DNA of 36,213 nt from NCBI GenBank assembly GCA_028695935.1, contig JAQVHY010000015.1, positions 1 through 36,213 of the forward strand, in the 5' to 3' direction. Below the pieces are notes generated by a model that made no database searches, was not told the DNA's origin, and saw only the letters and a list, made by a program, of their open reading frames with translations. Source of the stretch: Desulfobacca sp. (lineage in GTDB: Bacteria; Desulfobacterota; Desulfobaccia; Desulfobaccales; Desulfobaccaceae). Both the position numbers and the translations under genes were made by a program. This document shows positions 1 through 36,213 of the stretch, one piece after another. Position 1 is the first letter of the stretch; every line of letters begins with the position of its first letter.

Positions 1-1
1 C

Positions 2-144
2 CATCCGGAAACTACTTGTTCCCCTACCCCTTGAGGGGGGAGGGCTGGGCTGAGGGTGAAACATATCATATCATCTCAGTAGGTTGAAATTTACGCCCCC
101 TCCCCCCAACCCCCTCCCACCAGGGGTGGGGGAGTTTTCGGATG
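2..144 (+). repeat. Dispersed MITE-like palindromic element, copy 1
   Basis: A non-coding element of about 143 bp begins with CATCCGGAAACT and ends with AGTTTTCGGATG, so its ends are imperfect inverted repeats. Inside are C-rich and G-rich tracts of the CCCCCTCCCCCC type and an AT-rich centre. A second copy in the opposite orientation lies at 10145-10291, and the reverse complement of that copy aligns along nearly the whole length. No coding potential is seen. It sits downstream of the desulfoferrodoxin gene. Terminal inverted repeats plus repetition suggest a non-autonomous mobile or REP/BIME-like element; no target-site duplication was established. Confidence 0.7.
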
Positions 145-215
145 AGGATTAACTATTCAATACTTATCTTGATTTCTGGTTCTAAAGCGCGGCGGCTATC
201 GGCGCGGGGCCGGGT

Positions 216-590
216 TTAGGCTTTCCACAGCCCATGCAGGTTACAGTATTCCCGGGCCGTAATCTGATCGGCATCGATTTTAAAAGTGGCTTCCGGAGCC
301 TCACCAGGCTTGAGGAACTGCCGGTACGCCTTGCCATCGGCAATGACTTCCACCCACTCGATATAATGCTTTTCTTCCATGGGATGCGGTACACTGCCAA
401 CCTTGACCTTGAAACCGCCGGCGATTTTTTCGATTACCGGCACATGCTTCTCTTTGGCCGCATCCACCGTGTTCTCCGCGAACAGCTTCATGGGCTGGCC
501 GCAGCATACCAGTTCTCCGGCGCCGGCATGAACCATCTCCACGATGTTCCCACAGACGCCACATTTATAAATTTGCAGTAGCTCGGTCAT
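216..590 (-). CDS. dfx: Desulfoferrodoxin (superoxide reductase, two iron centres)
   Basis: This 124-residue protein reduces superoxide to hydrogen peroxide in the cytoplasm without producing oxygen, using electrons usually supplied by rubredoxin. The N-terminal desulforedoxin-type domain keeps its four iron ligands, C10, C13, C29 and C30. The neelaredoxin-like domain keeps the catalytic-iron ligands H49, H69, H75, C116 and H119, in the motifs [20 protein letters not shown] and EYCNLHG. Length and spacing fit the two-centre desulfoferrodoxins of sulfate reducers. The start at 590 is chosen because AAAGGAGG lies just upstream of that ATG; an upstream in-frame start adds 12 unlikely residues. 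It is the last gene in a minus-strand run with rubrerythrin and rubredoxin, but a 188-bp gap with an AT-rich palindrome suggests its own promoter. Confidence 0.96.
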
Positions 591-653
591 ATTATGTTCC
601 TCCTTTGAAATTTCCCAGGTAATCATAAGCCCGATTTTATGTTAATTAACAAC

Positions 654-670
654 CAATATAATTATTGATT
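654..670 (-). promoter_or_regulatory. Candidate PerR/Fur-like operator upstream of dfx
   Basis: The AT-rich inverted repeat CAATA-N4-TATTG lies about 65-80 bp upstream of the dfx start. The stretch ATATAATTATTGATT matches roughly two thirds of the PerR box TTATAATNATTATAA. A better match occurs upstream of tpx. This is a motif match only; no regulator gene is in the window. Confidence 0.35.
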
Positions 671-778
671 GACCGATTTCCAGTCTTTGAGAAAAAAATT
701 GTCCGGGGCCTCTTCCCGAAGCTACCCTAAACAGCAGTCGGATCAACCCAAAAGCGCCTAGTTTTAGAAACCATTTGG

Positions 779-1273
779 TCAATCAATTATGATGAAGTTT
801 TTCTTTTGGGCCTTGCACACCGGGCAGACATCAGGGGGTTCGCCTTCCACGGTATAGCCACAGACCGGGCAGATATGGACGTCGACCAGGGTTTGGTTAT
901 CCAGGTGGTCCAAGGCCTGCTGATACAAGGCGGCGTGGATCTTCTCCACTTCATTGGCGTATCGGAAAGTCTGGGCCGCCCGCTTATTACCTTCGGCCTC
1001 GGCCTCGCTGATCATCTGGGGATACATGCTCATAAACTCATGGGTCTCCCCGGAGATGGCTTCTTGCAGGTTTTCTTTAGTAGATTTGATGGCATCTAAA
1101 GCCCGCAGATGGTTATGGGCATGGATGGTTTCGGCTTCGGCCGCGGCCCGAAACAAGCGGGCGGTACGGGGATAGCCTTCTTTATCGGCCTTTTTGGCAA
1201 AGGCTAAATACTTGCGGTTGGCCTGCGATTCTCCGGCAAAGGCCTCCATCAGATTCTCACTGGTCTTGCTCAT
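779..1273 (-). CDS. rbr: Rubrerythrin
   Basis: Rubrerythrin reduces hydrogen peroxide to water in anaerobes, taking electrons from rubredoxin. This 164-residue protein has an N-terminal ferritin-like four-helix domain (about residues 5-125) with the expected diiron carboxylates and histidines, including E15, E48, H51, E110 and H113 (motifs AGESQANRKY, EAETIHAHNH and EVEKIH). It ends in a rubredoxin domain with CPVCGY (C135, C138) and CPVCKA (C150, C153). The ATG at 1273 follows GAGGAGG at good spacing; the longer reading would need a TTG start inside that ribosome site. It lies in a minus-strand run with rubredoxin upstream and desulfoferrodoxin downstream, the usual oxygen-defence grouping in sulfate reducers. 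Confidence 0.96.
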   Translation of the reverse strand: MSKTSENLMEAFAGESQANRKYLAFAKKADKEGYPRTARLFRAAAEAETIHAHNHLRALDAIKSTKENLQEAISGETHEFMSMYPQMISEAEAEGNKRAAQTFRYANEVEKIHAALYQQALDHLDNQTLVDVHICPVCGYTVEGEPPDVCPVCKAQKKNFIIID

Positions 1274-1311
1274 AAAAAGTTTCCTCCTCAATCAATGAGA
1301 TATGCTTTTAA

Positions 1312-1566
1312 TCAATGCTTATGGGGCCAGGGCTCGTCTTCCCGCGTCTCCACCAGATAGCAGAAGCGGCCCCACTCAAATTCCCGATGCGACACCGGAC
1401 AGCGCAGCCTGATTTTGCGCTCATCAACCCCGATCACTAGCCAATCGCCGTGTCGAGGCCCGCTGGCAATATAAATCTTTTCCCCCACCTGAAAAGGGTA
1501 CGGATGGAAAATCACTACCTTGGAAGATGCTTTATCAGTTTCTGGCTGGTCCGTGCGGTCCGACAT
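1312..1566 (-). CDS. Small hypothetical protein, SH3-barrel-like
   Basis: An 84-residue protein of unknown function. After a polar, probably disordered N-terminus of about 18 residues it has a run of short beta-strand-like segments (FQVGEKIYIASGPRHGDWLVIGV, split over residues 25-47, then IRLRCPVSHREFEWGRFCYLVE), which would suit a small SH3- or KOW-like barrel. This fold suggestion is inference. It has a single CP pair and no full metal-binding motif. It lies 75 bp downstream of the zinc-ribbon gene and 38 bp upstream of rubrerythrin on the same strand, so it is probably cotranscribed with the oxidative-stress genes. The ribosome site is weak (AGGGG about 9 bases before ATG). Confidence 0.7.
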   Translation of the reverse strand: MSDRTDQPETDKASSKVVIFHPYPFQVGEKIYIASGPRHGDWLVIGVDERKIRLRCPVSHREFEWGRFCYLVETREDEPWPHKH

Positions 1567-1641
1567 GGTCTTGGCCCCTATCTGGTTATTAAATTTTGGG
1601 GGATCGGTGGCTCCGAGCCGTGGTCATCCTCTGGCCCTAAC

Positions 1642-1857
1642 CTAGCGCTTCAGGGCTTGGAACTTTCCGGTCCAGGAACATTTACAACAATAAGTATCGG
1701 TATTATCCTCAATGGCCGGCAGGTCCGAGCCAGGGTTATTAGGGTTAAAAACGATGTTGCCTTCCTGTAAATCGAACTCGTAGATCTCATATTCTTCGTC
1801 CGGGTCCCGGACATAAAAACTCTTGGAGCCACAAACGGGGCATTTCCTGGTGGCCAT
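1642..1857 (-). CDS. Small zinc-ribbon protein
   Basis: A 71-residue protein with two Cys pairs, CPVC at residues 6-9 and CCKC near residues 57-60, flanking an acidic middle (DPDEEYEIYEFDLQEG). This layout is a one-domain zinc ribbon or rubredoxin-like knuckle that probably binds one Zn or Fe. It begins at an ATG preceded by GGAAGGAGAG, a strong ribosome site. It lies between rubredoxin and the SH3-like gene in a same-strand run. No enzyme signature is present; a role in the redox-stress operon is inferred only from position. Confidence 0.75.
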   Translation of the reverse strand: MATRKCPVCGSKSFYVRDPDEEYEIYEFDLQEGNIVFNPNNPGSDLPAIEDNTDTYCCKCSWTGKFQALKR

Positions 1858-1914
1858 TTTCTCTCCTTCCTTAGCTGAGTTGGCAAAATGTCATTGGTTA
1901 GCTAAGATGCTGGT

Positions 1915-2130
1915 TTAAGCAGATTTTTTCTCCTCCGCCACCGAACCCGGTCCGGCCAGGGGGCGGAACATCTTCTTGCTTACCCCACAGCACGGGCACT
2001 TCCAGTCGTCCGGCAGGTCTTGAAAGCTGGTACCCTTGGGAATTTTGCCTTTTTTATCCCCGCGCTCGGGGTCGTAGATAAACCCGCAATTTGAAGTCTG
2101 GCACTGACACATATCCTCTAATTTGGCCAT
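1915..2130 (-). CDS. Rubredoxin with expanded first knuckle (CX4C)
   Basis: A 71-residue rubredoxin, the small one-iron electron carrier that feeds superoxide reductase and rubrerythrin. The second knuckle is normal ([10 protein letters not shown]45 and C48), and the core motif [11 protein letters not shown] is typical. The first knuckle is unusual: instead of CX2CG it reads CQCQTSNCG, so the ligand before C15 must be C10 (CX4C) or C8 (CX6C). The C-terminus carries an extra Ala/Glu/Lys-rich tail of about 18 residues. The ATG at 2130 follows AAGGAGG; the longer reading starts upstream of that site. It is the first clear redox gene of the minus-strand run toward rubrerythrin and desulfoferrodoxin. 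A 16-bp tandem repeat lies just upstream. Confidence 0.92.
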
Positions 2131-2172
2131 ATTATCCTCCTTATTTTGCCCTGATTTTGGCACAGGGGAATC

Positions 2173-2204
2173 TATTTAGCTAACTACTTATTTAGCTAAC
2201 TACT
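2173..2204 (-). promoter_or_regulatory. Tandem 16-bp repeat with TTAGCTAA palindromes
   Basis: Two perfect head-to-tail copies of TATTTAGCTAACTACT lie 45-75 bp upstream of the rubredoxin start. Each copy contains the palindrome TTAGCTAA, and a further TTAGCTAA is at 1898-1905, between rubredoxin and the zinc-ribbon gene. The spacing suggests paired operator sites for a dimeric regulator, but the regulator is unknown. Confidence 0.4.
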
Positions 2205-2253
2205 TATAAATAGCTGTTATTTTATGATTAAGGCCGCAAGATCAACTTCTATC

Positions 2254-2424
2254 TCACCAAGAGGCCCCGCCGGGCGGGCAACCTGGAGAACAGGTGGAAT
2301 CCTGGGGCCATCCGGAACTGCTGGCCGGCGGGCCGGCCGGTTTGATGATAGGCTTGTTGGTTTCCTGGGAACAACCGGCCAGAAACAAAAAGATCATCAA
2401 CCCTAAGCACCAGAAAAATTTCAT
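2254..2424 (-). CDS. Small predicted lipoprotein
   Basis: A 56-residue open frame starts at an ATG preceded by AGAAGGAG. It begins MKFFWCLGLMIFLFLAGCSQ, a classic lipoprotein signal with a hydrophobic core and the lipobox LAGC, so C18 would be the lipidated residue. The mature part is about 38 residues, rich in Pro, Gly and Ser, with two further Cys. No domain is recognisable. It lies upstream of rubredoxin on the same strand, with the tandem repeat region between them. A longer overlapping frame in another phase has no such signal and is judged spurious. Confidence 0.7.
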   Translation of the reverse strand: MKFFWCLGLMIFLFLAGCSQETNKPIIKPAGPPASSSGWPQDSTCSPGCPPGGASW

Positions 2425-2494
2425 GGTTAACTCCTTCTGAAAGATTCGCGATTATTTTTTTCAGATTTCTGATCACCCCAGCCCGAACCAGACT

Positions 2495-3016
2495 TTATTT
2501 TCCCAGCACCTTCTGCAACTGGCGCAGGACGGAGTCATAATCCGGTTCCTCGGTGATTTCTTTAACCAATTGCATGTATCTAATAGTACCCGCGCCATCG
2601 ATGATCAGCACCGCCCGGGCCAGCAGTCGTAATTCCTTGATTAACAACCCGTAGGCCAAACCAAAGGCGGCCTGCCGATGATCAGACAGGGTTTTCACCC
2701 GGGTAACGCCCGAAGCACCGCACCAGCGTTTTTGCGCAAAAGGCAGATCCATGCTGATGGTTAAGATCGGTACTTCCGGGCCTAAACTGGCCGCTTCGTC
2801 GTTAAACCGGCGGGTTTCAATATCACAAACCGGGGTGTCCAGCGAGGGCACCGAGGCGATAATGCAGACCTGATCCCGCCAATCGGACAACTTTACCGGG
2901 GCTAAATCATTATTGAGAAGCTCTACATCTGAGGCCTGATCCCCCACTTTGACCTCATCGCCGACCAGGGTTAACGGCGTGCCCTGAAAAGTTATCATAC
3001 CCGGTCGCTCCGCCAT
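2495..3016 (-). CDS. tpx: Thiol peroxidase (Tpx, atypical 2-Cys peroxiredoxin)
   Basis: This 173-residue peroxiredoxin reduces hydrogen peroxide and alkyl hydroperoxides using a peroxidatic and a resolving Cys and thioredoxin. The family motif PSLDTPVCDIETRRFN places the peroxidatic Cys at C64, and the resolving Cys is C99 in FAQKRWCGASG. Opening residues MITFQGTPLTLVG are typical of Tpx. The ATG at 3016 follows GAGGAG with 8-bp spacing, so 20 residues of the longer reading are dropped. The gene has its own upstream region with a strong PerR/Fur-like palindrome at 3141-3156, which fits peroxide regulation. It extends the neighbouring superoxide/peroxide defence block. Confidence 0.95.
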   Translation of the reverse strand: MAERPGMITFQGTPLTLVGDEVKVGDQASDVELLNNDLAPVKLSDWRDQVCIIASVPSLDTPVCDIETRRFNDEAASLGPEVPILTISMDLPFAQKRWCGASGVTRVKTLSDHRQAAFGLAYGLLIKELRLLARAVLIIDGAGTIRYMQLVKEITEEPDYDSVLRQLQKVLGK

Positions 3017-3140
3017 AGTGCATACTCCTCTTATAGATTTTGGTTGATGGCTATTATCTATAACCGTGTGCCCCAAGCAGACTGAGTTACAGAGAGCCAG
3101 GGCTGATTAAGGGAAGCGATATTATAAAAAAAATCTAAGG

Positions 3141-3156
3141 TGATAATAATTATTAT
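3141..3156 (-). promoter_or_regulatory. PerR/Fur-like box upstream of tpx
   Basis: The sequence TGATAATAATTATTAT contains a perfect 14-bp palindrome (ATAATAATTATTAT, 3143-3156). Aligned to the PerR box TTATAATNATTATAA, 12 of 14 defined positions match. It lies about 125 bp upstream of the tpx start. PerR regulation of tpx is therefore likely but unproven, and Fur boxes look similar. Confidence 0.5.
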
Positions 3157-3283
3157 GAAGGATAAGTTTTAAATTAATCCTTGTCAAGAGCCAAATAAAA
3201 ATTTTTTTGGGGATTTGGTGAAAAATTTGGGGGAATCAAAAATTTTTTCCAAAGTCTGGATCGCCAGTGGCTGGTTAGGCCCC

Positions 3284-3312
3284 TTGACAAATTTCTAGGG
3301 AAGTTATATTGT
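3284..3312 (+). promoter_or_regulatory. Sigma70-type promoter of the RiPP-like operon
   Basis: A perfect -35 box TTGACA (3284-3289), a 17-bp spacer and a -10 box TATTGT (3307-3312) lie about 75 bp upstream of the 20-residue peptide gene. The expected transcription start is near 3319, directly before a palindromic operator. The 3017-3283 stretch upstream is otherwise AT-rich and non-coding. Confidence 0.65.
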
Positions 3313-3321
3313 TTAGTAACT

Positions 3322-3336
3322 GTCACACGAAGTGAC
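3322..3336 (+). promoter_or_regulatory. Operator-like inverted repeat GTCAC-N5-GTGAC
   Basis: A perfect inverted repeat, GTCAC at 3322-3326 and GTGAC at 3332-3336, overlaps the predicted transcription start of the peptide gene. This is a typical place for a repressor site. No regulator gene is adjacent, so its identity is unknown. Confidence 0.4.
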
Positions 3337-3385
3337 CAAACCTAAAAATTTAATTTTTTAAATGCTCCAAGAAGGAGGGAAAATC

Positions 3386-3448
3386 ATGAAGATTAAGAAA
3401 GTCGAGAAATCCTCATCCGGGCTGTGCAAGTGTAAAAAATCTTGCTAG
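3386..3448 (+). CDS. 20-residue Cys-containing peptide, putative RiPP precursor
   Basis: The frame encodes MKIKKVEKSSSGLCKCKKSC and is preceded by AGGAGG five bases before ATG, in a region with a near-consensus promoter. It has a Lys-rich N-terminal half that could act as a very short leader, then SSSG and three Cys in the pattern CXCX3C at the C-terminus. It is followed by a strong hairpin and then, about 100 bp on, a radical SAM-SPASM enzyme with an RRE-like segment. Such enzymes modify small Cys- or Ser-containing peptides, so this peptide is the likely substrate. That role is inferred from size, Cys content, translation signals and position. The alternative is a short leader peptide that controls the downstream genes. 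Confidence 0.6.
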   Translation: MKIKKVEKSSSGLCKCKKSC

Positions 3449-3470
3449 CCTTTAACCTGGCGGACACCAG

Positions 3471-3494
3471 AGGGGACGGTTGCCGTCCCCTTTT
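3471..3494 (+). terminator. Hairpin terminator/attenuator between peptide and maturase
   Basis: A 9-bp perfect stem (AGGGGACGG with CCGTCCCCT) with a 3-base loop is followed by only four T residues. It follows the peptide stop by 22 bp and precedes the maturase by about 55 bp. Partial termination here would give more peptide message than enzyme message, as is common in RiPP operons. Confidence 0.65.
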
Positions 3495-3548
3495 GCGCGT
3501 TCAGGGGCTTATGTTGTGGTCTAATCCGGTTATCATAGTGGGTCGAGC

Positions 3549-5078
3549 ATGCGTTCCTTGATCTGTCGTCGTCACTGTCAGTTTTTCAAGCCTGCGGCTG
3601 ACGAACCGGAAAAATGTCTGGGTTACGAATTCCTGGCGGCCTGGGTCAGGCTGGAACCCGGATTGGCCGCGGCGCTGGATCAACTGCCGCCCGGATCGGC
3701 CCCGGAGACCGAACAACTGGCCCAGGTGTCAAAGCTTTTGTGCCCCCGCTGCGTATTCCGGCTACATGGCTGCGATTATGCTGATCCGGCGGGGCCAGCC
3801 GACGCCTCGCCCTGCGGCGGTCTAATGGCCTTAGCTGACCTGCTGAGCCGTGGCCTGATTCGACTGCCCGAGATTAAAGCAGCCTGGGAGCGGCTGTTGG
3901 ACGGGTTTTACCTGCGTCTGGCCGAACATGCCTCGCTGCGTTTATTAGAAAAACCCTATCTTTATGACCGCCTCTCTGATGAGCTCTATGAGCTTAACCA
4001 GGAGGGCTTTGACTGGTTGGCCAGGTGCGACGGCACTCGATCCGGCCTGGCGGCTCAGGCCGATCCCGAGTTCTTGGATTTTCTGTTGGCCGAATCGCTG
4101 GTGGCGGTTTGTACTGAGCCCCGTCCACGCCCCCTGCATCTGCGTCAATCGCCCTTGCCTTCCCTGCGTTATCTGGAGCTCATGCTCACCGCGCGCTGCA
4201 ACCTGCGCTGTGTCCACTGTTATCTGGGTGACCAGGGTCACACCGACCTGCCCCTGGCCAGCGTCCTGGCCGCGCTCCAGGAATTGGAGGCCATGCAAGG
4301 TCTGCGCGCCTTGCTGTCCGGCGGCGAAGCCCTGTTGTACCCCCATTGGGAAGAATTAAACGCCCGGTTGCGCGACTTTGAGTTACGCTTTATCCTGCTG
4401 TCTAATGGCACCCTGCTGGACGGTGACACCCTGTCTCGCCTGCAAGTGCATGAGATTCAAATCAGTCTGGATGGCCTGGAAGCCGGTCACGAGTTAATCC
4501 GGGGGCGAGGCACCTGGTCCCGCACCGTCGCCAACCTGCAGGCTGCCCTGGCGCGGGGGCTTATGGTCTCGGTGGCCACCATGATCCATGCCGGTAACCA
4601 GCAGGAATTGGCGGAATTAGGGCAGTTGCTCCAGGAATGGGGGGTCCGGGAATGGGGTCTGGATGTTCCCTGTTTTACCGGTCGGCTGGCGCAGCATCCC
4701 GAACTTTATCTGGACCCGGCCCAGGCTGCTCCTTATCTAAACCTGGGCTTTGGCGGCTCGGATCACGGTAAAGTCGGAGACTTTGCTTGCGGTATTCATC
4801 ACTTAGCTGTCTTGCCGACGGGACAGGTGGCCAAATGTGGGTTGTTCGCCCACCGTCCGGTGGGCCACGTCCAAGAAGGATTGGAAACCTGTTGGTTACG
4901 GCTGCCGCGCCTGAAACTGAGCGAATTAGAGTGTGCGGGCTGTCCTTATTTAACCGAATGTCGGGGCGGCTGCCGGTTCCGAGCCGGGGAAGGACTGGCC
5001 CCGGATCCGGTGATGTGTGCCTTATATGGTATAGATCCAAAAAAAATAAAGAGGTTAACTGATGATCAAGATTTATGA
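3549..5078 (+). CDS. Radical SAM-SPASM peptide maturase with RRE-like domain
   Basis: A 509-residue enzyme expected to modify a peptide through S-adenosylmethionine radical chemistry. An N-terminal Cys-rich part carries C6, C10, C23, C65, C68, C75 and C89. Residues about 130-190 resemble a PqqD-like peptide-recognition (RRE) domain, with the LYELNQEGFDWLARCDG pattern. The radical SAM core has CX3CX2C at C217, C221 and C224 and the SGGE motif near 257-260. The C-terminal SPASM domain shows C414-X10-G-X4-C430, then C462-X2-C465-X5-C471-X3-C475 and C490, which should bind two auxiliary clusters. The ATG has a weak ribosome site. The gene overlaps the cupin by 17 bp. The substrate is probably the 20-residue peptide at 3386; the modification made cannot be told from sequence. 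Confidence 0.9.
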   Translation: MRSLICRRHCQFFKPAADEPEKCLGYEFLAAWVRLEPGLAAALDQLPPGSAPETEQLAQVSKLLCPRCVFRLHGCDYADPAGPADASPCGGLMALADLLSRGLIRLPEIKAAWERLLDGFYLRLAEHASLRLLEKPYLYDRLSDELYELNQEGFDWLARCDGTRSGLAAQADPEFLDFLLAESLVAVCTEPRPRPLHLRQSPLPSLRYLELMLTARCNLRCVHCYLGDQGHTDLPLASVLAALQELEAMQGLRALLSGGEALLYPHWEELNARLRDFELRFILLSNGTLLDGDTLSRLQVHEIQISLDGLEAGHELIRGRGTWSRTVANLQAALARGLMVSVATMIHAGNQQELAELGQLLQEWGVREWGLDVPCFTGRLAQHPELYLDPAQAAPYLNLGFGGSDHGKVGDFACGIHHLAVLPTGQVAKCGLFAHRPVGHVQEGLETCWLRLPRLKLSELECAGCPYLTECRGGCRFRAGEGLAPDPVMCALYGIDPKKIKRLTDDQDL

Positions 5079-5409
5079 CCTGTTAAGCCGGGCCCGGGCT
5101 GAAGGCGGTGAAACCGTGCTCGGCCGGGATGATCTGGACACTCACGCCTGCTATCTCATTTTTGGCTGCTTGGAGCCGGGTCAGGGTGGCCGGGTGCTCA
5201 AGCCCGGTGAGGGCCACGAGGAAATCATCTGCCTGGTTAGCGGCCAGGCCGTGCTAATCAGCCCTGAAGGCCGCCTGGATCTTAAACCGGGCCAGGCCTT
5301 CCATCTGGTCGGGGATGCCACCTACACCTTGGAAAACCTCGGGAGCGAGCCGGCTATCTATCTCGCCGCCGGGGGCCATAGCCCGGGTCACCATCATCAT
5401 CATCATTGA
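5062..5409 (+). CDS. Small cupin protein with natural hexahistidine tail
   Basis: A 115-residue single-domain cupin. The cupin motif is visible around KPGEGHEEIICLVSG, followed by a second strand set near LDLKPGQAFHLVGD. The metal-binding set is partial: one His and adjacent Glu residues rather than HXH. The C-terminus ends HSPGHHHHHH, a native poly-His tail that may bind Ni, Zn or Co. The start overlaps the maturase by 17 bp with GAGG in front, and its stop overlaps the transporter start (TGATG), so the three are translationally coupled. Its job in the locus is unknown; metal handling or product binding are both possible. Confidence 0.85.
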   Translation: MIKIYDLLSRARAEGGETVLGRDDLDTHACYLIFGCLEPGQGGRVLKPGEGHEEIICLVSGQAVLISPEGRLDLKPGQAFHLVGDATYTLENLGSEPAIYLAAGGHSPGHHHHHH

Positions 5410-6323
5410 TGGCCAGCATGCCACGCCTCTGGCGTAACCGCGATTTTTTAATGCTCCTGGCCCTGACCTTGGGGTTGGGAGCCGGTCAAGGGGCCGCCTG
5501 GACCGAGGTCCTGGTCTTGCCCGCCCTGGCAGTAGTAATGACGCTGTCCACCATGGGGGTGCCGGGCCAGGTCTTCCGTTCGCCCCGCGCCCTGATTTAC
5601 CCTATTTTGGTCGGATTAGCTTTGAACTTCGTGGTCTTGGGGGGATTACTGCTCGGGCTTAATCTTCTACTGATTGGTGATGACGCCCTCTCCCAGGGCT
5701 TTGTCCTGCTGGTCGCGGTCCCGCCGGCGGTGGCGGTCATCCCCTTTACCAGCCTGCTGCACGGCAACAGCACCTTTTCCTTGATCGCCACCATCGGCGC
5801 TTATCTGGGAGCCTTGATTATCACCCCGCTGATTGCCGTGGCGCTGTTAGGAACGGCGTTCATCCATCCGGTTAAATTAATCCTGGTGCTGATCGAATTA
5901 ATCCTGATCCCGCTGATCGTCTCCCGCCTGTTACTCTGGTCCGGCCTGTCGGGACGGCTGGAGCCGATCAAAGGGGCCATCACCAACTGGTCTTTCTTCC
6001 TCATCACCTATACCATCGTCGGGCTAAACCAGGAGCTATTCTTAAGGCAACCTTTGACCCTACTGCCGGTAGCCCTCATCGCCCTGGCCAGCACCTTTAT
6101 CCTGGGAACGGTGATCGACCGCCTGGCCCGCCTGGCGGGGGTTGAGCCGCCCACCATAACCAGCCTGATGTTGCTGGGGACGCTGAAAAATTATGCCCTG
6201 GCCGGGGGTCTGGCCCTGACCCTGTTCAGCCAGCAGACCGCAGTGCCAGCCGCGGTATCAACCATTTTTATGATTGTCTATATTATCTGGCTCGGTTTTC
6301 AGAAGCGGCATTCGGCAAAATAG
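5409..6323 (+). CDS. BASS/SBF-like 10-TM transporter
   Basis: A 304-residue integral membrane protein with about 9-10 hydrophobic segments. It resembles the bile acid:sodium symporter / Acr3-like (BART) superfamily. The segment VAVPPAVAVIPFTSLLHGN resembles the broken-helix motif in the first repeat, and TLKNYALAGGLALTLF the equivalent in the second. The ATG at 5409 overlaps the cupin stop as TGATG, so it is the last gene of the coupled operon. The substrate is not evident; in this context it might export a modified peptide fragment or move a small anion or metal complex. Family call is fairly secure, substrate unknown. Confidence 0.8.
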   Translation: MASMPRLWRNRDFLMLLALTLGLGAGQGAAWTEVLVLPALAVVMTLSTMGVPGQVFRSPRALIYPILVGLALNFVVLGGLLLGLNLLLIGDDALSQGFVLLVAVPPAVAVIPFTSLLHGNSTFSLIATIGAYLGALIITPLIAVALLGTAFIHPVKLILVLIELILIPLIVSRLLLWSGLSGRLEPIKGAITNWSFFLITYTIVGLNQELFLRQPLTLLPVALIALASTFILGTVIDRLARLAGVEPPTITSLMLLGTLKNYALAGGLALTLFSQQTAVPAAVSTIFMIVYIIWLGFQKRHSAK

Positions 6324-6428
6324 CTCCCAGTCTTTTATAAACAGAATTACGAGAGCTTTTTCCGCGCCCACCCTGATAAGTGTTGATAAATCCATGCCTA
6401 AATGCCTAAATGGGGCTAACCGTCATAC

Positions 6429-6541
6429 AAAAAAAAAGCTGGATAACCTTGGTCCGGCAATACCCCCCTGAGAGCCATCGCCGCTACCCCGCTTTACCTT
6501 TTGAAATCTGTTAATAATGTCGATTGCGTCCAGCTTTTTTT
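6429..6541. other. Region closed by a 13-bp perfect inverted repeat
   Basis: AAAAAAAGCTGGA at 6431-6443 pairs perfectly with TCCAGCTTTTTTT at 6529-6541. Either strand would give an RNA of about 100 nt with a closed terminal stem and a 3' U tract, so this may be a terminator or a small structured RNA. The 6324-6540 stretch contains no convincing gene. Confidence 0.35.
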
Positions 6542-6543
6542 CA

Positions 6544-6572
6544 TTGACAGATAACCGCGGCAATGGTATTTA
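6544..6572 (+). promoter_or_regulatory. Sigma70-type promoter upstream of a possible sRNA
   Basis: A perfect TTGACA (6544-6549), a 17-bp spacer and TATTTA (6567-6572). The expected start is near 6579, about 80 nt before an intrinsic terminator and 150 bp before the cold-shock gene. Confidence 0.55.
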
Positions 6573-6578
6573 GCTCCT

Positions 6579-6659
6579 CAGTAGATAGCAGGTCAGGCGG
6601 TAGTGGGGCTGTAGCCCTGGATGGAATCGGGACAACAGTCAAATTTGTCCCGGTTTTTT
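6579..6659 (+). ncRNA. Predicted small RNA or terminated leader of the cold-shock gene
   Basis: The stretch lies between a near-consensus promoter and a strong terminator and has no open frame with a ribosome site. It can form a small GGGC-TGTA-GCCC hairpin (6605-6616 region) before the terminator stem. It could be a free small RNA of about 80 nt or a leader whose terminator controls the cold-shock gene 70 bp downstream. No match to a known RNA family was recognised. Confidence 0.4.
6628..6659 (+). terminator. Intrinsic terminator of the predicted sRNA
   Basis: The stem CGGGACAA / TTGTCCCG with a 9-base loop is followed directly by G and six T residues. Confidence 0.75.
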
Positions 6660-6732
6660 AATCTGGCTGCTCTCTTGGACCTGCCTGGCGGGCAGGCAAC
6701 TGTTTTACATTTTTAGGAGGGTCTGTATTATA

Positions 6733-6936
6733 ATGAAGGAGAAAGGCAAAGTTAAGTGGTTTAATGACTCCAAGGGATACGGCTTTATTTCCCGAGAGAA
6801 CGGGCCAGATGTATTTGTTCATCATAGTGCCATTCAGGGAGAAGGATTTCGTTCATTGGAGGAAAACCAAGAGGTCGAGTTTGAAGTGGTCCAAGGCAAC
6901 AAAGGCCCCCAAGCCCGCAATGTTGTAAAGGTTTAA
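6733..6936 (+). CDS. Cold-shock protein, CspA family
   Basis: A 67-residue single cold-shock (OB-fold) domain that binds single-stranded RNA and DNA and acts as an RNA chaperone. It has the family opening [16 protein letters not shown] with the RNP1 motif KGYGFI, and the RNP2-like VFVHHSAI. Length is normal. The start has AGGAGGG upstream at a slightly long 11-bp spacing. A terminator follows closely, so it is a single-gene unit. Upstream lie a promoter and a terminated leader or sRNA. Confidence 0.96.
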
Positions 6937-6960
6937 AGATCAAATTAACCAAGTGCCTGA

Positions 6961-7005
6961 CAATGCTCCGAAGGCCTATCAGCCTGAGGAGCATTGCTGT
7001 TTTTT
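6961..7005 (+). terminator. Terminator of the cold-shock gene
   Basis: The 9-bp stem CAATGCTCC / GGAGCATTG encloses a smaller AGGC/GCCT hairpin and is followed by a T tract at 7000-7005. Confidence 0.85.
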
Positions 7006-7114
7006 GACCTCCAACGCTGTCCGAGCTTCCGGTCTGGTCCGTAGTGTTTAACGCATTTTGTTAAGCTAGAACGGCGTTAAGATCAGTAGCCGTTTCCCAT
7101 TTGCATATTTAAGC

Positions 7115-7143
7115 TTGACAGCAGCACCGATAGCAGATAATAA
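7115..7143 (+). promoter_or_regulatory. Strong sigma70-type promoter of the HdrD-like gene
   Basis: A perfect TTGACA (7115-7120), a 17-bp spacer and TAATAA (7138-7143) precede the HdrD-like gene by about 160 bp. The long leader (about 7150-7301) contains an inverted repeat, CAAAATTG with CAATTTTG near 7243-7281. The 6937-7114 stretch holds only the csp terminator and no gene. Confidence 0.6.
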
Positions 7144-7301
7144 TTAGCTTTGTGAATAAAGGTTTTTATTAGGAGTTCCAGGCCAAGATTTAATCACTCA
7201 GAACCGAAAGACGCGGCCAGCAGATCGTCTGGCGCGCTAAATCAAAATTGCCCTAAGTAGCCTAACTCTGAGCCAATTTTGCCGAACATAAGGAGACTTT
7301 A

Positions 7302-8579
7302 ATGGAAGCCTTAGATCTGAATACGCTACCCCAAATAAGAAAGGAGAGCCGGTTTGCCGATCTGCTGACCGAGGCTCACGCCAATATCTGTTTCACCTGC
7401 GGCACCTGCTCCAGTGGTTGCCCACTGACCTTTATGGACTGCCTGAAAGAGCAAAATATCGATTGCCGCAAGGCGATTCGCATGATTCTCTTAGGCATGG
7501 AGCAGGAGCTGATTGACTCCAAGTGGGTGTGGTCCTGCTCGGCCTGCTATCGCTGTGTTTACGGCTGTCCCATGGGGGTGCATCTCACCGACCTGTGGTA
7601 TCGGGCCAAATCCCTGCGACCCCGTGATAAGGTGCCCGGCGTCCTGCAGAAAGGCGTGGACAATAATGTGGAAACTGGCAACAACATGAGAATTCCGGAA
7701 GAAGATTATGTCATGTTGCTGGAGGAATTAGGAGAGGAATTAGCCGAGGAAGGTTGCCCCGGCTTTGTCACCCCCTACGATGTCGAGGGCGCCGAGTATC
7801 TGTTCTTTGAAAACTCCAAGGAAGTCTATGCCGAACCCGACGACATGAAATGGTGGTGGAAGATCTTCTATGCCGCCAAGGCCAGTTGGACTACGGTCAC
7901 CAAAAACTGGGAATCGGTGGATTGGGGGATTTTCACCTGCGATTTTCCCGCCAGTAAAGAATTTGCCCGGCGGCGGATTGAGCATATGAAAAACTTCAAC
8001 ATCAAAACCATGATTCTGCCTGATTGCGGCGGCTCTTCCTGGGGCACCCGCTACAACCTGGAAAAATATTTTAAAGATGAATTCGGGCCCAAGACCGGAC
8101 GTAGTTATGTCTATCTCTTCGATGTACTGCTGAAGTTCCTGCGCGAAGGACTTATCAAAGTGGATAAATCGGTGCATGCCGGTCGGATTGTCACCTACCA
8201 TGACTCCTGTAAGCATGGCCGGGCCGCCCGGCTTACCTTTGGTGACGATCGCTTTGAAGAGGCCCGGGAAATCCTCTCCTATTGTATCGACATGGATAAT
8301 TTCGTGGAAATGCCTCATAACCGGATGGACGCCTACTGTTGCGGGGCCGGAGCCGGCAACTGGCCCGGACCTTATGAAGATGTGCGGACCGAGCATGGCT
8401 GGTTTAAGGCTCAGGACATTATTGCTACCGGAGCTGATCTAGTCATCTGCGCCTGCTCCAACTGCCGGGACAACATTATGAAAAACGTCAAGAAAAAGTT
8501 TAACCTGGAATACGAAGTTAAATATATCTGGGAAATGGTCGCGGATGCGCTGATCCTGGAAACCGAGGAATCGGAATAA
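7302..8579 (+). CDS. HdrD/DsrK-like iron-sulfur protein with CCG domains
   Basis: A 425-residue soluble redox protein of the heterodisulfide-reductase subunit D family, which includes DsrK, HmcF and TmcB of sulfate reducers. Two ferredoxin-type [4Fe-4S] motifs are seen at C30-X2-C33-X2-C36-X3-C40 and C79-X2-C82-X2-C85-X3-C89. The C-terminal half holds CCG-type segments: a degenerate one near LPDCGGSSWG and a full one with HDSCKHGR, YCCGAGAGNW and CACSNC, the likely site for a special [4Fe-4S] disulfide-handling cluster. No transmembrane helix is present and no membrane partner is adjacent, so it is an orphan module. It starts at ATG after AAGGAG and is monocistronic, with a strong promoter and a terminator. 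The electron partner is unknown. Confidence 0.85.
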   Translation: MEALDLNTLPQIRKESRFADLLTEAHANICFTCGTCSSGCPLTFMDCLKEQNIDCRKAIRMILLGMEQELIDSKWVWSCSACYRCVYGCPMGVHLTDLWYRAKSLRPRDKVPGVLQKGVDNNVETGNNMRIPEEDYVMLLEELGEELAEEGCPGFVTPYDVEGAEYLFFENSKEVYAEPDDMKWWWKIFYAAKASWTTVTKNWESVDWGIFTCDFPASKEFARRRIEHMKNFNIKTMILPDCGGSSWGTRYNLEKYFKDEFGPKTGRSYVYLFDVLLKFLREGLIKVDKSVHAGRIVTYHDSCKHGRAARLTFGDDRFEEAREILSYCIDMDNFVEMPHNRMDAYCCGAGAGNWPGPYEDVRTEHGWFKAQDIIATGADLVICACSNCRDNIMKNVKKKFNLEYEVKYIWEMVADALILETEESE

Positions 8580-8641
8580 GTTAAGCAGCCCGGTGAGGTA
8601 AATTGCTGATCCGGTCTGGTCGGTAGTTCAATCAACCTTGA

Positions 8642-8680
8642 AGGGACGGTTAGCGTGGCTAGTCGTCCCTCAGCTTTTTT
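8642..8680 (+). terminator. Terminator of the HdrD-like gene
   Basis: Stem AGGGACG (8642-8648) with CGTCCCT (8664-8670), then CAGC and six T residues. The adjoining AGCTTTTTTAAGCT palindrome could serve the convergent gene on the other strand. Confidence 0.75.
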
Positions 8681-8687
8681 AAGCTGG

Positions 8688-10025
8688 CTATTTTTCCCCA
8701 GCCTTTATCAAATCCCGCATGGTCAAGACCTGGCGTTGGGCCAGAGTAGTATTCTCTAATAGATTTCGTATGGCGGCCGCCAGTTGGGGGGCGTCGGCCA
8801 GGACCAATGATACCGCTTTCCCCCGCTGCTGCCGCAGGGTCTTTAAGATATCTTCCACCAAGCTATGCTCCAGCGGTCGGCGGGGCAGAAACCGAGGGCT
8901 ATTATCCTGATTTGGAGTAGTAACCCGGACCGCTAGATTGCTAGCCGTCAAGGATTGGATCACTCTCTCGGTAAGATTATGGTCGTAGGCCAGTGTCTGT
9001 TGCAATTCTTGCAAAGACAGAGGCGGTTGCTGCGACTCAAAGCGCCGGGCCAGGGCCAGGAGGGCGGCCAGGGCTAAATATTCATCCACCCACTCGTAAC
9101 CGGAAACTGATTGGCGAAACTTTCGGCTCAGGGGCTCCCGGTTCTGGTAAGCACAGGCCACTTCGCTACCGATCAACACCACCACCCAGCTATAATAAAT
9201 CCACAGCACCAGGAACAACAGGTTAAAAAACGCCCCATAAATGATGTCATAGTAAATAGACCCTTCTCGGGAAGACTGGTAAATAATGAACAGTCCGCGG
9301 GCAATCTCCCACAGACTGCCACCCACCAGGCCGCCGATCAGGGCCGGGAGCCATTTGACCCGGGTATTAGGCAGGACCAGATAGAGGAAGGTAAAGGCGA
9401 CCCACAGAATAACTAAAGAGGCCAAGCCACTGCGCGCGGCATAATAAAATGTCGGGGACAAGGTCGACAGCAGCCGTTGGACCTCGGGAAGGCCCAGGAT
9501 GACGCTGGAAAAGGTTCCAGCTACCGCTACCAGGATGGGAAACAGCAGAAAAATGCTGAGGTAGTCGCTGATCCGGCGGCGCCAGGGCCGGGTCTGAGTT
9601 ACCCCCCAGGTCTGGTTGATGGCCCGCTCGACATTATTCATCACCATTATCAGAGTAACCAGTAAGCTGGCTACCCCTAAGGCTCCCAGTGCGGCCACGT
9701 CGGTATTTTCGATATAGGTTAAGATCTGTTGGGCAAATTCCTGGGAGCCGGGGGCCAGGCGTTCCAGCAAATAATCGGCCAGCAGATGCTGTAATCCCAA
9801 CCCTTTTAAGATCGCAAAGAGCAGGGCCAGCATCGGGATCAGGGCCAGCATGGTGTAATAGGCCAGCGCCGAGGCCTGTAACAGGGCCTGATTGTGGATC
9901 AGGCCCCAAGCCACCAGGACGAGCACCCGCACCCCTGAAAGCCCCAGATTTATGAGGCCGGATGCCCTATCCTGCCACAAGGTAATCTGAAAGAAAGTTT
10001 GCAGTTGGGTTAAGAAAGGCGCCAC
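8688..10025 (-). CDS. YihY/BrkB-family inner-membrane protein
   Basis: A 445-residue protein with an N-terminal membrane part of about six helices (residues about 30-290) and a cytoplasmic C-terminal tail of about 150 residues. The segments ASALAYYTMLALIPMLALL and NNVERAINQTWGV are typical of the YihY (formerly called ribonuclease BN) family. The C-terminal region (LSLQELQQTLAYDHNLTERVIQSL) looks like a winged-helix domain, as in the long members of the family. The function is not established; membrane integrity or export are suggested in the literature. The start is a GTG with a poor ribosome site, so the N-terminus is uncertain. It faces the HdrD-like gene convergently. Confidence 0.9.
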   Translation of the reverse strand: MAPFLTQLQTFFQITLWQDRASGLINLGLSGVRVLVLVAWGLIHNQALLQASALAYYTMLALIPMLALLFAILKGLGLQHLLADYLLERLAPGSQEFAQQILTYIENTDVAALGALGVASLLVTLIMVMNNVERAINQTWGVTQTRPWRRRISDYLSIFLLFPILVAVAGTFSSVILGLPEVQRLLSTLSPTFYYAARSGLASLVILWVAFTFLYLVLPNTRVKWLPALIGGLVGGSLWEIARGLFIIYQSSREGSIYYDIIYGAFFNLLFLVLWIYYSWVVVLIGSEVACAYQNREPLSRKFRQSVSGYEWVDEYLALAALLALARRFESQQPPLSLQELQQTLAYDHNLTERVIQSLTASNLAVRVTTPNQDNSPRFLPRRPLEHSLVEDILKTLRQQRGKAVSLVLADAPQLAAAIRNLLENTTLAQRQVLTMRDLIKAGEK

Positions 10026-10144
10026 AATTTATCCGAAAATCTGTCGTTGCGTTAGAAAGGCAATTTTTGGCTGGGCCAGACCTGGGTCCGGTGCCGGGGC
10101 CGGGCTGACCTCTGACCGTCCCCAGAAAAATATTAATCAGTTTT

Positions 10145-10291
10145 CATCCGGAAACTCCCCCGCCCCCTGGTGGGAGGGGGTTGGGGGGGGAGGGGGACAT
10201 AAATTTCAACATATTGGATTATATAATATTTTTTCACCCCCACCCTAACCTTCCCCCATCCAGTGGGAGGGGAAAATAGGTTTCCGGATGG
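10145..10291 (-). repeat. Dispersed MITE-like palindromic element, copy 2
   Basis: This 147-bp element is the inverted counterpart of the one at 2-144. It starts CATCCGGAAACT and ends TTTCCGGATG. It carries the same C/G-rich tracts and AT-rich centre, in reverse order. It lies between the YihY gene and the end of prfB and abuts the prfB stop codon, so it may lie in the prfB transcript and form a long hairpin. Confidence 0.7.
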
Positions 10292-10294
10292 ATA

Positions 10295-11408
10295 CTAATT
10301 AGTTTCGCCAGGGTTAAGCAGATAGGCTTCGATGAACGGGTCCAAATCGCCATCCAACACTAAATCGACATTGCCTTCCTCATGTTTGGTGCGGTGATCC
10401 TTGACCAGCCGATAGGGTTGCAGCACATAGGAGCGGATCTGGCTGCCCCAGGCAATATCTTTCTGGCTGTCGAGCACTTCCTGAACCTTTTCCTGGCGCT
10501 TGTGCTGTTCAATTTCATAGAGCCGGGCCTTTAAGACCTTCATCGCCAAGTCCCGGTTACGGTGTTGGGAACGTTCGTTCTGCATCGATACCACAATGCC
10601 CGTGGGTATATGGGTGATTCGCACCGCGGAGCTGGTTTTATTAACATGTTGGCCCCCGGCCCCGCTGGACCGAAACGTGTCAATGCGCAGATCTTTGTCG
10701 TTGATTTCGATATCAATGCTGTCGTCCGCTTCGGGGTAGACAAATACCGCCGCAAATGAGGTATGACGGCGACCCCCGGCGTCAAAGGGTGAGATACGGA
10801 CCAGGCGATGGATGCCGCTTTCCGCTTTAAGATAGCCATAAGCATAAGGTCCGGCGGCCTCGAAGGTCACACTCTTCACCCCGGCCTCATCTCCCGGCAG
10901 CAGGTCAAAAAGTTCGGTTTTCAGACCCTTGCGTTCGGCATAACGCAGATACATGCGCAGGAGCATCTCGGTCCAATCCTGGGCTTCGGTACCCCCGGCC
11001 CCGGCATGGATGGTAACAATAGCGTTTTTATTGTCATCCGGGCCGCTGAGCAGCACCTCCAACTCCAACTGGCGCATGGCCTTTTCTTGGGCCGCCAACT
11101 CCGCGGCTACTTCGCCCAGGGCCTGATCATCTTCTTCCTCCACAGCCAGTTGCAACAGGATGTCAATTTCTTCGAATTTTTGCTGCTGAGTCTGCCAGTG
11201 TCCCAGGATTTGACTCAAGGCCCCGCGTTCCTTTAAGAGCTGCGCGGCCTGGGCCGCATCATCCCAAAATCCGGGCTGGGCGATCAGTTTCTCAAGTTCT
11301 TGTAGGCGAGAGTTTTTCTGGTCTAGATCAAAGACGACCTCGGAGTTGGTGCAGACGTTGGGTGAGGGCCTGTAAACGGGCCTTTAGTTCTGAAACGTCA
11401 AATAACAT
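10295..11408 (-). CDS. prfB: Peptide chain release factor 2 (programmed +1 frameshift)
   Basis: RF2 recognises UGA and UAA stop codons and releases the finished protein from the ribosome. The gene is split in two phases: 26 codons from ATG at 11408 end in CTT followed by an in-frame TGA (11328-11330). A +1 shift at CTT continues through 344 further residues, giving 370, the normal RF2 length. The SPF anticodon-like tripeptide (VRISPFDAGG) marks it as RF2 rather than RF1, and the GGQ hydrolysis motif is in SSGAGGQHVNK. The start has GGGGGAA upstream. Expression is autoregulated: low RF2 favours the shift. The internal TGA is therefore regulatory, not a mutation. Confidence 0.95.
11328..11346 (-). 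promoter_or_regulatory. prfB +1 frameshift site
   Basis: Read on the minus strand, a CGAGGT Shine-Dalgarno-like stretch lies just before CGT CTT TGA. This is the standard RF2 slippery site (CUU UGA), although the base after the stop is T rather than the usual C, which should affect shift efficiency only modestly. Confidence 0.9.
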
Positions 11409-11488
11409 AATTCCCCCAAATAAATTTAGTTTTCGTCTTCTGGAAAAATCATCCGGCCTGGTTGAGCTATAAGCTTTGGACTCTATCT

Positions 11489-11522
11489 GCACCGGTTGAA
11501 AACCGGTGCCACCAAGTTTTTT
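11489..11522 (+). terminator. Hairpin with delayed T tract
   Basis: A perfect 9-bp stem, GCACCGGTT / AACCGGTGC, with a GAA loop is followed eight bases later by six T residues. It sits in the 226-bp gap between prfB and cobS. It may be a weak terminator or a REP-like hairpin; no plus-strand gene is seen upstream. Confidence 0.4.
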
Positions 11523-11634
11523 CTATAATTAGATCACACTTCAGGTTTAAACAGACTTTTACCAGAGGCTTTTATATTTTAAATATATCAGAAACCTCCA
11601 AGGTTATAAAGACCGGGGGATCATGCTGCCACCT

Positions 11635-12375
11635 TTATCTTAAGGCCAGGGCTGCTGCCAGGGCTAACACTTCATGCAGTTCATTTATTGCTCCCAGCAC
11701 ATCTCCGGTTATCCCTCCCAGCCGCTGCTTAAAATAGCGGCTGGCCACCCAGGTGGACAGGGCCACCAGCCCCAGGGCCACTAAACCCCGCCACCCGTAA
11801 ATCAGCACCGCCAGGAGCACCGCGCTCAGGCTGGCGATTACAATCTCCCGCCCGGCTACCAGCGAGGTCATGGGCTGGCCCAGGCCGCCTTCCGGCCGGG
11901 CATAGGGGGACAGATAAGCCAAACCCACCATCGACCACCGACTGATAATCGGGAACAGGATTAAGGCCGGGACTTCGGCCCGTTCAGTCAGGGCCAGCAT
12001 CAGGGCAAATTTGAGGAGCAAAATTAAGATTAAGCCCAACACCCCGAAGGCTCCTAAGGCGCTATCCTTCATGATTCGCAAACTGGCCTCAGGGGAATAG
12101 CCGCCGCCCAAGCCATCCAGGGTATCGGCCAGGCCGTCCAGATGTAGGCCGCGGGTCGCCACCGCCAGGACCGCGATCAGCCCGGCGCTGACCACCGCGG
12201 CGGGAAAAAGCAGCGCCAGCCCGGAGTAAACCAAACAGAGAAACAGCCCCAGGAACAGGCCAATCAGGGGGAACCACCGCATGGCTTGGGCCAGTTCCGC
12301 GGCGCTCCCGGCCAGATGTCGGGGGTAAGGAAAGATGGTGAGAAAAGTGAGGGCCAGACCGAAAGAGCGCATCAT
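11635..12375 (-). CDS. cobS: Adenosylcobinamide-GDP ribazoletransferase (cobalamin synthase)
   Basis: CobS joins adenosylcobinamide-GDP with alpha-ribazole to form adenosylcobalamin, the last step of B12 nucleotide-loop assembly, at the inner membrane. This 246-residue protein has about six hydrophobic helices. It also has the family motif GLHLDGLADTLDGLGGG, whose Asp-rich part binds magnesium. The N-terminus (LALTFLTIFPYP) is typical. It is on the same strand as cobT and cobU but 371 bp from cobT, with a small plus-strand gene between them, so it probably has its own promoter. The start could be either of the two leading Met codons. Confidence 0.95.
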   Translation of the reverse strand: MMRSFGLALTFLTIFPYPRHLAGSAAELAQAMRWFPLIGLFLGLFLCLVYSGLALLFPAAVVSAGLIAVLAVATRGLHLDGLADTLDGLGGGYSPEASLRIMKDSALGAFGVLGLILILLLKFALMLALTERAEVPALILFPIISRWSMVGLAYLSPYARPEGGLGQPMTSLVAGREIVIASLSAVLLAVLIYGWRGLVALGLVALSTWVASRYFKQRLGGITGDVLGAINELHEVLALAAALALR

Positions 12376-12458
12376 AAGTGCTGTTCGTCATCCATCTTCA
12401 CGGTATTTCCCTACGCCGATAAATTTCAACCGACTGGCCGATCTTAATCAGGTTACGG

Positions 12459-12489
12459 TTGCAGCCTGAGCCGCCTCAATATATATTGA
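12459..12489 (+). promoter_or_regulatory. Weak promoter and 14-bp palindrome before the 50-aa protein
   Basis: TTGCAG (12459-12464), a 17-bp spacer and TATATT (12482-12487) could form a promoter. A perfect palindrome TCAATATATATTGA spans 12476-12489, over the -10 region, and might be an operator. Both are motif-based guesses. Confidence 0.35.
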
Positions 12490-12578
12490 AATAATCTTCA
12501 GACCAGGAAACCGCGTTAACCAGGCACAGGTTGACTTTTGACCCAAATTCCCAACTTCCAGCTTTTAAAGGAAATACC

Positions 12579-12731
12579 ATGTATGTTAGATATATTGCCA
12601 CCGGCGGCATGACCTTTGGTTCGGCCTTGGCCATCACCATCTCCTGGAGTCTGCATAAATCGGTATTTTGGGCCATTATCCATGGCATCTTGTCCTGGCT
12701 CTATGTGATTTATTATGTAGTGGCCTATTAA
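12579..12731 (+). CDS. Small membrane protein of unknown function, 50 aa
   Basis: A 50-residue protein with two hydrophobic stretches, about residues 8-22 and 29-48, separated by SLHKS, so it is probably a two-helix membrane hairpin. The ATG at 12579 follows AAAGGAAAT at good spacing; the longer reading has no ribosome site. Proteins of this kind (MYVRYI...FWAIIHGILSWLYVIYY) occur in many bacterial genomes without known function. It is transcribed opposite to the flanking cob genes. Confidence 0.65.
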   Translation: MYVRYIATGGMTFGSALAITISWSLHKSVFWAIIHGILSWLYVIYYVVAY

Positions 12732-12746
12732 ATTTGGGGGATGGGT

Positions 12747-13814
12747 TTAATCGGTCCGATCTGAAACCCCGGCCTCGGCAAAGGTGGCCATTTCTTTATA
12801 AATTTTCAGACCCGCGTCGACCAGACTCATCCCCAGCACCGCCCCGGTCCCCTCTCCCAGACGCATCTTCAGATCTAGTAAAGGCTCCAGACCCAGGGTC
12901 TCTAATATTAACTGATGGCCCGGTTCTACGGACCGATGCGCGGCAATCATAAAATCTTTGGCCACCGGACAGAGGGCCACGGCCACCAGGGCTGCGGCGG
13001 CGGCAATAAAACCGTCTAAAACCACCGGCCGTCGGGCTGCGGCCGCGCCTAAAATCAGACCCGCCATGCCAGCAATCTCCAGACCGCCGATCTGGGCCAG
13101 CACTCCTAAGGGATATTGGGGATCCGGGTGATGTCGCTTCAGGGCGCGTTCGATAACCTCAACTTTGTGTCGGTAGGTAGCCGCATCGATACCGGTGCCC
13201 CAACCGGTAACCGCGGCAACCGGCTGACCGGTGAACACCGCGGCCAGGGCTGCGGCCGGGGTAGTATTGCCGATGCCCATTTCCCCCGTCGCCAGCAGGT
13301 CAACCCCGGTGGCAATGTTTTCCTGGGCCAGATCAATGCCCACTTGCAGGGCCTGGAGCGCTTGTTCGGTAGTCATGGCGGGCTCGACGGCCAAATTAGC
13401 GGTGCCATAGGCCACCTTGCGAGAGATCAGGCCGGGGTGAGGCGCAAAGTCCCCTTTGACGCCGATATCTACCACCTGCACCTCGGCCCCGACGTGCCGG
13501 GCCAGCACATTGATGCCCGCTCCGCCGGCCAGGAAATTTAAGACCATCTGCACCGTAACCTCGGAGGGATAGGCACTAACGCCTTCGGCCACCACCCCAT
13601 GATCGGCGGCAAAAACGCTTACCACCTTGCGGTTCAGGGCTGGGAACAGCTCCTCCCGGATGACCACATAACGGGCCGCCAGTTCTTCCAAGCGCCCCAG
13701 ACTGCCGCGCGGTTTGGTAAGTTGATCCAGCCGCTGCTGGGCCTGGGTAAGCCACTGGGGATTTAGGGGTCGGATCTGGTTGATCAGTTGGGTCAGTTCG
13801 AGCTTTAGCGACAT
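12747..13814 (-). CDS. cobT: Nicotinate-nucleotide:DMB phosphoribosyltransferase
   Basis: CobT moves the phosphoribosyl group of nicotinate mononucleotide onto 5,6-dimethylbenzimidazole, making alpha-ribazole phosphate for the lower ligand of B12. This 355-residue protein is normal in length. Family landmarks are [15 protein letters not shown] near the N-terminus, [17 protein letters not shown], the [13 protein letters not shown] loop, and the C-terminal RLGEGTGA, whose Glu is the catalytic base. It lies 12 bp downstream of cobU and is clearly cotranscribed with it. The product feeds CobS encoded nearby. Confidence 0.97.
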
Positions 13815-13826
13815 ATGGAGTTTCCT

Positions 13827-14390
13827 TTAGCCGGAAAGAGCAGTTAGATCAGGTTTCAGAATCAGAGGCAGGCCACAGACCACCAGCACCACCAGGTCGG
13901 CCACCTGGCCTAGCCGTTGATTTAAGTCCCCGGCCTGGTCGCGGAATTTTCGGGCCAGGGCATTGTCCGGGACAATTCCCCAGCCCACTTCATTGGTGAC
14001 CAGAATTACCGGAGTACTCAGGGTTTCTAGGACTTTCAGCAATCGCGCCACTTCATCTTGGTTGGCCTTGGAGTCTGGGGCCACACGGGTCAATAGATTG
14101 GAGAGCCAAACGGTCAGGCAGTCAACCAGGATTACCCCGAACTGGCCGTCTGCTTCCTGTAAAGTCCGGGCCAGGGCCAGCGGTTCTTCCCGAGTGGTCC
14201 ACTCCGTGCCCCGCCGCGCCTGATGACGGGCGATGCGCTCGGTCATCTCCTCATCCAGAGCCTCACTGGTGGCCACATAAAGCCAGGGCTGGAGCTGCGT
14301 TTCGGCCAGGACCTGAGCATAGTGGCTTTTGCCGCTTTTGGCCGCCCCGGTGATCAACGCCAGCCGAAAATTATTGATCTTTATCGTCAA
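13827..14390 (-). CDS. cobU: Adenosylcobinamide kinase/guanylyltransferase
   Basis: CobU (CobP) phosphorylates adenosylcobinamide and then adds GMP to give adenosylcobinamide-GDP, the substrate of CobS. This 187-residue protein has the P-loop GAAKSGKS at about residues 15-22. The guanylylated His lies in IARHQARRG, and ILVDCLTVWLSNLL and VTNEVGWGIVP are typical. It is the first gene of a cobU-cobT pair. No cobalamin riboswitch (B12 box) was found in the 220 bp upstream. Confidence 0.96.
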   Translation of the reverse strand: MTIKINNFRLALITGAAKSGKSHYAQVLAETQLQPWLYVATSEALDEEMTERIARHQARRGTEWTTREEPLALARTLQEADGQFGVILVDCLTVWLSNLLTRVAPDSKANQDEVARLLKVLETLSTPVILVTNEVGWGIVPDNALARKFRDQAGDLNQRLGQVADLVVLVVCGLPLILKPDLTALSG

Positions 14391-14509
14391 GGTGGTTTCC
14401 TTTTGGGGTTTCTAATCCTATCCAGCATATTTACTTGTTGACTTTAATCGAAATGCGCTCCGCCAGTGGCACTGCATCTTGCCGGTGCACTAGAACAGGT
14501 TGAAAACCT

Positions 14510-14540
14510 TTTCCACACTTATAACGGAAGTTCCACACTT
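14510..14540 (+). repeat. Direct repeat TTCCACACTT near the insertion-sequence remnant
   Basis: Two copies of TTCCACACTT, separated by 11 bp, lie about 75-100 bp upstream of the transposase remnant. They probably belong to the terminal region of that insertion sequence. Confidence 0.35.
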
Positions 14541-14612
14541 TTTGAGGAAAGAGCTGGATAACGTAGTGATAATTTGGTAATAAGGGCCTTTTAGGGGAAA
14601 AATCCTGTACCC

Positions 14613-15143
14613 ATGTATATCGATGTCGTCCCCAACCGCAACTCACCCCCGGCCATCTTGCTGCGGGAGGCGAGGCGCCAGGGAAAAAGAGTGATCAAGG
14701 TAACCCTGGCCCACCTGTGCCCTCTGCCTCCGCCGCGCCTTGATATCCTGCGGCGAGCCTTGAAGGGGGAATTAGACTGTCCGGATCCAGATTCTTGCGC
14801 GGAAAACAGTCTAGACCGCGCCCTTTCCTGGTTGGCAGAGCAGCAGGAGGATCTTGAACAACAACTTTTCCGCCGTCGTTAGGCCAACCAAGCGCCACCG
14901 CAACTTTTTCTCTATGATGTAACTTCCTCTTATTTGGAGGGCAACGCTACTGAGTTGGCTGATTATGGTTATAATCGTGACAAAAAGCAAGGTAAAAAGC
15001 AAATAGTCATGGCTCTGCTTACTGATATTGACGGTGCCCCGGTAGCAGTACGGGTGTTCCACGGCAATACCGCCGACACTACTACAGTCCCTGCACAGCT
15101 AAGCATCCTGGCCAACCAATTAGGGGTGGAACGCAGCACCTGA
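14613..15143 (+). pseudogene. Decayed IS1634-like (IS4 superfamily) transposase
   Basis: The first 89 codons (MYIDVVPNRNSPPAILLREA) resemble the N-terminus of IS1634-family transposases. A TAG at 14880-14882 stops this frame. In the same frame beyond the stop comes LYDVTSSYLEGN and VFHGNTADTTT, which belong to the DDE catalytic core. The parts normally between them (about 100 or more residues) are missing, and the frame stops again at 15141-15143, with traces such as VGDNG and GQRGIS in shifted phases to about 15210. The element is therefore internally deleted and cannot transpose by itself. The 15144-15240 stretch holds only this debris. Confidence 0.8.
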
Positions 15144-15240
15144 GTGGGCGATAATGGAAGGGGTGATGATCGGGACTGCGGGACAACGAGGCATTTCCTT
15201 CCTTCCCAGGGGCAAACCGGTTAGGCCTAAATAATTTTTC

Positions 15241-17397
15241 TCACAACGGGGCTCTTTTTTCTAGCTCCTTCACCAGTTCGGATCTTCCGGCGACGATGAG
15301 ACGATCTCCGGTGAGGAGAACATCTTTTCCGGTAGGGGAAACTAGTTGCCGCTCCCCGCGGCGGATACTAATAACCGTGGTGCTATAATTTTCCCGGAAT
15401 TTCACCGCGGCCAGAGTCTTGCCTATCAAGGGAGAGTCAGGGGCCAGGGAAATTTCGGCGATGCCGAAGTGCTCCTCCTCAGCCTCTATTTCTTCAAAGG
15501 CCCTGAGCTCCAGGTAACCTTCGGCCCGGCTCAATTTTTTGGGCTCTCCTAATAAAACCAAACGGTCCCCCGGATATAAGGGCATGTCCGGTTCGGGGTC
15601 GAAGAAGGTCTTTCCGGCTCGGCTAACAGCGATAATAGAGACTCCGGTTTCTTGCCGCAGAGGGATTTCCCCAAGGGTTCGACCGGCAAATACCGACCCC
15701 CGCTCCAAGCGGAAGATTCTCAAGGTCAAGGGCCATTCCCGGCTTTCCGGGAGAATCTGCAGGGCCGCGGCCAGGGCCTCCGCCGCCTGTTCCGCCGCGT
15801 CAAAAAATGGCCGTAGGACCAGATCCGCTCCGGCTGTCTCAAAATCCCGCGCTTCTTCCTCATGGCGGGCGGTAAGGGCCACTTTACCCCGATACCCGCG
15901 GCCATTCAAGGCCTTGAGTAAGTTAAGGTTAAGATTTCGGTCGCGTACCGTGCTTACCACCAGATAGGCCTGATCAAGGGGCAGATGTTCAAAAATCTCC
16001 GGGTCCCCGACGTCGCCGTAAAAAACCGGCAGTCCTTGCTGTCGCCAATCATCCAAGACTTCTGGGGCGAAATCCACCCCCACCAACTTTCTTTTTCTGG
16101 ACAATAGCCGACGGGCGATGCCGCTGCCATAATTACCCAGGCCGACGAGGAGAATATCTGAGGTCGGGACGGTTACCGTGCTGTCCCGGGTGGTTTCCCG
16201 ATAGGGCGTCTGGCATTCGAACACCTTCAGCCAGGGAGAAAGGAACTGGTAAAATGGCCCGGAATAAAGGATCATGTAGGTAGAAACGCCGATGGTCACC
16301 AGCCCCACCAGGGTGATCAGTCCCATGGTATCCAGGGTTACATGGCCGAGACTCAACCCCAGGGCTCCCAGAATCAGAGAAAACTCGCTGATCTGGGCTA
16401 CCGTCAGGCCGGCCAGAAACCCGGTGCGTTTCCGATATCCCATGTAGCCCATGATCACCATGACGATCAGGGGATTGCCGATCAGGACAAACAGGGAAAG
16501 GATCAAGGCCTTGCCTGACTGAGCCCCCAAAACTGACAGATTCAACCGAGCCCCCAGGTCAAGGAAGAAAAAGACCAGTAGAAAATCCCGCAAACTCACC
16601 AGGCGGGAACTGAGGGCCTCTCGGTAAGGGGTCGAGGCCAGGGAGACCCCGCCGAGAAAGGCCCCCACTTCCTTGCTGAACCCCAGGGCGTCGCCGAGCG
16701 CCGCCAAAGAGACGGCCCAGGCTACGGCAAACAGCACCAGTAGTTCCTGGGAGCGGGCCAGGCGCTTCAGGAAAGGAGGCAGGAGATAGCGCATCATCAC
16801 CGCAATGCCTCCCAGAAAAGCCGCGCCGGTCCCCAAAACCCAGAGGAGTTGGGTGTAAATGGACCAGCCCTCGGCCGGCCGGCTGCCAGTAGCCGTCAAG
16901 CCGATCATGACCAGGACGACCACGATGTCCTGAACAATCAAAAAGCCGATGGCAATGCGGCCATGCAGCGAGTCTATTTCCCCCTTGTCGGAGAGGAGCT
17001 TGACGATAATGATGGTGCTGGAAAAGGTCAGGGCCACGGCCACATATACCGATTCCACTACGCCCAGGCCCAGCCCCAGGGCAATCAGGAAACCGAAGAC
17101 CGAAGTAAAGGCGACCTGGCCCAGGCCGGTGGCCAGCGCTACCGGTCCCATGGTGCGGATCAGATGCAGATCGAGCTTAAGCCCTACCACAAACAACAGG
17201 ACGGCGATGCCAATATGGCCCAGTAATTCGATCTTCTCATAACTGGTAATCAGGCCAAGACCCGAAGGACCCACCACAATACCGGCCGCTAAGAGACAGA
17301 CAATCAAGGGCTGCCGCAGCAGGAGACCGATAATTCCCAGGACCGAGGCCACTAAGAGAAGAGCGGTGATTTCGTAAAACAGGTTTTCAATCATCAT
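15241..17397 (-). CDS. CPA2/Kef-type cation:proton antiporter with RCK domains
   Basis: A 718-residue inner-membrane protein. Residues about 5-390 form 12-13 hydrophobic helices of the Na+/H+ exchanger (CPA2) fold, with the LIVQD motif at 153-157 where the Asp is the ion-binding residue. Residues about 413-530 form an RCK/TrkA-N nucleotide-binding domain with the dinucleotide motif GLGNYG. Two RCK-C (TrkA-C) domains follow, about 540-625 and 640-716. Such proteins exchange K+ or Na+ for protons under nucleotide or ligand control. The two TrkA-C domains make it longer than E. coli KefB/KefC. It is a single gene between the IS remnant and the BREX island. Confidence 0.93.
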   Translation of the reverse strand: MMIENLFYEITALLLVASVLGIIGLLLRQPLIVCLLAAGIVVGPSGLGLITSYEKIELLGHIGIAVLLFVVGLKLDLHLIRTMGPVALATGLGQVAFTSVFGFLIALGLGLGVVESVYVAVALTFSSTIIIVKLLSDKGEIDSLHGRIAIGFLIVQDIVVVLVMIGLTATGSRPAEGWSIYTQLLWVLGTGAAFLGGIAVMMRYLLPPFLKRLARSQELLVLFAVAWAVSLAALGDALGFSKEVGAFLGGVSLASTPYREALSSRLVSLRDFLLVFFFLDLGARLNLSVLGAQSGKALILSLFVLIGNPLIVMVIMGYMGYRKRTGFLAGLTVAQISEFSLILGALGLSLGHVTLDTMGLITLVGLVTIGVSTYMILYSGPFYQFLSPWLKVFECQTPYRETTRDSTVTVPTSDILLVGLGNYGSGIARRLLSRKRKLVGVDFAPEVLDDWRQQGLPVFYGDVGDPEIFEHLPLDQAYLVVSTVRDRNLNLNLLKALNGRGYRGKVALTARHEEEARDFETAGADLVLRPFFDAAEQAAEALAAALQILPESREWPLTLRIFRLERGSVFAGRTLGEIPLRQETGVSIIAVSRAGKTFFDPEPDMPLYPGDRLVLLGEPKKLSRAEGYLELRAFEEIEAEEEHFGIAEISLAPDSPLIGKTLAAVKFRENYSTTVISIRRGERQLVSPTGKDVLLTGDRLIVAGRSELVKELEKRAPL

Positions 17398-17464
17398 AGC
17401 TTTTCACCACGACCGGAGAAGCGGATTAAGACTTCGCCTTCCGATAAATTACTAAAAATGCGCG

Positions 17465-17502
17465 TGGGAACTAGCCGTTTTGCTAGACACGAGTCGCTTC
17501 CC
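17465..17502 (-). terminator. Inverted-repeat region downstream of brxL
   Basis: Nested inverted repeats (CTAGC / GCTAG inside GGGAA / TTCCC) follow the brxL stop by about 25 bp on the minus strand. It may end the BREX transcript, but there is no clear T tract directly after the stem, so this is weak. Confidence 0.3.
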
Positions 17503-17527
17503 GTTAAAATATAATGTATGTACCTAT

Positions 17528-19516
17528 TCACGCACCTGGCACCCGGGTATAGGTAATGGTCGTTGCTTTGCAGAGACGTTTGGTCTGATCCATAAACCCC
17601 AAGGAAAATTTACCGGTAGGTTTTTGGAAGATGTCTAAACCTCGCCCCAAAATTATTCGCCAGCCGGTATCTGTTTCAATCCAGCGGTCATGCACAGAGC
17701 GATCAAAACTGTAGGAAAAATCGATGCGATCCTGCAGCAGGCTACTCTTAAGCTCTTCCAATTTGGCTGATATTAAGACTTCATCGTCATTGGAATCAGC
17801 CGCGGTCACAAGGGATAACTGTAAAAAACCTTGGGCCGGCGGCAGCACGCCCTCACAAAAATTTATAAAATTATGGATTTGATAATCAAAGCGGATGTAC
17901 GGATCTACCACCCTGATGGCGTTAGCCCCTGCCAAATAGGGACGGAAAAGCTTAATATAGGAGAGCCCCCGCTGACCCTCGGCAATATCTATGGTGGTTT
18001 CAATAGGCTTACGCTCCAGGGGCAACGGGTCGATTTCCCCCTCCTCTTTGACCGGCTCGGGTTTGGCTCCCGGGTGGGAGAGTTGAAACTCATCGGGTTG
18101 CTCGCTTTTAATGGTAATCCAAGGGAATTCTTCATCTAACTTGGCCAACTCATCCCGGATCTGCTGTCTCATGCGCACGGCTGGATTTACGCAATATTCA
18201 ATAAATTCCTCCTCATTGACCTGCAGGTCCGGAAATAACAGCTTCAAAAACCCCTCGGCCAGACGGCCGATCGCTTTGGTGTCCCGCATGTCTTCACAGG
18301 CCGGCAGCCTCAGGCTGTGGGAAACATGGTCGGCGTACTGGAGATCGCTTCTGAGTTCGTGCAGCACTTCGCTGAAAAAGTCTCCCTTGAAGCCCAGACA
18401 GGGCGAGGGTGTGTGTTTGGTAATGCGAGGCATAAACCAGCCTTCCAGCAAACCGTGCAGCCGGTCGATAAAGGCCGATTCCTGCAAAGCCACCGGTAAC
18501 TCTTTAAAGATACCGTTAGTCTCATAGAGGGGCCGGCGGTCAGAGCCGATGGTGATGTTGCCCAGAATAATAAAACTTGCCTCGGAAGTCCCCATATCTC
18601 CGGTGGCCCGTCGGTAGCGTCCGCTTTCCAAATACATTTTCAAACCGGCCATAGCCTCCCCCGCGGCGTCGGTTTGAATCTTTTGGACTTCATCCACCAC
18701 TACCACATCATACCTGGGAATCAGGCCCAACTGTTTGGTGTTGCTGTTATAAAATAAGGCCGGAGCCGAAAGTTTACCGCCCGGGATAACCGCCCCATAG
18801 CGGCTGATGTTGTCAAACACAAAGGACTTGCCCGTGCCTTTAGGTGCCAGTTCCGCCAGATTAACGCGGGGTTGCACTAAGGGAATAATGCGGCTCAACA
18901 AGAGCATCTTTTGAGGTAGCGTGTGGATCTCCGGGTTGAATTGACAACTCGACATCAACAGATCAATCCATTCCAGGAGGCTGAAATTTTTGCGACACTC
19001 TTTATAATATGCCAAGTCCACCCCAGGACTCTGAAAAGGCTTAAAATCCACCATCCAGATCTGGCCGGACCTCACGTCCTCGCCATCAGGAGGCACATAC
19101 CTCAAGGTGCCGATACCCCACATCCCGGTTTTTAACAGCATGGGATTATCGTCCACGATGCCTTTTTGAATCATAGCCTTGTTCACGTCCAACACTGGGA
19201 TGCTGAGTTCATGAGTGTTTTTTTCAAGATTCACATTAATGCGGAAGTCATCCAGAATTTTGACCTCTTCGTGTTCTTTCAAACGATTGAGAATGGTATT
19301 CTTGTCAGCTTTTTGGGGAAGATATTTTGAGACAATTTTGACAATCTCCTCCCGGCTGGCTTCAGTCAGATCATCTCCCTCAATAAACTGGCTGATGATC
19401 CACTCGCCCACATACACTGGAATAGCTCGCGCCCCGAAGCCGGCTTTGGACATCAATCCTTTATTGATTACCACCTCACCATAATAATCTTTGGCTTTTA
19501 ACTCGAAGGACTGCAT
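17528..19516 (-). CDS. brxL: BrxL-like AAA+ protein fused to a MIT_C (MITD1-type) domain
   Basis: A 662-residue AAA+ protein of the BREX BrxL family. The N-terminal BrxL region spans about residues 1-215, Walker A APKGTGKS is at 224-231, and Walker B VVVVDEV is at 271-277, followed by a typical sensor segment (FIILGNITIGSD). After an acidic, Pro-rich linker (about 475-510), the C-terminus (about 515-660) is not the Lon-like protease usual in BrxL. Instead it has VDPYIR (537-542), HNFINFCE, HDRWI (609-613), GRGLDIF (624-630) and FSLGF, the hallmark motifs of the MIT_C domain of human MITD1, which has a phospholipase-D-like fold and binds membranes. The start has AAAGAGGG upstream. It is the last gene of the BREX run, 17 bp after pglZ. 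BrxL acts in phage blocking in BREX; how MIT_C changes this is unknown. Confidence 0.88.
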   Translation of the reverse strand: MQSFELKAKDYYGEVVINKGLMSKAGFGARAIPVYVGEWIISQFIEGDDLTEASREEIVKIVSKYLPQKADKNTILNRLKEHEEVKILDDFRINVNLEKNTHELSIPVLDVNKAMIQKGIVDDNPMLLKTGMWGIGTLRYVPPDGEDVRSGQIWMVDFKPFQSPGVDLAYYKECRKNFSLLEWIDLLMSSCQFNPEIHTLPQKMLLLSRIIPLVQPRVNLAELAPKGTGKSFVFDNISRYGAVIPGGKLSAPALFYNSNTKQLGLIPRYDVVVVDEVQKIQTDAAGEAMAGLKMYLESGRYRRATGDMGTSEASFIILGNITIGSDRRPLYETNGIFKELPVALQESAFIDRLHGLLEGWFMPRITKHTPSPCLGFKGDFFSEVLHELRSDLQYADHVSHSLRLPACEDMRDTKAIGRLAEGFLKLLFPDLQVNEEEFIEYCVNPAVRMRQQIRDELAKLDEEFPWITIKSEQPDEFQLSHPGAKPEPVKEEGEIDPLPLERKPIETTIDIAEGQRGLSYIKLFRPYLAGANAIRVVDPYIRFDYQIHNFINFCEGVLPPAQGFLQLSLVTAADSNDDEVLISAKLEELKSSLLQDRIDFSYSFDRSVHDRWIETDTGWRIILGRGLDIFQKPTGKFSLGFMDQTKRLCKATTITYTRVPGA

Positions 19517-19533
19517 GTCGCCCTCTTTCTAGA

Positions 19534-21921
19534 TCACAATTCTCTAAGATTAAAACCGCCGCTGACCGCCGACTTAAACTCTGCCGAGATTTTCATTTCT
19601 ACTACATATTCCTCGCCGCTAATTTCATGGCTGATTTGCAGGTGCAACTCCTCTGCGTGGGCCGCCGGCTTGTTAAAATAACAGGTAACCAGTAGGTTAT
19701 CATAATCTTGGGCGGCGACGGTAGGGGTCGTAAATTCTTTGACCTCGGCATCCGGACTGATAACATCCACCCGGAGAATATTGATCCTTGCCTGATTGGG
19801 GTTTTGCACCTCAAATTGTAACTCTACCACCCTTTGGATGTAAAAGACGGCCTTCCCCGTGGTCGGCTCGATTTTCAAGTTAAGAAACCGGAATAAGGGC
19901 TTTCGCCAGGGAACCTTAACCGCCCTAAAACGCGCTCCCGGAACCACCACCTCTTCCGGCGTAGCCCCGCCGTGCACATAACCATTGCTGGTGTTTGGCA
20001 GCTTCACCGTATGATGACCTCGGGGGATGAAATATACCTGGTCATCCGGTAGAAAAGGTTTTTGAAAACAATATCCCAACTCCCACAAGTTTGGCGAAAT
20101 AGTGTCTTTTTCAGATTTCAGCACCTGCGCCACCCGATATTTCTCATTTATGAACAGCTTGTTCACCACCTTCGCTTCCAGGGAATTCTTTTCTTCTTCT
20201 AAAATGCGGCAGGCACCGTGATCGGTAACCACGTAAAGGCTGAGAAGCTTTTTATTACCTGGAAATCTATTCCACAAATCACTCACGGCTTCGGCAATCT
20301 GGTGAAATAATCGGCTCAGCTCCTCCTCGTAGGTGCTGATGCGGGCTTCCACCTCGTCGTGCAAAATTTCATCAGTAGGCAGGAAATTAACCAAAAGAAC
20401 CGCGGGCTCGGTAGGTAAAACCAACTCCGCCAACGACTTGAGATTCGGAAGATAAAAGGTCTTTTTACCTCCCCAGTCGTTAACGGACCGTTCCTGAAGC
20501 CGCACTTCATAACTTTTGCCACTGCCATCCCACTGGCCGGAGACCAGCAGGGGCTTGGTACTATCGGTATAACTTGGCAGCGGTGCAAAACGGTAAGTTT
20601 GATCATGCCGATGCAAACCGATCTTCGCTAAGGTCTCCGGCAATAAACTCCAAAAGGTTAGCGGCAGACAGTCGATGATCAAGATGACCGACAGGTGCTC
20701 ATGTTTGATGGCCTCCTGCCATTGGTCCAAGACATAAGTGAGGCTGAGTTCCTTTTCCTGGTGAAGCGCGGCATATTCGGCGATATACCAGTCGGTAAAA
20801 TCCTGAACTACACCTTCAACAGCTTGGTCATAAGACTTATTCTGGGTTTGCCAATGCCGGAAGGGGATGTATTCCGCCTCGGTCCAAGTCAGCCAGCGGC
20901 GAGCCTCCCAGCTTTCTGCTGGGGCTGGGATGGTCGGACGGGCCGGTCTGACAAACCGGTTCAAACCGGCCAGTTTGGCAGCACTGACGCCCGGACAGGC
21001 TTTAAATTTTTGTCGGATCAATTTGAGATCCTGGTCAGCCGGGGCAAATTGACCTGTCTGGAGAAGGTCATAAATCAGTTGAAATTCTTTGGACAACCGG
21101 CCGGAGGTGCGCGCTAACACCTTGGCAAAATCATTACTGGAAGTAACCTGGGGCCCCAGGTCGGCAAAAAACATCTCAATCTGAGTTTCCGCTTGGTCTA
21201 CTGCCAGGGGATGCAAAGGCAGGTTGCTGACCGCGCGGCACGGCACACTTCGTAAAAATGTCCCTTGATCCGGGGTGGTGAGATAATCCAAAAGTCTTGC
21301 CGGATAACCGGCGGTGAGACCCCAAAGCGTTAATTCCTTCCAGAGATTTTCAGGGTCATGGGCCAGGCGTGGACAAATTGTCTGCACCCAGGGGTGTTTG
21401 GTGTTTTCCGCCCACATTTTGGCCTGCTCTTCCACACAGCGCCTTAGGATGGGATAGTTTCGAAATGGCTCCTTCATCTCCGGCCTGGTGAGACTGACTA
21501 GAATGGCAGCCAGATTATCAGCCTCCAAAGCCTCTGTTCCCCAAACCGGCCCCAGAAAATGCTTCAGCATGGCTTTTACAAATCCCGGTGCCAGGCCAGG
21601 AACAATCTCCACCCGGAGCAGCTTTTGGGATCTGACCGTGGCATCATCCAACCAGTCCGGGAGCTCCACCTGCCACTTGGCCGCTAATAGCAGCCGGGGA
21701 GTTTTTTCGCTAAAATTGCACGTTAGCCCAATCTGCCCGGTAAAATGTTGCAGCCAGAGAAAGTGGGATTTGTGCCGCACCCAAATCCGCTGGACCGATT
21801 GAGCGTCGGCCACAAGGGCCAGCTCTTGGCAGGCACGCAGATAGTCGTAGTCATTACTAACCAAAAGGACATCTGGCAGGATTTCGGCAAGATCGCTGAT
21901 ATAGCTTATTTCGATGGTCAT
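19534..21921 (-). CDS. pglZ: BREX phosphatase-fold protein PglZ
   Basis: A 795-residue protein with an N-terminal helical region and a PglZ domain of the alkaline phosphatase superfamily (about residues 405-665). Metal-site and active-site motifs are ILIIDCLP (413-420), PSYTDSTKPLLVSG (449-462), VVTDHGA (564-570) and YVHGGATPEE (648-657), with H650 as the late metal ligand. PglZ is the one component common to all BREX systems and is needed for host methylation and phage exclusion. A beta-rich C-terminal domain of about 125 residues follows. It lies 26 bp after brxC and 17 bp before brxL, so it is cotranscribed. The ribosome site is weak. Confidence 0.92.
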   Translation of the reverse strand: MTIEISYISDLAEILPDVLLVSNDYDYLRACQELALVADAQSVQRIWVRHKSHFLWLQHFTGQIGLTCNFSEKTPRLLLAAKWQVELPDWLDDATVRSQKLLRVEIVPGLAPGFVKAMLKHFLGPVWGTEALEADNLAAILVSLTRPEMKEPFRNYPILRRCVEEQAKMWAENTKHPWVQTICPRLAHDPENLWKELTLWGLTAGYPARLLDYLTTPDQGTFLRSVPCRAVSNLPLHPLAVDQAETQIEMFFADLGPQVTSSNDFAKVLARTSGRLSKEFQLIYDLLQTGQFAPADQDLKLIRQKFKACPGVSAAKLAGLNRFVRPARPTIPAPAESWEARRWLTWTEAEYIPFRHWQTQNKSYDQAVEGVVQDFTDWYIAEYAALHQEKELSLTYVLDQWQEAIKHEHLSVILIIDCLPLTFWSLLPETLAKIGLHRHDQTYRFAPLPSYTDSTKPLLVSGQWDGSGKSYEVRLQERSVNDWGGKKTFYLPNLKSLAELVLPTEPAVLLVNFLPTDEILHDEVEARISTYEEELSRLFHQIAEAVSDLWNRFPGNKKLLSLYVVTDHGACRILEEEKNSLEAKVVNKLFINEKYRVAQVLKSEKDTISPNLWELGYCFQKPFLPDDQVYFIPRGHHTVKLPNTSNGYVHGGATPEEVVVPGARFRAVKVPWRKPLFRFLNLKIEPTTGKAVFYIQRVVELQFEVQNPNQARINILRVDVISPDAEVKEFTTPTVAAQDYDNLLVTCYFNKPAAHAEELHLQISHEISGEEYVVEMKISAEFKSAVSGGFNLREL

Positions 21922-21947
21922 GCGGAAAAAATCTTCTAATCAGAGGG

Positions 21948-24900
21948 TTACTGAATAATTTGTTGAACCGCGGCCATGACTTTATTCATCTGCCCTGGTT
22001 CAATAAACTTCTTTTTAACCCCTTGCTGTAATAACGATGCAATTACCGTCACCAATCCCTGGGCATCCTCTGGAAATTTAAAAACTCCCTTGTCTTTGAA
22101 CAGATCCTTTTCAATCTCGATCTCATATTCTTTGGATTTGTTAACCAGTTCGACTCTGACCGGATGGCTCAGATTGCCGGCGGCATCCCGGGAGCGGATG
22201 TAAACCGTGACGTTGGGATGTTCATCCAGGAGTTCGGCCAGATTCAAATTCTCCCTGGCCACCAGGAAATGTTTCGTCTTTTTGGGATCCTCCCCACTGG
22301 TGGTGTAAATTAGCTCGGCAACCCCGGGAGGGATGGCTACTTCCAATTTCTCATCCGGCCTGATGCTGTAACTATCCTCTTTTATATTGACGATCGGCAC
22401 CTCTGGCTGGGCTCCTTCAATGGCCGCCTTCGCTGCGGTCAGCTTATCCACCAAATCCTGGATCTTGAGGGTGGACCAGTCGGCCACCGGCTCTAACCCG
22501 TAATCTTGGGGTAAGCTTGTGAGTAGCTTGTCTGCAAAGTCTCCCTCTTTGTCGCTCAAGCGGCGCAGGAAAGATTGCACTTCTTCTTCAAATTTATAAG
22601 GATCTCGCTGCGTCGGGTTGAGGCCGGCATACCACTTGCTGACCACCTGCTCACACTGGACCAGGTCGCCCTGGGAGCCGAAAACCTGGCCTACCGCTTC
22701 GGCCAGGGAGGTGCATACCAGATGCCATCCCGACTCCAAGAGTTTTACATCAGCAGCAAACTCCGTATTTACCGTCGTGGCCTCGGCCTCACTGAGGTCA
22801 GCGCCCACCGGCTCGGCAAGGTAAATCCCGGGTAACTCTTTGAGGATAAGGTCAAAGCGATCAAAATCCTCAACTCTGTCAAGGAGCTCTTGCAACTGGC
22901 GAAGCCGTTTTTGCCGGTCCGGTTCATACAGTTCGACAATCTTGACCACCCGTGGTATTTTTTTCCACCAGGCACCCAGAGCTTCATCGGTTGAAGTGAG
23001 GGTTCGTTTTTCGCCATATTTCATAGGGGAAGCTTGCACAGCCTTGGCCAGACCATCCACCAAAGCCGCCTGGGCCGGCGACATCTCCTGCACCGCGATG
23101 ACCACTTTGGTAGCCGGGGAGCCGACGACCTCTACCAGTTTCTCGTAAGAGTCAAGGGGAAACTCCACGATCTTGGTGCTGTCCGGGTAGCTGCGCAAAC
23201 GCTCTCCAAAAGCCCGTACCGTGTGAGCCAGCGCTAAAATTAAAGCCGTGCCCCCGGCGCCATAAGGAGCGGATTTGGCTTCCATAAGAAAGCTCCCCAA
23301 GGACAGGGTGGTGCCGGGATTGAGTTCCATTAAGCGACGGCACAGTTCCTTCAAAACCGGGAAGTTAGCGGAAATATTCTCAGGATTGTCGTCGCAGTCA
23401 AAAAAGGTCACTTTTCCCGCCGCGCCGGTCCTTTTCAACGCCCCCGCGCCTTTCAACAGCACTTTCTCCAGATAGCGCTTTTCCCCGTGATTATCCGGAT
23501 TGCCATTGTCGATCATGACCCGTTCGGCCTCCAGCAAGACTTTCACGGCCTGTTTCAAGGCGGTGTTGGTCCCCTGGCGCCACTTGCCGTCATGGACCAG
23601 ATTAATGTCCGGGTGTTTGATGCGACACCGTTGAGTAAATAATTCCTCACAGAGCAGGTCCGCAGGCCGGTGGGATTGCTGGGGTCGATCTACCCAGACC
23701 TTGCCGTTTTGCCCATACCAGCAGGCGGCCTCGCCGCTCAGGATAGTGTTCAGAAGGCGCTGCAATTGCGGCAGATAGCCATCCTCCAGACTTTCCAAAA
23801 GATCCCGGAGCCGCGCCTCGGTCTGGGCGCTGATCTTTTCGGCTTCCTGGGGAGGAAGGTAATGACGACAGGCCTTCACCTGGAGGAGCAGATCAGTAAA
23901 AGGCTGGGGCGAGTGCGGCACCGAGACCGCGATATAAGGGGCCGGAATTTGCTGGACCTGGCTTTGGGCCAGCTTGATTTCCCCCTCATCCTCGCATAAG
24001 ATATAGACCACCACTCCCTCATAACTCTTTTTTTCATTATTGCGGCTGTTTTCCCAGTCGGCCTTAAGCGTCTGCCAAAAGGTGTCGCCCACTGCTCTCG
24101 GTCTGACAAAGTAGGTCCGACAGCGCTTGTCTTCGCCATACGGCAGGTTGTATTGTTTGGCCTCCAGAAACTCCAATTTCTGACCGTCTGCAGCCTCCTC
24201 TAAAAAGGCGGCCACTAGATCTTCGGGATGGAGAGTGACGTCTCCCAGATAGCGGTCGATCAGTTCATAGGGGTCCTCCAGCCCGGAGACGGCCAACTCA
24301 TAGGTCTGGGATTGCTTCCGGAAAAACACGGCCCCGATTTTTTCCAGATATTTCAGATGGCCTTCCACCTGTTTCTGTTCGGTCCTGGACAGGCAATACA
24401 GACCAAACTGCAGGTTCTCCAGGCTGGTGGGGAGGCGGCAGAGCTGGTAGATCAGAATCGACCGCAGCACCGCCACCCGTGACTCGTTTATCTCCTCAAA
24501 CAATTCTCCCTGGAAGGCCTTGCGCAGGGCTTCCAGGCTGGCGTAGTAGCCGTTCACCAGCGGCCGCTGCTGATCCCGCAGTTCCGGGTTGGTCGGGGCG
24601 AGTTCCCGCTGAAAAAAGGTAAACAAGCGGTCCACGGTGTAAAGATTAAGTTTACCGCCGTCCACGGTAAGATCGGCCGCGGCGATAAACTCAGCATACG
24701 AGCCGGGCGCCCCGCCTACCTCGCCGGAGAAAAAGGTAAAGGTGCTGCGGGCGTCCGAACCGATCTCGGCGGACAGGCGCAGCAGACAGGCCAAGGCCAC
24801 AGGATGCACCCCGTAGATGTCCTCCAGCACCCGTTGGCGGATCTGCTTCACCTCTTCGATCCAGGGGAAGAGCGCCAGGGTCTTGCAGGTGGGTAACATC

Positions 24901-25985
24901 TGGTCAAAGATCCCGGTCTTGGGCTGCACCTCCTGCACCCAAACCGGCGCGGTCTTCTCGCTCTCCACAATGGCGCCGATGATCTCTTCAATGCCTTCGT
25001 TGAAAAGGTCCACCGGAGTGAGACGGGCGCTCATCACCGCGGCATCGTCGGTGCTGAAGCGGTCGGCATAGGCCTTGAAGTCCTTGTGGATGCACCCTAC
25101 AAACAGGATGTTGGGCTCATTCTTACAGATGGTTTCCATGAACCCTTGCAGCACGTCTTTGGAGTAGGCCGCCTTTTCCAGGGTAAAGCCGAATTCGTCA
25201 AAGAAGATGGCCAGTCCTTTGAAGCGTTCCTTAAACGCCGGGGAGCGCACCAGATTTCGCAGGATAGGGATCAGATTGCCGGAATGCGCCTGAAACTCCA
25301 GTCCCCCCATGGTCTCCCGAAAGGCCGACCGGAAGATGTCCAGAGCATCGGAATCATAATTTTTAAGGCCGGCGCGCACCTGTTCCACCGTCATCCCGGG
25401 GGCTACCCGGTCCAGGGCCTGGCCAAAATCGGCATAGAAATTGCGGATCGGTTGGTCCTTGTCGGCCTGGGCCTTATTTTCCCAATCGGCCAGGAGACGC
25501 TCGGCTTCGTCGAACTCGGTCTGCACCACGGTTTCTAGGCCCCGGCTCTGACAGGCTTCCAGCACCGCCTTCAAGACCACGTCTTCAAAACGCTTGCCGG
25601 AGTGATAGTCGCAGATGGCTACCAGGTACTGGCCGTCCTTCCTGATATTGCGCAGCATCCTGGCCATCTCCGACTCCAGTTTCTCGTAGTTGTCATAGAA
25701 GCCCTTGAGGTCCGGATCGCTGCTGGCCCGGCTAAGAAGGTTGGCAAACATCAGGCAGAGGTGCGACTTGCCGGTGCCGTAGGAGCCGCTCAACAGGTAG
25801 AACTTTTTGTCATTGGGCTGGTACAGTCCCCGGCAGAGCCGGTCAAAGGCTTGGCGATGCGACTTGGTGGGCCGGTACATCGCCATCCGGTCGGCGTTTT
25901 CCTGCATTGCCATAAACGCGCTTTTCAACTCGACGAAGTTGGCATACCCGGTTTTTAGCTGAACCACATCGGCGATTTTAGCCAT
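21948..25985 (-). CDS. brxC: BREX ATPase BrxC/PglY-like
   Basis: A 1345-residue P-loop ATPase of the BrxC/PglY family (DUF6079-like). Walker A is GSYGTGKS at 67-74 and Walker B LAIFFDEF at 258-265, followed by a GCIHKDFKAYADRF segment. The long middle is helical. Near the C-terminus (about 1205-1270) is a segment, PPGVAELIYTTSGEDP...YIRSRDAAGNLS, that looks like an Ig- or chitobiase-type beta-sandwich, an unusual addition. BrxC is thought to drive assembly or movement of the BREX methylation/exclusion complex with ATP. The start has AAGGATG upstream. It is separated from pglX by 1.66 kb of inserted repeats and a RAYT gene, and followed closely by pglZ. Confidence 0.9.
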   Translation of the reverse strand: MAKIADVVQLKTGYANFVELKSAFMAMQENADRMAMYRPTKSHRQAFDRLCRGLYQPNDKKFYLLSGSYGTGKSHLCLMFANLLSRASSDPDLKGFYDNYEKLESEMARMLRNIRKDGQYLVAICDYHSGKRFEDVVLKAVLEACQSRGLETVVQTEFDEAERLLADWENKAQADKDQPIRNFYADFGQALDRVAPGMTVEQVRAGLKNYDSDALDIFRSAFRETMGGLEFQAHSGNLIPILRNLVRSPAFKERFKGLAIFFDEFGFTLEKAAYSKDVLQGFMETICKNEPNILFVGCIHKDFKAYADRFSTDDAAVMSARLTPVDLFNEGIEEIIGAIVESEKTAPVWVQEVQPKTGIFDQMLPTCKTLALFPWIEEVKQIRQRVLEDIYGVHPVALACLLRLSAEIGSDARSTFTFFSGEVGGAPGSYAEFIAAADLTVDGGKLNLYTVDRLFTFFQRELAPTNPELRDQQRPLVNGYYASLEALRKAFQGELFEEINESRVAVLRSILIYQLCRLPTSLENLQFGLYCLSRTEQKQVEGHLKYLEKIGAVFFRKQSQTYELAVSGLEDPYELIDRYLGDVTLHPEDLVAAFLEEAADGQKLEFLEAKQYNLPYGEDKRCRTYFVRPRAVGDTFWQTLKADWENSRNNEKKSYEGVVVYILCEDEGEIKLAQSQVQQIPAPYIAVSVPHSPQPFTDLLLQVKACRHYLPPQEAEKISAQTEARLRDLLESLEDGYLPQLQRLLNTILSGEAACWYGQNGKVWVDRPQQSHRPADLLCEELFTQRCRIKHPDINLVHDGKWRQGTNTALKQAVKVLLEAERVMIDNGNPDNHGEKRYLEKVLLKGAGALKRTGAAGKVTFFDCDDNPENISANFPVLKELCRRLMELNPGTTLSLGSFLMEAKSAPYGAGGTALILALAHTVRAFGERLRSYPDSTKIVEFPLDSYEKLVEVVGSPATKVVIAVQEMSPAQAALVDGLAKAVQASPMKYGEKRTLTSTDEALGAWWKKIPRVVKIVELYEPDRQKRLRQLQELLDRVEDFDRFDLILKELPGIYLAEPVGADLSEAEATTVNTEFAADVKLLESGWHLVCTSLAEAVGQVFGSQGDLVQCEQVVSKWYAGLNPTQRDPYKFEEEVQSFLRRLSDKEGDFADKLLTSLPQDYGLEPVADWSTLKIQDLVDKLTAAKAAIEGAQPEVPIVNIKEDSYSIRPDEKLEVAIPPGVAELIYTTSGEDPKKTKHFLVARENLNLAELLDEHPNVTVYIRSRDAAGNLSHPVRVELVNKSKEYEIEIEKDLFKDKGVFKFPEDAQGLVTVIASLLQQGVKKKFIEPGQMNKVMAAVQQIIQ

Positions 25986-26016
25986 ATTCTGTCATCCTTA
26001 TTTTTAGCCCTTAATA

Positions 26017-26190
26017 GGGCGCGGCCAGCAGCGGGGGCGCGGCCAGCGGCGCCCCTACCACTGCTTGCATCGGGGACGCGGCCAGCATCGGGGACGCGGC
26101 CAGCAGCGGGGACGCGGCCAGCAGCGGGGGCGCGGCCAGCGGCGCCCCTACCACTGCTTGCAGCGGGGGCGCGGCCAGCAGCGCCCCTAC
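26017..26190 (-). repeat. GC-rich REP-like repeat array 1, 18-bp units
   Basis: Palindromic GGGCGCGGCCAGC-type motifs alternate with GGCGCCCCTACCACTGCTTG. Four 18-bp units of the type CATCGGGGACGCGGCCAG run head to tail at 26068-26139. The array fills the gap between brxC and the RAYT gene, and its edge supplies the RAYT stop codon (TAG inside GTAGGGGCGC). It lies in the presumed BREX transcript. Confidence 0.85.
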
Positions 26191-27446
26191 TTTTGCAGTG
26201 GTTTGGTTTTAAATTTTGCCAACCACTTGTCAAAATCATCCACCCCGGTTGAGTGGGGATTCTCCCGGTCGAGATGCCAGCGTAAGGGATTGGTCATGAT
26301 ATATTCCCTGATCCGGTTGAGAGATTTTTCATCCCGGATGACATGTTCATAATAATTGCGTTGCCATAAGGATTGCCCGCTACGCCCTAATAAACGATTC
26401 ACCGTAATGGCCGAAATAGATTTGAAGGCCCGCATAATTTGACCCAACGTAGGGGCGCTGCTTGCTGCGCCCTGACTGGTTGCCTCGGGGGCGCGGCCAG
26501 CGGCGCCCCTACCACTGCTTGGGTGCATATTGTTTTTCGGAAGAACCTGCCCTGCTCCGGAAGTTGTATCAATAATAATAATACCATGGACATGATTGGG
26601 CATGACAGTAAAATCGCCCAAGGAAATCGTCGGGAAACGCCCCGGCAGCATCTCCCATACCTCCCACACCGCTTGCCCGGCAGCATTCAATACCATCTGA
26701 CCATCTATTACCTGTCCCAAAAGTGATTGCCGCTGGTGGGTGCAAAAGGTGATAAAATAGGCCCCGGCTTGGGAATAATCATATCCAGACAAACGTATGG
26801 ACCGCCGGTGATATTTTTTCGGATCAAATTTCATATAACACCCCCCCTGCCGGTTGCTGCGCCCTATGAGGGCAGGGCAAGCCCTGCCCCTACACAGGAA
26901 AAAAATTATGGTAGGGGCGCTGCTTGCTGCGCCCTGGCTGCTTGCTGCGCCCTGGCTGCTTGCTGCGCCCTGGCTGCTTGCTGCGCCCTGGCTGCTTGCT
27001 GCGCCCTGGCTGCTTGCATCGGGGACGCGGCCAGCAGCGCCCCTACCACTGGTTGCAGCGGGGGCGCGGCCAGCAGCGCCCCTACCACTGGTTGCAGCGG
27101 GGGCGCGGCCAGCGGCGCCCCTACCACTGCTTGGGTGCATATTATTTTTCGGAAGAACCTGCCCTGCTCCGGAAGTTGTATCAATAATAATAATACCATG
27201 GACATGATTGGGCATGACAGTAAAATCGCCCAAGGAAATCGTCGGGAAACGCCCCGGCAGCATCTCCCATACCTCCCACACCGCTTGCCCGGCAGCATTC
27301 AATACCATCTGACCATCTATTACCTGTCCCAAAAGTGATTGCCGCTGGTGGGTGCAAAAGGTGATAAAATAGGCCCCGGCTTGGGAATAATCATATCCAG
27401 ATAAACGTATGGACCGCCGGTGATATTTTTTCGGATCAAATTTCAT
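26187..27446 (-). CDS. RAYT/IS200-like (Y1) transposase with in-frame internal duplication
   Basis: A 419-residue frame of the REP-associated tyrosine transposase family. The N-terminal half (MKFDPKKYHRRSIRLSGYDY, then the HUH motif PNHVHG) occurs twice, at starts 27446 and 26834, exactly 612 bp apart and in frame. Only the second copy continues into the catalytic-Tyr half (WQRNYYEHVIRDEKSLNRIREY). The intact gene is therefore probably 26187-26834 (215 residues); the upstream copy is a recent partial duplication, with only a few base differences. Low-complexity (ASSQGA)n and (GRGAAGRAP)n stretches are translated repeat arrays between the motifs. RAYTs mobilise or maintain REP palindromes, which fits the surrounding arrays. 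It interrupts the BREX run between pglX and brxC, in the same orientation. Confidence 0.85.
   Translation of the reverse strand: MKFDPKKYHRRSIRLSGYDYSQAGAYFITFCTHQRQSLLGQVIDGQMVLNAAGQAVWEVWEMLPGRFPTISLGDFTVMPNHVHGIIIIDTTSGAGQVLPKNNMHPSSGRGAAGRAPAATSGRGAAGRAPAATSGRGAAGRVPDASSQGAASSQGAASSQGAASSQGAASSQGAASSAPTIIFFLCRGRACPALIGRSNRQGGCYMKFDPKKYHRRSIRLSGYDYSQAGAYFITFCTHQRQSLLGQVIDGQMVLNAAGQAVWEVWEMLPGRFPTISLGDFTVMPNHVHGIIIIDTTSGAGQVLPKNNMHPSSGRGAAGRAPEATSQGAASSAPTLGQIMRAFKSISAITVNRLLGRSGQSLWQRNYYEHVIRDEKSLNRIREYIMTNPLRWHLDRENPHSTGVDDFDKWLAKFKTKPLQK
26487..26950 (-). repeat. Direct duplication, copy A
   Basis: About 464 bp covering the N-terminal RAYT half and its upstream palindromes. It is repeated almost exactly at 27099-27562. 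Visible differences are a G/A near 26531, a C/T near 26790 and one C in the poly-C tract before the start codon. Confidence 0.85.
26920..27128 (-). repeat. GC-rich repeat array 2, five 18-bp units
   Basis: Five perfect units of CTGCTTGCTGCGCCCTGG run at 26920-27009, followed by larger GGGGGCGCGGCCAGC palindromes to 27128. The 18-bp period keeps the reading frame, so the enclosing transposase frame stays open through the array. Confidence 0.85.
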
Positions 27447-27562
27447 ATAACACCCCCCCCTGCCGGTTGCTGCGCCCTATGAGGGCAGGGCAAGCCCTGC
27501 CCCTACACAGGAAAAAAATTATGGTAGGGGCGCTGCTTGCTGTGCCCTGACTGCTTGCTGTG
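27099..27562 (-). repeat. Direct duplication, copy B
   Basis: The upstream (5') copy of the RAYT N-terminal segment; see 26487-26950. The 612-bp spacing of the two start codons is a multiple of three. Confidence 0.85.
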
Positions 27563-27640
27563 CCCTGACTGCTTGCTGCGCCCTGACTGCTTGCTGCGCC
27601 CTGGCTGCTTGCTGCGCCCTGGCTGCTTGCTGCGCCCCTG
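27533..27640 (-). repeat. GC-rich repeat array 3, six 18-bp units
   Basis: Six units of CTGCTTGCTG(T/C)GCCCTG(A/G), with unit-to-unit variants, end three bases before the stop codon of pglX. The array lies directly downstream of the methylase gene and was probably seeded by a REP element in the pglX-brxC gap. Confidence 0.85.
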
Positions 27641-27643
27641 CAA

Positions 27644-30600
27644 TTATAATATCGTAGCAATACGGTCATACTCCTCCAGGCACTTGCGCTTGGAGATGAA
27701 TTCCCCGAAGGCCTTTTCCTCATTGCGCCGCAAGACCGGAAAGGTGTCCAGGATATAGGCAAAATCCTCCCGGCTCAGGCCATAGAGATGGGCCACATAG
27801 GCGTCGATCTCGGCCCGAAGCTGGGCCCGGTCGCCGGTGTCGCGGCGGTAATGATCATAATCATGAGCGCCAAATGACAACTGCCATTCCTTAGAAAAAG
27901 ATGGAGAAATATCCCTTAATTTCTCTCTAAGTTGCCGTTCATGACGCGGTCCATAATCATAAATTTTAACCCCTTTTTCAGGATACCAGAAATCAGGATC
28001 CCTCCAACCATTATTAAAGCATTCAGACCAGATTGTTGCAAAGTCTTCAGTTGTACAAAGCAATCGACAAGTTTTGGCCAAAATTACTTGTTCAATATTC
28101 TTCAATTCTGTTATCGCTCCTGTAGTATTAATGGCAACAATAGGAGTCTGTTCCACCATGAACATATTCAGATTAGTTGTCACTTTACTTCTTATTAACC
28201 AATCTAAAACAACTGAGCTTAACATAGCAGCAAAACTAATAGCCACTGAGGATGCAAGGGGACAAATAATGAGAGAATTCCCCGTTGGAAAATTTTTTGG
28301 AACAACACTTACAACTAAAGTTCTTTCATTTGTATTTGATGCCAGCGCTCTATAAGCAATCCTTGTTTCCCTTGTTGTCCGGCGTTCAAAAATTTCTTCT
28401 TTTGCTATCCAATATGAAGGTCCCAGCATTCCATGATTCAAAATCCAGATCTGTTTCCCCTCCCAAAGAGGTAATACTTTATTTTGGTTTAAGATAGCTT
28501 CTTTGCTGATAAATAAATTACTATCATTAGTCATATGAAATTCTGTAGTGAATTTGGTTTTCCATTTATCCCAGAGTAATTGCCCTAATAAGGGCCGCTC
28601 GGCATAAATTTTTGACGCGATATTTACGTCAAGCTGGCTTTTAAACTCCATCACACTCAAGCTATCGGGCGAAAACTTCTTTACATGCTCCATCTGCATC
28701 TGGAGGGCATGTGCGTCGATATCCGCCAACCTCTCCGGATCATGTTCCATGAAGGCACATTTGAAGGCCTCGGTTTTTCCTCCTTTTTCGGTGCCGAAGG
28801 CCACAAACTTGAAACTGCGATGGATATTGAAAATGCCTCGGCGGTTCTCAAAGCAGTAGAGGAAATCAATTTTGCTCCGGTTAAAAAAGAGCTGCCGCAA
28901 GGCCAGACAGCCCTGATCGGTATAAAGCCCGCTAGGAACCACGATCCCCAGCCGCCCCTGAGGTCGCAGCAGTCGGAAAAACCGTTCCAGGAAAAGCTTA
29001 TAGGTGTTGAGATCTCCGGATCCCAAGGCCTGGTAAGCCGCGGGTTCCCGCACATATAGACTCTGTTCGGCGAAAAATTGGTTATAGTCCTCCCAGCGCT
29101 GGCGAATAGCCTCATTATCTTGCCTTAAGCGCGCCGCCACCTTATTGGCCTCCTGTTTGTTATATCGGCGAAAATCAGGATCATAAGCAGAAAAAAACTC
29201 CTGGGAATTGGGTTTGACGATGTCCCAGGGCGGGTTGCCGACGGTGGCATCGAACCCTTGCTGGCCCTCGGGACCGAACACTTCCGGAAATTCCAGGGGC
29301 CAGTGCAAGAAATGATGGCGGGATTTGTAATTCTGTACCTGCTCCCCCACTTCTTCAAGCTCCAGCAAGGGGTTTTCGATCTGGGATAACTCCCGCCCCT
29401 GGGCCAGGTGGCTGAAAAGGGCATAGTATTGTGGGGGCGCAATGGCACTATCCATCAGATAAGCGGTAAACAGGTCGGCTACCGGGGCCAGCCTTTTCCT
29501 CTTGGCCTCCTCTACCTCGGCCAACCGCGCTTTTTGCCGCGGGGTGTCATCCTGGTCCAGCGCGGCAATGGCCTGAGTGTCGCGCTCCAGGTCCGCCAGG
29601 GTCAGGGACAGGGCGTCAAACTGGGCAAAGGCGGGATAGGTCTCCTTTTTCTTTTTCTGTTCCTTTTTCCTGACCGGAATCGTTTTTAATTGCTCCAGGC
29701 GGCGCAGGCCGATGAGACTGTTGCCGCACCGCAGGTGGTGATCGAGAAAGGTAAGTTTATGCTCCCGGGCAAAGCCATTGAGCCAGAGGGAGAGCTTGGC
29801 CAGATCCACCGCCAGGGGATTGAGGTCCACGCCGTACAGACAGTGGCGGGTGATGAGCCGCCGCCAGAAGTTGATGTCGCTGGTGAGGCGCGGCGCCCGC
29901 CCCTCCAGGTCGGGCAGGGCGGCCAGCAATTCCACCACCAGGCCGGCCATCTGGTTGGCGGCGTTCACCAGGAAATGGCCGCTGCCCATGGCCGGATCGC
30001 AGACCTTGAATTCCAGCATTACTTCTGTGACAAATCTTTCGATCAGGGCCACGGCGGCCTGGAGCGCGCCCCGGCGGGTGGAGGCTTCCACCCCGGCCTG
30101 GGCCTGGTCCAGAAATTCGGCCAGGCGGGGCTGGTAGTCCTGGGCAAACCTTTGTCGTAGCGGTTCGATAATGGCCTTCTGGCTCAAAAACCGTACCAAA
30201 GATTCCGGGGTATAGAACGAACCCGTCTGCTTGCGTTCCAGGGCGGTGGCGCCGAAATAGACATCCCCCTTTTTTATGAGGCTGTCGCCCTTTTGCTGGG
30301 TGGCGGTAGAGGCGGGGAGGATCTCCACGCCTTTTTTGGTGCGCCGTCGAATCAGGTCGGTGTCGGCCAGAATGACGTTATATTCCAGGATATTCTCGTA
30401 AAGCTCCCCCAGGTGTCGGACTTCCAGGTCGGCGTAGGGAATGGCGTACTCGTGGTCCGGGTCACCATCAAGTGGTTCCACATAGGCCAACAGGTAGAGG
30501 GCCCGGGCCAGGAAGTCGTTGCGCAGCCGCTGGCGCCCCAGAAATTTTACTTCGTCATCGTCGAACAGGCCGCCGTTGTAACCCAGGATGCCGTACTCCG

Positions 30601-31582
30601 GGTCACCGTCGTGCACCGCATGAATCAGGCCCTGAAGGTGTTGCCAGAGATCATAGCCTTCAAAATCCTGCCGTTGGTTCCACTGAAAGCGGCGAGCCTC
30701 CTGACAGAGGGCACTGATGGCATGCGGGGCGTAAATCTCCGCCTTGTCGGCTTCCGACGGCAAGAGCGACCGGGACTCAGCATATAAAAGAAAAAGGCCC
30801 CGATACACCAAGCGCACCGCGCTTTGAAAAATTTCCTGGGGATCGTCTTCGGAATATGCTTGCCCTGCTCGTCGAGTTTCGGCAATGAAGCCGTTGCAGA
30901 GGTAGCTGAGGATGTCATCGACCTGATCCAGCATCGGGGTTTTCACCCGCTCCTCCAGGATCTGCTCGGAGGCCTCCCGGTCGCGGTCCAATCGGCACTT
31001 GAAAACGCCGGTACCTTGCCCCGGATGCGCGTCTGCGTCCGGCTGATCTGCGGCTTGCCGTTCAAAAGACTCCTGGTGGAAAAAACGTTCAAACAGCCCG
31101 TACTCGGCTGCGTCGCCCTGCTCCAGGGCCGCCGCCAGGTTGAGCTTCACGTAATCTTCATAGGGCCGGGAACTTTTGGTAGCATAAAGCCGCCACACCG
31201 CTCCATTGGTCAAGATGCCCCAGGTGAGCCGGTGTTGCCCTAGAGCCGCCAGCAGTTTGGCCGGCCAGAAGCGGCCCACCGCGGTGTCATGCAGATCGGC
31301 CTCCGGGGGGGTGAGATAGATCACCGTGAGTATCTGAGAGAATCCCCAGTCTTCGTACAGCGGATACACGCCCGGAGCAGAGGGGCCGGCCGGTGGGACA
31401 AACTCTAGATAGCTCACCGCTTGTTTTAAAAAAGTCTCCCAACGTGCCTCGCGGCTGCTGGCGTCATGATCGCGCCAGGTCTGAGTGAGGGTGGCCAGGC
31501 GGCCCTGGGCCGGGTCGTCCAGGCTGATTTTGCTTTGCACCTCGTTAATAAAAAAGGTGCTGAACAGTCCGTGATTTTTCAT
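27644..31582 (-). CDS. pglX: BREX methyltransferase PglX-like (Eco57I-type)
   Basis: A 1312-residue adenine-specific DNA methylase of the Eco57I/PglX type, which marks host DNA so that the BREX system spares it. An N-terminal region (about 1-190) resembles the type IIG/HsdR-like nuclease-fold segment (LTWGILTNGAVWRLYAT), but catalytic residues were not identified. Motif I DPAMGSGHF lies near residue 526, GVDLNPLAVDLAKL follows, and the catalytic NPPW is near 780. The C-terminal specificity region (about residues 964-1240; DNA 27860-28690) is clearly AT-richer than the rest. The start overlaps the preceding gene's stop by 4 bp. The stop is followed at once by repeat array 3. Confidence 0.9.
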   Translation of the reverse strand: MKNHGLFSTFFINEVQSKISLDDPAQGRLATLTQTWRDHDASSREARWETFLKQAVSYLEFVPPAGPSAPGVYPLYEDWGFSQILTVIYLTPPEADLHDTAVGRFWPAKLLAALGQHRLTWGILTNGAVWRLYATKSSRPYEDYVKLNLAAALEQGDAAEYGLFERFFHQESFERQAADQPDADAHPGQGTGVFKCRLDRDREASEQILEERVKTPMLDQVDDILSYLCNGFIAETRRAGQAYSEDDPQEIFQSAVRLVYRGLFLLYAESRSLLPSEADKAEIYAPHAISALCQEARRFQWNQRQDFEGYDLWQHLQGLIHAVHDGDPEYGILGYNGGLFDDDEVKFLGRQRLRNDFLARALYLLAYVEPLDGDPDHEYAIPYADLEVRHLGELYENILEYNVILADTDLIRRRTKKGVEILPASTATQQKGDSLIKKGDVYFGATALERKQTGSFYTPESLVRFLSQKAIIEPLRQRFAQDYQPRLAEFLDQAQAGVEASTRRGALQAAVALIERFVTEVMLEFKVCDPAMGSGHFLVNAANQMAGLVVELLAALPDLEGRAPRLTSDINFWRRLITRHCLYGVDLNPLAVDLAKLSLWLNGFAREHKLTFLDHHLRCGNSLIGLRRLEQLKTIPVRKKEQKKKKETYPAFAQFDALSLTLADLERDTQAIAALDQDDTPRQKARLAEVEEAKRKRLAPVADLFTAYLMDSAIAPPQYYALFSHLAQGRELSQIENPLLELEEVGEQVQNYKSRHHFLHWPLEFPEVFGPEGQQGFDATVGNPPWDIVKPNSQEFFSAYDPDFRRYNKQEANKVAARLRQDNEAIRQRWEDYNQFFAEQSLYVREPAAYQALGSGDLNTYKLFLERFFRLLRPQGRLGIVVPSGLYTDQGCLALRQLFFNRSKIDFLYCFENRRGIFNIHRSFKFVAFGTEKGGKTEAFKCAFMEHDPERLADIDAHALQMQMEHVKKFSPDSLSVMEFKSQLDVNIASKIYAERPLLGQLLWDKWKTKFTTEFHMTNDSNLFISKEAILNQNKVLPLWEGKQIWILNHGMLGPSYWIAKEEIFERRTTRETRIAYRALASNTNERTLVVSVVPKNFPTGNSLIICPLASSVAISFAAMLSSVVLDWLIRSKVTTNLNMFMVEQTPIVAINTTGAITELKNIEQVILAKTCRLLCTTEDFATIWSECFNNGWRDPDFWYPEKGVKIYDYGPRHERQLREKLRDISPSFSKEWQLSFGAHDYDHYRRDTGDRAQLRAEIDAYVAHLYGLSREDFAYILDTFPVLRRNEEKAFGEFISKRKCLEEYDRIATIL

Positions 31583-32046
31583 GTGAGCGCCAGGGTCTCC
31601 CTGATATCCACCGAGAAGGTATATTGCGGATAACGAGTTGATCTGATCTCGGCCAGGGCCGGGTCAGATTGGATAATAAACAACAGGGCGGGCGACTGGT
31701 GCCAGGTTTCCACCCGGCTGATGAACTCCGGCAAGGTTTGGGGTTGAGCCGACCAGACGGCCTTTAAAAACTCCAAGCGGGAGACGATAAGTACCGGCGA
31801 GTTGCGGTAGTTCTTAAGATAGTCAAACAGTGCGGCCACCGAAAATGTGCTTACCCGGGCGGCCAGGTCGGGATTCTGCACGAATTGATCCAGCAGATCA
31901 AGGTGCTCGGCACCGGTCTGCCGGGCCAGTTCCGCGGCCCAGGGCTTTTGCCCGCGGTAATCGTGGGTCAGCACAAGGCAAGCCCGTACCCTGGGCCGTT
32001 TGGCCAACTCCGCCACCAGCTCGACCATGTTGATGGCGTCTTTCAT
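31579..32046 (-). CDS. Small BREX-associated protein, degenerate BrxF-like
   Basis: A 155-residue protein overlapping both neighbours by 4 bp, so it is surely part of the BREX operon. The alternating strand-helix pattern (CLVLTHDYRGQKPWAAELAR, SPVLIVSRLEFLK, SPALLFIIQSD, RYPQYTFSVDI) suggests a Rossmann or P-loop-type fold, but the Walker A site is absent or degenerate. Its size, order of elements and position next to a PglX-like gene resemble BrxF of BREX type 3. This assignment is inference; BrxB-like or a new family are alternatives. Confidence 0.6.
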   Translation of the reverse strand: MKDAINMVELVAELAKRPRVRACLVLTHDYRGQKPWAAELARQTGAEHLDLLDQFVQNPDLAARVSTFSVAALFDYLKNYRNSPVLIVSRLEFLKAVWSAQPQTLPEFISRVETWHQSPALLFIIQSDPALAEIRSTRYPQYTFSVDIRETLALT

Positions 32047-32912
32047 GGCGAACCCTTTCTCATCTCGGCGTCGGCTGTCCTGGCTTGCGGTTCAGTACCC
32101 CGGTAATAAGCTTGCAGAAAACTTAGGGCCTGATAATCGGGTTTCAGGCGAATCTGGTCCAGGTTGTGGGTGCCCTCATACCGCAGGTAGTCCTTGGCGT
32201 GAAGCTTTAGGATCTGCTGACGGAAACCGGCCTCATCCAGACCCAACAGTCGCGGGGGCGCTCCCGGTCTATGCGGCATCTCCCCCACCTGCAGGGTGTT
32301 GGTGCGCTGCTGGCCGGCATAATCGTACAACATGGCGGCCAACACCAAAGGCTCGGGGTTGAGGTAGCGACGCCGATACAGCCGCCCATCGCCGGTCTGT
32401 TGTAACAGGTCTAACCGTTGGAATTCCTTGTCGAGATAGGCATCGATGATAAAACGCACCTCTTTCCGGAGGTGACTTTTTAAGGAATAGGCCGAATATT
32501 CCGCATCGAGATTGTGGCGAAAGTAGCGGAGCCATCCCTGGTAATCCATGGGTGGCTCATTCGGCAGGAGGGCATTGAAAACTTCGTACCAGACAAGATT
32601 ACGATAATTTCCCGCGGCGCGGTAATGCAGAAATTCATGGGTGCCTTTGGCCTGAAAGAAACCGTCGTGGGTGAAAAACAAAGCTCCCCACCGCGAGGGT
32701 CGCAGAGTCAGATCCTGAAAAATTCCCAGGGCCCGACCGATACTCACCAGGCTTTCCACCTGCCGCGGCGGCAGACCGGTGTCCTCGCTAAGCTGGAGGG
32801 TGGTGTTTTTACCGGACTCCGGGTTAGCCTGAGCCGAATTTAATAGTTGCGCCAATTGATTAAAATTCAAATAATAGCCATTGCTGACTTGGAGTTTTCT
32901 CGCCCGCGTCAT
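32043..32912 (-). CDS. DUF4007 family protein
   Basis: A 289-residue protein with features I associate with DUF4007: an N-terminal helical segment (FNQLAQLLNSAQ), a winged-helix-like part (TLQLSEDTGLPPRQVESLVSIGRALGIF) and FFTHDGFFQAKGTHEFLHY. DUF4007 often occurs beside DndC/PAPS-reductase-like proteins and, as I recall, with BrxP in BREX type 4, but no PAPS reductase is present here. It is the first gene of the BREX operon: a candidate sigma54 promoter lies in the 72-bp gap from the regulator, and it overlaps the next gene by 4 bp. The winged-helix look suggests DNA binding. Confidence 0.75.
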   Translation of the reverse strand: MTRARKLQVSNGYYLNFNQLAQLLNSAQANPESGKNTTLQLSEDTGLPPRQVESLVSIGRALGIFQDLTLRPSRWGALFFTHDGFFQAKGTHEFLHYRAAGNYRNLVWYEVFNALLPNEPPMDYQGWLRYFRHNLDAEYSAYSLKSHLRKEVRFIIDAYLDKEFQRLDLLQQTGDGRLYRRRYLNPEPLVLAAMLYDYAGQQRTNTLQVGEMPHRPGAPPRLLGLDEAGFRQQILKLHAKDYLRYEGTHNLDQIRLKPDYQALSFLQAYYRGTEPQARTADAEMRKGSP

Positions 32913-32967
32913 AAGTCACTCATCAGAATATGAATTTTGGTCATTATAAGACCAGGTTGTTATACGA

Positions 32968-32984
32968 CGGCACAATTTCTGCCA
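32968..32984 (-). promoter_or_regulatory. Candidate sigma54 (-24/-12) promoter of the BREX operon
   Basis: Read on the minus strand, TGGCAGAAATTGTGC begins right after the regulator stop codon. The invariant GG and GC are exactly 10 bp apart, as required for sigma54, and the -24 half matches TGGCA. The -12 half is GTGC rather than TTGC. The position, just before the DUF4007 gene and behind a sigma54 activator gene, supports it. Confidence 0.5.
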
Positions 32985-34490
32985 TTACTTCTCGATGCCG
33001 TACTTCACCATCCAGTTGGTTAAGGTCTGATAGCTGGGCAACCCGACCAGTTTGGCGGCTACGGTCTTATTGCCGTGGGCTTCCGTCATGGCCCGTTGCA
33101 GGTAGTGACGCGCCACCTGGTTCATTAATTCCGGGAGATGTAAGCTTTCGCCCAAGGGCCGATGTAAAATGCCGTCTCCGGGGATCGCCTGTTCCGGCAA
33201 CATGGCCTCCCGTATATCATCTAACCCAATACTATCCTTGCTGGTCCAAATGGCCGCCCGGAATAAGGTGTTTAACAGCTCGCGAATGTTCCCCGGCCAG
33301 CGGTGCTGGAGCAGAAGATTTTTTGCGGCCGGCAAAATTTTCTTGCGATGATAACCAGGCTCACTACTGCTGTCGGCGTTTATCTTCTCCAGGAGTTGAT
33401 CGATCAGGAGCGTTAAATCCCCCGGCCGCTCCCGTAGGGGAGGTAGTTGGATAATGGCCACCGCCAGACGGTAGAACAGGTCGGAACGGAATTTTCCGGC
33501 CGCGACTTCGTTCATGAGATTCCGATTGGTGGCCGTTACAATCCGCACATTTACCCGAATCGGTTTTCTCGAACCTAAACGGACAATTTCACTTTCCTGG
33601 AGGACGCGCAAGAGCTTTACTTGAGCCAGCGCCGACAGCTCGCCGATCTCATCTAGAAACAGCGTCCCTCCTTCGGCTTCTTCAAAATAACCTTTGCAGG
33701 CCCGTTCGGCGCCGGTAAAGGCGCCTTTTTCATGGCCGAACAGCTCTGATTCCAGCAGTTCGACGGGGATCGCCCCACAATTAACCGCGATAAACGGTTT
33801 AGCGCGCCTGGGACTGGCGCGATGGATAGCCCGGGCCAGCAATTCTTTACCGGTCCCGGACTCGCCCTCGATCAGCACCGGCACGGATCGGGGCGCCACC
33901 AGGCGGGCCTTGGCGATCACTCGCTGCATGACGGTACTCTGATGGATAATATCAGAGAATTCCGGCGCCTCGGGGGGCAGCCCGGCGCTTAGGCGCTCCA
34001 ACTCCCGGTCGGGCTGGCGCAAGAGGTCCGGGATAAACTCCGCCGAGATATCAAAGGGCACCGACGCGGTGCTGACCCCGTGTTCCTTGGAGGATTCGAT
34101 CAGCTCGGCCGGGAAACGGGTTTTGGCCAGAATTATCCACACCGCAGCCATGGCCGGCGTACCCGGACTGAGATGAAAGGTAAAAGAGCTATCCTTACCG
34201 TATTTTTTTATCAGTTCGATAATGATATTTACCGCGGCCTGATAAATCTCCCCAAAGTGGGTGGGGCTGGAGAGCTTCTGGTGATGCAGATTGATCTCGG
34301 CCTGGGTAAGTCTCTGCAGCCATGGACTATAGCCCTCAGTTTCTTCGACCGGGTAGTTGTTCAACAACACCACCAGATCAAACTCCCGGCTTCTAACTGC
34401 CTCACCGATGGGTCCTAATCCCACCTGTTCCGGCTCGCGCCGGGCCCGCAAATCGGTCCATCCTAACCAGCATAGCAAAATTTTCTTCAT
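32985..34490 (-). CDS. CARF (RtcR-type)-sigma54 AAA+ transcription activator
   Basis: About 501 residues in three parts. The N-terminal domain (about 1-160) resembles that of RtcR, a CARF-type nucleotide-sensing fold, with a Rossmann start (MKKILLCWLG), the FGEIYQAAVN helix, the ligand-loop motif SPGTPAM (108-114) and FPAELIESS. The central sigma54-interacting AAA+ domain has Walker A GESGTGKE (209-216), the sigma54-contact loop GAFTGA (256-261) and Walker B GGTLFLDE. The C-terminus is a Fis-type HTH (HGNKTVAAKLVGLPSYQTLTNW). CARF domains sense cyclic oligonucleotides or RNA ends. It precedes the BREX genes on the same strand and probably activates them. An ATG at 34502 is an alternative start; neither has a good ribosome site. 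Confidence 0.9.
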   Translation of the reverse strand: MKKILLCWLGWTDLRARREPEQVGLGPIGEAVRSREFDLVVLLNNYPVEETEGYSPWLQRLTQAEINLHHQKLSSPTHFGEIYQAAVNIIIELIKKYGKDSSFTFHLSPGTPAMAAVWIILAKTRFPAELIESSKEHGVSTASVPFDISAEFIPDLLRQPDRELERLSAGLPPEAPEFSDIIHQSTVMQRVIAKARLVAPRSVPVLIEGESGTGKELLARAIHRASPRRAKPFIAVNCGAIPVELLESELFGHEKGAFTGAERACKGYFEEAEGGTLFLDEIGELSALAQVKLLRVLQESEIVRLGSRKPIRVNVRIVTATNRNLMNEVAAGKFRSDLFYRLAVAIIQLPPLRERPGDLTLLIDQLLEKINADSSSEPGYHRKKILPAAKNLLLQHRWPGNIRELLNTLFRAAIWTSKDSIGLDDIREAMLPEQAIPGDGILHRPLGESLHLPELMNQVARHYLQRAMTEAHGNKTVAAKLVGLPSYQTLTNWMVKYGIEK

Positions 34491-34612
34491 ATTATGCACC
34501 ATAAAACAATTTTTATTGATTTACAAGAAATCTTATCAAACCTGTATCCCATAAAAACTCTAACCCCAGATAGCCTTAGTGATATTAATAAGTTAACCAT
34601 ATGGTCGGCACC

Positions 34613-34627
34613 TGGCATAGGTCTTGA
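34613..34627 (+). promoter_or_regulatory. Possible sigma54 promoter of the ARPP-1-like gene
   Basis: TGGCATAGGTCTTGA has a perfect TGGCA -24 half and TTG at -12, with A where C is expected. GG and the -12 pair have the right spacing. It is 75 bp upstream of the ARPP-1-like gene, in the divergent 211-bp region shared with the sigma54 activator. Speculative. Confidence 0.3.
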
Positions 34628-34701
34628 ACTATCGACAGCTTAAATTAGCGATGAAAATTGGTTAAGGGACACATGATTCACTCATCTAATAAAGGGGTAA
34701 A

Positions 34702-35652
34702 ATGGAAAAACTGATTAAAAATTTCCTGGCCGCTATTAAGGTCGGACCGGAGCAAAATTATCAGAACCTGGCTATCTTTGCCCTGCTTAACGAACAGCCC
34801 GGGGCCGTTGATTTTATTACCCTGGATGAAGCCCTGGCTCAAGATTGCCTGACCATCGCCGAGGTGGATGAATCGGGCCTGGTAACCCAACTCAAGGTCG
34901 TCAATAATTCCGGGCATAAGGTGTTAATGGTGGCCGGGGAGGAACTGGTGGGCGGTAAGCAGAATCGGGTCCTGAATGTAACCATGCTGGTGGCTCCGAA
35001 CTCTGAGATCTGGATACCGGTTTCTTGCATCGAACCGGCCCGCTGGTCCTCTACCAGCCGGAAATTTAGCAGCACGGAAAGATTTTTGAATGCTGATTTA
35101 CGCCGCCAGAAAGCCCAAGCCGTGCATTGTTCCTTGCGTCAAGCCGGTTCTTTCGCCTCCGACCAGGGTAAAATCTGGGACGAGATCGATCTGAAGTTTG
35201 CCCGCGGCCCGGCGAGGCCGTCTCCGACCCGGTCCCTGTCCGATCTTTTCGAGGCCCAGAAAGAATCAACCGAGAACTACCTGGAACACTTTATCCCGGT
35301 ACCCGGCCAATCAGGAATGGCGGTGTTCATTGACGAGGCCCTGGCCGGAATCGAATTGCTCGGTAGAGCTGATAACTTCTTAAGATTATATCGGAAATTA
35401 GTCACCAGTTATATCTTAGATGCTTTGGAAACTGCTGAGGTTGAGCCTCAACCAGAGCCATTGCCCTCCGCGGATTTGGTCTCCCATTATTTTGCTCAAA
35501 CTACCCTGGCCGCCACCGAACGGCGGAAGTCGATTTCATTGGGCTGGGATCTGCGACTGGAATCCGAGGTTATCATCGGGGCCGGATTAGAGTTCGACCA
35601 TCAGCTTCTGCAACTGAGCCTTTTCCCCCAGGCAGCGACTCGAAAGCACTAA
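34702..35652 (+). CDS. ARPP-1 (DUF6569)-like protein
   Basis: A 316-residue soluble protein. The segment VMVAGEELVGGKQNRVLNVT, the strand run around SEIWIPVSCIE and the RWS motif fit the ARPP-1 family (PF20208, DUF6569), a domain described in prokaryotic conflict systems linked to ADP-ribose or NAD metabolism. No catalytic residues are known to me. The start has AAAGGGG upstream. It is divergent from the CARF-sigma54 activator and has a possible sigma54 site in front, so it may be an accessory of the BREX locus. The family call rests on memory of the motif. Confidence 0.65.
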   Translation: MEKLIKNFLAAIKVGPEQNYQNLAIFALLNEQPGAVDFITLDEALAQDCLTIAEVDESGLVTQLKVVNNSGHKVLMVAGEELVGGKQNRVLNVTMLVAPNSEIWIPVSCIEPARWSSTSRKFSSTERFLNADLRRQKAQAVHCSLRQAGSFASDQGKIWDEIDLKFARGPARPSPTRSLSDLFEAQKESTENYLEHFIPVPGQSGMAVFIDEALAGIELLGRADNFLRLYRKLVTSYILDALETAEVEPQPEPLPSADLVSHYFAQTTLAATERRKSISLGWDLRLESEVIIGAGLEFDHQLLQLSLFPQAATRKH

Positions 35653-35813
35653 AAATGAGCATTCTTTGCGCCGGGCTTCTCGCCGACGCAATTCGCTCTT
35701 GAGATAACCGGTTTTGCTCAAATAACCTGACAATCAAGCCGAATCTGTGTTAAACTTTTTATTAATCAGATTTTCTAACCTAAAAATTTACTCATTTATA
35801 TTAAGGACTTAAA

Positions 35814-36095
35814 ATGATTACCGAATATCAGCTTACTAACTTCAAGGCCTTCGGCGATACCCAAACCCTGCCCATCCGGCCTATTACTCTGATCTTTGGG
35901 CCGAATTCGTCGGGGAAAAGTTCAATCTTTCAGTCTCTGCTGATGCTCAAACAGACGATTGAATCGCCGGAAAAATCTGACTCGCCGCTTTTATGCAAAG
36001 GAAACCTGGTGGACCTGGGCAGCTTCAGGGAATTTATTCATAAGCATGAACCTGAGAAGTCTTTTTCATTTCGGTTAAAAATAAATAAGTTGTAA
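35814..36095 (+). pseudogene. Truncated AAA ATPase (DUF3696/OLD-like), N-terminal part only
   Basis: A 93-residue frame with the opening of an SMC/OLD-like AAA ATPase: ITEYQLTNFKAFGDTQTLPI and Walker A GPNSSGKSS (about 29-37). Full-length relatives have several hundred residues, with Walker B, signature and often a DUF3696 tail. Here a TAA ends the frame at 36095, still 118 bp before the window end, and no continuation is seen in the other frames. It is preceded by AAGGA, so the start is real. A GCTTGG/CCAAGC hairpin lies at 36119-36135. It is probably a decayed defence gene, or a single stop/frameshift in a longer gene beyond the window. Confidence 0.7.
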
Positions 36096-36213
36096 TCGAT
36101 CACAGGGTTTAAAATTATGCTTGGGAAATCCAAGCGCTATCTGGAGCTTTTCCTTTAAAATAACAACTAATTGCCTCTACTAATACTGGGAATGTCTGCA
36201 TTTGGCGTAGTCG

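Follow-up and report, generated by a model that had tools for sequence, protein, structure and literature searches.

The stretch of DNA analysed here (the window, 36,213 nucleotides on the forward strand, from a Desulfobacca genome of 3.17 Mb) contains, at positions 3284 to 6323, an open reading frame of 20 residues followed by genes for a radical SAM enzyme, a cupin and a membrane transporter, which raises the question of whether so short a frame is a real precursor gene and, if it is, what its product does in the cell. In an initial annotation the region was read as a RiPP-like operon whose precursor has 20 residues. This core claim is borne out by our analysis, as the peptide is kept with the maturase and recurs across phyla, and the layout and the proposed function are considered below.

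The precursor peptide gene is located at 3386..3448 on the forward strand and encodes the 20-residue peptide MKIKKVEKSSSGLCKCKKSC, which has no signal sequence, with the ribosome site AAGGAGGG lying 6 nt 5' of the frame. This CXCX3C peptide has relatives across phyla: 70 distinct peptide genes were collected from archaea and from Desulfobacterota, Nitrospirota and Actinomycetota. Of these, 64 encode exactly 20 residues and 68 are preceded by a Shine-Dalgarno-like site. Between similar genes of this collection, the differences at codon positions 1, 2 and 3 amount to 430, 358 and 1208, respectively. Among the 64 peptides of 20 residues, I3 and K5 do not vary, S19 is present in 60, and the only peptide deviating at C14, K15, C16 and C20 is that of Archaeoglobus, where the core is shifted by one residue towards the N-terminus. 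Archaeal examples are MKVKKIERRKIGICKCNVSC from Geoglobus and MKIEKVRKESGICKCNASCA from Archaeoglobus. At the level of sequence, these comparisons establish the peptide as a real gene that is under purifying selection and is tied to the maturase. That the sequence is nearly invariant speaks for a basic role in the cell and against one in warfare. It is noted that at the loci with no local peptide no convincing selenocysteine (TGA) version of the core was found; a candidate with three TGA codons in one genome (G097) was rejected, because it fits the gap that separates a free-standing Cys-domain gene from that of the maturase.

The association of the peptide with the enzyme can be seen from a search of 395 genomes of the phylum. 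At a threshold of 1e-30 the maturase was found in 38 genomes, with the best E-values ranging from 2e-261 to 8e-60 and with no match between 8e-60 and the threshold. The pattern used for the peptide was CKC, three residues and C ahead of a stop, its degenerate last codon also admitting TGG; it was matched in 77 genomes, all 38 maturase genomes among them. In every one of these 38 a peptide with an MxI-type basic leader was read from the sequence. Of the more plausible matches among the other 39 genomes 18 were fetched, and none had the leader; the remaining ones either have TGG where the stop should be, are interrupted by a stop in frame, or lack the Ser that precedes the last Cys. The peptide is present, then, in 38 of 38 maturase genomes versus none found in the other 357, giving a Fisher p of 7e-54 that ignores phylogeny and counts related genomes, which are not independent. 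In the initial annotation, conservation of the peptide beside orthologous maturases had been named as one of the points on which the claim depended, and the 38 genomes agree with it, the peptide being usually close to the maturase and lying away from it in G004, G034 and G334. In a sister species outside the 395-genome sample (G002), an intact peptide gene stands beside a decayed maturase.

In a scan of GTDB, relatives of the maturase were found in Desulfobacterota, Nitrospirota, Actinomycetota, Archaeoglobus, Geoglobus and Methanoperedens, as well as in bins labelled Rokubacteria and Thermoleophilia, with more distant relatives in Lokiarchaeota, and most of them come with the peptide, either close by or at another place in the genome. 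As these records are mostly MAGs, of which single ones may be misbinned, the weight rests on the many records that agree. No relatives were found in viral contigs. The peptide-maturase pairing is well supported by these genome comparisons, and in this respect the locus has what is expected of a RiPP system, a small precursor gene tied genetically to a modifying enzyme.

The maturase (3549..5078, forward strand, 509 aa) is composed, based on Pfam, alignment and the modelled fold, of an N-terminal Cys domain, an RRE, a radical SAM domain and a SPASM domain. Its AF2 model has a mean pLDDT of 92 and supports the RRE-radical SAM-SPASM architecture that had been assigned to it from the letters, with three peptide maturases, SkfB, SuiB and CteB, as the best Foldseek matches, to which it is about 13-21% identical when aligned by structure. 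The Radical_SAM Pfam match is above the cut-off, and the CxxxCxxC motif (C217, C221 and C224; 4197..4220) is invariant in 39 sequences, as are the seven SPASM cysteines (C414, C430, C462, C465, C471, C475 and C490; 4788..5018). For the RRE, a PqqD-like leader-binding domain spanning residues 121-188 (3909..4112), the model gives beta strands plus helices and a single profile comparison with PqqD proteins by hhalign gives a probability of 81% with an E-value of 1.2e-5; the Pfam PqqD model does not match the maturase. On the model and this comparison, an RRE is present on the maturase, which is a further feature expected of a RiPP system. It is also noted that about 115 residues at the N-terminus (3549..3893) form an extra domain that was overlooked in the initial annotation, with a CxxC...C core of three invariant cysteines (C65, C68 and C89). 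In many relatives, archaea included, this domain is encoded by a separate small gene, while in the window it is fused, and it has no Pfam match above the cut-off. None of the NCBIfam cut-offs was reached by the window maturase or by the relatives scanned: the listed matches to the curated maturase families AlbA, SkfB, PapB and StsB are far below them, and the maturase is also below those of the PqqE and MftC equivalogs.

The remaining parts of the claimed layout, promoter, operator, hairpin and the overlapping genes for enzyme, cupin and BASS-like transporter, are for the most part also found. The sigma-70-like promoter of the peptide gene, TTGACA-17 nt-TATTGT at 3284..3312 on the forward strand, has 10 of 12 consensus matches, and TTGACA is again present 5' of the peptide gene at those related loci that were compared. 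Between the peptide gene and the maturase, at 3471..3494 on the same strand, there is a terminator-like hairpin with a T-run, and a GC-rich hairpin with a T-run recurs shortly 3' of the peptide stop in most loci. What makes the promoter and the hairpin credible is this recurrence in relatives rather than the consensus scan, where the promoter region gave 3 promoter-like matches compared with a shuffle mean of 2.1, which is not above expectation, and where the hairpin, having a short T-run, was unlisted. The hairpin probably raises the peptide transcript above the enzyme transcript; such a self-terminated layout predicts an abundant short peptide transcript and a weaker read-through into the enzyme genes. 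As for the operator, an inverted repeat, GTCAC-ACGAA-GTGAC, does lie at 3322..3336 on the forward strand, where the transcript is expected to begin. In the six family-f1 loci compared the arms vary with the pairing mostly kept around a constant A-N-GAA loop, which suggests an RNA hairpin at the 5' end of the mRNA or an operator, so that the assignment as an operator is one of two possibilities; the repeat was not seen in family f2.

Downstream, the maturase (3549-5078), the cupin (5062-5409) and the transporter (5409-6323) overlap end to end on the forward strand. The cupin (115 aa), with a GHEE motif, AGGH and a His-rich tail, is assigned to the small metal-type cupins; its fold model (pLDDT 90) resembles the TM1459-like and DddK metal cupins, and its Cupin_2 match is below the Pfam cut-off. 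The transporter is of the SBF/BASS family, with a PF01758 score of 24.9 bits that is just above the cut-off of 24.3. Searches of the PDB with the cupin and transporter sequences gave no matches. A cupin homologue is present in 31 of 56 genomes searched and usually adjoins the maturase in Desulfobacterota, and the cupin is missing from many genomes that have the peptide and the maturase. By contrast, the transporter is intact in the window only, with remnants detected by tblastn in two sister species with decayed operons, and so does not extend beyond the genus of the window. As it has no relative in the other loci beyond these remnants, it was rejected as a conserved part of the system. Of the cupin/BASS pairing pointed out in the initial annotation, then, the cupin recurs while the pairing itself is local to this lineage, and export via the transporter is not a feature of the family. 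In the neighbourhoods of the loci that were read, no conserved protease or exporter was noticed.

We propose that the locus belongs to a small RiPP system, the 'CKC peptide', of mainly anaerobic bacteria and archaea. In the model, a short self-terminated transcript would give the 20-residue precursor, with the basic leader MKIKKVxK ahead of the core GLCKCKxSC. Once bound at its leader by the RRE, the precursor would be modified in the core by the radical SAM/SPASM enzyme together with the three-cysteine domain, presumably at or through the cysteines, with the cupin serving as an accessory metal protein or a second tailoring enzyme. The thiol-rich product would remain intracellular and have a conserved function in physiology; most likely it would bind or pass soft metal ions, either Cu(I) or Zn(II). 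That the peptide is the substrate is inferred, as are the type of modification, be it a thioether, an epimer or another change, the metal binding and the role of the cupin. An intracellular, radical-SAM-matured, thiol-rich peptide that is most likely a soft-metal binder is, as a whole, our best explanation, with the chances for and against it evenly balanced; the odds of the whole soft-metal reading are likewise near even, and the role ranked next is one in redox chemistry or as a cofactor.

The neighbourhoods bearing on the metal are as follows. In five Nitrospirota genomes there is a second peptide, with a CKCH core, that lies away from the maturase, and in three of the five (G102, G104 and G113) a heavy-metal P-type ATPase scoring above the NCBIfam cut-off is located within 5 kb of it. 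This association was noticed first and counted afterwards, and by our own estimate the chance of three in five is about 1e-5, given one to few such ATPases per genome. At one locus (L252) the CKCH peptide is in a same-strand run with an HMA-like protein, called by eye with no match given by Pfam, an ICMT-like protein and a copper-type P-type ATPase, with a CopA-type multicopper oxidase further along. At another (L170, family f16) there are an SO_0444 Cu/Zn efflux transporter, scoring 407 bits versus a cut-off of 300, and an ArsR/SmtB regulator; genes similar to these are present at L041, L053 and L179, the f16 loci making up one family rather than independent cases. At L044 the neighbours include a Fur-family regulator and an ABC binding protein of the Zn/Mn type. 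A metal gene is missing beside most loci, and the majority of those in Desulfobacterota, the window among them, lack a metal transporter there. A more specific version, in which the peptide is a 20-residue metallothionein-like radical-SAM RiPP of bacteria and archaea that binds Cu/Zn inside the cell, with a His-bearing paralogue in copper-resistance clusters, is put forward tentatively, its chances being below even. It is also noted that the metal-type cupin was counted in favour of the metal reading, and that the frequent absence of the cupin and the outliving of the decayed maturase by the peptide gene in G002 were counted against the best explanation.

A near-invariant sequence with no exporter would also be expected if the peptide gave rise to a cofactor with a redox or catalytic role, comparable to PQQ or mycofactocin, for oxidoreductases elsewhere in the genome, with the cysteines rebuilt or acting as a redox couple. 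The neighbours in the window are superoxide reductase (SOR), rubrerythrin, rubredoxin and thiol peroxidase, and FAD-dependent disulphide-reductase-like genes, recognised by eye, adjoin the loci L046, L167, L172 and L183. Rubrerythrin lies within about 5 kb at about nine loci versus about one expected (5.6 per genome), but these loci partly share synteny and perhaps represent five independent lineages. The cofactor reading leaves the copper-resistance neighbours unexplained, and no conserved dehydrogenase or protease partner was seen, so we regard it as unlikely, while giving it a real chance. The oxidative-stress context of the window (SOR, rubrerythrin and thiol peroxidase) fits a redox role equally.

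As the closest solved folds are SkfB, SuiB and CteB, and as the peptide has three cysteines and the window an SBF transporter, one could also think of a sactipeptide or ranthipeptide with thioether bridges that is secreted as an antimicrobial or a signal. Unlike arms-race toxins, however, the peptide barely varies from Desulfobacterota to archaea; moreover, the transporter is not conserved, and no conserved exporter, protease or immunity gene was seen, which makes this reading rather improbable. Slightly less probable still is that the peptide is a regulator or a cluster-carrying partner of the maturase, with the true substrate being something else. The invariant CxCxxxC could hold a metal or an Fe-S cluster unmodified, some peptides are far from the maturase, and the cupin and the separate Cys-domain protein would be available as alternative substrates; yet what an RRE binds is a leader, and the peptide is built as a leader plus a core, and the cupin is often missing whereas the peptide never is in the 38 genomes.

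Compared with known systems, the locus shares with the sactipeptides and ranthipeptides (SkfB, CteB) and with streptide (SuiB) an RRE-radical SAM-SPASM fold acting on a small ribosomal peptide, and differs in having a precursor of only 20 aa that is nearly invariant across phyla, an extra three-cysteine domain, often a cupin, and no conserved exporter. The precursors of PQQ and mycofactocin are very short too, and these systems also resemble ours in the PqqD-like domain, the SPASM enzyme and a conserved physiological product; here, by contrast, no conserved set of protease, oxidase and dehydrogenase was seen and the core, CKCxxSC, contains neither a Glu-Tyr nor a Val-Tyr pair. We call the present system a family of radical SAM/SPASM RiPPs whose precursor is unusually short and unusually conserved. 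The peptide has no NCBIfam or Pfam match, and in the literature searched, which covered few subscription papers, no description of its motif or of an Archaeoglobus radical SAM RiPP was found. Since peptides so short are rarely annotated, a system that occurs in several bacterial phyla and in archaea may have been missed so far, and the consensus is a direct tool for locating the peptide in other genomes.

As to function, the bufferins are MNIO-modified copper-chelating RiPPs with Cys motifs, linked to copper stress and mostly bearing Sec signal peptides (PMC12452194). They resemble the present system as Cys-motif RiPPs connected with copper stress and differ from it in the enzyme, MNIO (DUF692) instead of radical SAM, and in the signal peptide, which is lacking here. 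The CKC peptide possibly has a metal function similar to that described for the MNIO-made bufferins (PMC12452194). If its product does bind Cu or Zn, it would be a metal-handling peptide whose maker is a radical SAM enzyme and not an MNIO or a methanobactin enzyme.

Finally, we note that SbtM/SbtA, a thio(seleno)oxazole system (TIGR04082) (PMC11002830), has a radical SAM-SPASM maturase of similar size and a Cys/Sec peptide and occurs in related bacteria. The window maturase was rejected as an SbtM, its TIGR04082 score being 51.7 bits versus a cut-off of 350, and two genomes (G177 and G079) have a true SbtM at another locus besides the window-type maturase.

It is noted that a small inverted repeat (window 3322-3336) lies where the mRNA of the peptide gene is predicted to begin and is also present in the relatives of family f1, a group of related loci. 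Across the window and these relatives the arms of the repeat covary, with the A-N-GAA loop being constant.

In two sister species the operon has decayed (loci L049, G002:C97, 1-610, and L048, G001:C7), with internal deletions in both fusing the start of the maturase to the end of the transporter, and in genome G002 an intact peptide gene remains, its Shine-Dalgarno site being weakened.

The operon adjoins an oxidative-stress block on the minus strand (window 216-3016), which encodes desulfoferrodoxin, rubrerythrin, rubredoxin and thiol peroxidase. Among 58 genomes, rubrerythrin is found near the peptide/maturase loci about nine times versus about one expected, several of these cases representing common synteny. 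Note also that in two families of loci (L172, L183, L046 and L167) the peptide is adjoined by genes that, as judged by eye, resemble those of FAD-dependent pyridine-nucleotide-disulphide oxidoreductases.

In Nitrospirota a second peptide, having a CKCH core, occurs distant from the maturase at five loci (L252, 2664-2726; L253, 6697-6759; L254, 6001-6063; L255, 4348-4410; L256, 6001-6063). A heavy-metal P-type ATPase gene is located within 5 kb of this peptide in three of the five, and a hypE-like gene adjoins it in one.

Solitary peptide genes distant from the maturase are also seen at L164, L103/L264 and L263, the one at L103 standing next to what looks like a cytochrome c gene. At L054/L169 (G349:C231) a methyltransferase-like gene is flanked by two peptide genes, one on each side, with identical protein sequences. 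Finally, in Lokiarchaeota (L088, from 2528) an ORF, MKIVKKEKKKIEAVSCKCGGDACISLSCKCGGDAC, carries the SCKCGGDAC motif twice, with a distant relative of the maturase nearby.
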